A DNA stretch of 43,944 nt from Chloroflexota bacterium. GTDB lineage: Bacteria; Chloroflexota; Dehalococcoidia; UBA3495. A program made the translations under genes and the position numbers. Positions 1 to 43,944 of the stretch are shown here, piece after piece. Location of the stretch: positions 1 to 43,944 of the forward strand of contig JADFNR010000010.1 in assembly GCA_022563275.1 (NCBI GenBank), in the 5' to 3' direction. The stretch's first letter is position 1. Every line of letters begins with the position of its first letter. The notes below the pieces were generated by a model. That model saw nothing but the letters and a program-made list of their open reading frames with translations, was not told the origin of the DNA and ran no database searches.

Positions 1-1
1 C

Positions 2-964
2 CACAACCGCGCTTTGGCTAAAGAGAACACCGGCAGATTGCCCGAGGCGATCGAAGATTATGACCGATCGATCAAGCTTGACCCGGACCTGGCCATCGCC
101 TACGCCAACCGCGGCGGCGCCCATAACAAATCGGGCAATTTCCAAATGGCGCTCAACGACTTCAACCAATCGCTGCGGTTGGACGGCAAGTCCGCATCGG
201 CCCATACCCGGCGTGGCCTGGCCCTTCTGAATCTGGGCAGATTTAAAGAGGCGCTGGCCAGCCTGGACCGGGCCATCGAGTTGGACCCGGAGTTTTCCCC
301 GGCCTACGGCAACCGAGGCATCGCCCATTCCAGGCTTGGGAAGACCCAGTTGGCCTTGGCGGACTTCGGTAGGGCCATCAGCCTCAACCCCGACTATGGC
401 CTGGCCTACATAAACCGGGGCTCTGCCTACGACGGTCTGGGCAGGTTCGAAGAGGCGATCGCCGACTACGCGAGCGCCCTGCTTCTGTCGCCCAACTCTC
501 CTGCTCTATACTCCAACCGTGGCGCCAGCTACCACGCCCAGGGCGACCTGCAAAGAGCGTTGGCCGACTTCGAAACAGCCATTTCCCTCGACCCCACCCT
601 GGTGCCGGCCTGGTACAACCTGGGAGTGACCCACGAAGACCTGGGAGAGCTTGATAAGGCGGTCGTCGATTACGAACAGGCCATCGCCATCGCGCCGGAG
701 AATATCGACGCCCTCATCAACCGCGCCCTCGTTTATTCCGCCTTGGAGAAATACGGCCGCGCCGTAGCTGACTTGGACCGTGTCGTCGAGATCGACCCCA
801 CCTACGCCAAGGCGTATGTGGTCAGGGCCCGCGCCTACGTCAAACTGGGCCGGGAAGCTCAGTCCCAGGCCGATATAAACCGGGCCGTGGCCCTTGGCGT
901 CGACCGCGTCAAGGCGGAGATAAGCGCGGAGATAAACACCACGGGCCTGGCCCCTTCCCCTTAG
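2..964 (+). CDS. TPR repeat protein, 5'-truncated
   Basis: A tetratricopeptide-repeat protein made almost wholly of about nine 34-residue units with the pattern AYxNRGxA...G...A..D...AI.LDP. Such solenoids bind other proteins; no catalytic domain is visible. The frame is open from base 2 and the residues before the first possible start (TTG at 14) already continue a TPR helix, so the real start lies left of the window. The C-terminus ends in a cap with an AVALGVDR motif that recurs in the next two genes, suggesting tandem duplication. The partner is unknown. Confidence 0.88.
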   Translation, partial: HNRALAKENTGRLPEAIEDYDRSIKLDPDLAIAYANRGGAHNKSGNFQMALNDFNQSLRLDGKSASAHTRRGLALLNLGRFKEALASLDRAIELDPEFSPAYGNRGIAHSRLGKTQLALADFGRAISLNPDYGLAYINRGSAYDGLGRFEEAIADYASALLLSPNSPALYSNRGASYHAQGDLQRALADFETAISLDPTLVPAWYNLGVTHEDLGELDKAVVDYEQAIAIAPENIDALINRALVYSALEKYGRAVADLDRVVEIDPTYAKAYVVRARAYVKLGREAQSQADINRAVALGVDRVKAEISAEINTTGLAPSP

Positions 965-1046
965 GCGTATAATCCCGGTTATACCCGGCTATACTCGGAG
1001 AAGCGCCAAAGCCACACCGGCCCTGCCGGCCTAGGGGTCAATCCAG

Positions 1047-1451
1047 ATGTTGCTCCGCTTCCTTTCAGCCCTCTACAGCGGGATGAAGTCACTCTCCAGC
1101 GGTTTTTACTATAACTGGGGCCTGACCTACGCCCGGTGGGGGCAACCCGCCAAAGCCATGTATTACCTCAACCGGGCGGCCCAGCTCAACACCACCGGCG
1201 CCCAGATCTATTACCAGCGCGGGATGTTGTTCATTGCCATGGGGCAGCCCGCGGCGGCCATCAGAGACTTCGACACCGCCATCAGCTCCAATCCCCAGTA
1301 CCTTGACGCCTATCTCAACCGGAGCATGATGCACGCCATGAACGGCAGTCACGAGGAAGCCCAGAAAGACGTTGACAGCGCCGTGGCCCTGGGCGCGGAC
1401 CGGCCCAGCTTGGAAAGCCAGATCGCCGCGTTGCGGGAACAGACCGGTTAA
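1047..1451 (+). CDS. Short TPR protein
   Basis: A 134-residue protein with three TPR-like units (residues about 20-110) after a short hydrophobic N-terminus (MLLRFLSALYSG). The last 25 residues carry the AVALGADR cap also seen in the genes on each side. An AGGGG lies 10 bases before the ATG. It lies 82 bases after the preceding TPR gene and 15 before the next, so the three are probably co-transcribed. The spacer upstream holds a TATAAT at 968-973 and copies of a CCGG(T/C)TATAC motif. Role unknown beyond protein binding. Confidence 0.75.
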   Translation: MLLRFLSALYSGMKSLSSGFYYNWGLTYARWGQPAKAMYYLNRAAQLNTTGAQIYYQRGMLFIAMGQPAAAIRDFDTAISSNPQYLDAYLNRSMMHAMNGSHEEAQKDVDSAVALGADRPSLESQIAALREQTG

Positions 1452-1466
1452 CACCCCCGATCAGCC

Positions 1467-2204
1467 ATGCGAATCTTCATAATCGTTCAGGCGCTCTTCA
1501 AATTTTTCGGCCGGATGCTACCCGGCTCCGTTGCCATGTCCGGCGCCGAACGGGTTTACGATTCCGGAGTGCGGCTGCAGCGCCGAGGCAAGCTGCAAGA
1601 GGCGGTGGATCGCTACACCGAGGCCATCCGGATGGACCCCTCGCTGGCCCAGGCCTACAGCAACCGCGGCTCGGCCCACCTCAACATGGGCAACCCCAAG
1701 ATGGCCATCCCCGACCTGGACGAGGCCATCAGGCTGAGTCCGACCCTGGCGGTTGCCTACAGCATCCGGGGATTGGCCCATACCAACCTGGCCGATTTCG
1801 GACAGGCCGTGAAAGACCTGAACCAGGCCGTCCGCCTTAACCCCAATTTCGCCGACGCCTACAGCAGCCGTGGGTTCGCCCACCGGGCCGCGGGCCGCCT
1901 GCACCGGGCCATCAACGATTTCGACCAGGCCATCCGCATCGACGGGAAATTCTCGGTGGCCTACAACAACCGGGCCGATGTCTACATCGAGATGGGCGAG
2001 CCCGAGCGCGCCATGCCCGACCTGGACGAGGCCATCAAGCTGGACCCCTGGTTCGCCGTGGCCTACGCCAACCGGGCCTTCGCCCGCACACTGCTGAAGG
2101 ACGACGCCGAAGCCATCAAGGACGTTGAATCGGCGGTAAAACTGGGCGTTGACCGGGCCCTGCTGGAAGAAAAATTGGAAGAGTTCAAAGAGCGCGCGCA
2201 GTGA
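1467..2204 (+). CDS. TPR repeat protein
   Basis: A 245-residue protein. Residues 1-25 are hydrophobic/basic (MRIFIIVQALFKFFGR) and may be a membrane anchor or a mis-chosen start. Residues 30-225 are about six canonical TPR units, and the end is the AVKLGVDR cap followed by a charged helix shared with the two upstream genes. The ATG lacks a strong Shine-Dalgarno sequence, so translation may be coupled to the upstream gene 15 bases away. Function is protein scaffolding by family; the specific partner cannot be told. Confidence 0.82.
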   Translation: MRIFIIVQALFKFFGRMLPGSVAMSGAERVYDSGVRLQRRGKLQEAVDRYTEAIRMDPSLAQAYSNRGSAHLNMGNPKMAIPDLDEAIRLSPTLAVAYSIRGLAHTNLADFGQAVKDLNQAVRLNPNFADAYSSRGFAHRAAGRLHRAINDFDQAIRIDGKFSVAYNNRADVYIEMGEPERAMPDLDEAIKLDPWFAVAYANRAFARTLLKDDAEAIKDVESAVKLGVDRALLEEKLEEFKERAQ

Positions 2205-2270
2205 CGGCGGCTCTCCATCTCAAAAACCCTTTCCCGAAGACCCCTTATTCTCAATAACGAGGCTGCCAAC

Positions 2271-3512
2271 ATGCCCCGGTATGCGATCAACGCGCCGCGA
2301 TTGAACCAGACATTGGAGGACCTGGGCCGCCTGGGTGAAAGCCCCAATGGCATGGACCGCGTCGCCTATTCCCCGGCAGACATCGCCGGACGGGAGTACA
2401 CCATCGAGTTGATGCGCCAAGCCGGCCTGGAGACCCACATCGACACGGCGGGCAACATCATCGGACGCAGGCCCGGTTCCGACGGCGATCTGCCGGCCAT
2501 CGCCCTGGGCTCTCACACCGACACCGTTCCCAAGGGCGGCAAATATGACGGCGCCCTGGGAGTAATGGCCGCCATCGAGGCGGTGCGGACGCTGGCGGAG
2601 CAGGGCCACCGGACCCGCCATCCGGTGGAGGTGATCGATTTCACCAACGAAGAGGGCACCCGGTTCCACCGCTGGCTGGTGGGCAGCCGCTCCATGGCCG
2701 GCCTGCTGGAGCAGGAAGACCTCGACGCCCTGGACGACGACGGCCTCGGCCTGGGCCCGTGCCTGGCCGATATCGGCGGTGACCTCTCCCGCATCGGCGA
2801 AGCCGTCCGCGGCGCCGGCGAACTGGCCGCCTACTTTGAACTGCACATCGAGCAGGGTCCCAACCTCTACCAGTCCGGCACGCCCATCGGCGTGGTCACG
2901 GGCATCACCGGCCGGGCGGTATTCGAGATCGAGATCGAGGGCAAGGCCAATCACGCCGGCACCACACCCATGTCCAACCGCCGCGACGCCCTGGTCAGCG
3001 CCTCCAAACTGGTCTTGGCCATCCAGAAGATGTCCGCCGAGCAGGAGATCTGCCGGGTATCGACCGTGGGCTCCATCAAGGCCGTTCCCAACGCCGTGAA
3101 CGTCATCCCCGGCAGCGCCAGCATCGGCCTGGAGTTCCGCGACACGGACATGGAGGCCCTGGCCGCCGCCGAGCAGGAGCTGCGCCGGATCACCGGCCAG
3201 GCCGCGGCCGATGACGGCGTGGACATGGAGGTCAACCGCCACCGTTTCACCACCTCGGTCCCGATCACGCCCGAGATGCAGGCCCTGGTGGCCGGGGCCG
3301 CGGAGAATTGCGGCCTGACCTGGGAGCCCCTGCCCAGCGGCGCCGGACACGACGCCCAGGCCATGGCCTCCATCACCCCGGTCGCCATGATCTTCGTGCC
3401 CAGCGTGGATGGCATCAGCCACTCACCCGAGGAATACTCCACGCCCGAAGACTGCGCCAACGGGGCCCAGGTTTTGTTGGAGCTTCTGCTGCTGGCCGAC
3501 GACCGGTTCTAG
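2271..3512 (+). CDS. M20 Zn-dependent amidase/carbamoylase
   Basis: A 413-residue member of the M20 hydantoinase/carbamoylase subfamily (N-carbamoyl-L-amino-acid hydrolase, beta-ureidopropionase, allantoate amidohydrolase). These enzymes use two metal ions to remove a carbamoyl group. Metal motifs are visible: GSHTDTVPKGGKYDGALG (His82, Asp93), FTNEEG (Glu127-Glu128), ELHIEQGP, NHAGTTPM in the dimerisation domain, GAGHDAQ and GISHSPEE near the end. The usual GSHLDT is GSHTDT here. Length is full. GAGG lies 8 bases before the ATG. Substrate cannot be fixed from sequence; a CoxG-like and a cyclase-family gene follow on the same strand, hinting at a small catabolic cluster. Confidence 0.9.
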   Translation: MPRYAINAPRLNQTLEDLGRLGESPNGMDRVAYSPADIAGREYTIELMRQAGLETHIDTAGNIIGRRPGSDGDLPAIALGSHTDTVPKGGKYDGALGVMAAIEAVRTLAEQGHRTRHPVEVIDFTNEEGTRFHRWLVGSRSMAGLLEQEDLDALDDDGLGLGPCLADIGGDLSRIGEAVRGAGELAAYFELHIEQGPNLYQSGTPIGVVTGITGRAVFEIEIEGKANHAGTTPMSNRRDALVSASKLVLAIQKMSAEQEICRVSTVGSIKAVPNAVNVIPGSASIGLEFRDTDMEALAAAEQELRRITGQAAADDGVDMEVNRHRFTTSVPITPEMQALVAGAAENCGLTWEPLPSGAGHDAQAMASITPVAMIFVPSVDGISHSPEEYSTPEDCANGAQVLLELLLLADDRF

Positions 3513-3586
3513 CCCGCTCCCGCGATACAGATATGCATCTAACATAGCGTCCGCATCACGAGAATCCTGCGTAACGAGGCCCTTGG

Positions 3587-4021
3587 ATGAAATTATCCGG
3601 CTCCTATGAGTTCAACGCCAGCCCCGAGAAGGTGTGGCAGACCCTGACCGACCCCCAGTCCCTCTCCGCCTGCATCCCCGGCTGCGAAAAGCTGGAGTCG
3701 GTGGGCGAGGACGAGTACAAGGCCACGGTGACCATATCGATGGGGCCCATCCGTAGCAAGTTCGACGCCACGGTCAAGATGATCGACATGAAACCTTACG
3801 AGTCCTACGGCTTGATCATCGAGGGCAAAGGCCCCTCTGGTTTCGTCCGGGGGGAGTCTCAGGTGACCTTGGCCTCGGACAACGGGAAGACCATCGTGAG
3901 CGTGGTATCCGACTCCTCTTCGGGGGGCCTGCTGGCCAGGGTCGGTCAGCGCATGATGGAGAGCTTCGCCAAATCCATGATGGACCGCTTCTTCACCTGC
4001 CTCCAGCAATCCGTTAAATAG
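3587..4021 (+). CDS. CoxG-like SRPBCC protein
   Basis: A 144-residue protein of the carbon monoxide dehydrogenase subunit G (CoxG) family, a START/SRPBCC fold with a hydrophobic pocket. Typical features are MKLSGSYEFNASPEKVW at the start, DPQSLSACIPGCEKLE, and VRGESQVTL in the middle. In CO oxidisers CoxG helps recruit the molybdo-iron enzyme to the membrane, but no coxL, coxM or coxS gene is in this window, so the role is unresolved. GAGG sits 7 bases before the ATG. It lies between the M20 hydrolase and the cyclase-family hydrolase. Confidence 0.85.
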   Translation: MKLSGSYEFNASPEKVWQTLTDPQSLSACIPGCEKLESVGEDEYKATVTISMGPIRSKFDATVKMIDMKPYESYGLIIEGKGPSGFVRGESQVTLASDNGKTIVSVVSDSSSGGLLARVGQRMMESFAKSMMDRFFTCLQQSVK

Positions 4022-4050
4022 CCCGGCAACTGGCCCGGCAACTGGCCCGG
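4021..4050 (+). repeat. 12-bp tandem repeat
   Basis: The unit GCCCGGCAACTG occurs twice in a row and a third partial copy follows, just after the CoxG-like stop codon. It is short and non-coding. It may be replication slippage; no function is evident. Confidence 0.6.
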
Positions 4051-4130
4051 GCGATTGCGCCGCCGTGTGGGCTCTGCTATTGTGTCCGCGAACCGGGATC
4101 TGACCAGAACGCCCGTTAACGGAGGGGAAC

Positions 4131-5048
4131 ATGGAGCGCCGCATACCAACCAAAGAGGAAGTCCTGGCATACCTGAAGGAAGACCGGAACTGGGGCCGTT
4201 GGGGCAACGACGATCAGGTCGGCGCGGTGAACATGGTCACCCCGGAAAAGCGGCTCGCCGCCGCGGCCACGGTCAAGTCTGGCCGGGCGGTCTCTCTCAG
4301 CCGGGAATTTCCCAAAACACCGGCGCCCAACAACCCAACCCCAGCCCTGCACTACATGAAAAAAGTCTCCCGCAGCGAGACCTCCGGCTTCTCGGCCGAC
4401 TTCTACGGCATCTCCTACCACGGCACCGCCACCACGCACCTGGACGCCCTCTGCCACGTGTGGGACGAGAACGGCATGTGGAACGGCCGCAAGCACGAAG
4501 ACGCCATCACCATGGACGGCGCGGTCTGGGGCTCGGTGGAACACTGGAAAGAGGGCATCATCACCCGGGGCGTGCTGCTGGATGTTCCCAAGTTCCGGGG
4601 CGTGCCCTACGTGACCATGGACACCCCGGTCCACGGCTGGGAGTTGGAGGACATCGCCAAGGCCCAGGGCGTTGAGATGGCGCCCGGCGACGCGCTGGTG
4701 GTCTACAGCGGCCGGGAGAAGTGGAACGAGGACGGCAACACGATCTGGGGCGGGGACCCGGCCGAGCGGCCCGGACTGCACGCTTCCTGCCTAAAGTTCA
4801 TCCGCCAGTCCGATTGCTGCCTCCTGGTCTGGGACATGATGGACTTCACTCCCAACGGCTACGACCTGGCCTGGTCGGTCCACGGTTCCATCTTCGCCTA
4901 CGGCATCGGCCTGCTGGACAACGCCCTGTTGCAGCCCCTGGCCGAGGCCTGCGCCGAAGAGGGCCGCTACGAGTTCCTGCTCACCGTCAACCCCCTGCGG
5001 GTGGTGGGCGGCACCGGCTCCCCCGTCAACCCCGTGGCCATTCTTTAG
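4131..5048 (+). CDS. Cyclase family metal-dependent hydrolase
   Basis: A 305-residue protein of the cyclase/kynurenine-formamidase-like family (PF04199). The metal motif is HGTATTHLDALCH at residues 97-109 (His97, His103, Asp105, His109), a variant of HxGTHxDxPxH. Members hydrolyse amides, formamides or cyclic compounds; isatin hydrolase is a studied relative. The substrate here is unknown. GGAGGGGAAC directly precedes the ATG. A bidirectional terminator 120 bases downstream separates it from the convergent tubulin-like gene. Confidence 0.87.
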   Translation: MERRIPTKEEVLAYLKEDRNWGRWGNDDQVGAVNMVTPEKRLAAAATVKSGRAVSLSREFPKTPAPNNPTPALHYMKKVSRSETSGFSADFYGISYHGTATTHLDALCHVWDENGMWNGRKHEDAITMDGAVWGSVEHWKEGIITRGVLLDVPKFRGVPYVTMDTPVHGWELEDIAKAQGVEMAPGDALVVYSGREKWNEDGNTIWGGDPAERPGLHASCLKFIRQSDCCLLVWDMMDFTPNGYDLAWSVHGSIFAYGIGLLDNALLQPLAEACAEEGRYEFLLTVNPLRVVGGTGSPVNPVAIL

Positions 5049-5168
5049 TGATGATCCCCTAGCGTCATTAATCAGCGGTCTACGAGATTAACTGATGAAG
5101 GGGCAATTATCCCTTGACGTCATTGAAGGATTACGATCCTTTAGGCGGTGGCTCAACTACAACCTAAC

Positions 5169-5211
5169 AAAAAAAAGACCGGCAGGATCTTAAACCTGCC
5201 GGTCTTTCGTT
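5169..5211. terminator. Bidirectional intrinsic terminator
   Basis: A 13-bp perfect stem (AAAGACCGGCAGG with CCTGCCGGTCTTT) around an 8-base loop. A run of A on the left acts as the U-tract for the minus strand, and TCTTTCGTT gives a weaker tail on the plus strand. It sits between the convergent cyclase-family and CetZ-like genes and can end both. Confidence 0.88.
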
Positions 5212-5235
5212 CACTGCCCTTTGGGATGTTCGCGC

Positions 5236-6357
5236 CTAGATGACCGAAGGCTCCACCACGCCATCCGTGACTGTGTGGTGGTTCGACGGCACGGAACCGT
5301 TCAGCTCCTGCACACGCTTCCGCATCTGGTCCATACGCGAGAAATCGGTGATGCCGGAGATTATCGTGATCGCCGACAGATACTTGGTCCGGCGGTCCGG
5401 ATAGTCGCCGTAGCGGACCTTCCCCACGGTGGTCAACGCCTCCAGCCTGGACCTGCCCACTGATATCGCCTGGGAGAACAGGTGCTCCGGCCTGCCGTGA
5501 ACGATGAGCGACGCCGCCCGGGCACCCGACACATCAGCCGGGAAGGTGAGGGAACTCTTCTCCACGCTCCTTTCAATGATGTTCTCCAACTCGTGGGTAC
5601 CGGGGTCCATTCCATCACGCCAGAAATGGGATTTTATCTTGATCTCCTCAGAGCAATAGCCGATGGTCGATACATCGCCGATCAGACCCAACGTGGCTTT
5701 TATCTCTGAAGAACTGAACACCTCCTGGGGCGGAGGGCGAATCTCACCCGCGGTGAGGATAGTGGTGAGGGTCTGGGCCAGATGCTCGTTGACCCGTTGG
5801 TACATCCTCTCCACCGACTCCCGGGTCACGTGGGGCTGCTCGTACTGCTGATTGTCCACCAACAGGATGTTGTTGAAATAATGGTTCCAGAGCTCGAAAC
5901 TCTTGACCGTGTTGGAAAGGTTGAGCGCCTCTTTTTCATTGGGCATTCCAGATACAGATGGAATAACGCCAATGCCGTAAACCGGGATTTGTTTGTAGAC
6001 CTTCTTCAGTTCGTTGGCCAGGACGAATCCGCCTCCAGCGCCCGTTCCGCCGCTCAGGCCGGCCACGATCCAGATAACTTCAGGGTCCCGTTTCCGGACC
6101 TTGGCGTCGATGGTGTCCATCATCTGGGCCAACGATTTTTCGGCGATGCTGGCTCCCAGGTCGATGTCAGAGCCCACGCCGCGTCCCCGGAGGGCGTATT
6201 TCCCGATCAGGACCTTGTCACGGATGTACCGCAAGCCGGAAAGGTCGGCCTCTTCCGTGTTGACGGCGATGGCGCTGTAGAGACGGCGGTTCATTCCCAT
6301 CAGGGAATTGGCTATCTTGCCCCCCGCCTGTCCAAAACCGATCCAAAGTACTCTCAT
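5236..6357 (-). CDS. CetZ-like tubulin/FtsZ superfamily GTPase
   Basis: A 373-residue tubulin-superfamily protein. The glycine-rich start is WIGFGQAGGKI (residues 5-15), AVNTEEADLSGL follows at 31-42, and the GTP-phosphate loop is GLSGGTGAGGG at 100-110. From memory of the archaeal CetZ proteins, the layout (QAGGKI, AVNT.ADL.GL, GRGVGSDIDLGASIAE, then SSEI..TL...GDVSTIGY at about 234-253) is closer to CetZ than to bacterial FtsZ. By family it should bind GTP and assemble into filaments. The ATG follows GGAGGTAGGGAGAC. No FtsA, MinD or other division gene is adjacent, so a cell-shape or cytoskeletal role is more likely than being the main divisome protein. Confidence 0.82.
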   Translation of the reverse strand: MRVLWIGFGQAGGKIANSLMGMNRRLYSAIAVNTEEADLSGLRYIRDKVLIGKYALRGRGVGSDIDLGASIAEKSLAQMMDTIDAKVRKRDPEVIWIVAGLSGGTGAGGGFVLANELKKVYKQIPVYGIGVIPSVSGMPNEKEALNLSNTVKSFELWNHYFNNILLVDNQQYEQPHVTRESVERMYQRVNEHLAQTLTTILTAGEIRPPPQEVFSSSEIKATLGLIGDVSTIGYCSEEIKIKSHFWRDGMDPGTHELENIIERSVEKSSLTFPADVSGARAASLIVHGRPEHLFSQAISVGRSRLEALTTVGKVRYGDYPDRRTKYLSAITIISGITDFSRMDQMRKRVQELNGSVPSNHHTVTDGVVEPSVI

Positions 6358-6551
6358 GTCTCCCTACCTCCAGTGTCGGCCCAACGCCAGCCGAGGCCGG
6401 CCGGACCGCACATCTCCCTCCGAATTCTTTTGGCGGATTCCCACCGCGCCAGGCCGGCATGTGAGCCTGGCTGCTTCTTAACCATTGTTCTGTTCCCAAA
6501 ATCGCCGTTCACGGACCGAAGCCCGCCGGTAGACTTTCCATAAACCCGGGT

Positions 6552-6743
6552 TCAGTAATCGCGGTCAGCGTCGGTGATAGAGTTTTTAAACTCCCTGCCT
6601 TCATGGCAGATCTGGCATTCTCCCCAGCTGATCGGTCCATTGGCCGTCTCGATGACCCAATGGTGCCGGCAGACAGGCTCGGCCGGTTCTTCAGCCACCG
6701 CCTTAACCGCCACGTTCTCCACCAAGTCTTTCTCGATCACCAT
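6552..6743 (-). CDS. Small zinc-binding protein, CRHHW type
   Basis: A 63-residue protein. An acidic N-terminal half is followed by CRHHWVIETANGPISWGECQ and CHEG, whose His and Cys residues can form one zinc site. I recall similar short CRHHW...GxCxxC proteins mainly in Dehalococcoidia-type Chloroflexota, with no known function. The start chosen is the ATG at 6743, because GGAGG lies 6 bases before it; an upstream TTG at 6749 would abut that sequence. It lies about 190 bases upstream of the CetZ-like gene on the same strand. Confidence 0.7.
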   Translation of the reverse strand: MVIEKDLVENVAVKAVAEEPAEPVCRHHWVIETANGPISWGECQICHEGREFKNSITDADRDY

Positions 6744-6983
6744 GATCAACCTCCAGGGCGGGGTGCAACCCCACGCCAGCGCAACGGGTCAGACGCGACC
6801 CTGATATTGCAAGCGGTGCTGTGTTTGAAAGGGCCGGTGAACCGAAACCTTTTCCACCACTTCACGTCCTCTGACGTTACTTACCAAGCGGCCTTTATGT
6901 CAATGGAATTTAAAACTATTTTGAATCAATTTTAATACTATAACCAAATTATAGGCGTGGCAACCTGATCGAGTCACGACAAA

Positions 6984-7015
6984 AACAGACCGGCAGCGAC
7001 TGCTGCCGGTCTGGC
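6984..7015 (-). terminator. Intrinsic terminator of LLM gene
   Basis: A perfect 12-bp stem (CAGACCGGCAGC with GCTGCCGGTCTG) and 4-base loop, followed on the minus strand by TTTTTGTCG. It lies 27 bases past the stop of the minus-strand flavin oxidoreductase gene. Confidence 0.88.
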
Positions 7016-7042
7016 TCGCCTAATTTTCGGGAGACCTGGCGA

Positions 7043-8131
7043 TCAAGCGGCCGCAATGGCCGGCTTCAACTTGGGCTCCTCTTCCCTAAGGGCAGGCATC
7101 ACATGTTTCGCGTACAGCTCCATGGAGCGCATCACCTTCTTATGTTCCAGGCCTCCGATGCGCATCTGGTGCATGAAGCTGGTCGCCCCCGCCTCGTGCA
7201 TGTAGCGCTTCATCTGCGTTATTACCCGCTCCGGCGACCCGAAGGCCGTGCCCCTCTCCCACACGTCCTCGACGGTAATCTTGGACAGCACACTGGGGTC
7301 TCGTGGGTAGTTTTCGTAGCCGGTTGCCGGGGCCGGCCGGCCAGGCGCGCCGGGCAGAAGCGTGGCCAGTAGGTGATAGAACCACACCACGTGCTTGGTC
7401 TCGGCCTTTGCCTCTTCATCGGTGGGGGCCACGAAGGTTCTGACGGAGAAGGGCTGGTCGATGGCGTCGGCGTCGAAGCCCTGGTCCGTCATCAATTTGC
7501 GGTACCCGGCGAAAGCCTCCGACACCGTGCCCAGGTCGGTGAACTGGGGCGACCGGAGCAATGAGATGCCGAACTTTGCCGCAAGCTCGTAGCTGGCCGG
7601 GCTTATCGCGGCCATGTAGAACGGTGGATACGGCTTCTGGACGGGCTTGGGAAATATCTCAGTGGGCTCTTTTATCTGCCAGTAGGCGCCCTCGTAGGTG
7701 AATTTTTCGCCGCTCAGGGCCCGCCGGAGAATCTCGAAGGACTCAATGAACATGGAACGGGAGTCTTCCTGGGTCACGCCGAACCCCTTGAACTCGGGAG
7801 GCTGATACCCACGGCCCACGCCCAACATCAACCTTCCTCCGCTCAGGGCATCCACTAGGGCTGCGTCTTCGGCAACCCGCAACGGGTGCTGGAAGGGGAG
7901 CACCATTATCGCGGTGCCGATCTTCATCTGGTGGGTCCGCTGGGAAATGGCCGCCGCCATGGTCAGTGGGTTGCCCAACATCCCGTAAACCGCGAAATGG
8001 TGCTCGGGCAGCCACACCGAGTCGAAGCCCAGTTCCTCGCCGTACTCGATCTCCTCCAAAACTTCGTTGAATATCTGGTCTTGGGGAATGTCGCCAAAGT
8101 CGCTAAACAGGTAGAACAGTCCAAATTTCAC
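7043..8131 (-). CDS. LLM class flavin-dependent oxidoreductase
   Basis: A 362-residue luciferase-like monooxygenase (bacterial luciferase alpha-type TIM barrel). These enzymes use FMNH2 or F420H2, and many add oxygen to organic substrates. Visible marks are MKFGLFYLF at the start, GFDSVWLPEHHF (residues 35-46), LGNPLTMAAAISQRT, the barrel segment LPFQHPLRVAEDAALVDALSGGR, and LGVGRGY. The start is GTG at 8131, supported by AGGAGGTAAGAC immediately before it. Transcription ends at the hairpin at 6984-7015. Multiplied LLM enzymes are a hallmark of SAR202 genomes, where oxidation of recalcitrant organic matter has been proposed; the substrate here is unknown. Confidence 0.9.
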   Translation of the reverse strand: MKFGLFYLFSDFGDIPQDQIFNEVLEEIEYGEELGFDSVWLPEHHFAVYGMLGNPLTMAAAISQRTHQMKIGTAIMVLPFQHPLRVAEDAALVDALSGGRLMLGVGRGYQPPEFKGFGVTQEDSRSMFIESFEILRRALSGEKFTYEGAYWQIKEPTEIFPKPVQKPYPPFYMAAISPASYELAAKFGISLLRSPQFTDLGTVSEAFAGYRKLMTDQGFDADAIDQPFSVRTFVAPTDEEAKAETKHVVWFYHLLATLLPGAPGRPAPATGYENYPRDPSVLSKITVEDVWERGTAFGSPERVITQMKRYMHEAGATSFMHQMRIGGLEHKKVMRSMELYAKHVMPALREEEPKLKPAIAAA

Positions 8132-8225
8132 GTCTTACCTCCTGGGTGTGCCTAATAGGGCAACTATAAAAAATGAAGCCTGCGTCTGGAAGATGCACGA
8201 ATACCATTTTTGGTAGTGCATATGC

Positions 8226-8254
8226 ATCACCGGAAACCCTTGTATTGGGATTCC
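8226..8254. repeat. Inverted repeat between minus genes
   Basis: CACCGGAA and TTCCGGTG form an 8-bp stem around a 13-base loop in the 189-base gap between two minus-strand genes. There is no U-tract. It may be an RNA-end or processing hairpin. Confidence 0.45.
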
Positions 8255-8320
8255 GGTGACCGGGAAGGGGGGGCGCGGCCCGCCGTCTCAGGAGACGGGC
8301 AGCGGGGGAGAGGCTGGTCA

Positions 8321-8899
8321 TCAAGAAACCTTGTCCAGCTTCTTGAATACCAGCAGATGGTCGTAGACCGGGCAGCACCATTCCCTGACCTCAGAGTTGT
8401 CCCTGGACGCCATGTGCAAGACAGCCTCGGCCTGGGGACAGAGGCCGGGTGTAACCGGACCATTTGTCGTCACTTTCAGGTAATCACCCTGGATGACGCC
8501 CATGGGGCAGATTCCTCGGGCTCCGACCACCTTGAATATAGTGGCTGGCAGATCGACCCACTCCGGCGGATCCAACGTCAACTCGTCTTCCCATCCCGCT
8601 TCCGAGAGCGGGTGGAGATCCGAGAGGGGCGCCGCTTCCCCCTTGGCCGCCACAACTGTCGCGGCGCCTTCTGGACGGACCTTTAGATAATGCCGGTAGA
8701 CCATGTATGCCATTCCCACCGCAGCGGCGTAAGTGACGCCGGGCAACAGGGCCAACGGCGTGGAGGTCGTAACCGCGATCGTCACCCCGATGGCGATCAA
8801 CAAGAGTCCAGTGGATGCCACCAATTCGGCGAGGGTGAATTTCAGCTTTCCTCCCCAACGCCGGCCGTTCTCATCCCGTCCAAAGATCGCGTATCTCAT
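8321..8899 (-). CDS. Membrane protein with TIGR04076-like tail
   Basis: A 192-residue protein counted from the ATG at 8899, which has AAGGAGG 8 bases upstream; an in-frame start 33 bases earlier has no such site. A short cytoplasmic N-terminus carries GRDENGRRWGG. Two hydrophobic segments follow (LVASTGLLLIAIGVTIAV and ALLPGVTYAAAVGMAYMVY). The C-terminal 110 residues have a cysteine pattern, GICPMGVIQGDY...GLCPQA...WCCPVYDH, like the small TIGR04076 family of unknown function. The four or five cysteines could bind a metal. Its place between an LLM enzyme and a PAS regulator gives no firm clue. Confidence 0.65.
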   Translation of the reverse strand: MRYAIFGRDENGRRWGGKLKFTLAELVASTGLLLIAIGVTIAVTTSTPLALLPGVTYAAAVGMAYMVYRHYLKVRPEGAATVVAAKGEAAPLSDLHPLSEAGWEDELTLDPPEWVDLPATIFKVVGARGICPMGVIQGDYLKVTTNGPVTPGLCPQAEAVLHMASRDNSEVREWCCPVYDHLLVFKKLDKVS

Positions 8900-9051
8900 A
8901 GACCTGGCCTCCTTTGGGAAAAGACGACCCACAGTGTCACGCGGCTCGTTCCCCGTGCTTAGACCATTCTATGAACGGGGGTGCGCGGGCCGACAGATGC
9001 AGATTCGTCATTCCTCGTAGTGCCGTTGCATCAAATGGCCCTATTGGGACC

Positions 9052-9726
9052 CTATTCCCTATCGATCATCCGGTTACCCAGCACGTAGGCGACCGCCTCC
9101 AGGCGGGTATGCACGTTCAATTTGCCCAAGATATTCTGGATGTGGTTCCTCGCGGTGGCGTTGCTGATCATCAATTTCTTGGCGATTCCGCTGGTGCCCT
9201 CACCTTTGGCCAGCATGGTCACTACCTGTTGCTCCCGGCTGGTCAGGTCTTCGTGGTGGTGGACCTCCGGCTCCCTGGCCGCGGCGGGGCTGCCGTAGGC
9301 CGAGACCTCCCGTGAGATGCGCTCCAACGTATGCCTGGCGTCCATGCCTTCGGTGACATCCCGGAAGATGTGCACCACCACGGCCAAGCGCCGGTCGTTG
9401 CCTTGCTGGTTGTCTATGTAGGTATGGACCACGCTCAACCACCGGCCCGTGCCGTCTTTGGCTCTGACTTTCACATCCTGGCCGGGAGTGGGGCGGCCGC
9501 CTTTGGCGCAATCCATGACTGGGCAGCCCAGATAACAGACCTGTCCGGACCATTGGTCGACGCCATTGATAACGTCGTAACAGAAACGTCCCAGAACATC
9601 CTGGGAGGAATATCCCAGGATTCTTTCAGCGCCCTCGTTCCAGTGGACGATCCGCTGGTCCTCATCGACGGCAAATACCCCGTCCGCCGTATTAGAGATG
9701 CTTTCTAAAATCTGAAGCGTTTCCAT
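9052..9726 (-). CDS. PAS domain LuxR-type regulator
   Basis: A 224-residue one-component regulator. Residues about 5-125 form a PAS domain (FAVDEDQRIVHWNEGAERILGY is the classic opening). It contains a cysteine-rich insert, CYLGCPVMDC, that could hold a metal or haem or sense redox state. The last 60 residues are a LuxR/GerE helix-turn-helix (LTSREQQVVTMLAKGEG, then NATARNHIQNILGKLNVHTR). The start is the ATG at 9726, with GGGAAG 6 bases upstream. It lies just downstream of the minus-strand oxidase operon, so it may regulate respiratory genes; that is inference. Confidence 0.82.
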   Translation of the reverse strand: METLQILESISNTADGVFAVDEDQRIVHWNEGAERILGYSSQDVLGRFCYDVINGVDQWSGQVCYLGCPVMDCAKGGRPTPGQDVKVRAKDGTGRWLSVVHTYIDNQQGNDRRLAVVVHIFRDVTEGMDARHTLERISREVSAYGSPAAAREPEVHHHEDLTSREQQVVTMLAKGEGTSGIAKKLMISNATARNHIQNILGKLNVHTRLEAVAYVLGNRMIDRE

Positions 9727-9827
9727 AATCAACTTCCCGGTAATCGATTTTCCGGCCCGAACCGCCGGTATGATCTACTGCCAAGATCGTTTTCCCTCAG
9801 ATCGTTTTTCTTTAGCGTGTCCCCATG

Positions 9828-10994
9828 CTAGAACCACCGCTTCATCCACCGTTTCTCAAATAGCACCTTGGCTAAATGCCACCTTCGGCTGGGCTCGTGA
9901 AACTTCACCTGGGGCAGTGGAAGGGCGTAAAAATCGCCTCCACCGAATCCGGCCCGGCCGCCCCCGGTTTCGACGAAGCATAGCCCGTGCCCGTCAAAGG
10001 TCCCCTCCCGGCCCCTCCCATTGATCCGTGCCGCGATCGTTTTGGCCACGGCCTGGGCTTGGCGGTGGGCGAAAACGCCGGCTTTGGGCAGCGGAAGGCC
10101 CATCTCCAGGGGAATCGACGTGTTATCGCCGATGGCGAACACCCCCGGGAACCTGGTCTCCATGGACTCGCGGTCCACACTTATCCAGCCCCCACTCTCC
10201 GCCAGCCCCGCCGCACACACAACCTTGGGCACTACGTGGGGCGGCACGTAGGCCAGGAAGTCGTAGGACACCTCAACGCCGTTCTCGAACGTGAGGATGC
10301 GGGCGCCGGGGTCAACCTTCTCGATCTGGTGCTTCGGGTAGTAATCGATGCCACGCTGGGCGAGCATTCCCTTGACGCCCGCCGACACCACCGGCCCGGC
10401 CACTCCCATGGGCCCCGGCTCGGGGGAATAAAGGCTGATGGAGGCCTGGGTCTCGGGGTGTTTATTCTGGGCATGGTGGGCCAGGAGCATGGCCGCTTCG
10501 TAGGGCGCCGCCGGGCATTTGAAGGGCATGCCGGCCACCAGGACCGCCAACTTTGTCCCTTTGGGTTCCTGGCCCATCCCGCGGCAGAAATCCCTCACGG
10601 CGATGGAGCCTTCCAGGGAATACAGGTTGTGGCCCGCCTCCTCCAGCCCAGGCACTTTTCCGGGGGCCAACTGCGCGCCCAGGGAGACAACCAGATAATC
10701 GGAGTCGATTATCTTCCCGCCGACTCCCACACGCTTCGTCGCGGGGTCGATGGATTCCACCTCACCGCGCACAACGTCGATTCCCTTCTTCAACAGCCTC
10801 TCCAGCTTTTTGGTTATCACGTTGGGCTCCCGCAGGCCCACCTGAAGCCAGAGCAGGGACGGCCAAAAGACGTGGCCGCCCGTCTTATCCACCACCAACA
10901 CGTCATGCTTCCGGCCCAACCGCCGGCGCAGATCGTTGGCCACGGACAAGCCGCCCACACCTCCGCCCAAGACCACCACCGTCTTGTTTGTCAT
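9828..10994 (-). CDS. SQR/NDH-2-like FAD quinone reductase
   Basis: A 388-residue two-dinucleotide-fold flavoprotein. FAD-binding GGGVGGLSVAND is at residues 10-21, and the second FAD motif FPGVFAIGDNTSIP is near residue 290. Cys160 (PFKCPAAPYEAA) and a late cysteine in GLCFVETGGG match positions of the redox pair in sulfide:quinone oxidoreductases, so SQR-like activity fits better than NADH dehydrogenase. The amphipathic C-terminus (WHLAKVLFEKRWMKRWF) would hold it on the membrane. It follows ctaE by 48 bases on the same strand, so its electrons probably feed the quinone pool of the same chain. The start ATG follows GAGGGGGCGAT. Confidence 0.83.
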   Translation of the reverse strand: MTNKTVVVLGGGVGGLSVANDLRRRLGRKHDVLVVDKTGGHVFWPSLLWLQVGLREPNVITKKLERLLKKGIDVVRGEVESIDPATKRVGVGGKIIDSDYLVVSLGAQLAPGKVPGLEEAGHNLYSLEGSIAVRDFCRGMGQEPKGTKLAVLVAGMPFKCPAAPYEAAMLLAHHAQNKHPETQASISLYSPEPGPMGVAGPVVSAGVKGMLAQRGIDYYPKHQIEKVDPGARILTFENGVEVSYDFLAYVPPHVVPKVVCAAGLAESGGWISVDRESMETRFPGVFAIGDNTSIPLEMGLPLPKAGVFAHRQAQAVAKTIAARINGRGREGTFDGHGLCFVETGGGRAGFGGGDFYALPLPQVKFHEPSRRWHLAKVLFEKRWMKRWF

Positions 10995-11042
10995 ATCGCC
11001 CCCTCGGTCCGAGCGCCCGGCTATCCCATCACCGCTCCTTCG

Positions 11043-11657
11043 TTAATTCACCAAGTACAGGACCGGATAGATGAACACCCAGGCCACATCGACAAAGTGC
11101 CAATATTTGACCGTGCCCTCCACCGGCCAGGTGTTTCCCTCAGTGAACCGGCCCGTACGCCCCAGCCAGAGCACCGAAGCGAGAACGATGAGTCCCGTCA
11201 CAACGTGGAACGCATGGATGCCGGTCATGGTGAAGAATAAAGTTCCAAATCCTGTATTCGGCGGGAAGTGTTCGAACGCCTGCTTCCATTCGTATCCCAC
11301 CCCGGCCAGGAATATGGATCCCAGGATCAGCGTGAACACAAGATACCGGGAGAACTCCTTCTGCCGGCCGTGAAAAGCATAAGTCTCAGCCCGGTAGGCG
11401 GTGAAACTGCTCAAGATGAGCACAAAGGTGATGACCAATCCCAAGTTCTGGTCCAGCGATTCCGGCCGGCCCAAGCCCTCCAGAAAGAACCTGCTGGAGA
11501 TCAAGGCCGAGAACAGGAATGTCTCCGAGGCTAGGAACAGCCACAGGCCGATACTGTTCAGGGTGCGCCGGCGTTGGAGCGCCAATTCAGACATTGACGG
11601 CGCGTTCATCGTCACTTCTGGCTGTGCTCCGTGTATTGCTGCCGATTCTGCTGGCAT
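11043..11657 (-). CDS. ctaE: Cytochrome c oxidase subunit III
   Basis: A 204-residue polytopic membrane protein with about five hydrophobic helices and the subunit III signatures GLWLFLASETFLFSALISSRF, TGIHAFHVVTGLIVL and VEGTVKYWHFVDVAWVFIYPVLYLVN. It supports subunit I in the haem-copper oxidase. The ATG begins directly after the TAG of the subunit IV gene. A later start at the second methionine cluster (11609) is possible because the first 16 residues are not conserved-looking. It is the fourth gene of the cta operon on the minus strand. Confidence 0.92.
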   Translation of the reverse strand: MPAESAAIHGAQPEVTMNAPSMSELALQRRRTLNSIGLWLFLASETFLFSALISSRFFLEGLGRPESLDQNLGLVITFVLILSSFTAYRAETYAFHGRQKEFSRYLVFTLILGSIFLAGVGYEWKQAFEHFPPNTGFGTLFFTMTGIHAFHVVTGLIVLASVLWLGRTGRFTEGNTWPVEGTVKYWHFVDVAWVFIYPVLYLVN

Positions 11658-11867
11658 CTACTCAGCCCCTCCACGCCACAGGTGCGCTATGTGCATGAAG
11701 TAATAGAGTATGAGAGCAGCGTCCATCACGTTCATGATCACCATCCATGGTAGATTTCCGCTGTCGATAACTTTGAACAAAAGAAATTCGAGGGCGGTCA
11801 AAACGAAGAGGGCCAAAGCCACCATCGCTCCCAGTCTTTGGGCGGACCTAAGCTTTTCTTGTTCCAC
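11658..11867 (-). CDS. ctaF: Cytochrome c oxidase subunit IV (small)
   Basis: A 69-residue protein with two transmembrane helices (MVALALFVLTALEFLLFKVI and MVIMNVMDAALILYYFMH) separated by SGNLPW. This is the pattern of prokaryotic subunit IV (COX4 pro), which packs on the oxidase core. The start chosen is GTG at 11867 with AGGAG 7 bases upstream; the frame is open to a GTG 30 bases earlier without a good ribosome site. It lies between ctaD and ctaE. Confidence 0.82.
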   Translation of the reverse strand: MEQEKLRSAQRLGAMVALALFVLTALEFLLFKVIDSGNLPWMVIMNVMDAALILYYFMHIAHLWRGGAE

Positions 11868-11963
11868 GCATCTGCTCCTAAAACGGCCAATATGCACCTA
11901 GAATTACTTGCCATCCAGCTAGTCCGCCAAATGCACGACTGGAGACCGCTGGAGGCCGCTGGG

Positions 11964-13814
11964 TTAATCTCCCACTTGAGGCTGCGGCGACCCGCCTGAC
12001 TTCGGCGCCGAGTGTATCGAGCCGGGCACTCCATAGTCGTAGGGCTCGCCCACCACTTCCGGTTCCTCCAGGAAGTTTTTCTCCGGAGGAGGCGATGTTG
12101 TCTGCCACTCCAGTGTTCGAGCCTGCCAAGGATTGGACGCCGCCTTTGGCCCCCGCACCCAGGCATAGACCAGGTGGATGGCGAAGAGTGCGAAACTCCC
12201 AGCGAGCACGAAGGCTGCCACGCTGATGAAGATGTTGATATCGGTCAGGTCCGTCGGATACGACGGGTTCCTCCGGTTCATGCCGTGGGTCCCGGCATAG
12301 AACATGGGTATGAACGTTGTGTTGTAGGCCACGAAGAGCCACCAGAAATGGATCTTGCCCAGAGTTTCGTTGTACATCCGGCCCGTTATCTTGGGGAACC
12401 AGTAATAGATCGCGCCCAAGACGGCGAATATCTCCGCGCCCATGATTGTGTAGTGGAAGTGGGCCACCACGAAATAGGTATCCTGAAGTTCGATGTCCGT
12501 GGGGACATCCGCCAAGAAGATTCCGGTCACTCCCGCGATGACGAAGTTGGAGAGGAATCCCAGGGCAAACAACATGGGCGTGTTCAGCCACATGCGGCCC
12601 ATCCAGATTGTTCCCAGTCCCGCCAGGAAGACCATTCCCGTGGGGATCGATATCAGCTCGGTGATCACCATGAAGGGCAGATGCAGATAATCGGCCATCC
12701 CGCTGGTGTACAAGTGGTGCGCCCAGACCATAAAACTGAGGGCAACCAAGAAGAGGAAAGACGCCACCACCCATTTGTAGGCGAACAAAGGTTTCCGGCT
12801 GAGGTGGGTGATAACCTCCAAAGTCACTCCGAAGGCCGGCAGGATCATGATGTAGACGGCCGGGTGTGAATAGAACCAGAAAATGTGCTCGAAGAGGATC
12901 GGGTCCCCACCCTCTCCAGGGTTGAAGAAGCTGGTGCCGGCCACCCGGTCCATGATCACCATCACCATCCCAAAGGCCACGAACTGGGTGGCGGTGAGGC
13001 TGATGAGGGCGGCCGCGAATATCGACCAAACGAAGATCGGCAGCCGGGACCAGGTCATGCCCGGAGCGCGCAGAGCGATTATGGTGGCCAAGAAGTTGAG
13101 TCCGCCCAAGATGGAAGAAAGCCCAAAGGTCAAGAACGCCAACAAGAACAGCAGTTGACCGGAAGAGTTGACCACGCTGAGCGGAGGGTAGGCCGTCCAG
13201 CCCGTGTCGAATCCGCCCATGAATGGCGTGGCCAGCAGCAGCACAACCACCGGTGGCACGATCCAAAAGCTGAGGGCGTTTAGCCGGGGGAAGGCCACGT
13301 CGTCGGCGCCAATCATCAACGGCACCAAAAAATTGGCGAACCCACCCATGATTATGGCCACCGCCACGGCGATCATGATGATGCCGTGGAGGCTCATGGC
13401 GGTGTTGTAGTCGTTGACTCCCATCATGATCTCTGAGGGGGCCAGCAACTCGATACGGATCAATACCGCCAAGAGGCCGCCCAGCAGCAGCAGCACAAAC
13501 ATGGTGACCAGATATTGGATCCCAATCACCTTGTGGTCGGTGCTGAACCGGAAATACCGGCTCCAGCCCTCCGCATGCGAGGCTTTATGGTTCAGACCAA
13601 GCCACTCTTTGGCCCAAGAGCCCCAAACACCGATCCCCAGGAGCCAACCGAACAACCCGAATACATAGCCGACCACGATCAGGGGCTCAGCGACCCAAAG
13701 CTCCAGGCCCATCAAATTCCTAAAAAAGACCGCCAATCCGACGCCGGCAAGAAAGCCGGCGATGCCGAATATCAATGCCTTGAAAAGAGGGGAAAGCTGC
13801 AATACATTACTCAT
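11964..13814 (-). CDS. ctaD: Haem-copper oxidase subunit I, A2 type
   Basis: A 616-residue subunit I. Two additional N-terminal helices (residues 10-70) precede the 12-helix core. The core has MSLHGIIMI, the haem-copper motif FWFYSHPAVYIMILPAF, AHHLYTSG with paired CuB histidines, GMVFLAGLGTIWMG and YFVVAHFHYTIMGAEIF. In the usual A1 enzymes helix VI reads GHPEVY with a proton-channel glutamate. Here it is YSHPAVY, the Tyr-Ser signature of A2 oxidases. The ATG overlaps the ctaC stop as ATGA, so the two are translationally coupled. The protein reduces oxygen to water and pumps protons in the cytoplasmic membrane. Confidence 0.95.
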   Translation of the reverse strand: MSNVLQLSPLFKALIFGIAGFLAGVGLAVFFRNLMGLELWVAEPLIVVGYVFGLFGWLLGIGVWGSWAKEWLGLNHKASHAEGWSRYFRFSTDHKVIGIQYLVTMFVLLLLGGLLAVLIRIELLAPSEIMMGVNDYNTAMSLHGIIMIAVAVAIIMGGFANFLVPLMIGADDVAFPRLNALSFWIVPPVVVLLLATPFMGGFDTGWTAYPPLSVVNSSGQLLFLLAFLTFGLSSILGGLNFLATIIALRAPGMTWSRLPIFVWSIFAAALISLTATQFVAFGMVMVIMDRVAGTSFFNPGEGGDPILFEHIFWFYSHPAVYIMILPAFGVTLEVITHLSRKPLFAYKWVVASFLFLVALSFMVWAHHLYTSGMADYLHLPFMVITELISIPTGMVFLAGLGTIWMGRMWLNTPMLFALGFLSNFVIAGVTGIFLADVPTDIELQDTYFVVAHFHYTIMGAEIFAVLGAIYYWFPKITGRMYNETLGKIHFWWLFVAYNTTFIPMFYAGTHGMNRRNPSYPTDLTDINIFISVAAFVLAGSFALFAIHLVYAWVRGPKAASNPWQARTLEWQTTSPPPEKNFLEEPEVVGEPYDYGVPGSIHSAPKSGGSPQPQVGD

Positions 13815-14560
13815 CTAACGGGTGCTCGCTTGGTGGTATTTTCGGCAACCCAAGCCTCGAATTCGTCCATCTCGACCACACGGACCGGAACCTTCATCAC
13901 GTAGTGGCCCAGACCGCAAAGTTCGGCGCATTGCAGCCGGAAACCGGAATCGACCTCCTCGCTGCCCGTTCGATTCGGAGTGACCCTGATCGTGGTGGTC
14001 CGTCCGGGCACAGCGTCGATCTTTATCCGGAAGGCGGGGACCCAGAAGGAGTGCAAGACGTCGGTGGCGGTAACCTCAAACAGGACCTTCTGGTCCACCG
14101 GCAGCACTAAATCGGTGAATGAGACCACCTGTTGGTCCGGATAGGTCATCTTCCAGACCCACCGGCTTCCTTCAATCTGGATCACCAGGTCATCGGGCGT
14201 GTCGGCACTGGCGCGGAGGTCCAACCAGCCGATGGTGCCGGGGTAAATGATGACCAGCACCGTCAAAGCAGTGGATATTGCCAGCCAACCCCCAATGACC
14301 CCTTTGTGGCCCCGTATCGGGGGGCCGTCTTCGAAATCTTCACCGTTTCTACGGAACCGGATGAAGCTGTAGATCAAGGTGGCGAACACGAAGGCGCACA
14401 CCGGTATCCCCATGTACACCAAGACTCTGAAGGCTTCGTCAACGATGTTCGCTTCTTCGGCTGCCGCCAATGGCTGAAAATCCCAGTTGACCGCCACCAC
14501 TTCGCCGATAGCCGTCAATACAAGCCACAGAAGCCCAGCCAGCAGGAAATCCTTTCGCAA
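13811..14560 (-). CDS. ctaC: Cytochrome c oxidase subunit II
   Basis: A 249-residue subunit II counted from the TTG at 14560, which has AAGGAG 7 bases upstream; the frame is open further but the extra residues look non-coding. It has an N-terminal membrane helix, a second helix (VYMGIPVCAFVFATLIYSF), then a periplasmic cupredoxin domain with SRWVWKMTYPDQ, DVLHSFWVPAFRIKIDAVPG and the CuA centre QCAELCGLGHYVM. There is no C-terminal haem c domain, so cytochrome c must be a separate protein. It is the first gene of the oxidase operon. Confidence 0.93.
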   Translation of the reverse strand: MRKDFLLAGLLWLVLTAIGEVVAVNWDFQPLAAAEEANIVDEAFRVLVYMGIPVCAFVFATLIYSFIRFRRNGEDFEDGPPIRGHKGVIGGWLAISTALTVLVIIYPGTIGWLDLRASADTPDDLVIQIEGSRWVWKMTYPDQQVVSFTDLVLPVDQKVLFEVTATDVLHSFWVPAFRIKIDAVPGRTTTIRVTPNRTGSEEVDSGFRLQCAELCGLGHYVMKVPVRVVEMDEFEAWVAENTTKRAPVR

Positions 14561-14703
14561 CGCAGTCTCCTTACCCGGTCCGCCTACAACCCAGCTACAG
14601 GTTGCCGCCGCTCTAACCACCCCATTTTCCCCACGGGCATAGGCAGGGATAAGTGCGGTTTGGCCCACACTTCCAAGGCCGTATGGCCTAGGGACCGGGA
14701 GCT

Positions 14704-14731
14704 GAGAGTCCAATTGGGAGAGTCCAATTGG
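14704..14731. promoter_or_regulatory. Two CCAATTGG palindromes in tandem repeat
   Basis: The 14-base unit GAGAGTCCAATTGG occurs twice without a gap. Each copy holds the palindrome CCAATTGG, so two symmetric sites lie 14 bases apart, about 145 bases upstream of the ctaC start. A tandem operator for the oxidase operon is plausible but unproven; a chance duplication cannot be excluded. Confidence 0.4.
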
Positions 14732-14880
14732 GGTAAAAAGGTATCTGGGGGCGTCTGGTTAATTAGAACGGAGCAGGCTCCAACAACCGGGCCATCTCCA
14801 CCAGACACTTGCCGGTCAACTTGGGTCCAGACGCCACCGGTAACGCCAGGAACGACAGCACAGGAACCAGGCCAAAACGT

Positions 14881-14922
14881 AAAAGAGGCCAGGCTAAGCA
14901 TCTCTGCCGCCTGGCCTCTTGA
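14881..14922 (-). terminator. Minus-strand intrinsic terminator
   Basis: A perfect 12-bp stem (AAGAGGCCAGGC with GCCTGGCCTCTT) around 14 bases. Read on the minus strand the stem is followed by TTACGTTTTGG, a T-rich tail. No known gene lies upstream of it on that strand, so it implies a short transcript from the 14930-15440 region. Confidence 0.6.
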
Positions 14923-15069
14923 CGTACATTGCCCGTCCCCCATACCCTCGCACATCTCGGTCTATCTGACCGAATAGGCCCACCTTCGCGCCCGCCGTGC
15001 CGCCTGCCGCGCCTGCCTAACAACGGCTGGCGGAGCGGTGATGAAGGTATCTGGCTCTTGATCAGTTAC

Positions 15070-15219
15070 TCAGGTGGGGGCTGTGGACCCCGATGCCCCC
15101 GCTGACCCCTGGAAAAACCCCGGAGGGGTGTCCGAAACTTGCTCAACCCCACATTTCAAGGTCAGCGGGGGCCTACTAGGGAACTTCCAGGCATGGTCTC
15201 GGATAAACTTAAGAACCAT
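15070..15219 (-). CDS. Candidate small ORF, 49 aa
   Basis: An ATG at 15219 is preceded by a perfect AGGAGGTGAGC. The 49-residue product starts MVLKFIRDHAWKFP and ends in a Gly/Ala/Ser/Thr/Pro-rich tail. I do not recognise it. Support is the ribosome site and the minus-strand terminator about 150 bases further on. Against it are the low-complexity tail and an inverted repeat (15095-15172) inside the ORF, which could instead mean a structured RNA. Confidence 0.3.
   Translation of the reverse strand: MVLKFIRDHAWKFPSRPPLTLKCGVEQVSDTPPGFFQGSAGASGSTAPT
15095..15172. repeat. 13-bp inverted repeat with inner hairpin
   Basis: GCCCCCGCTGACC at 15095-15107 is the exact reverse complement of GGTCAGCGGGGGC at 15160-15172. 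Between the arms sits a CCCC-GGA-GGGG hairpin. The pair would form a long branched RNA or DNA stem. No transposase is nearby, so an insertion-sequence origin is unsupported. Confidence 0.55.
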
Positions 15220-15522
15220 GCTCACCTCCTGGACAAAATCTCTGCCCGGCCGGGGCGTCCCCGGCGCCCGAGAGTGGCGGAGAGTACGGTTACGTCCCCC
15301 AAGGCCTTCAGGCCCTGACCGGTCCGCGGGTGTCGTCCTCTCCGTACATCGACTTTATCTTGGTGGACCAAGCCGCCATAGGGCCAAACGGACTGAATTC
15401 CACCCGGCCAATGGTCATATTGCGATTTTTTAGCCCGCACCCTCCGCGTGGGTTTTCATGAAAGTGGCCGCTGATTATAATGTCCCGTGTAAAGGTTTTT
15501 CACACAGAGTTTTGACAAGATC
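15220..15522. other. Non-genic region upstream of kinase
   Basis: There is no convincing gene here. It holds several short GC hairpins (for example GGCCTTCAGGCC) and, just before the histidine kinase, a possible plus-strand promoter. A 36-codon minus-strand frame starting at 15424 has no ribosome site and is not called. Confidence 0.4.
15453..15481 (+). promoter_or_regulatory. Promoter of histidine kinase gene
   Basis: TTTTCA, a 17-base spacer and a perfect TATAAT, 42 bases before the kinase ATG. The -10 box is strong and the -35 box matches four of six positions. Confidence 0.55.
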
Positions 15523-17250
15523 ATGACAAACCCGCCCAAAGACGGCCACGGTTCATCGGGCCAGGAACCCAGCCAGGAACCGTCATTCACCCCGGGTGAC
15601 GCAAAGGGCAGCGCGCTTCACGAGGCCATCCGCACTCTGACCGCCAACCTGTCCTTGGACCCGGTGCTGCAGCAGGTGGCCGATCTCAGCCGGGAATTGG
15701 TCTCGGCCACCTACAGCGCGTTGGGCATCCTGGGCGAAGACGGGTCTTTGGTCCAGTTCATAACCTCGGGAATCTCCCAAGCCGCCCGGGACCGTATCGG
15801 CGCTCCACCGGAAGGTAAGGGCGTCCTGGGAGTGGTGCTTCGGGAGGGACAATCCCTTCGCCTACACGACCTGAACCGTCACCCTGAGTCGGCCGGCTTC
15901 CCCGCCCACCACCCCGCCATGCGCAGCTTCCTGGGCGTTCCCATCACCTTCAAGGGGACGGTCCTGGGCAATCTGTACCTAACCGACAAGATTGGCGCTG
16001 AAGAATTCTCCGACGACGACGAGAATATGGTCACCCTCTTTGCCGCCCAGGCCGCGGTGGCCATCGAGAACGCCCGTCTCTTCGAGGCCGAGACCCGCCG
16101 CTCCGCCCAGCTTGATGTGCTCAACCTAATGGGCCGGGAATTGACCCGCATATTCGATCTGGACCGGCTGCTGGAAAAGGTGGCGGACCTGCTGCGCGAG
16201 GGGTTCCAATACCAGAATGTGCAGATCTTCTGGGTGGACCGGGAGAACAACGCCATCCGACTCCGTGCCCTGGCCGGATCGGTCCAAGGCAAGATTCCCC
16301 TGGGCGCCCACCGGCCCCTCGACCGGGGAATCGCCGCCTGGGTCGCCCGCACCGGCCAGACCGCCCTCTGCAACGATGTGCGCGAGGATTCCCGCTACCA
16401 TGCCGTAACCGGGTTTGAGACCGCCGCCGAATTGGCGGTCCCCGTGATGGTCAAAGACGAAACGGTGGCCGTGATCAATGTCGACGGCACGGAGCCCAAC
16501 ATCTTCGATGACAGCGACGTCAAAACCCTGGAAACCCTGGCCGGCCAATTGGCGGTGGCGATCGAGAACATCAACCTCCATCTCCAGCAGCAAGACCAGT
16601 CCCAGCGGCTGGCGGTGGCCGACGAGCGCGACCGCATCGGCCGGGACCTCCACGACGGCGTGATCCAGTCCATGTACGCCGTGGGCCTGAACCTAGAGGA
16701 CATCTCCAGCCGGGCCGCGGAAGAGCCGGAGAGCGTCAAGCCTCGGATCGAGGAAGTCGTCAACGACTTGAACCAAGCCATTGGAGACATCCGCCGTTAC
16801 ATCATGGACCTGCGCCCAACAGAACTACAGGGGAGGCGCTTGGAGGAGGCCCTGGCCTCCCTGGTCGGCTACCTTGAGGACCGCGCCGGCGTCACCGTCA
16901 CAGTTAATCTGGACCTGGACCCGTCTCTTTTACCCGAGCGTTATTTCGTGAACATCTGGCATATCCTCCAGGAATCCTTCTCCAACATCGAGAAATACGC
17001 CCACGCCAAGCAAGTGTCGGTGTCCTTGGCCGTCCGCGACGGCGATATCTGTTTGACGATCACCGACGATGGAGTCGGTTTCGATCTGGAGACTGCGGAG
17101 TTGGGCCGTGGTTACGGCCTGCCCAACATCAAAGACCGGGCGGAGCGCCTGGGTGGGGTGCTGTACATCGACAGCTCTCCCGGCAACGGCGCCAAGCTGG
17201 ACATAAAGGTCCCAGTGCCCGTTCCAACAACGTGGCCGCCAGTGGTGTAA
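15523..17250 (+). CDS. GAF sensor histidine kinase, NarL/DevS type
   Basis: A 575-residue soluble sensor kinase with no transmembrane segment. Two GAF domains come first (about residues 40-185, ending AAVAIENARLFEAE, and 200-350, ending LAVAIENINLH). A HisKA_3 dimerisation helix follows with the phospho-acceptor in DLHDGVIQS (His377). The ATPase domain has the N-box HILQESFSNIEKYAHA, DDGVGFD and GYGLPNIKDRAERLGG. The layout resembles DevS/DosS and NreB kinases, whose GAF domains bind haem or sense redox or small ligands; no ligand can be assigned here. The next gene, 60 bases on, is its likely response regulator. Confidence 0.93.
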   Translation: MTNPPKDGHGSSGQEPSQEPSFTPGDAKGSALHEAIRTLTANLSLDPVLQQVADLSRELVSATYSALGILGEDGSLVQFITSGISQAARDRIGAPPEGKGVLGVVLREGQSLRLHDLNRHPESAGFPAHHPAMRSFLGVPITFKGTVLGNLYLTDKIGAEEFSDDDENMVTLFAAQAAVAIENARLFEAETRRSAQLDVLNLMGRELTRIFDLDRLLEKVADLLREGFQYQNVQIFWVDRENNAIRLRALAGSVQGKIPLGAHRPLDRGIAAWVARTGQTALCNDVREDSRYHAVTGFETAAELAVPVMVKDETVAVINVDGTEPNIFDDSDVKTLETLAGQLAVAIENINLHLQQQDQSQRLAVADERDRIGRDLHDGVIQSMYAVGLNLEDISSRAAEEPESVKPRIEEVVNDLNQAIGDIRRYIMDLRPTELQGRRLEEALASLVGYLEDRAGVTVTVNLDLDPSLLPERYFVNIWHILQESFSNIEKYAHAKQVSVSLAVRDGDICLTITDDGVGFDLETAELGRGYGLPNIKDRAERLGGVLYIDSSPGNGAKLDIKVPVPVPTTWPPVV

Positions 17251-17310
17251 CCTATAGCCGCCAGCCAGGCAACTACATACGGAAGCCAGCGCCATACCGA
17301 GGTAAGCTAG

Positions 17311-17970
17311 ATGGCATCCAGCAACAAACTGAAGATCCTGATCGTCGACGACCACGATATCGTCCGCAAGGGACTGGCCATGCTGATCTCTCGCCAGGAG
17401 GACCTGTCTGTTGTTGCCGAGGCCGGCACCGTCGCCGAAGCCGTGGAAAAAGCCCGCGAGTCGGTCCCCGATGTGGTGGTGATGGACATCCGGCTGCCCG
17501 ACGGCTCCGGGATCGAGGCCTGCCGCGACATACGCGACGAGAACGCCGAAGTCAAAGTCCTTATGCTGACCTCATATAGCGACGAGGAAGCCGTGATGGG
17601 CTCCATCATGGCCGGGGCCTCCGGGTATCTGCTGAAGGAGATTCGTTCCCAAGAGATAGTTGACGCCATCCGCCGTGTGGGCGCCGGCCAGTCACTTCTG
17701 GACCCGTCGGTCACCGCCAGCGTCTTGGAACGCGTGCGCCGGGGCAAGGAAGAAGACCCCCTGGCCCAACTGACCGATCAAGAAAAGAAGATTCTGGAGT
17801 TGATCGCCGAAGGCCAGACCAACCGGGAGATCGCGGGCCAGATCAACCTCAGCGACAAGACGGTCAAGAACTACGTGAGCAACATCCTGGGCAAGCTTGA
17901 GGTGTCCCGGCGGTCTCAGGCGGCGGCTTTCCTGGCCGAACGCCGGGCGCGCCGGGACTACAACAGGTAG
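17311..17970 (+). CDS. NarL/DevR family response regulator
   Basis: A 219-residue response regulator. Its receiver domain has the acidic pair Asp13-Asp14 (IVDDHD), phospho-acceptor Asp59 (VVVMDIRLPDGSG), Thr/Ser in MLTSYS and the lysine in YLLKEI. The LuxR/GerE helix-turn-helix is at the C-terminus (LTDQEKKILELIAEGQTNREIA, then KTVKNYVSNILGKLEVSRR). GAGGTAAGCTAG precedes the ATG. It is co-oriented with the GAF kinase and almost surely its partner. Target genes are unknown; the nearby oxidase and copper enzyme genes are candidates. Confidence 0.93.
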   Translation: MASSNKLKILIVDDHDIVRKGLAMLISRQEDLSVVAEAGTVAEAVEKARESVPDVVVMDIRLPDGSGIEACRDIRDENAEVKVLMLTSYSDEEAVMGSIMAGASGYLLKEIRSQEIVDAIRRVGAGQSLLDPSVTASVLERVRRGKEEDPLAQLTDQEKKILELIAEGQTNREIAGQINLSDKTVKNYVSNILGKLEVSRRSQAAAFLAERRARRDYNR

Positions 17971-18021
17971 GTTGGTCGCCGGCCTGCTCAGCGCCGTGTT
18001 CGCTTAGCCCCACACTCAAAG

Positions 18022-18070
18022 GGCCGGTTGGTGCACTCACCATTCGGCCCTGTTCTTGGCCCAACCGGCC
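18022..18070. repeat. Inverted repeat between regulator genes
   Basis: GGCCGGTTGG and CCAACCGGCC form a 10-bp stem around a 29-base loop in the 203-base gap between the two response-regulator genes. There is no U-tract. It could be a processing or stability hairpin. Confidence 0.4.
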
Positions 18071-18173
18071 TACCGGAATGCTTACCTTCGGCACTCCCGT
18101 TCCCGTCTCCATCCACCGTATCGTGAAATTAGCCGCACGGCGTATTTCCAATTTCCAGTGGCGTTAATTTATC

Positions 18174-18563
18174 ATGCCCATTCGAATTTTTTTGATCGAT
18201 GAACACCGCACCGCCAGGCAGATGCTCGCCCGGCGTCTGGCGTCCATGCCCGGCCTGGATGTAGTTGGTTCCACTTGCGACGGCGAAGAAGCGATCCGCA
18301 AGATCGCCGGACTGAGCCCCGATGTGGTCCTCATAGACAGCAAGATGAAACAGGCGGACGGCATCGACATCTGCCGGCGGGCCCTGGCTGCCAGTGGGCA
18401 GGCCACGGTCGCCATCCTCACCTCTTATCTGGACCCAAATGAGCGCCGGTTAGCCTTCCAGGCCGGGGTGAACGGCTATCTCTTAAAGAACGTGGACACC
18501 GGCAACCTGGTCAATTGGATCAAGCTGGCCGTCGACCGCGGCCCAGATGACCCGGACGACTGA
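18174..18563 (+). CDS. Single-domain response regulator
   Basis: A 129-residue protein consisting only of a receiver domain: an acidic Asp-Glu pair in FLIDEH, phospho-acceptor Asp55 (VVLIDSKMKQADG), Ser/Thr in ILTSYL and lysine in YLLKNV. There is no output domain, so it may act as a phosphate sink or bind a partner. The ATG has no strong ribosome site. It lies 203 bases after the LuxR-type regulator and is followed by an intrinsic terminator, so it probably belongs to the same signalling group. Confidence 0.88.
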   Translation: MPIRIFLIDEHRTARQMLARRLASMPGLDVVGSTCDGEEAIRKIAGLSPDVVLIDSKMKQADGIDICRRALAASGQATVAILTSYLDPNERRLAFQAGVNGYLLKNVDTGNLVNWIKLAVDRGPDDPDD

Positions 18564-18628
18564 GAAAGTTAACCCCGCCTGGGCCACCCCAACTCTTGAA
18601 AACGCCATTCAACCGGTCAACCGGCCAA

Positions 18629-18667
18629 TGAAAAACCGCCTAGAGACGGTCTCCGGGCGGTTTTTTG
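18629..18667 (+). terminator. Intrinsic terminator of kinase cluster
   Basis: The stem AAAAACCGCC with GGCGGTTTTTT is closed around a loop that itself contains GAGAC-GGTCTC, ending in six T on the plus strand. It ends the kinase/regulator cluster. Confidence 0.88.
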
Positions 18668-18696
18668 ACTTGCAGAGCCCTTGGTCCAGGGTTGGT

Positions 18697-18739
18697 AAAA
18701 CCTAGCGGGCGCCTCTCCCTTTCGGGCGCGCCCGCTAGG
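18697..18739 (-). terminator. Intrinsic terminator of multicopper oxidase
   Basis: CCTAGCGGGCG pairs with CGCCCGCTAGG. On the minus strand the stem is followed by TTTTACC. It lies about 35 bases past the stop of the multicopper oxidase gene. Confidence 0.8.
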
Positions 18740-18772
18740 TGATACAGGGTTGCCGATGCTTTGGTGTTCGGT

Positions 18773-19816
18773 CTAATTGGCCGCTGCCTGCTCATCGAAG
18801 TAGGACGTATGGTCCTCGTAGTCAAGGGCGATGAGCATCCCTCCTGGATATACTCCCCTATTTGTGACATGGGAGATCACGTGGCAGTGGAACACCCAAG
18901 TCCCTGGATTGGTGCCGATCACTTCCACATCCACCGTTTGTCCCGGAGCGATGTCTTGTGTATTCACCACGATCGGATTGAGCAGCGGATTACCGTCGAG
19001 CTGCACCACTTTGAACTGGTGCCCGTGAAGGTGCATCGGGTGGTGAGCCTGTCCGGCGTTAATCATCCTGATCAGGATGCGTTCCCCTGTTTTAATCTTC
19101 AGAAGCGAATCCTCCAGCGTCTTGGGAAAGGAGTGGCCGTTGATGGTATAAAACCCTGCGGTTTCATGCAGCAGCAACACATACTCCCGGTCATATTGGG
19201 GAAGACCGCCGCGAGGCTCCACGATAAACGCCCCGAATAGCCCCTTAGATAGTTGCAGCAACGTATTAGAGTGGGTGTGATACATCGCGGTTCCCGGTTT
19301 AGGCGCCACGAACTCATAGGTCCACGAAGCGCCGGGTTCGATGTCTGGTTGGGTGATGCCAGGGACTCCATCCTGATCGTTGGGGACTTCCAACCCGTGC
19401 CAGTGAATGGTCGTGGCTTCCGGTAAGTTGTTGGTGAGGTTGACTCTGACTTTATCCCCCTCTGTTACCCGGATTTCGGGACCTGGGTACTGACCGTTGT
19501 AACCCCAGATTTCAACAAATTCTCCCCCCAACACCTCCCAAGAGACCACTTCAGCAGTCAAGTTGATTTCCACGTCTGGATCTGTGAACCGGCTGCCGGC
19601 TATCCCCGCGGGCCCGTCACCTAAGGTAACTTGCGCCGGACCAGGATTGCTCGGTTGCCCGTCCGCCGCATCGCCGGCAACGTCGCTGGCGTGAACCCGG
19701 GCCGCCCCATCCACACGTGTGTTATCAGCCGAATCACCATTGCCGCAGGCAGCGGCCAATAAGGCGAATGCCGTAAACAATGCCATAAAGATCAGGTACC
19801 GTCTCCAAGTTTTCAT
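18773..19816 (-). CDS. Two-domain multicopper oxidase lipoprotein
   Basis: A 347-residue exported copper enzyme. A signal peptide ends in the lipobox LAAAC (Cys24), so the mature protein is lipid-anchored. Two cupredoxin domains follow. Copper motifs are HWHG (His138, His140), YHTHS (His180, His182), HPMHLHGHQ (259-267) and HCHVISH (310-316, with the type 1 Cys311). Only the second domain has the Cys-His type 1 site, the arrangement of two-domain laccases. It should oxidise phenolic or metal substrates with oxygen; nitrite reductase is less likely. AAGGAGGACATC precedes the ATG, and a CRP/FNR-like palindrome lies 29 bases upstream. Confidence 0.9.
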   Translation of the reverse strand: MKTWRRYLIFMALFTAFALLAAACGNGDSADNTRVDGAARVHASDVAGDAADGQPSNPGPAQVTLGDGPAGIAGSRFTDPDVEINLTAEVVSWEVLGGEFVEIWGYNGQYPGPEIRVTEGDKVRVNLTNNLPEATTIHWHGLEVPNDQDGVPGITQPDIEPGASWTYEFVAPKPGTAMYHTHSNTLLQLSKGLFGAFIVEPRGGLPQYDREYVLLLHETAGFYTINGHSFPKTLEDSLLKIKTGERILIRMINAGQAHHPMHLHGHQFKVVQLDGNPLLNPIVVNTQDIAPGQTVDVEVIGTNPGTWVFHCHVISHVTNRGVYPGGMLIALDYEDHTSYFDEQAAAN

Positions 19817-19844
19817 GATGTCCTCCTTATTCGTGTATCCCTTC

Positions 19845-19860
19845 TGTGAAAATCATCACA
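19845..19860. promoter_or_regulatory. CRP/FNR-family operator candidate
   Basis: TGTGA, six bases, TCACA: a perfect match to the symmetric half-sites of the CRP family. It lies 29 bases upstream of the multicopper oxidase start. At that distance it would overlap or follow the transcription start, which suggests repression unless the promoter lies closer than expected. No CRP/FNR gene is in the window. Confidence 0.45.
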
Positions 19861-20189
19861 CAATCCCACTTTCTCGGATAACGTTCAGATGGCCTGTTAT
19901 TACCTGGCAAGATGGCCCTAAGTTTCGGGGCCATTTGATGGATTTGCACCGGCCCGGCCGGCGAATAAAGGAATAGATGACCCCAAAGATTGAGCCGCCG
20001 TTCAGGACCTGAAAATAATCCAACCGGCCGGAACTATCCGCCCAAACGGCCCTTGATATACGCGCCTCAAATCGTCAAGCTGGTTAGGGTGACACGTGCC
20101 GCTGGACACATGGGTCCGGGCCGCCCCCTGAGCCGTCAATAACCGACGGGGATGTGGGCGCGGACATTCTGCACCGATTGGAGGAGTCC
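19861..20189. other. Intergenic region, divergent genes
   Basis: This stretch lies between the divergent multicopper oxidase and PII genes. Apart from the palindrome at its left edge I see no gene, strong promoter or RNA. A frame running into the PII gene from 20154 is only an extension upstream of the real start. Confidence 0.4.
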
Positions 20190-20534
20190 ATGAATAAAGT
20201 GGAGGCAATCATCCGGCCGGAGAAATTGAACGACGTTAAGGAGGCATTGGCCGCGGTCGGCCTCATCGGTCTCAACGTGGTGAACGTCACCGGCCGGGGC
20301 GCTCAGCGCGGCGTCACCGCAGGCGGCTCGCGGGGCGTTGGCCGGTATGAGATAGACATGCTGCCAAAGGTGAAGCTAGAGCTGGTGGTCCACGACGAAT
20401 CTACTCAGAAAGCCGTCGATACCATCGTCGAGCATGCCCGCACCGGAAACATCGGCGACGGCAAGATATTCATCTACCCAGTGAGCAATGCCATAAAGGT
20501 CAGAACGGGAGAAACCGGCGAGGAGGCTTTGTAA
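20190..20534 (+). CDS. PII family signalling protein
   Basis: A 114-residue PII (GlnB/GlnK-like) trimeric regulator. It opens with MNKVEAIIRPEKLNDVKEAL and ends with GKIFIYPVSNAIKVRTGETG, the nucleotide-binding C-terminal segment. GGAGGAGTCC sits just before the ATG at 20190. The T-loop (GRGAQRGVTAGGSRGVGRYE) is two residues longer than in E. coli GlnB and has serine where the uridylylated Tyr51 would be, so GlnD-type uridylylation at that site is not possible. ATP/ADP and 2-oxoglutarate sensing by the conserved core remains likely. No amtB or glnA is adjacent. Confidence 0.92.
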   Translation: MNKVEAIIRPEKLNDVKEALAAVGLIGLNVVNVTGRGAQRGVTAGGSRGVGRYEIDMLPKVKLELVVHDESTQKAVDTIVEHARTGNIGDGKIFIYPVSNAIKVRTGETGEEAL

Positions 20535-20762
20535 CGCCTCTGCGCCCTGTCTTTAGACCTCCGCTGGAATCCAATTGCGCGTACCTGGCCGCAGGCATCT
20601 GGGAGACCTCTTGGGGACCATAAAATCCATTCCTCAGGGGAACCGGGTTTCGGGCATTCAGACTCGTGGGCTCTATGCGCTTATTCCACTTTCGGATGAA
20701 GATTCGCCAGAGTACATATACATATTTGGCGAGCGGACGTATATCGGTCGTGAAAGGATCAC

Positions 20763-21653
20763 GTGAACAATATGAAGTTATTTGGATTTATGGGCCTGAT
20801 AGCCAGTGTGCTGTTTATGATCGCAGCCTGCGGCGACATATACGGAGGGGACACACCAGACACCGCCCAGCCGCCGACGACTCCAGCATCAAGCCCCACG
20901 CCGGCATCAGGCCCCACACCGGCATCAGGCCCCGTATCAGAGGGACAACGGCTATTCACGGCCAACGGCTGCAGCGCTTGCCACGGATCGGAAGCGCAGG
21001 GCAGCGCCATTGCGCCGGGATTGGCCGGTCACACCGGTGCTCAGGTGTTGCGGCAGGCCCGGGCGCCGCTGGGACAGATGCCGGTATTTCCGCCTTCGCA
21101 GATCTCCAACGCGGAACTCAGCCAGATCGCCGAATACGTCGAATCGCTGACAGGCGACCATGGCCACATGAGAGCGAACGACCTAGCGCAAGCCTCGGCC
21201 CAACACCATTGGATGACCCTATTCGCATTGGAGGACGATTCCCCCGATGAAGCGGTCCACCATATCGACCACATAATCGGTCTGGTAACGGGCCAGCACC
21301 TTTCCCAGATGAATCAGGCTAAAGCGGAGATTGAGGCAGGAAAGCTCCACGATGGGCTACACATCATAGAAAACATGCTGGCCGGCGTCCAAGTGGCTGA
21401 TTTAACGCCTTCGGAGATGCACGCCAGCCTGGCCCGCTCATCGGCTCTCATCGATGACGCCGATGGGGCGTTGCACCATCTGGACCACATATTCGAAGCC
21501 CTGAGCGGCGACCCAGCCGTGGCGGGCCAGGTGGCGGAGATCAGAGAATTGCTGGCATCGGGAGACCTCGCCGACGCGGCCCACGAACTGGAAGAATTGG
21601 TCGGAGCGGCCCATGAGGAGGAGCACGAAGAGGACGAAGGCCACGGCCACTAA
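20763..21653 (+). CDS. Haem c lipoprotein with His-rich helical tail
   Basis: A 296-residue exported protein. The lipobox is MIAAC (Cys23). A Pro/Ala/Ser/Thr linker with repeated TPASGP units leads to a monohaem cytochrome c domain, residues 58-130, with CSACH at 70-74 and a possible axial Met in GQMPVFP. The rest is helical and appears duplicated: EAVHHIDHIIGLV...IEAGKLHDGLHIIENML and GALHHLDHIFEAL...LASGDLADAAHELEEL. It ends in an acidic His-rich tail (EEEHEEDEGHGH) able to bind metal. The start is GTG at 20763 or ATG at 20772; AAAGGA lies 4 bases before the GTG. It could shuttle electrons to the CuA subunit, which lacks its own haem. Confidence 0.82.
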   Translation: MNNMKLFGFMGLIASVLFMIAACGDIYGGDTPDTAQPPTTPASSPTPASGPTPASGPVSEGQRLFTANGCSACHGSEAQGSAIAPGLAGHTGAQVLRQARAPLGQMPVFPPSQISNAELSQIAEYVESLTGDHGHMRANDLAQASAQHHWMTLFALEDDSPDEAVHHIDHIIGLVTGQHLSQMNQAKAEIEAGKLHDGLHIIENMLAGVQVADLTPSEMHASLARSSALIDDADGALHHLDHIFEALSGDPAVAGQVAEIRELLASGDLADAAHELEELVGAAHEEEHEEDEGHGH

Positions 21654-21825
21654 GTCTTAACTCATACGAAATAAATACAAGACTGACACCCCAAAGTAAC
21701 GCACCGGTAATTGTTTCTCTTGTAGTGTGGTGCCGACGCAGAGCAGTTAACCATAAGAGTTAACGATAACTTGGCCCAGTCTCAGGTTTGAAACAACCGT
21801 GAGAAACGTGCAGGGAGGTGAGACG

Positions 21826-22032
21826 ATGTTCTGGCTCAAGAGCTGTCCCCGGTGTCACGGCGATCTGTGCGATAAGAATGACAATTACGGCGATTATATC
21901 GATTGCTTCCAGTGCGGCCATTACCTGACAGCCGATGAAGAAGCCTACGTGAGGTCCGGTAACCCCCCCGGCAAGACCTTTACCCTGCCGCTAAGCCGGC
22001 CCGAACTGGTCCTTTCTGAGACCGCGGCCTAA
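21826..22032 (+). CDS. Small zinc-ribbon protein
   Basis: A 68-residue protein starting at the ATG at 21826, preceded by GGGAGGTGAGACG. Two Cys pairs, SCPRCHGDL and DCFQCGHYL, make a zinc ribbon; the tail is acidic then Pro/Leu-rich. Short MFWLKSCPRCHGDL proteins seem common in Dehalococcoidia-like genomes (from memory) and have no known role; nucleic-acid binding is a guess. Confidence 0.75.
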   Translation: MFWLKSCPRCHGDLCDKNDNYGDYIDCFQCGHYLTADEEAYVRSGNPPGKTFTLPLSRPELVLSETAA

Positions 22033-22211
22033 GGTCCCGGAGGCCCGGCGGACCGGGCAAGGCCGCATCCCCGCTGTTTAGCCTGCATTTCCCCACGGCT
22101 CGCTCCCACCTCCACGTCAGCCGGACCCGCCTCGCATCTTGCTCTTTCCAAGGGCCGGTCTTACAATTGCCCCCATCTGGCCACATCCGCAAGATAGGGG
22201 GACTTTCGCCC

Positions 22212-23450
22212 ATGCCCGCTCTCAAACACCCTTTGGAAAATATCCGCGTCATAGACCTGGGCCGTCATCAGGCCGGTCCCCGCTGCGCCCAGGTATTGGC
22301 CCGCATGGGCGCTGAGGTCATCAAGATCGAGCGTCTGGGCGGCGAGGAGACCCGCTACCACGGCCCCTGGGTGAAGAAGCAGTCCTCATACTGGGTCCAG
22401 TACAACTCTGGCAAAAAGTCCCTGGCCATGGACCTCCGCAAAGAGGAAGGCAAAGAGGCCCTCAGAAAGCTGATCAAAGTCTCAGATATATTGGTCCAGA
22501 ATTTCAGGCCCGGCACCATTGAGAAGATGGGCTTCGGCTACGAAGAATTAAAGAAGCTCAACCCCAGAATCATCATGGTCAACGTCTCCGCCTACGGCCA
22601 GTTCGGTCCCTACAAAGATCAGATCGGCTACGACCCCATCGGCCAGACCATGTCCGGCATCACCATGCTCACCGGGGAAGAGGGCATGCCGCCCATCAGG
22701 ACCGGAGTTCCCATCATCGACCGCATCACCTCGCTGCACGCCGCCATCGGTTGTCTGGCCGCCCTCCACGAACGCGAGGTTTCCGGCCTGGGCCAGTCCA
22801 TGGACGTCTGCCTGGCCGACACCGGCTATTCCATGACCGAGATCCCCATCACCGCCTACCACGGCTCCGGCATCAAGCCCAAGCGGGGAGACTCCAACTC
22901 CACCGCCCCTCCCTCTGGCATCTACCCCTGCAAAGAGGGCTGGGTCCTGCTGTCCGCCGGGGACCAGCACCATTGGGACCGGGTCTGCAACGCCCTGGGC
23001 AAGCCGGAGTGGCTGGAGGACCCGCGATTCAACAACCGGCCCGACCGCGCCAAAAACGCGGACATCGTGAACGAGGCCCTCAACGAGCTCCTTGCCACCA
23101 TGACCATGGATCAGGCCATCGCCCATTTCACCAAGCACGACGTCGTCGCGGCTCCCGTCAACGACATCCCCATGGCCGAGGCAGACCCCCATCCCTGGGA
23201 ACGGCGCACCATGGTGGAGGTGGACGACTTCTTGGCCGGCACCATCGCTGTCTCCGGAGACTACTGGCATTTCTCCCGGACTCCGGTGACCATCGGCGTC
23301 ACGCCCAAGGTCGGAGAGCACAACGACGAGATTCTATCCGAGATCCTGGGCTACTCACCAGAGGAGATCGAGGAATTCAAGAAGAACAACGTGATCTCCG
23401 AAGAACACCTCTACGACGAGGTAGAGGGCGCGCCCGATCGCACTGATTAG
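22212..23450 (+). CDS. Family III CoA-transferase (CaiB/BaiF)
   Basis: A 412-residue CoA-transferase counted from the ATG at 22212; the frame is open 45 bases further up but PALKHPLENIRVIDLG is the usual beginning. Family marks are GAEVIKIE, NSGKKSLAMDLRKEEGKEAL, VLVQNFRPGTIEKMGFGYEEL-like text, INVSAYGQFGP-like text and GLGQSMDVCLADT, whose Asp is the expected catalytic residue that forms the acyl-CoA anhydride. These enzymes move CoA between carboxylic acids such as oxalate, carnitine or aromatic acids; the substrate is not predictable. A strong terminator follows. Confidence 0.93.
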   Translation: MPALKHPLENIRVIDLGRHQAGPRCAQVLARMGAEVIKIERLGGEETRYHGPWVKKQSSYWVQYNSGKKSLAMDLRKEEGKEALRKLIKVSDILVQNFRPGTIEKMGFGYEELKKLNPRIIMVNVSAYGQFGPYKDQIGYDPIGQTMSGITMLTGEEGMPPIRTGVPIIDRITSLHAAIGCLAALHEREVSGLGQSMDVCLADTGYSMTEIPITAYHGSGIKPKRGDSNSTAPPSGIYPCKEGWVLLSAGDQHHWDRVCNALGKPEWLEDPRFNNRPDRAKNADIVNEALNELLATMTMDQAIAHFTKHDVVAAPVNDIPMAEADPHPWERRTMVEVDDFLAGTIAVSGDYWHFSRTPVTIGVTPKVGEHNDEILSEILGYSPEEIEEFKKNNVISEEHLYDEVEGAPDRTD

Positions 23451-23512
23451 GCCACGCAGGCTTGAAACCAGGGCAAGTGGTCCTGCACAAATAAATTGGC
23501 GTCAGCACTGTA

Positions 23513-23546
23513 GGGGCGCCCCGGTTAACCGGGGCGCCCTTTTTTG
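23513..23546 (+). terminator. Intrinsic terminator of CoA-transferase
   Basis: GGGCGCCCCGG-TTAA-CCGGGGCGCCC, an 11-bp perfect stem, followed by six T. Textbook plus-strand terminator about 65 bases after the CoA-transferase stop. Confidence 0.93.
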
Positions 23547-23705
23547 CGTGAATCAGGCCCAAATACCGCACCTTAGCCACCTATATCCACTGCCTGATTG
23601 GATCATGGATTCGAACTGAGATTTTGTTTGGGCTCCCTGTATTCTCTTCTTCGGGATATCTCGGTTCCGGTGTAGAATGCCTCCAAACATGGGGACGGTT
23701 AGGGC

Positions 23706-24395
23706 GTGACCCAATCAGGTCGGACAGGACGGATATTCGTCGGCCGCGACCGGGAGATGACCGGTCTCAGGGCTGCCATGGACGATGCCATGGCGGGCCA
23801 CGGCCGGATGGTGATGCTGGCCGGCGAACCGGGCATCGGGAAGACACGCACGGCCCAAGAACTGGCCTCCTACGCCGAATCGTTGGGCGCACAGGTGTGG
23901 TGGGGGTGGTGTTACGAGCAAAAAGGCGCACCTCCCTACTGGCCGTGGGTCCAGCCCATCCGTACCTATGTCCAACGTACCGACCCCGCATCCCTTGGCG
24001 CCCAGATGGGCCCCGGAGCAGCCGACATCTGCGAGATCATTCCCCAGGTACGTGACAAACTGACCGGCCTTGAGCCGCCGTCGCCCCTTGAGCCGGAACA
24101 GGCGCGCTTCCGATTGTTTGACTCGATTTCTAATTTTCTCGCGAGCCTTGCCCAGTCCCAGCCATTGATGTTGGTGCTGGATGATCTGCATTGGGCAGAC
24201 CAGCCTTCTTTGTTGTTGCTGGAATTCCTGGCCGGCCAGTTGCCAAATAGCAAGATCCTGGTCGTCGGGACCTACCGGGATACTGAGGTGACTCGCACCC
24301 ACCCTCTGTCCAATACCCTGGCCCATTGGCCCGCAGCGACTCCTATCATAGGGAAGAACTTGGAGGACTCGAGAGCGAACACGTCGGCCAGTTGA
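23706..24395 (+). CDS. LuxR-type ATPase, N-terminal part (frameshifted)
   Basis: The first part of a large AAA/STAND-type regulator. After IFVGRDREM it has Walker A GEPGIGKT (residues 40-47) and Walker B LMLVLDDLHWAD (154-165), then VVGTYRDTEV. The reading frame is correct up to about 24326 (HPLSNTLAH), after which the residues stop matching the family and a stop follows at 24395. The natural continuation is in the frame one base off, beginning LARSDSYHREEL. Inserting one T after CAT at 24324-24326 restores a single protein of about 990 residues. The start is GTG at 23706 with a poor ribosome site. Confidence 0.75.
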   Translation: MTQSGRTGRIFVGRDREMTGLRAAMDDAMAGHGRMVMLAGEPGIGKTRTAQELASYAESLGAQVWWGWCYEQKGAPPYWPWVQPIRTYVQRTDPASLGAQMGPGAADICEIIPQVRDKLTGLEPPSPLEPEQARFRLFDSISNFLASLAQSQPLMLVLDDLHWADQPSLLLLEFLAGQLPNSKILVVGTYRDTEVTRTHPLSNTLAHWPAATPIIGKNLEDSRANTSAS

Positions 24396-26674
24396 TTCGG
24401 GACATCAGCGGCGCTGAGCCGTCTCCGGAACTGGTCCAAGCCATCTACAGCCACACTGAAGGCAACCCCTTTTTCATGACCGAGATCATAAGGCTGCTGG
24501 TGGAGAGACGCCTGACCACCGGCGAGCCGGGTGAAGTCGGTCTCGGCGATCTGGAGATACCCCAAGGGGTGCTGGAGGTGATTGGACAGCGGTTGAACCG
24601 GCTATCCCCAGAGTGCGAGGGAGTCCTTACGACAGCAGCCGTTATCGGCCGTCAGTTCGACTTTAAGTTGCTGGGATCACTGAGCGAAGAATCTACCGAG
24701 GCCCAGTTGCTGGCGTCGATGGATGAGGGGCTGGATGCCTTCCTGATTCAAGAGGTCCCAGGGCAAGGGGACGTTTACGAGTTTAGCCACGCCCTGGTCC
24801 AGCAAACGCTGCGGGAGCGGCTTTCCACCAGCAGGAGGGTCAGGCTCCATGCCAAGATCGGGGAAACGCTAGAGACCCTGTACGGAGACCAACCGGGCGA
24901 CCGCGCCGCGGAGTTGGCCTACCATTTCGCTGAGGCCGAGCCGGTGGCCGGAATAGAGAAGCTGGTGAAATACACCATTCTGGCCGGGGAGAGGGCACTT
25001 GAATCTTATGCCTTTGAAGGAGGGCTGGACCACTTTGACCGGGGACTGGTGTCTATTGGCATTGCGTTGACCGGCACCCAGCCCGCACCTGATGAGGAGG
25101 CGGCCGCCCTTTTGTTTGGGAAGGGTTGCGCCCAACTGGCCACAGTGGAACGGCACAGACTATCAGAGGCGGTGTCTTGCCTACGCCGCGCTTTTGACTA
25201 CTACGCGGAAGCAGGTGACGTCGACCGCGCGGTGGCGGTCGCACAACAACCTCTGCCGATGGCACAAGGCATGCTCGCAGGTGCGACCCAACTCGCACTC
25301 CGGGCCCTGGAACTGGTCCAGCGCGGTTCTCATGAGGAAGGACGTCTTTTGGCCCAGTACGCCATACACGTGTACTTTGAGGAAAGCGACGTTGAGGCCG
25401 CGCAGGATGCATTCACGCGGGCCCTGGTTATCGCCCAAGGGGAGGATGATGCGGACCTCGAGTTACGCACCTTGGCCAATGCTGCCAGCGTCGACACCTT
25501 CGAATGCCAATATCAAGCAGCGCTGGAGAAAAGTTTGCGGGGGCTGGAGTTGGCACGCCTGCTGGATAATCCTCGGGCCGAGTTGGGTGTCCAATACAGG
25601 GCCGCCAGTAGTCGAATGCTAACCGGGGACCTTCAAGAAGCGAAACAACACTTAGAGGCCATGCGGGATGTGGCGGACAGACTCCGTGACCGCTTCTGGT
25701 TGTCCAGCGCCTATTTCTTGAGTGCGCAGGCGTCCATTTACGAAGGCGATTGGGAGGCGGCTCGCCGATATTCCGACCAGAGCTTAATGAATCTGTCCAT
25801 GGACTCCCGGAGCCTGGCGACGCGCATGCAATTGGAGTTAGAACTCGGCGAATCCGACCAGGCTGATGTATACCTGGAGCGCCTTCTGGAATCCATGCGG
25901 CTCACCGCTCCCGGCCCAACGGTAGAATATATGCTCGCAGTGCTTGGGATTTCACTCGGTGGACGGATCAGCGGCGACAACCGCAGATTCGAGGCTGCCG
26001 ATGCCGCTGCGGAACCAGTTCTCACCGCTCCTAAATCCTCCCGATTTGTAATGCTCGGCACCAGGGCCGGGCTGGGTTTCTTAGCGGTGCAACGCGGGGA
26101 TTCCGCCGCCGCCTCAAACCACTACGCTTCTCTCACGGCCTGCCGGGGAACAGCAATGGCAGGGATATCATTTGTTTTTGACCGCCTTCTTGGACTCCTG
26201 GCCCGCAATATGGACAACCTAGATCTGGCAGTAGAACATTTCGAGGACGCCTTGGCCTTCTGCCGAAACGGGAGGTATCGGCCCGAGCTCGCCTGGTCTT
26301 GCTATGACTACGCAGAAGCGCTCCTCCAAAGAAACGGACCTGGCGATCACCAGAGAGCCGGATCGCTGGTGGAAGAGTCGCTGTCCATCTCTAGCGAGCT
26401 GGCCATGCGACCGCTCATGGAGCACGTTGTAGCCCTTCAAGACAAGACGCAGTCGACGCCAACGCGTGCCCCGGCCCATCCCGGCGGCCTCACCCAGCGG
26501 GAGGTTGATGTCATTCGGTTGATCGCAGCAGGCCGCACCGACCGGGAGATCGCCGATGTACTGGTCATCGCCGTCCGTACCGTCACCACCCACGTCGGCA
26601 ACATCCTCAACAAGACCGGCGCCGCCAACCGGGCCGAAGCGGCGAGTTATGCCACCCGCCATGGATTGGAATAG
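24326..26674 (+). CDS. LuxR-type ATPase, C-terminal part (frameshifted)
   Basis: The second part of the same regulator, in the next frame. It begins inside the ATPase module (SHTEGNPFFMTEIIRLLVE is the typical sensor/winged-helix passage), continues with a long helical TPR-like region, and ends in a LuxR/GerE helix-turn-helix over the last 63 residues (LTQREVDVIRLIAAGRTDREIA, TVTTHVGNILNKTGAANR). The TTG at 24326 is only the first possible start; no ribosome site precedes it. Together with the N-terminal part it is a MalT/LAL-like signal-transduction ATPase that would activate transcription. Either it is a pseudogene or the assembly lost one T; the long intact frame on both sides favours a recent or artefactual change. 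Confidence 0.75.
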   Translation: MARSDSYHREELGGLESEHVGQLIRDISGAEPSPELVQAIYSHTEGNPFFMTEIIRLLVERRLTTGEPGEVGLGDLEIPQGVLEVIGQRLNRLSPECEGVLTTAAVIGRQFDFKLLGSLSEESTEAQLLASMDEGLDAFLIQEVPGQGDVYEFSHALVQQTLRERLSTSRRVRLHAKIGETLETLYGDQPGDRAAELAYHFAEAEPVAGIEKLVKYTILAGERALESYAFEGGLDHFDRGLVSIGIALTGTQPAPDEEAAALLFGKGCAQLATVERHRLSEAVSCLRRAFDYYAEAGDVDRAVAVAQQPLPMAQGMLAGATQLALRALELVQRGSHEEGRLLAQYAIHVYFEESDVEAAQDAFTRALVIAQGEDDADLELRTLANAASVDTFECQYQAALEKSLRGLELARLLDNPRAELGVQYRAASSRMLTGDLQEAKQHLEAMRDVADRLRDRFWLSSAYFLSAQASIYEGDWEAARRYSDQSLMNLSMDSRSLATRMQLELELGESDQADVYLERLLESMRLTAPGPTVEYMLAVLGISLGGRISGDNRRFEAADAAAEPVLTAPKSSRFVMLGTRAGLGFLAVQRGDSAAASNHYASLTACRGTAMAGISFVFDRLLGLLARNMDNLDLAVEHFEDALAFCRNGRYRPELAWSCYDYAEALLQRNGPGDHQRAGSLVEESLSISSELAMRPLMEHVVALQDKTQSTPTRAPAHPGGLTQREVDVIRLIAAGRTDREIADVLVIAVRTVTTHVGNILNKTGAANRAEAASYATRHGLE

Positions 26675-26767
26675 CGATTTAGGACTTTTTAGAGCCGTTC
26701 CCCGGTAGGTTGTCCGCCTTAGAAACAGTCTTTCCCAGCAATGTTTTGGCCCCCTCACGCCTGAAAC

Positions 26768-26810
26768 GGCGAGAGACTACGTAGGACTACGTAGTCCTTC
26801 GCCTTTTTTG
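26768..26810 (+). terminator. Intrinsic terminator of LuxR ATPase
   Basis: GGCGA...ACTACGTA-GGAC-TACGTAGT...TCGCC followed by six T, about 95 bases past the LuxR-type stop. The inner 8-bp arms are perfect. Confidence 0.88.
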
Positions 26811-26906
26811 TTTTTCCCCCTTTTTAAAAAATCCGCAATTTTTACGATGGCGTGCCGTCTTGCCGAAATTATTATTGGGCTACAACGAATCGATGAGGTG
26901 GACGAC

Positions 26907-27464
26907 ATGAAATTCTCACTTAACAGCCAGGCGAACAACATCAACGGCACGGCAACCCAGGGAACGAAATCAGTAATAGATGAGGCGATAGAAATGAAAA
27001 ACGCGAACACTAACATACAGATGAATATCGGCAACTCCGGCGCCCTGGTAATCAAGAACACCGCAAGATTGCTCGGCGGACTGGCCGTGGCCGCGATGGT
27101 GGCGATGGCCGCCACCTTCGGTTCGGTTTCGGCCGACAGCCCATCCGTGTCCAGTAGCTTTGTGGCCCACGGACCCAATGAGATGGACATCGAGTATCTC
27201 AACAAACTGGGCAACAACTTCCTGGTCCACGACTACGACGCCATCCAGCCCTCGGCCAAGGTCAATAACTTCCTGGTCCACGACTACGACGCCGTCCAGC
27301 CCTCGGCCAGGGTCAATAACTTCCTGGTCCACGACTACGACGCCGTCCAGCCCTCGGCCAGGGTCAATAACTTCCTGGTCCACGACTACGACGCCGTCCA
27401 GCCCTCGGCCTGGGTCAACAACTTCTACGTTCACGGCCCCGACACCTCCGAGTGGACTGGATAA
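26907..27464 (+). CDS. Secreted 17-residue-repeat protein
   Basis: A 185-residue protein from the ATG at 26907 (GAGGTG 6 bases upstream); an inner ATG at about 26994, also with a GAGG, is an alternative start. A hydrophobic segment, LLGGLAVAAMVAMAATFGSVSADSP, looks like a signal peptide with cleavage after VSA. The mature part is short: FVAHGPNEMD, then four 17-residue repeats of NFLVHDYDAVQPSARVN type, then NNFYVHGPDTSEWTG. I know no such family. The repeats alternate hydrophobic and acidic/His residues and might bind metal or form a beta stack. A terminator follows, so it is a one-gene unit. Confidence 0.7.
   Translation: MKFSLNSQANNINGTATQGTKSVIDEAIEMKNANTNIQMNIGNSGALVIKNTARLLGGLAVAAMVAMAATFGSVSADSPSVSSSFVAHGPNEMDIEYLNKLGNNFLVHDYDAIQPSAKVNNFLVHDYDAVQPSARVNNFLVHDYDAVQPSARVNNFLVHDYDAVQPSAWVNNFYVHGPDTSEWTG
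27216..27419 (+). repeat. Four 51-bp tandem repeats (coding)
   Basis: Four in-frame copies of a 51-base unit at 27216, 27267, 27318 and 27369, nearly identical at DNA level; differences include Ile/Val and Lys/Arg/Trp codons. Such low divergence means recent expansion or ongoing homogenisation, so copy number may vary between strains. Confidence 0.95.
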
Positions 27465-27493
27465 CCCGTCCTCATCCGGGTTGCCCCCACATC

Positions 27494-27527
27494 AAAAGAG
27501 CCGCCCTCCTCCAGGGGCGGCTCTTTC
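27494..27527. terminator. Intrinsic terminator
   Basis: AAAGAGCCGCCC and GGGCGGCTCTTT pair around an 8-base loop with a short T tail on plus. It ends the repeat-protein gene and may also serve the convergent asparaginase gene. Confidence 0.82.
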
Positions 27528-27616
27528 AACGTCAGCGCACCATCAAGGCCGTCGCCCACCGGCAGACTCTGGCAGCATAAAACAGCTCCCAAAGGCCCAC
27601 CGGCGGAAATCCTTGC

Positions 27617-28627
27617 TCAGTAGGTCAGCATCATCCGCTGGATCTCTGACGGGTCTTTGGTGACGGTCAGGGCCAGCATCAACAGGATGCGCGCCTTCTT
27701 CGGCGTGAGGTTGTCCGCCACGATGTAGCCGTCCTCGGTGAAACGGCGGGTCTGCATGACTCGGCCGCTCCCGGTGCCGGTGGCGATCACCACCGGCAAC
27801 CCGGCGTCCAACGCTTCCTTCAAGGCAGCCATGAACGGGGGCGGCGAGCTGCCGCTTCCTAGCCCAGCGGCCACCAGACCGTCGATACCCGCCTGGGCCA
27901 GGGCCCTGATCACCAGTCCATCGGCTCCTGCGTAGGCCGGCGCGATATCCACCCGCGGCAGTTGGTCCACTCCCTCCACGTCGAATTCAGAATCGGCCGT
28001 GTGGGTGCGGTCCGGATGGCGGTAGAAGACTACCTTCTCGTCGGAATCGGCATAGCCCAAGAACCCAAAATCGGGAGCTTGGAACGTCTCCAGCCGGTAG
28101 CTGTTGGTCTTGGTCACGTCGCGCGCCGCCTGGATCTGGTTGTTCAAGATGGTCAACACCCCCCGGCCCGCCGACTGTGGGGCCGCCGCCACCCGGATGC
28201 AGTCGATCAGGTTCACATCCGAGTCAGTGCCCAAGCCCGTGGGCGGGCGCATAGCGCCGGTGATCACCACTGGTTTGCTGCTCTTCACCGTCAGGTTGAG
28301 AAAATAGGCGGTCTCTTCCAGGGTCGCCGTTCCGTGGGTAATGGCCACGCCCGCGGCGTCCGGGTCGTCCCGGAAGATCTGGTTGATCCGCTTGGCCAAC
28401 CCCAGCCAGTGTTCGGGCGTGATGTCGGTGCTCCCCAGGTTCAGGAACTGTTCGGCCCGCACGTCGGCGAACTCCAGCACCTCGGGCACCCGTTCCAGCA
28501 GTTCCTCGATGGTCAGGTGCTTGCCGTCGTAGCTGTAATTGATGTAGTCGGTGCGGGTGCGCCCCACGAAAGAAATGCTCCCGCCGGTGCCCACCAGATA
28601 AACCCTCGGCTTGCTTTCGCTAGTCAT
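27617..28627 (-). CDS. Asparaginase-family protein, variant active site
   Basis: A 336-residue protein of the bacterial L-asparaginase/glutaminase family. The first catalytic Thr is present in GTGGSIS (Thr14) and the lysine in VTKTNSYRLE (Lys173). The second motif, normally HGTDTMEE with a catalytic Asp, reads THGTATLEE (Thr100, then Ala101), so the Asp of the Thr-Asp-Lys triad is missing. Other family text is intact: VITGAMRPP, DSDVNLIDCIRVA, GLVAAGLGSGS, VVIATGTGSGRV. No signal peptide is seen, so it acts in the cytoplasm. Activity may be altered or on another amide. GGGAG lies 9 bases before the ATG. Confidence 0.85.
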   Translation of the reverse strand: MTSESKPRVYLVGTGGSISFVGRTRTDYINYSYDGKHLTIEELLERVPEVLEFADVRAEQFLNLGSTDITPEHWLGLAKRINQIFRDDPDAAGVAITHGTATLEETAYFLNLTVKSSKPVVITGAMRPPTGLGTDSDVNLIDCIRVAAAPQSAGRGVLTILNNQIQAARDVTKTNSYRLETFQAPDFGFLGYADSDEKVVFYRHPDRTHTADSEFDVEGVDQLPRVDIAPAYAGADGLVIRALAQAGIDGLVAAGLGSGSSPPPFMAALKEALDAGLPVVIATGTGSGRVMQTRRFTEDGYIVADNLTPKKARILLMLALTVTKDPSEIQRMMLTY

Positions 28628-28639
28628 GGATAAACTCCC

Positions 28640-29037
28640 TGTTAAGATAAAACCGTGCCTGAACGATGTTTAGAGCCGCTCTCCGCCCAGAAGTATACGA
28701 CGGGTCTGCCAAGTAGACACCGATGGACAGGCCCGCCGCCGCGATGGGGCCAACAGGCCGGTACTTGTGGGCCGACTCCGGTAAAATACCTTTCCCAACC
28801 TAAGCGCATGTGCTATTCTCAATAATGTACGGCGATGCGGTACGTTTCTCGTAATCATGACTAAATAATAACCCTGGGCCACTTCAAACAAGCATTCGGG
28901 CCTGGGTGGAATGGCGGAAACAGACTTAGAAAACAAAGCCCGCGAAGCAGGCCATCCGGCGGGAATCCCCGTAACAGATACAGCACAAGGAGCTTCAGGG
29001 TAGGTGTCCGAGGCAGAGATGGCCGGACAAAAAATAG
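28640..29037 (+). other. Possible orphan transcript before terminator
   Basis: This stretch has no convincing gene, yet a clear plus-strand terminator closes it at 29038-29063, which implies a transcript starting somewhere inside. A 30-codon frame from 28911 (MAETDLENKAREAGHPAGIP at its start) has only a GGGTGGA next to its ATG. No match to tRNA, SRP RNA, tmRNA or RNase P RNA signatures was seen. It may be a small RNA or a leader. Confidence 0.35.
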
Positions 29038-29063
29038 AAGGCGGTTATACCACCGCCTTTTTA
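29038..29063 (+). terminator. Intrinsic terminator upstream of PIN/TRAM gene
   Basis: AGGCGGT-TATACC-ACCGCCT followed by TTTT on the plus strand. It lies 109 bases before the PIN/TRAM start, with no annotated gene directly upstream, so it may end a small RNA or act as an attenuator. Confidence 0.8.
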
Positions 29064-29171
29064 AATTCCCGGGGCTTAAACTTCGTCTAACGTTAAAAAT
29101 CGAACCATCTAGCGGTTGCTGGCCCGGCTGGCCTAAAGCCGGACCCGCGGCTGGTAAGGAGGTGACCTCCG

Positions 29172-30284
29172 TTGTTGGCCCTTTGGATACTCAGAGCGCT
29201 GAGCGCAGGGGGTCTTGGGGTAATCGGCTGGCGGCTCGGACTTTATATATCGGAATATTCATCAGATAAACCAGAATTCCTTCCTTGGGGTCTCGCATCG
29301 ACCCTGGCCGGCGTAATCATCGGGGGAGTTTTAATCCCCTACTTGATCCTCAAGCCCTGGCGCATGAGCGCTGCATATATCGATTCCCTGCCCGGCTCGG
29401 CATTGATCTCGGGCACCGCGGGCCTGCTTGTGGGCTTGGTGGTTGCCTCGCTTATCTCCATCCCCCTGTACACGCTGTCCGGCTGGCCCAGTTGGGGCGT
29501 CCCGGTCATCGTAAGCGTGGTCCTGGGGCTGTTCGGCCTCGCACTGGGAGTCCAGCGGGAACGGGACATGCGCGCGATCTTCCCAGGCCTGGAGGCGCCC
29601 GCTCCGTCCGGTGGCTCCATCATGACGGCCAAGGGGAACGGATGGACCGGCAGAGCCGATAAGGTCAAATCCCGAAAACCCTCCCGCAATGGAAACATCC
29701 TCGTGGACACCAGCGCGATAATCGACGGCCGCATAGCCGACCTCAGCATCACGGGTTTCCTGGAAGGCTCATTGGTGGTGCCGCGCTTCGTGTTGGACGA
29801 ATTGCGCCATATAGCCGACTCCAGCGACCCATTGCGGCGCAACCGTGGCCGCCGCGGGTTGGAGGTCCTGGGCAAGCTGCGCAAAGATGAGTCGGTGACT
29901 CTCGAGATCCTGGACGTGGGGGTGGAGAACGGCAACGAGGTGGATGCGGTCCTGGTCCAACTGGCCCGGGAGATGAAATCGGCCATCCTCACAACGGACT
30001 ACAACTTGAACCGCGTTGCCGAGCTTCAAGGCGTTCAGGTCTTGAATGTGAACGAACTGGCCAACGCTCTCAAGGCCATCGTTCTCCCCGGTGAAGAGCT
30101 GCGGGTGAACATCGTCCAAGAGGGCAAAGAGGCGGGCCAGGGCGTGGCCTACCTGGATGACGGCACCATGGTGGTGGTTGAGGGGGGCCGGCGCTATCTG
30201 AACGCCTTCCACGATGTCGTAGTCACCAGAGTGCTGCAGACTGCGGCCGGGCGGATTATCTTCGCCCAACCCAAAGGCGAATAG
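29172..30284 (+). CDS. PIN/TRAM domain membrane protein (YacL-like)
   Basis: A 370-residue protein. About four transmembrane helices lie in residues 1-130. A PIN nuclease domain spans about 172-290, with the acidic residues in ILVDTSAIIDGR, VLDELRHIAD, EVDAVLVQLA and ILTTDYNLN. A C-terminal TRAM RNA-binding domain ends in FHDVVVTRVLQTAAGRIIFAQP. It is an inner-membrane RNase candidate. The start TTG at 29172 follows AAGGAGGTGA with a 6-base gap. The order yacL-ispD-ispF-cysS seen here is a classical bacterial arrangement. Confidence 0.9.
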   Translation: MLALWILRALSAGGLGVIGWRLGLYISEYSSDKPEFLPWGLASTLAGVIIGGVLIPYLILKPWRMSAAYIDSLPGSALISGTAGLLVGLVVASLISIPLYTLSGWPSWGVPVIVSVVLGLFGLALGVQRERDMRAIFPGLEAPAPSGGSIMTAKGNGWTGRADKVKSRKPSRNGNILVDTSAIIDGRIADLSITGFLEGSLVVPRFVLDELRHIADSSDPLRRNRGRRGLEVLGKLRKDESVTLEILDVGVENGNEVDAVLVQLAREMKSAILTTDYNLNRVAELQGVQVLNVNELANALKAIVLPGEELRVNIVQEGKEAGQGVAYLDDGTMVVVEGGRRYLNAFHDVVVTRVLQTAAGRIIFAQPKGE

Positions 30285-30322
30285 CGCCGGACACGGACTC
30301 TCGGCTGGGTGCTGGAGAAACG

Positions 30323-31012
30323 TTGGTAATTGTAGGCGCGGTGATCGTGGCTGCCGGGCGCAGCGCCCGTATGGACGGGGTGGACAAGACCTTCGCTCCC
30401 ATATTGGGTCAGCCCCTGGTGGCCCATACCCTGGACCGCTTCGAATCATCTCCCCTGATCGACCAGATAGTGCTGGTCTTGGCCGAAGATTCCCTGGAGC
30501 GGGGCCGGCAACTGGTCCAAGAACGCGCCTACCGCAAGGTGGCCCACGTCTGCGCCGGCGGCCAGAGACGCCAGGACTCGGTGCGGAACGGGCTGGAACT
30601 CCTGTCCCCATGCGATTGGGTCATGGTCCACGACGGCGCCCGGCCCTGCTTCGACGAGGACATGCTGCAACGGGGACTGGACGCCGCCGCCGGCTGCGGT
30701 TCCGCCGTGGCCGGGGTGCCCGTGAAGGACACCATCAAGCTGGTGTCGTCCGACCAGATGGTGAACGAAACCCCCGACCGCTCCCTGCTCTGGGCCGCCC
30801 AGACCCCCCAGGTGTTCCGCTATGACCTATTGTTGGAAGCGCACCGCGCCTGCCCCCAGGACGTAACTGACGATGCGGCCATGGTCGAAAGCCTGGGCCA
30901 CCCGGTCAAGATGTTCCTGGGGGCTTACGAGAACATCAAAGTAACCACCGCCGGCGACCTGATCATCGCCGAGACTTTCTTAAAAGCCATGTCTACCGAG
31001 TTTCAGAAATAG
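30323..31012 (+). CDS. ispD: MEP cytidylyltransferase
   Basis: A 229-residue 2-C-methyl-D-erythritol 4-phosphate cytidylyltransferase, the third step of the MEP isoprenoid pathway (MEP + CTP to CDP-ME). Visible are the nucleotide loop VIVAAGRSARMDG, GGQRRQDSVRNGL, VHDGARPC, VPVKDTIK, QTPQVFRYDLL, TDDAAMVE and ENIKVTTAGDL. The start is TTG at 30323 with GGAG 5 bases upstream. It follows the PIN/TRAM gene by 38 bases; ispF comes next after a 289-base gap. Confidence 0.95.
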   Translation: MVIVGAVIVAAGRSARMDGVDKTFAPILGQPLVAHTLDRFESSPLIDQIVLVLAEDSLERGRQLVQERAYRKVAHVCAGGQRRQDSVRNGLELLSPCDWVMVHDGARPCFDEDMLQRGLDAAAGCGSAVAGVPVKDTIKLVSSDQMVNETPDRSLLWAAQTPQVFRYDLLLEAHRACPQDVTDDAAMVESLGHPVKMFLGAYENIKVTTAGDLIIAETFLKAMSTEFQK

Positions 31013-31021
31013 CGGTTGCGG

Positions 31022-31206
31022 TCACCCGCTCGTCCTGAGCTCCGACCGGTGTCGAGCGCCGATTCTATCGAGCGTCCTCGGCTTCGCCGGGAAGTCTCCC
31101 TCCCGATGGTATCGGGACATCGGGGGACCCGTCGAAGGACCTGTGCGCAATCATGGCCCGACGGAGCCTGTCCTGAGCGTGCCAAAAGCCTCACCACGGA
31201 CGGTAG
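31022..31206. repeat. REP-like intergenic repeat, degenerate
   Basis: This gap in the isoprenoid operon carries text such as CTCGTCCTGAGC and GAGCCTGTCCTGAGCGTGCC. It resembles the widespread extragenic element with GTCCTGAGC...GTCGAAGGAC arms, and GTCGAAGGAC itself is present at about 31131. The short frame across it is not a gene. Recognition is by eye from general familiarity, not by alignment. Confidence 0.45.
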
Positions 31207-31301
31207 GCGATAAGAACGAACCTAAAAAGTAAATTTTTAGCCACGTTCCCATCTTCAAGGGATTTACTCCCCCGCTTCCCCTGGCGTAGACTTTCCGCGA
31301 T

Positions 31302-31832
31302 ATGTCCACTCTTCAAGGACCTGAATCCTTGGAATTCCGCTCTGGGATCGGCTTTGACTCCCACCCTTTGACCGGCGGGAGGAAGCTGGTGCTGGGCGGA
31401 GTGGAGATTCCCCATGACCGGGGGCTCTCCGGCCACAGCGACGGCGACGTGCTGGTGCACGCGGTCATGGACGCGCTGTTGGGGGCGGCCAATCTGGGAG
31501 ACAAGGGCCTCCATTTCCCCTCCAGCGACCCCCAATACAAAGACATCTCCAGCCTCATTCTGCTGGAGCGGGTCGGCGTCCTGATCGCCGAGGCCGGTTG
31601 GCGGCTCTCAAACGTTGATGCTACAATCCTGGCACAGAATCCCAAGCTCAGTCCCTTCAATGCGGAGATGCGGGAGAACATGGCCAAGAGCCTGTCCGTT
31701 TCCCCCAGCCGCGTCAGCGTCAAGGTCACCACCACCGACTACCTGGGTTTCGTGGGCCGGGAAGAAGGGATCGCCGCCTGCGCCGTGGTCTCACTGATGT
31801 CCGGGATTTCCGGGATTTCCGGCGGCCAGTGA
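31302..31832 (+). CDS. ispF: MECDP synthase
   Basis: A 176-residue 2-C-methyl-D-erythritol 2,4-cyclodiphosphate synthase, the fifth step of the MEP pathway. The zinc ligands are Asp19 and His21 in GIGFDSHPL and His45 in GHSDGDVLVHAVMDALLGAA. GDKGLHFPSSDPQYKD and KVTTTDYLGFVGREEGIAA are typical. The ATG at 31302 has a weak ribosome site and about 12 residues ahead of the usual start. The end has a duplicated GISGISGG. It sits 20 bases before cysS. Confidence 0.94.
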   Translation: MSTLQGPESLEFRSGIGFDSHPLTGGRKLVLGGVEIPHDRGLSGHSDGDVLVHAVMDALLGAANLGDKGLHFPSSDPQYKDISSLILLERVGVLIAEAGWRLSNVDATILAQNPKLSPFNAEMRENMAKSLSVSPSRVSVKVTTTDYLGFVGREEGIAACAVVSLMSGISGISGGQ

Positions 31833-31852
31833 TCACTGGCTCCAGTTGATGC

Positions 31853-33346
31853 ATGAAGCTATATAACACCCTCACCCACGATGTCCAAGATTTCGCCCCC
31901 GCGGATGGCAAAACCGTCAAGATGTACGTCTGCGGGGTGACGCCCTATTCCTCCACCCACGTGGGCCACGCCCTCAGCTACGTCGCCTTCGATACTCTCA
32001 GGCGGTACCTGGAATATCTCGGCTTCGAGGTTCGCCACGTCCAGAATTTCACCGACGTGGACGATAAGATCATCCAGCGGGCCAAGGAACAGGGGATCGA
32101 GCCCGATGAGCTGGCGGAGCAGTTCATCGACGACTTCTACCGCACCATGGACGCCCTAAACATCCAGCGGGCCCACGTCTATCCCAGGGCCACCCAGGAG
32201 ATTAGCCCGATCATCGAGACCATTCGGACCCTGGTGGACAACGGCTCGGCCTACCCGGCCGGCGGCGATGTGTTTTTTCGCGTCACCAAGAAGGACGACT
32301 ACGGCAAACTGAGCCACCGGACCCTGGACGGGATGCAGGCCGGCGCCCGGATCGAGGTGGACGAGAACAAAGAGCATCCCATGGACTTCGTGCTTTGGAA
32401 GGGCGCGCGCCCCGGAGAACCGTCCTGGGAAAGCCCTTGGGGACCGGGCCGGCCCGGCTGGCACATCGAGTGCACCGCCATGGCCTTGACCTACCTGGGA
32501 TCAACCTTGGACATCCACGGCGGCGGCCAAGACCTGGTCTTTCCCCACCACGAGAACGAGATCGCCCAGAGCGAGGCCTCCACCGGCGTGGTCCCCTTCT
32601 CCCGGTACTGGGTGCACAACGGCCTGCTGCAACTGGGCGAAGACAAGATGAGCAAGTCCCTGGGCAACCTGGTGTCGGTGGAAGAAGCGCTGGAGAACTA
32701 CACGCCCGACGCCATCCGGCTCTACTTCCTAAGCTCCCATTACCGCAGCCCCCTGAGTTACTCCGACGAGGGCTGTGCCGCCATGGAGCGCAGCGCGGAC
32801 CGGTTGCGCCATGTGCTCAAGTCCGAGCCCACGGCTACGTCCACGGGCGAGCCCATGGACCCGGCCCCGTTCCAAGAGCAATTCCTGGCGGGCATGGACG
32901 ACGACCTGAATACCCCCAAGGCCCTGGCGGCCCTGTTCGACCTGTCTCGGGAGATGAACCGCCAACGCGACGACGGCCACTCCATCGCCGCTGCCCAGGA
33001 CTGCCTGCGTCACCTGGGCTCAATCCTGGGCCTGACCTTCGAAGAGCGGACAGCTCCCCTCAACATAGACGCCGGGTTGTACCACGCCATGGTGCTGGAC
33101 CTTCGGGCCAAGATCGAGGAGACCGGGCAGAGCGAGTTGGCCGGCATGCTCCCCAGCGCCGATGGAGCAAACGCGGATACGGTATCGGCCCCCAACATCG
33201 ACCTGTTGATAAATCTCCGGGCCGAATGCCGGAATTACAAACATTACGCTCTGGCCGACGAGATCCGGGACTGGCTGGAGAGTCAGGGAATTTCCGTGGA
33301 AGACTCGGCGGCGGGCAGCATCTGGATGTACCGCCCAGTATCGTGA
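31853..33346 (+). CDS. cysS: Cysteinyl-tRNA synthetase
   Basis: A 497-residue class I aminoacyl-tRNA synthetase that charges tRNA-Cys. The zinc ligand Cys27 is in VCGVTPYSSTHVGHAL, which also holds the HIGH-equivalent STHVGH; GWHIECTAMA and FPHHENEIAQSEA give the other zinc ligands; DKMSKSLGN is the KMSKS loop. The DALR-type helical C-terminus is complete. It is in the order PIN/TRAM-ispD-ispF-cysS, as in many bacteria. Confidence 0.96.
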   Translation: MKLYNTLTHDVQDFAPADGKTVKMYVCGVTPYSSTHVGHALSYVAFDTLRRYLEYLGFEVRHVQNFTDVDDKIIQRAKEQGIEPDELAEQFIDDFYRTMDALNIQRAHVYPRATQEISPIIETIRTLVDNGSAYPAGGDVFFRVTKKDDYGKLSHRTLDGMQAGARIEVDENKEHPMDFVLWKGARPGEPSWESPWGPGRPGWHIECTAMALTYLGSTLDIHGGGQDLVFPHHENEIAQSEASTGVVPFSRYWVHNGLLQLGEDKMSKSLGNLVSVEEALENYTPDAIRLYFLSSHYRSPLSYSDEGCAAMERSADRLRHVLKSEPTATSTGEPMDPAPFQEQFLAGMDDDLNTPKALAALFDLSREMNRQRDDGHSIAAAQDCLRHLGSILGLTFEERTAPLNIDAGLYHAMVLDLRAKIEETGQSELAGMLPSADGANADTVSAPNIDLLINLRAECRNYKHYALADEIRDWLESQGISVEDSAAGSIWMYRPVS

Positions 33347-33419
33347 CGGGTCACGGCTGGCCGATGAAACGGCTGAAGATAGCGGCCTTAAGCGTCTGGG
33401 CGTAACGGAGCTAAACCTG

Positions 33420-34823
33420 ATGCCCAATACCGCCCTGCCAAGTTCCCTGATCGACTCACTGACCCAGATCCTGGGGGAGAAAAACGTCCTGACCGACCCT
33501 TACGATCTGGACCGCTACTCCGGCGACGCCCTCTCCCCCACACGTGCCTTCGGGGCTGAAGACTCCTTTGAGCGCCTGGCCGACGTGGTGGCGCGCCCCG
33601 GCTCCACCGAAGATGTGAGCGCCGTATTAAAACTAGCCAACAAGTCAGCCACCCCCGTGATCCCATATGGCGCCGGTACGGGCGTCATGGGCGCCACGGT
33701 CCCCGCCATGGGGGGAATCGTGCTGGACCTGCAGCGGATGAACAAGATACTGGCCATCAACCCCACGGACATGACCGCCGAGGTTGAGGCCGGCGTGGTC
33801 TTGGCAGACCTGGAAAACGCCCTCTCGCTCCAAGGACTGATGCCCGGCCATGACCCCTATAGCGTGCCCATCGCCACCGTGGCTGGTACCATCGCCACCA
33901 ACGGCGTCGGCTACCGCGCCGGGGCCCACGGCCCCATGGGAGACCAGGTTGTCGCCCTGGAGGCCGTGCTGCCCGATGGGCGGGTCATGAGCACCCGGGC
34001 CGTTCCCAATCAGTCCGCTGGCCCCAGCCTGAAACACCTGTTCATCGGGTCCGAAGGGGTCTTCGGCGTGATCACCAAGGCGACCATTCGGGTGTTCCGC
34101 CTGCCCGAGGCCCAGGTCTTCTCCGGCGTCGCCTTCGACACCTTCGACCAAGGATTCAACGCGGCGGCCGAGATATTCGCCCTGGGCGTGCGGCCCACCC
34201 TCGTGGACCTGACCGAAGAGGACGAGGGCATCACGTTCCACCTGCTCTTCGAGGGGTTCAAAGAAGGCGTTAAAGCCAACGAAACGCGGGCTTTAGCGGT
34301 GTGCGCCCAATTCGGCGGACGGATGCTCGGACCCGGCCCAACAACCACCTATTGGGAAGAACGGCGCCAGTCAGCGGAGAACTACAAGGTGTCGGCCCTT
34401 GGCAAGCCACGGAGCGTCCGCTGGAGCCGCTGGCGCGGCCGCCGGGGCTTCGACTACCTGCACCTGGGGTTGCCCATCTCCAAGGTATTGGAATACCGCA
34501 AACGGTGCGAGGAAATCATGTCCAAGTCCGGGGTGCGGGTCATCGAGTACGCCATCTGGTCCCGGCCCGAGCTATTCTCCATGTTGATCGTCCCCGAATC
34601 AGGCGCTGCGGCCAACTCAAGGGAGGAGCTGGGCAAAACCGTGCGGCAGTTGCTGGAACTGGCCCAGGACATGGGGGGCGTGATGGAGTACTGCCACGGC
34701 GTGGGCGTAAAACTGAACCACCTGCTGGCCAGGGAGATGGGGGTGGGCCAAGACGTGGTGCGGGCTATGAAACAGGCCTTGGACCCCAACAACATCATGA
34801 ATCCTGGAAAGCTGGGTCTATAA
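33420..34823 (+). CDS. FAD-linked oxidase (GlcD/AGPS-like)
   Basis: A 467-residue flavoprotein of the VAO/PCMH family, close to glycolate or D-lactate dehydrogenases and alkyl-DHAP synthase. The FAD-binding part includes VIPYGAGTGVMGATVPAMGGIVLDLQRMNKI and PIATVAGTIATNGVGYRAGAHGPMGDQV, then GSEGVFGVIT. The C-terminal cap ends in the typical ALDPNNIMNPGKLGL. It oxidises a 2-hydroxy acid or similar substrate, which cannot be named. GGAG sits 9 bases before the ATG. It is 9 bases from the next gene, an LLM enzyme, so the two probably work in one oxidation path. Confidence 0.88.
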   Translation: MPNTALPSSLIDSLTQILGEKNVLTDPYDLDRYSGDALSPTRAFGAEDSFERLADVVARPGSTEDVSAVLKLANKSATPVIPYGAGTGVMGATVPAMGGIVLDLQRMNKILAINPTDMTAEVEAGVVLADLENALSLQGLMPGHDPYSVPIATVAGTIATNGVGYRAGAHGPMGDQVVALEAVLPDGRVMSTRAVPNQSAGPSLKHLFIGSEGVFGVITKATIRVFRLPEAQVFSGVAFDTFDQGFNAAAEIFALGVRPTLVDLTEEDEGITFHLLFEGFKEGVKANETRALAVCAQFGGRMLGPGPTTTYWEERRQSAENYKVSALGKPRSVRWSRWRGRRGFDYLHLGLPISKVLEYRKRCEEIMSKSGVRVIEYAIWSRPELFSMLIVPESGAAANSREELGKTVRQLLELAQDMGGVMEYCHGVGVKLNHLLAREMGVGQDVVRAMKQALDPNNIMNPGKLGL

Positions 34824-34832
34824 GGGGCGGCA

Positions 34833-35891
34833 ATGGAATTCGGCTTACAATTCTTCCCCGACGTCGGCCCCGAAGAAAAATCGGGGCAACAGTATTGGAA
34901 CGAATGCCTGGACCTGGCCGGCCTCTGCGACGAACTCGGCTTCACCCAGGTCCGCACGGTTGAGCATTACTTCGAACCCTACGGCGGTTACAGCCCGTCG
35001 CCCCATATCTTCCTCACCGCGGCCTCCCAACGCACCAGCAAGGCGCGGCTGCTCACCGGCGCCGTGCTGCCGGTCTTCAACCACCCGCTGAAGATAGCCG
35101 GCGAGATCGGCATGCTGGACGCGATCTCCAACGGCCGCTTGGACTGCGGGTTCGGACGCGCCTTCCTGCCCCATGAATTCCAACGCTTCGACCGGACCAT
35201 GGACGAGAGCCGGGCCCGGTTCGACGAGGGAGTGGAGGCCGTGCGGCGGCTGCTGGAAGAGGAAAACGTCACCTTCGACGGGGAATTTCACCGCTTCAAA
35301 AACGTGACATCGCTGCCAAGACCGACGCAGAAACCACGGCCGCCTTTCTGGGTCGCGGCCCTGGGCACCCCGGAGTCGATGCAGGCTGCCGGAAGGAACG
35401 GGTACAACCTGATGTTGGTGCCCTTTGCCGGACCAAAGATGCGGGAGGCCATCGGCATCTACCGGGATGCCTGGCGGCAGGCGGGACACCCTGGAGAAGG
35501 CAAGATAGCTTTGGGATTCCACATGTTCTGCCACCAAGACCGCGAGGAGGCCCACCGCGTCGCCAAGCCCAACGTTAACGCCTATTTCAGATCGCTGGTG
35601 GCCGCCGCCGAACGGGACTCAGGATGGGGCGCCGGCGCATCGTCCCGGGATTACCCCGGTTACGACGGCTACCTGGACATCCTGCGGGCCGCCAACTTCG
35701 ACTCTTTGCTGAACGGCGGCACCATCTGGGTGGGCACCCCAGAAGACATCCGCCAGCAGATCAGGGGCTACGCTCAAGAGGTGGGCGGGTTCCATACCGC
35801 CTCGTTACAGGTCAACTTCCACCTCGTCCCCGCAGCCGACGCAGCGGCTTCGATGCGTCTCTTCGCTCAAAAAGTTATATCTACATTTTAA
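34833..35891 (+). CDS. LLM class flavin-dependent oxidoreductase
   Basis: A 352-residue luciferase-like flavin enzyme and the second in this window. MEFGLQFFPD opens the barrel; LGFTQVRTVEHYFEPYGGYSPSP, LLTGAVLPVFNHPLKIAGEIGMLDAISNGR and CGFGRAF are the standard strands. It starts 9 bases after the FAD oxidase stop, in the same operon. It probably oxygenates or oxidises an organic substrate with reduced flavin. It differs clearly from the first LLM gene in sequence, so the two are not recent copies. Confidence 0.9.
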   Translation: MEFGLQFFPDVGPEEKSGQQYWNECLDLAGLCDELGFTQVRTVEHYFEPYGGYSPSPHIFLTAASQRTSKARLLTGAVLPVFNHPLKIAGEIGMLDAISNGRLDCGFGRAFLPHEFQRFDRTMDESRARFDEGVEAVRRLLEEENVTFDGEFHRFKNVTSLPRPTQKPRPPFWVAALGTPESMQAAGRNGYNLMLVPFAGPKMREAIGIYRDAWRQAGHPGEGKIALGFHMFCHQDREEAHRVAKPNVNAYFRSLVAAAERDSGWGAGASSRDYPGYDGYLDILRAANFDSLLNGGTIWVGTPEDIRQQIRGYAQEVGGFHTASLQVNFHLVPAADAAASMRLFAQKVISTF

Positions 35892-36054
35892 TAGTCTGTA
35901 CGTTTTAATCGCCTATTTTTCACTTATCATTACGTAATCAGTCGCAGTTAGCACCCTCATAAGTTATGATTCCTGATATGCGTTAGTATCAATCCCATCT
36001 TGTTATGATATTGACCATCATGAAATCCGATGATGCCAGGCACATATTATACGT

Positions 36055-36083
36055 TGACACTATAAAGGGCTGGTAGTATCATA
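36055..36083 (+). promoter_or_regulatory. Strong sigma70-type promoter
   Basis: A perfect TTGACA at 36055-36060, a 17-base spacer and TATCAT at 36078-36083, in an unusually AT-rich gap of about 270 bases. It should drive the 64-codon gene at 36166 with a leader of about 75 bases that contains a CGGAC-GAGAA-GTCCG hairpin. Confidence 0.75.
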
Positions 36084-36165
36084 AATATAGATTAAGTAGC
36101 GGTAACAATATCGCGAAACTACATACTTAACCGGACGAGAAGTCCGAAGGCTAGGGAATCAAGAA

Positions 36166-36360
36166 ATGGCGAAGGCGAACAAGCACAAGAACGGGCATCC
36201 GAATTTTTTGCACATCGGCGAGATGCTACATCACGTGGAAGACGGGGTGGTGGCCGCCTACGACTGGCTGTCCGGTCCTGCCATGACCGAAAAACAGCGC
36301 ACGGAGCATAGACTGGCTGAGACTGAGTCCATCCGGCGCATCGGCCCCATGAGCTTGTAA
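36166..36360 (+). CDS. Orphan 64-residue protein
   Basis: A 64-residue basic protein rich in Lys and His (MAKANKHKNGHPNFLHIGEM, HHVEDGVVAAYDWLSGPAMT). I do not recognise it. Support comes from the strong promoter 83 bases upstream, AGGGA about 10 bases before the ATG, and stacked hairpins after the stop. The clear promoter suggests high expression of a small structural or nucleic-acid-associated protein, which is only a guess. Confidence 0.55.
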   Translation: MAKANKHKNGHPNFLHIGEMLHHVEDGVVAAYDWLSGPAMTEKQRTEHRLAETESIRRIGPMSL

Positions 36361-36378
36361 GAAGATACCCCTCTCACC

Positions 36379-36453
36379 CCGGAGACGACTCTCCGGACGT
36401 AACCCCGGTCGCAGCCTGAACCGCGCACCCTCCCACGCGATTGCGACCGGGGT
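36379..36453. repeat. Two hairpins after the 64-aa gene
   Basis: CCGGAG-ACGA-CTCCGG-like arms at 36379-36396 are followed by a perfect 12-bp inverted repeat, ACCCCGGTCGCA at 36402-36413 with TGCGACCGGGGT at 36442-36453. Neither has a plus-strand U-tract. They may protect the 3' end of the small transcript. Confidence 0.6.
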
Positions 36454-36500
36454 ACAAAAAAAATGGCGGCAGCGAAATTAGCTGCCGCCATTTCTTTGTC
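36453..36500. terminator. Intrinsic terminator, chiefly minus strand
   Basis: AAATGGCGGCAGC and GCTGCCGCCATTT pair around 7 bases. On the minus strand the stem is followed by eight T, so it ends the ornithine cyclodeaminase-family gene; on the plus strand the tail TTTCTTTG is weaker. Confidence 0.88.
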
Positions 36501-36515
36501 CGCCCTCTCTCATTC

Positions 36516-37475
36516 TTAGAACGGCAATTCTTGTCCGATGCCCTGCTCTTTCGCCTTGGTGTACACCAACTGGGCCGCCGCGATGTCCTCAAGGGCCAGG
36601 CCCATGGACTCGAACAGCGTGATCGAATCGGCGGAAGGACGGCCCTTGACCCTTCCGGAAACCACGTCCTGGAGTTCCTTGGCCATGTCCCAGCGGAAGC
36701 TCCCCCTGGGTTCCAACCAAAGCAGGTCGCCGCACTCGATCTTGGCCTGTTCCAGGTTGTCCACAACAATCACGTCAGACCGCAGCACCGTCTCTTCGTC
36801 GATCTCCCGCCGCATCCAGTGGTTCCCGCCGGCGGCGTTTATGTGGGCGCCGGGAGACAGCCATTCGCCCAGCAGCGCCGGCTCCCGGGCCGATGTTATG
36901 ACGATCACCACGTCGGCCCCATCCACGCACTCCTGTGCGCTGTCCACCGCCTTCACCTCCACCTTCAGGCTTTCACTGCTGCGCTTGGCGAATTCCTCGC
37001 GGCGCTCCTCCCGGCGGCTGAACACCTTCACCCCTTTGATGCCGCGGACCGAGCAGACCGCTTCCAACTGGGTGCGGGCCTGGAAGCCAGACCCGATCAC
37101 CGCCACAGTGGCGGCGTCTTCTTTGGCCATATACTTGGTGGCCACCCCGCTGGCGGCCCCGGTGCGGATCTGCCCCAGGCGGCCCGCCTCCATGCAAGAC
37201 AGCAACCCGCCGGTCTCATAGTCGTAGAGCATGACGATCATCTTGGCCGAGCCGGGCCCGCCGAAAGAGGGATAGGCCTTGTATCCGAAGACTCCTTGTC
37301 CTTGGTTGGACGCAGCCATGAAGTGGAAGAAGCCGCCCGGCATGCGGATCCGGTTCCTGGGACGGTTGTCCACCTTGCCCTCTCCGGCGTGGGCGAAGGC
37401 CTGGTCAAGCACGTCGATGCACTCGTTCATGGGCAGTAGTTGGGCCACTTCCTGGTCGTTCAAAAACAGGGCCAT
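36516..37475 (-). CDS. Ornithine cyclodeaminase/mu-crystallin family
   Basis: A 319-residue NAD(P)-dependent protein of the OCD/mu-crystallin family, counted from the ATG at 37475, where AGGAGAGAAAT precedes it; an extension of 22 residues upstream looks non-coding. The Rossmann motif VAVIGSGFQARTQLEAV follows the catalytic-side segment RTGAASGVATKYM. INAAGGNHWMRREIDEE and GRPSADSITLFESMGLALED are typical C-terminal text. Members deaminate ornithine or alanine, or reduce cyclic imines; the substrate here is not known. It stands alone between two terminators or promoters. Confidence 0.88.
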   Translation of the reverse strand: MALFLNDQEVAQLLPMNECIDVLDQAFAHAGEGKVDNRPRNRIRMPGGFFHFMAASNQGQGVFGYKAYPSFGGPGSAKMIVMLYDYETGGLLSCMEAGRLGQIRTGAASGVATKYMAKEDAATVAVIGSGFQARTQLEAVCSVRGIKGVKVFSRREERREEFAKRSSESLKVEVKAVDSAQECVDGADVVIVITSAREPALLGEWLSPGAHINAAGGNHWMRREIDEETVLRSDVIVVDNLEQAKIECGDLLWLEPRGSFRWDMAKELQDVVSGRVKGRPSADSITLFESMGLALEDIAAAQLVYTKAKEQGIGQELPF

Positions 37476-37606
37476 ATTTCTCTCCTGGCGTTTCTTGCGC
37501 CCTTCACCGGCGCGGTCCGATCGCTGCTCGTGCCCAGGCACGGGCGACAGCCCAGTATAGCACCGTGTATTCCTTCCGAATACGCATCAAAATCAGGGGC
37601 CCCTTT

Positions 37607-37614
37607 GCTACAAT
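37607..37614 (+). promoter_or_regulatory. Extended -10 promoter candidate
   Basis: GC-TACAAT preceded by TTT gives a TGC-TACAAT extended -10 box about 80 bases before the dehydrogenase start. The -35 region is weak, which extended -10 promoters tolerate. Confidence 0.4.
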
Positions 37615-37694
37615 TAGAGCGTGCGCACGAGCTTAGGTATGGGGCGAACCGGCAGCACCGGCAATAGCCTTTAGATAAGGGAAGAATTCCACAG

Positions 37695-38687
37695 ATGTTT
37701 AAACCCCGCGTTTACGTCACCCGGCAGATATTTCCCGATGCCTTGGACCTCATCGAGAAGACCGCGGAATTGGAACTTTGGCCCGACGAGGAGCCACCAT
37801 CGCCGGAACAACTCAGGGAAGCCATGGCTGACGTGGAGGGCGCTATCATCAACGTCATGGACCGGATCGATGCGCCGCTTCTGGACGCCGCGCCCAAACT
37901 CAGGGTGTTGAGTCAGGTGGCGGCGGGACTGGACAACATCGACATCCCGGAGGCCACCAAACGGGAGATACTGGTGGGCTACACGCCGGGCGTGCTGGCC
38001 AAATCGACCGCCGACCTGGCTTTCGCCCTATTATTGGCCGTGGCCCGGCGCGTGGTGGAGAGCGACAAATGGGTCCGGGAAGGCAACTGGAAGATCTCCC
38101 ACCACCCCATGTTCTGGCTGGGCTCGGAGGTCAACGGCAGCACCTTGGGCATCCTGGGCCTGGGTGGCATCGGTCTGGAGACGGCCAAACGGGGCCTGGG
38201 CTTCGACATGAAGATCATCTACCATTCCCGCACCAGAAAGCCGGAACTGGAGGCGGAGTACGGTTTTAAATACGCCACGCTGAACCGGGTGCTGGCCCAA
38301 TCAGATTTCCTCTCCATTCACGTGCCCCTGACGCCGGAGACAAACCGGTTCATCGGCGAAAAGCAACTCAAGAAGATGAAGTCCACGGCCATCCTGATAA
38401 ACCTGTCCCGCGGGCCGGTGGTGGACACCGACGCTCTGTACAAAGCCCTGACCGAGGGCTGGATCGCCGGGGCGGGCCTGGACGTGTTCGACCCCGAGCC
38501 CGTGCCGGCAGACCACCCGCTCCTTGGGCTGGACAACGTGGTGGTCCTGCCCCACATCGGAAGCGCGTCCAACCGCTCCCGGAGGGATATGCATCTTCTG
38601 GCGGCCAGGAACCTGGTGGCCGGTCTAAAGGGCGAGCGGCTGGAGGAGTGCGCCAACCCGGAGGTGTACGAGTCCCTGGGCATCTGA
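37695..38687 (+). CDS. D-2-hydroxyacid dehydrogenase
   Basis: A 330-residue NAD(P)-dependent D-isomer 2-hydroxyacid dehydrogenase, resembling glyoxylate/hydroxypyruvate reductases. The Rossmann loop is GSTLGILGLGGIGLETAKRG, the substrate-side arginine is in INLSRGPVVDTDAL, and the catalytic histidine is in LPHIGSAS. There is no C-terminal ACT domain, so it is not a regulatory SerA. It could reduce glyoxylate or hydroxypyruvate. The ATG follows AAGGGAAGAATTCCACAG. Confidence 0.92.
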   Translation: MFKPRVYVTRQIFPDALDLIEKTAELELWPDEEPPSPEQLREAMADVEGAIINVMDRIDAPLLDAAPKLRVLSQVAAGLDNIDIPEATKREILVGYTPGVLAKSTADLAFALLLAVARRVVESDKWVREGNWKISHHPMFWLGSEVNGSTLGILGLGGIGLETAKRGLGFDMKIIYHSRTRKPELEAEYGFKYATLNRVLAQSDFLSIHVPLTPETNRFIGEKQLKKMKSTAILINLSRGPVVDTDALYKALTEGWIAGAGLDVFDPEPVPADHPLLGLDNVVVLPHIGSASNRSRRDMHLLAARNLVAGLKGERLEECANPEVYESLGI

Positions 38688-38728
38688 CCAGCGGGATTCT
38701 GTGGCAATGGGAGGGGGGACAAAAAGTG

Positions 38729-38818
38729 TGGCGGAGAGGGCGGGATTCGAACCCGCGAGAAGATTGCTCCCCTACGCGATTTCCAGTCGCGCCCGTTCGT
38801 CCACTCCGGCACCTCTCC
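38729..38818 (-). tRNA. tRNA-Ser(GGA)
   Basis: The minus strand folds as a class II tRNA. Acceptor arms are GGAGAGG and CCTCTCC, with discriminator G and an encoded CCA. The anticodon stem CGCGA/TCGCG holds loop CTGGAAA (anticodon GGA). A long variable arm follows, and the T arm is CGCGGGTTCGAATCCCGC-like with GTTCGAATC. It reads UCC/UCU serine codons. Confidence 0.95.
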
Positions 38819-39018
38819 AGCTTGGCGGGAGATTCCCGCCCAGAGACCCGGAGCCGCCGCGCGGCCGGGAACCCTGAGACATCAAGCCATTATAGGCAAC
38901 GGTCCGCTGGGCTGTCCACAGACTCAGGCATGGATTGCCCATCTCTGCCCTTCAAATTGGCCCGGTTACTCCCTTATAATAGTCCCCAGCCCCATAACGC
39001 ACAGGAGTTAAGAGAATC

Positions 39019-39342
39019 ATGGCCGATCCAGGCTTTGTAAAAGTTGCGCAGGTGAGTGAGATTAGGCCCGGCGAGATGATCGCGGTGGAAGTGGACAACG
39101 AACAGGTGGTTTTGGTCAACGTGGCCGGCAGTATCCATGCTATCGACGACACCTGCTCCCACGCCTATGCGTCTTTATCCGAGGGTGACCTGAACGGGGA
39201 AGAGGTCGAGTGCCCCCTCCACGGCGGCTCCTTCAACGTCACCACCGGAACGCCGGTGAACCCGCCGGTCAGTGAGCCCATCCGGGTCTACCGGGTCCAG
39301 ATCGACGGTGACGACATCCTGGTGGCGCCGCCCACCGGGTAG
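39019..39342 (+). CDS. Rieske 2Fe-2S ferredoxin-like protein
   Basis: A 107-residue Rieske domain with both iron-sulfur motifs: CSHAYASL (Cys46, His48) and CPLHGGSF (Cys65, His68). It has the length of a ferredoxin subunit of a ring-hydroxylating dioxygenase or of the NirD type, and passes single electrons. No oxygenase subunit lies beside it. AGGAG is 11 bases before the ATG, and a TATAAT at 38975-38980 lies upstream. Confidence 0.92.
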   Translation: MADPGFVKVAQVSEIRPGEMIAVEVDNEQVVLVNVAGSIHAIDDTCSHAYASLSEGDLNGEEVECPLHGGSFNVTTGTPVNPPVSEPIRVYRVQIDGDDILVAPPTG

Positions 39343-39360
39343 GCGACCCTTTCCCCTATC

Positions 39361-39391
39361 GGCCTTCCCAAGCCAGGGTTTAGGGAAGGCT
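39361..39391. terminator. Hairpin between convergent genes
   Basis: GCCTTCCC and GGGAAGGC form an 8-bp stem around 12 bases, between the convergent Rieske and signal peptidase genes, without a clear U-tract. Probably a shared transcript end. Confidence 0.5.
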
Positions 39392-40004
39392 AGCCGAAGC
39401 CGGGAATCCGGTCCAATATGTTCAGGATATGGACCTTCGGCGCCGGCCAATACACCATCCATACCTTGCCCCGGAGGTTGGCCTCCGGGACTGCTCCCCA
39501 GCTACGGGAATCGTTGCTATGGGCCCGGTTGTCCCCCAGAACGTAATATTCCCCTTCCCCCAATTCGATCAACGGCGCATTGGAACGGTCTTTGCTGGTC
39601 AGGTACGGCTCATCCAATTCGTCGCCATTCACGAAAACTGTGCCGGCCTTCATCTCAATCGATTCACCCGGCAGCCCGATTACCCTCTTTACAAAGTCTT
39701 TCCTGGGGTTCTGGGCGTTTTTATCCGGGAACTCGAAAACAATGACCTCGCCCCGTTCGGGGGGGTGGATGGCGTAGCGGGACGACTCTTCGCTGGCCTG
39801 CCAGAAGGGAACGATCTTGGAAAGCCGGTCCAGGTCAACGCGCAGGTAAACCAGGCGGTTGACCAACAGGTACTGGCCGTCTTCCAGAGTGGGGTCCATG
39901 CTGGAGCCGTCCACCTTGAAGTTTCTGACAGTGGTCTGCAGCAACATGAACACCACCGCCGCCAAAACCACCGCTTCGATTATTTCTCTAGCAACACGTG
40001 ACAA
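39390..40004 (-). CDS. lepB: Signal peptidase I
   Basis: A 204-residue membrane serine protease that cuts signal peptides from exported proteins. One N-terminal helix (IIEAVVLAAVVFMLLQTTV) is followed by the catalytic serine in VDGSSMDPTL (Ser35) and the catalytic lysine in DFVKRVIGLPGE (Lys106). GDNRAHSNDSRSWG is the conserved final box. It is short like Gram-positive enzymes and has one membrane anchor. Confidence 0.95.
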   Translation of the reverse strand: MSRVAREIIEAVVLAAVVFMLLQTTVRNFKVDGSSMDPTLEDGQYLLVNRLVYLRVDLDRLSKIVPFWQASEESSRYAIHPPERGEVIVFEFPDKNAQNPRKDFVKRVIGLPGESIEMKAGTVFVNGDELDEPYLTSKDRSNAPLIELGEGEYYVLGDNRAHSNDSRSWGAVPEANLRGKVWMVYWPAPKVHILNILDRIPGFG

Positions 40005-40077
40005 AGGGTATTGGCTCCCTCAGATTCAAGTGGGGCTTAAAAAGTATAGCATCCGTCCTCTGGACCCATGCCACCGT

Positions 40078-40106
40078 TTGTCCCCACACCCGCCGTCTGC
40101 TACAAT
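40078..40106 (+). promoter_or_regulatory. Promoter of SMP-30 gene
   Basis: TTGTCC, a 17-base spacer and TACAAT, with an extended -10 TGC just before it, 55 bases upstream of the lactonase ATG. Confidence 0.6.
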
Positions 40107-40161
40107 CTGCGCCTAGGTTTGCAAGCCTCAAATCACCCTGAAATCACGGAGGGACCGTTCC

Positions 40162-41064
40162 ATGAGTTGGCGTTTCCAATTGCTGAACAAACCCTACGGC
40201 AGCGTTACCGAAGGCCCGGTATGGGACGGCGAGAACCTGCTCTTTACCCACATCTCCGCTAGCCGCATCTACCGCTGTGACGTCAAGACCGATGAGATAA
40301 CCGTCTGGCGGGAGGGCACCAACCGCACCAACGGCCTGGCCCATGACGAGCAAGGGCGGCTCTTCGGCTGCTGCTCCGGCGGCCGCGCCATCCTGCGCTT
40401 CGACCCAGCCGGCAACAACGAGGTCATCGCCGACGGATTTGATGGCCACAAACTGAATACCCCCAACGACCTGGCCATCGACCGCCAAGGCCGGGTCTGG
40501 TTCACCAACCCGTGGAACGCCACCAACATCGACGCCACCGAGATCGAAGAACCGGGCCTCCGCGCCGTGCTGTGCGCCACCCCTCAAGCCGACGGCAGCT
40601 ACTCGGTGGCCAGGGTGGAGACCGACAGCACCATGCCCAACGGCATCCTGGTGTCCATCGACGGCAACACCCTGTACGTGGCTGAGAGCAACAGCGAAGA
40701 CGCCAGCATCGACCGGGAACTTCGGGCCTATCCCATCCGGGAAGACGGCTCCCTGGGCCCCTACGACACGCTCCATGCCTTCGGCACCAACAAGCGTCAG
40801 GCCCAGCGCGGCATCGACGGCATGTGCCTGGACCGGGAGGGCAATATCGTCGCCACCGCCGGTTGGCCCTCGTCCGGACCCGGACCGCTGATCTACGTGT
40901 TCGACCCCAAGGGGCGGATCATCGAGACTCACCCCGTCCCCTGCATCCGGCCCACCAACTGCTGCTTCGGCGGCCCGGACCGCTCCACCCTCTACGTGAC
41001 CAGCGCCGAGGGGCACTTCTTCAAGGCCGAGACCGACATGGAGGGCTGGGCCTTATTCCCTTAG
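40162..41064 (+). CDS. SMP-30/gluconolactonase-family hydrolase
   Basis: A 300-residue six-bladed beta-propeller of the SMP-30/gluconolactonase/LRE-like family. The metal-site residues are recognisable in EGPVWDGENLLFT (early Glu), LNTPNDLAIDRQGRVWFTN (Asn/Asp) and MPNGILVSIDGNTLYVAES; a later IDGMCLDREGNIVATAG gives the last ligand. It opens sugar or other lactones with a bound divalent metal. GGAGGG lies 9 bases upstream of the ATG. A hypothetical gene follows. Confidence 0.9.
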   Translation: MSWRFQLLNKPYGSVTEGPVWDGENLLFTHISASRIYRCDVKTDEITVWREGTNRTNGLAHDEQGRLFGCCSGGRAILRFDPAGNNEVIADGFDGHKLNTPNDLAIDRQGRVWFTNPWNATNIDATEIEEPGLRAVLCATPQADGSYSVARVETDSTMPNGILVSIDGNTLYVAESNSEDASIDRELRAYPIREDGSLGPYDTLHAFGTNKRQAQRGIDGMCLDREGNIVATAGWPSSGPGPLIYVFDPKGRIIETHPVPCIRPTNCCFGGPDRSTLYVTSAEGHFFKAETDMEGWALFP

Positions 41065-41180
41065 CCGCCAGTGCATCCGGGTTTTCTTGGGAGGGCGATT
41101 CCGATTATCATGGTTCCAATCAAGAGCGTTATTTAGCCAACTAACACCGCCGGTTTCGATTTACCAGCGAGAGCAAGACA

Positions 41181-41552
41181 ATGTCTTTACAAGGACGAGG
41201 CAGCCTTACTAATGCCGGTTTGACCAGAGCGCAATTGCGTCAGGGAGGAGGCCGCGGCAACGGCAACGACCACTTCGACGAGTTGATCGGCGCCACTGAA
41301 CTTTTCGTGTACCAAACGCCCAACAAGAAACCCAAGGGCTTCGAATCGCTGAAACTATTCCTGGAAGCTTCCGAGTGCGAGCTCATCTTCACCGTGGACG
41401 TTCCGCCGGAACTGAAGAACTACGAAACCTTCCGCATAACCCACAGGTCCGGCGAGAAGATTCCCGACCCGGTGCTGCGCCGCTGCCACTCCTGGGCCCA
41501 CGGCCGCAACTTCCTCCACAGCTTCTTCAAGCCCATGTACGGCGGCCGGTAG
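41181..41552 (+). CDS. Conserved-looking hypothetical protein, 123 aa
   Basis: A 123-residue protein I do not recognise. The first 30 residues are Gly/Arg/Gln-rich (GLTRAQLRQGGGRGNGND) and probably disordered. Residues 31-110 look like a mixed alpha/beta fold (DELIGATELFVYQTPNKKPK, SECELIFTVDVPPELKNYE). It has its own strong terminator. A possible promoter or coupling to the lactonase 116 bases upstream is unclear. Confidence 0.55.
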   Translation: MSLQGRGSLTNAGLTRAQLRQGGGRGNGNDHFDELIGATELFVYQTPNKKPKGFESLKLFLEASECELIFTVDVPPELKNYETFRITHRSGEKIPDPVLRRCHSWAHGRNFLHSFFKPMYGGR

Positions 41553-41568
41553 AGCCCGTTCGCTAGAA

Positions 41569-41606
41569 TAGAAAAGACCCGGCGGAAATCCGCCGGGTCT
41601 TTTCTA
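41569..41606 (+). terminator. Intrinsic terminator
   Basis: AAAAGACCCGGCGG-AAAT-CCGCCGGGTCTTTTC, a 14-bp stem with a T-rich tail, 18 bases after the stop of the 123-aa gene. Confidence 0.93.
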
Positions 41607-41664
41607 TCCATCCATTTCCCTGCAACGGGACTCGCCACAGAACTGTCATTCTGACGAGGCCCCA

Positions 41665-41694
41665 GCCGACAAAGAATCTACCAATCCGCACCTT
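41665..41694 (+). repeat. Left copy of flanking direct repeat
   Basis: GCCGACAAAGAATCTACCAA and ten further bases match the segment at 43478-43507 at about 25 of 30 positions in the same orientation. The flanking GTCATTCTGACGAGG resembles a widespread REP-like extragenic element. Together the two copies bound the E2-like/STAS module. Confidence 0.6.
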
Positions 41695-41701
41695 GGAGTC
41701 G

Positions 41702-42448
41702 TTATTGGCTACTTAGCAGCTCCAGACGCTGGACGAATGCCGAGTTTATGTCGGTCGCATGATGACAATTCCGATAAGCTTTACCGCGACCGCAAGGGCA
41801 AGGCCCGTCCAACTTTGCTTGATTCAAAACTTCCAGTGGCTCATGGCCTGCGTCGGGACCGAACCATCTTCCCATCGAAAGAAGGCCCTTCCCACCTGTA
41901 GCGGTCCAAACTTCAGCTTTGAGAAGCCAAATAGCGCAATGGTCAAGGTATCCTAATGTTCCTCCATGCTCCCAGTCCCAGGTGGTTTCATGCGGTGCGA
42001 TGGGGCAAGCCCAGATGTCCTTGCCGTTGTTTCCGAAATACAAATGAGGATGATTAGGGCCGATGATTCCAGGACTAAGCACCCGAAACTTCGGATGGAC
42101 TGGACCTACCTCGCCGTTAATGATGGTCGGGTATTCCAACTCGACTTCAATCCGCCTATTAATTAGTCGTATAGCCGACCAATTCCTTTCTTGGTCGTGA
42201 TCGAAATCACATTCCGGAAGGTGAGCGATTTTTCCATTAGCTCCGATACTCACCAAATTTCCTTCCTCTAGGTCTCCTAGAACTAATGCGACTTCCTCCC
42301 GAATCGGGACGTGATCCATGGTTAGCTTCCAAACACCCACGGTCTCACCACTGACATTCGCACGTTGAATGAACCGAGCGCCAGAGTAATAATTGATTAC
42401 TGAATGGCGCTCAGTTTTCCACCAGGCAGAGTTCATCCACCTCACCAC
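41702..42448 (-). CDS. E2-like (UBC fold) protein with SEC-C tail
   Basis: A 248-residue protein. The middle part (about residues 98-208) reads like a prokaryotic ubiquitin-conjugating E2: FRVLSPGI, HPHLYFG, then DIWACPIAP with Cys148 where the catalytic cysteine would be, TTWDWEHGGTLGYL, and WLLKAEVWTATGG followed by RWFGPDAGHEP, close to the WLxxYExWxxTGxWxG...H end of bacterial E2 domains known from CBASS and related systems. The C-terminus is a SEC-C zinc motif, GPCPCGRGKAYRNCHH (Cys217, Cys219, Cys228). The first 95 residues match nothing I know. Start is GTG at 42448 or ATG at 42436. It overlaps the micro-ORF by 7 bases, so the two are likely coupled. No E1, JAB or ubiquitin-like gene is visible. 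Confidence 0.6.
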   Translation of the reverse strand: MVRWMNSAWWKTERHSVINYYSGARFIQRANVSGETVGVWKLTMDHVPIREEVALVLGDLEEGNLVSIGANGKIAHLPECDFDHDQERNWSAIRLINRRIEVELEYPTIINGEVGPVHPKFRVLSPGIIGPNHPHLYFGNNGKDIWACPIAPHETTWDWEHGGTLGYLDHCAIWLLKAEVWTATGGKGLLSMGRWFGPDAGHEPLEVLNQAKLDGPCPCGRGKAYRNCHHATDINSAFVQRLELLSSQ

Positions 42449-42573
42449 AATTTGCAGGAACCCCCATGTGGTCGTTCCGGCTCGACGATTCTTGGTGGTG
42501 GTACCCCTTCTGGTTTTCCGGGGCTATCTGGGCGACCTGGATCAACTGGCGGTATTCCATCTGGTTTATTCAT
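42442..42573 (-). CDS. Proline-rich micro-ORF, 43 aa
   Basis: ATG at 42573, 43 codons, rich in Pro and Gly (MNKPDGIPPVDPGRPDSPGK at the start) and ending HGGSCKLW. AAAGGA lies 14 bases before the ATG, a loose fit. Its stop overlaps the start of the E2-like gene (42448-42442), which supports translation. The Gly-Gly four to five residues from the end recalls the tail of ubiquitin-like modifiers, but 43 Pro-rich residues cannot make a beta-grasp fold. No family is recognised. Confidence 0.4.
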   Translation of the reverse strand: MNKPDGIPPVDPGRPDSPGKPEGVPPPRIVEPERPHGGSCKLW

Positions 42574-42723
42574 CGATCAGTCCACAATCCTTTCTTCAAA
42601 ATAGGCGGTGAATCGAGTTCACATAAATATTGTCACCATTAATTTCAATGGTGTCAATGAATAATTAGGGCTAAATTAGCCACTTTTATTTACGCTGCCG
42701 GATTTTGCTCTTACGGGATTAAG

Positions 42724-43284
42724 CTAATGGACAAAAGAGTAAAGATATTGCACACGGCCAGACTTTGATGCCAAGCGATGAATTAGTCCGAATCGGGTAA
42801 GTCTGGCGAGTCGTTCATTACATGCTGTCACTCGGATATTTAGTTGCGCGGCTAGGTCTGTTGCGCTAATCGGCTTGCCCGTGTCGCTAAGAGCTTTTAA
42901 CGTATTTTCGTCGGCTCCGCTAAACTTTCCGATCAGCTCCCACGTTTTGTCGACGAGCTCCAGCATCATTACACCGGCTCTGTGGAGCGCGGCCTCTAGG
43001 TTTTCTCGCACATGTGGGGCTAAATTCGAGACAGCTATACACCGGCCCGGATATTCGTTGGGGAATCTGAGCACTAGCTTGGCAAAAAACTCACTCGCAA
43101 ACGAAAAATCAAACACCTTTACGCCTGAAGCGTTGATCACCATGAGAGAATCAGCGGACATTTTTCCGATAATACTTTCAATTTCTTCTCGGAGTCTGCT
43201 CGCCCAATCTCTGGTCCACAGTGCGGACCCATCTTTCGCGAGTTGAAACACTTCTCTTTCCTCTCCTGTCAGCGTGGTCGCCAT
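42724..43284 (-). CDS. STAS-like/winged-helix protein
   Basis: A 186-residue protein. Residues 25-115 resemble the STAS-like DUF4325 domain (SADSLMVINASGVKVFDFSFASEFFAKLVLRFP), usually found beside anti-sigma-type ATPases or defence genes. Residues 135-186 look like a winged helix (PISATDLAAQLNIRVTACNERLARLTRFGLIHRLA). It could be a phosphoregulated or stress-responsive transcription factor. AGAGGAGGCCTATT precedes the ATG. It lies upstream of the micro-ORF and E2-like gene on the same strand, with a 150-base AT-rich gap. Confidence 0.7.
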   Translation of the reverse strand: MATTLTGEEREVFQLAKDGSALWTRDWASRLREEIESIIGKMSADSLMVINASGVKVFDFSFASEFFAKLVLRFPNEYPGRCIAVSNLAPHVRENLEAALHRAGVMMLELVDKTWELIGKFSGADENTLKALSDTGKPISATDLAAQLNIRVTACNERLARLTRFGLIHRLASKSGRVQYLYSFVH

Positions 43285-43604
43285 AATAGGCCTCCTCTTT
43301 GGGGTAGGTTAAGGTCTACCTGAGCGTCTTCCAACTTGGGAATCTGACACGTGGAAATTGTTTGCTCAACCATGCTGTACGACTGCAGTTGGTTGCCGTA
43401 ACGGTACCAAATAAAAAAATATATTTCAATGTATTCACTGGCGAGTTAAAATAACCTCCCCCTGGTGATTACCGTAGGCCGACGAAGTATCTGCCAATCT
43501 CCACCTTTGCGGACCCTGATTCTTCCGCGGAAGGGTCAGGGTGACATTTGGGCGGCGCATCGCTACCCGGAAACTCGGTACGGACAATGAGCTAGAGGTT
43601 AACC
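43285..43604. other. Intergenic region with REP-like elements
   Basis: The left part is AT-rich (an A/T run around 43410-43430) and may hold the promoter of the STAS-like gene. The right part holds the second copy of the flanking repeat and a palindromic ACCCTGA...TCAGGGT element with CTTCCGCGGAAG in its centre. No gene is seen. Confidence 0.5.
43478..43507 (+). repeat. Right copy of flanking direct repeat
   Basis: GCCGACGAAGTATCTGCCAA plus ten bases, about 25 of 30 identical to 41665-41694. It is followed by the palindrome ACCCTGATTCTTCC...GGTCAGGGT (about 43513-43542). REP-type extragenic sequence is the simplest reading. Confidence 0.6.
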
Positions 43605-43944
43605 CTACCCCCGTGGATGGTTGGCCAGAAAATCGTCGGCTATGTCGTTGAATGTGCGGAACTCAACGCCGTCGTGGGACATGATGTACTCCGCCAACCG
43701 CTCCAGCATCAGCAATACCTGGGGGCGGCCGCTGACATCGGGGTGGATGGTTATGGGGAAGACCGCCTCGTCATACTCCCGGTACACGAAGTCGAATTGG
43801 TCCCGCCACATCTGCTCGATGTCCCTGGGGTTGACGAAGCCGTGACTGTTGGGGGCGCTCTTGATGAACATCATCGGCGGCAGGTCGTCCAGATACCAGT
43901 TGGCCGGTATCTCCACCAGGTCCGTCTCTTCGCCGCGGACCAAG
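43605..43944 (-). CDS. Polysaccharide deacetylase family protein, 5'-truncated
   Basis: The C-terminal 112 residues of a polysaccharide deacetylase-like (NodB-fold) protein; the gene starts beyond the right edge. Recognisable text is [40 protein letters not shown] (the late catalytic histidine, His-Pro-Asp) and a final [18 protein letters not shown]. The usual action is deacetylation of sugar amides, but close relatives of the PuuE type act on allantoin-like amides; the N-terminal metal site is not in view. Confidence 0.85.

What the first reader, a model, noticed from the sequence alone, without database searches (positions are those of the whole stretch)
41702..43284. E2-like/SEC-C, proline-rich micro-ORF and STAS-like gene form a compact accessory module
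Three minus-strand genes sit together: a STAS-like/winged-helix protein, a 43-aa Pro/Gly-rich peptide ending in Gly-Gly plus a few residues, and a protein that reads as a bacterial E2 (Cys148 in WACPI; HPHLYFG; WLLKAEVW...GRWFGPDAGH) fused to a SEC-C zinc motif. The micro-ORF stop overlaps the E2-like start. The segment is AT-richer than its neighbours and bounded by similar repeats. Bacterial E2 domains usually come with E1, JAB or CD-NTase genes; none is here, so this may be an undescribed minimal conjugation or defence unit.
Basis: partly seen in the sequence, partly recalled or inferred. Interest (0 to 1): 0.75.

Follow-up and report, generated by a model that had tools for sequence, protein, structure and literature searches.

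The report
Solo bacterial E2 with zinc tail
A bacterial gene here encodes a divergent ubiquitin-conjugating-type (E2) enzyme related to those of a known anti-phage system, but its usual partner gene was not found beside it, so its target is an open question; the three-gene unit first proposed is not supported.

Summary
The gene at 41702-42448 (-) encodes an E2 (UBC-fold) protein with a C-terminal SEC-C motif. Cys148 and HPH133-135 are identical in 29 of 29 aligned rows. The AlphaFold model (pLDDT 87) matches UEV/E2/RWD structures in the 50 rows listed, among them the CBASS E2 of Serratia and Cap2. A PADLOC E2 model matches 27 of 29 rows, and a profile of 12 plasmid CBASS-type E2s puts its invariant cysteine opposite Cys148. 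E2s without E1 are a known kind (short type II CBASS), and PADLOC already holds E2 models with a SEC-C-like segment.

What differs: no CD-NTase or effector was recognised beside it. Upstream lies a STAS-like/winged-helix regulator; linkage of the two families could not be shown. The 43-aa micro-ORF is not clearly above chance (about 10%), although its HGG-plus-tail end recalls the tails of CD-NTases. The flanking direct repeat is real. Most likely: a CBASS-type, E1-independent E2, repurposed or acting on a partner encoded elsewhere. The DNA around its homologues could not be read, so the module question stays open.

The parts
41702..42448 (-). E2 (UBC-fold) protein with C-terminal SEC-C motif, 248 aa, GTG start (or ATG at 42436)
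42005..42007 (-). codon of Cys148 (WACPI), opposite the invariant Cys of CBASS-type E2s
   Evidence: 29 of 29 rows; profile alignment
42044..42052 (-). HPH motif, residues 133-135
   Evidence: 29 of 29 rows
41759..41803 (-). SEC-C motif, residues 216-230
   Evidence: PF02810 21.5 bits; Cys217, 219 and 228 each in 27 of 29 rows
42442..42573 (-). 43-aa Pro/Gly-rich ORF ending HGGSCKLW; coding status not established
42629..42657 (-). sigma-70-like site TTGACA-17-GACAAT upstream of the micro-ORF and E2
   Evidence: 10 of 12 consensus matches; 3 such sites in the region against 2.0 in shuffles
42634..42653 (-). inverted repeat CACCATT-6-AATGGTG within that site, possible operator
42724..43284 (-). 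STAS-like (DUF4325) + winged-helix protein, 186 aa, probable transcription regulator
41665..41694 (+). left copy of 30-nt direct repeat
43478..43507 (+). right copy of 30-nt direct repeat
41644..41654 (+). TGTCATTCTGA, left one of an inverted pair
43536..43546 (-). TGTCACCCTGA, right one of an inverted pair

Best explanation
The gene encodes a divergent, solo relative of the E2 enzymes of short type II CBASS, with a SEC-C tail. Shown: a predicted UBC fold, invariant Cys148 and HPH, profile kinship to CBASS-type E2s, the SEC-C motif, and no recognisable CD-NTase or effector beside it. Inferred: Cys148 forms a thioester with the C-terminal glycine of a partner protein without a separate E1 and passes it to an amine; SEC-C holds a zinc ion and helps bind the partner or target. 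The partner is not an adjacent CD-NTase: it is encoded elsewhere in the genome, or the enzyme has been put to another use. The STAS-like/winged-helix gene upstream is probably a regulator that may have come with the same 1.8-kb AT-rich segment between the repeats; that it acts with the E2 is not shown.
Confidence: 0.55

Rival explanations
1. Orphaned CBASS part: the E2 is a leftover of a short type II CBASS whose CD-NTase and effector were lost, with no present function.
For: No CD-NTase or effector recognised beside it; repeat-bounded segment. In the Chroococcidiopsis plasmid L004 an IS4 transposase gene is listed where other loci have the nucleotidyltransferase.
Against: The reading frame is intact and Cys148 and HPH are identical in 29 of 29 rows down to 35% identity, with SEC-C cysteines in 27 of 29; this is a maintained family, though its other members may have partners that this one lost.
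Confidence: 0.17
2. The first reader's module: the E2, the 43-aa peptide and the STAS-like protein act together, with the peptide as a modifier joined through its Gly-Gly.
For: Adjacency and shared composition. Proteins encoded directly upstream of the plasmid E2s end in F[FYH]G plus 1-4 residues in 10 of 11 cases read, and six of ten such gene pairs overlap; the micro-ORF overlaps by 7 nt and ends HGG plus five residues.
Against: Such an ORF is expected in about 10% of random sequences, and GG within the last 8 residues in 11% of shuffles of its own residues (HG: 2.5%); codon score 5th or 4th of six frames; the F before His-Gly is missing; no family match; no STAS linkage seen on other contigs.
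Confidence: 0.12
3. A non-catalytic UEV-like binding protein: the fold binds a C-terminal tail or peptide without conjugating it.
Against: Cys148 is identical in 29 of 29 rows and lies opposite the invariant Cys of CBASS-type E2s.
Confidence: 0.08

Closest known systems
E2 of short type II CBASS (Serratia marcescens CdnG-E2, PDB 8hsb/8yjy; PADLOC 'E2')
   Same: UBC fold, Cys with a PH motif before it, W..TG.W.G...H stretch after the long helix, no E1 domain
   Different: About 50 residues between the strands 36-44 and 100-105 of the model, a SEC-C tail, a Y-L-D stretch where the others have T-I-I-P-W (my reading), and no CD-NTase or effector recognised beside it
PADLOC E2 models that match the SEC-C tail (PDLC00861, 865, 870, 871, 872)
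   Same: A SEC-C-like segment towards the C-terminus of a model named E2
   Different: The one stretch reported is the SEC-C part; the E2 parts gave no stretch of their own for the window protein
Cap2 E1-E2 fusion of type II CBASS (PDB 7tqd)
   Different: No E1 domain and no CD-NTase here
E2 of a multiubiquitin/JAB operon (L004:89-469)
   Same: An E2-like gene
   Different: Profile comparison with this one protein gave probability 0.6%; no E1, JAB or Ub-like gene recognised among the neighbours scanned
STAS-like/winged-helix regulators (PDB 9z71, 9z72, 9z73; DUF4325)
   Same: Nearly full-length profile match of the upstream gene's family, E 2.3e-7 and 1.4e-5
   Different: Their biological setting was not learned here

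Membership tests
E2 / UBC fold | UBC fold | tested here: met
E2 / UBC fold | catalytic Cys at the E2 position | tested here: met
   29 of 29 rows; opposite the invariant Cys of CBASS-type E2s
E2 / UBC fold | thioester and conjugation activity | not testable with these tools
   needs biochemistry
Short type II CBASS | E2 of the CBASS type, no E1 | tested here: met
   PADLOC E2 in 27 of 29 rows; hhalign 92.4%
Short type II CBASS | CD-NTase encoded next to the E2 | tested here: not met
   Neighbouring ORFs match no CD-NTase model; tblastn of 11 proteins from the CD-NTase position against the window, best E 0.062
Short type II CBASS | effector (phospholipase, SAVED, etc.) adjacent | tested here: not met
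   Neighbours are a STAS-like regulator, a 123-aa protein without family and a fragment with a weak PuuE match
Ubiquitin-like (E1/JAB/Ubl) operons | E1, JAB and Ub-like genes with the E2 | tested here: inconclusive
   None recognised among the neighbours by Pfam or PADLOC; one JAB as tblastn query gave best E 0.35; no E1 query was run over the window
SEC-C (PF02810) | match above the curated cut-off | tested here: met
   21.5 vs 20.4 bits
DUF4325 STAS-like (upstream gene) | Pfam match above the curated cut-off | tested here: inconclusive
   Window protein 12.8 vs 23 bits; 7 of 7 family members match at E<=1, best 3.5e-6
Conserved three-gene module | same gene order in relatives | tested here: inconclusive
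   No shared longest-contig lengths between 29 E2 and 6 STAS relatives; scans for readable loci found none

The most novel reading that the evidence does not exclude
A cyclase-free, E1-free peptide-ligation pair: the CBASS-type E2 acts on the free-standing 43-aa peptide encoded just upstream, whose HGG-plus-tail end takes the place of the F[FYH]G tail of CD-NTases, and joins it to other proteins through Cys148. The flexible CD-NTase tail would have become a separate tag. (A variant: the tag is the convergent 123-aa neighbour, which ends MYGGR.)
Probability: 0.08. Interest if true: 0.85.

Novelty: new variant of a known kind. Interest (0 to 1): 0.42.

Why it matters
[quoted passage not shown] A conserved E2 of the CBASS kind that stands without a cyclase would be a candidate. 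The 29-row alignment and a confident model give a start for finding its substrate.

Tried and rejected
Genome and viral scans for E2 relatives found none; the same for the STAS protein in viral contigs. One viral-contig hit to the 123-aa neighbour was a 16-residue stretch and was not used. Phage and plasmid tblastn with the E2 gave only weak or SEC-C matches, but one weak plasmid hit (E 3) proved to be a PADLOC E2 beside a nucleotidyltransferase and opened the comparison with 12 such E2s.

A first structure model from 12 sequences was poor (pLDDT 54.8) and was not used. A shared operator upstream of both genes was considered: the best 18-mer match (14/18) is reached in 16 of 200 shuffles, so it was dropped. 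A structured leader RNA is not supported: z 0.52, and no Rfam match over its gathering score. The viral fold library gave no match at E<=0.001. Pfam PF26395, precomputed for 5 of the 29 E2 relatives (P0004, P0007, P0022, P0024, P0026), is not in the Pfam copy here, and the one paper search for it found nothing, so its name is unknown to me.

Literature: searches. Of PMC12804361, PMC10097602, PMC11153139, PMC1779556, PMC12355090, PMC12135389 and PMC12657218 I saw passages only. Yan et al. 2024 (Nat. Microbiol.) was seen only as a title in reference lists; what its title says beyond that is recalled. Searches (SEC-C + ubiquitin + CBASS: 0 papers; SEC-C motif + ubiquitin: 6 papers, listing only) showed none on a bacterial E2-SEC-C protein.

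Full report
What is there. The segment is AT-richer than the window: GC 0.505 (E2), 0.496 (STAS) and 0.373 (intergenic) against 0.599. It is framed by a 30-nt direct repeat, 25 of 30 identical, at 41665-41694 and 43478-43507. The aligned flanks score 40; the highest of 1975 random pairs of window pieces scored 39. TGTCAYYCTGA stands at both ends in inverted orientation. Each pattern occurs twice in the window, and 0 of 100 shuffles held two; the patterns were written after seeing the copies, and the flanks in inverted orientation score only 26, the 95th percentile of the random pairs.

The E2 protein. Two protein searches gave 29 relatives, P0001-P0029, counting the window's near-copy P0001; one further hit, P0030, is SecA and was dropped. 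Alignment A2 has 29 rows: the window protein and P0002-P0029. HPH133-135, A147, C148, W157 and W159 are identical in 29 of 29 rows, and the three SEC-C cysteines each in 27 of 29. Pfam sees only SEC-C, in 19 of 29, besides one chance match in one row. PADLOC sees E2: PDLC00873 in 27 of 29, PDLC00876 in 23, PDLC00877 in 17 at E<=0.1. For the window protein itself the models that match its E2 part score E 7.3e-5 to 2.4e-3, and five further E2 models match it by the SEC-C stretch. Two of those five, PDLC00865 and 872, also match one of the 12 plasmid E2s below, so E2 with a SEC-C-like tail is already in that library.

Kinship to CBASS E2s. A weak plasmid hit (E 3) led to a Brasilonema plasmid, where the matched protein is a PADLOC E2 (E 9e-30) directly after a nucleotidyltransferase gene, and matches 8hsb_B at 7.5e-19. 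It has matches in 82 plasmid records, 40 of them listed. I fetched 12 of these 40, chosen for variety, and aligned 11 of them with the Brasilonema protein (12 rows). The Arthrobacter locus L013 was left out because its listed gene covers only part of the match; the L004 row lacks some N-terminal residues. Profile comparison: probability 92.4, E 5.2e-7, 85 columns, Cys148 opposite the invariant Cys. All 12 match PADLOC E2 models. Ten of the 12 have a gene annotated nucleotidyltransferase directly upstream, which I take for the CD-NTase without testing each; L004 has a transposase there and L005 has none listed. The same comparison with one E2 of a multiubiquitin operon gave 0.6%, though a single sequence is a weaker test.

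Neighbours. The upstream gene's family is STAS-like + winged helix: DUF4325 and HTH_20 in 7 of 7 at E<=1, with nearly full-length matches to solved regulators 9z71 and 9z72. Before the micro-ORF lies a TTGACA-17-GACAAT site with an inverted repeat in it; promoter-like sites in this region number 3 against 2.0 in shuffles, so it is a suggestion only. Downstream and convergent is a 123-aa protein without family matches, and beyond the STAS gene a fragment with a weak PuuE match. Neither is recognised as a CD-NTase or effector. By tblastn, 11 proteins from the CD-NTase position, one JAB, one operon E2 and one further nucleotidyltransferase found nothing better than E 0.062 in the window.

The micro-ORF. 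Chance gives an ATG ORF of at least 41 codons open at the E2 start in 9.8% of 20,000 Markov sequences. Its codon score ranks 5th of six frames when trained on other window genes and 4th when trained on E2 and STAS; the score is poor at picking the STAS frame too. In its favour: the proteins directly upstream of the plasmid E2s end in F[FYH]G followed by 1-4 residues in 10 of 11 read (L014 is the miss), and six of ten such gene pairs overlap; the micro-ORF ends HGG plus five and overlaps by 7 nt if GTG is the start. But GG within the last eight residues comes up in 11% of shuffles of its own residues (2.5% for HG), and the aromatic residue is missing.

Recurrence. The homologues' DNA was out of reach. 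As a stand-in I compared longest-contig lengths: 29 E2 relatives and 6 STAS relatives share none, and four E2 contigs (99.6 kb, 285 kb, 888 kb, 1.2 Mb) are longer than the longest contig of any detected STAS relative (47.8 kb), so no detected STAS relative lies on them. Only the longest contig of each cluster is told, and the search misses relatives that share no five-residue words, so this is weak evidence.

Mechanism. Predicted fold, Cys and kinship are shown; the reaction is inferred. For a short type II CBASS with only an E2, joining of cyclases to each other has been proposed (passage in PMC11153139). By kinship, Cys148 would take a partner's C-terminal glycine as a thioester. The partner is unknown. 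I set 0.55 on this reading, and about 0.93 on the E2 fold and family alone.

Verdict. An E2-SEC-C family related to CBASS E2s, here without a recognisable cyclase: a new variant of a known kind. The three-gene module is not supported, and not excluded.

Noticed in passing
window 41181-41552 (+): Convergent 123-aa protein with typical host codon use, no match in Pfam, PADLOC, NCBIfam or PHROGs, ending in MYGGR; followed by a perfect 19-bp inverted repeat at 41568-41607.
   Followed up: partly
L004 (Chroococcidiopsis plasmid, 121132-126572): Multiubiquitin, E2 and JAB genes and a CBASS-type E2 + SAVED pair lie side by side, with an IS4 transposase gene where other loci have the nucleotidyltransferase.
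   Followed up: no
window 5236-6357 (-): FtsZ-like protein (NCBIfam ftsZ 64 bits, well below the cut-off of 295), possibly a divergent FtsZ/tubulin relative.
   Followed up: no
window 23706-24395 and 24326-26674 (+): An ATPase-like and a LuxR-like ORF overlap in different frames; by reading they look like two parts of one MalT-like gene.
   Followed up: no
window 26808-27464 (+): Protein with four near-identical repeats of the type VNNFLVHDYDAVQPSAR.
   Followed up: no
PADLOC PDLC00816: A 542-position cyclase model matches all 12 plasmid E2s, the Brasilonema one at model positions 423-540, so CD-NTase-E2 fusions seem to exist.
   Followed up: no
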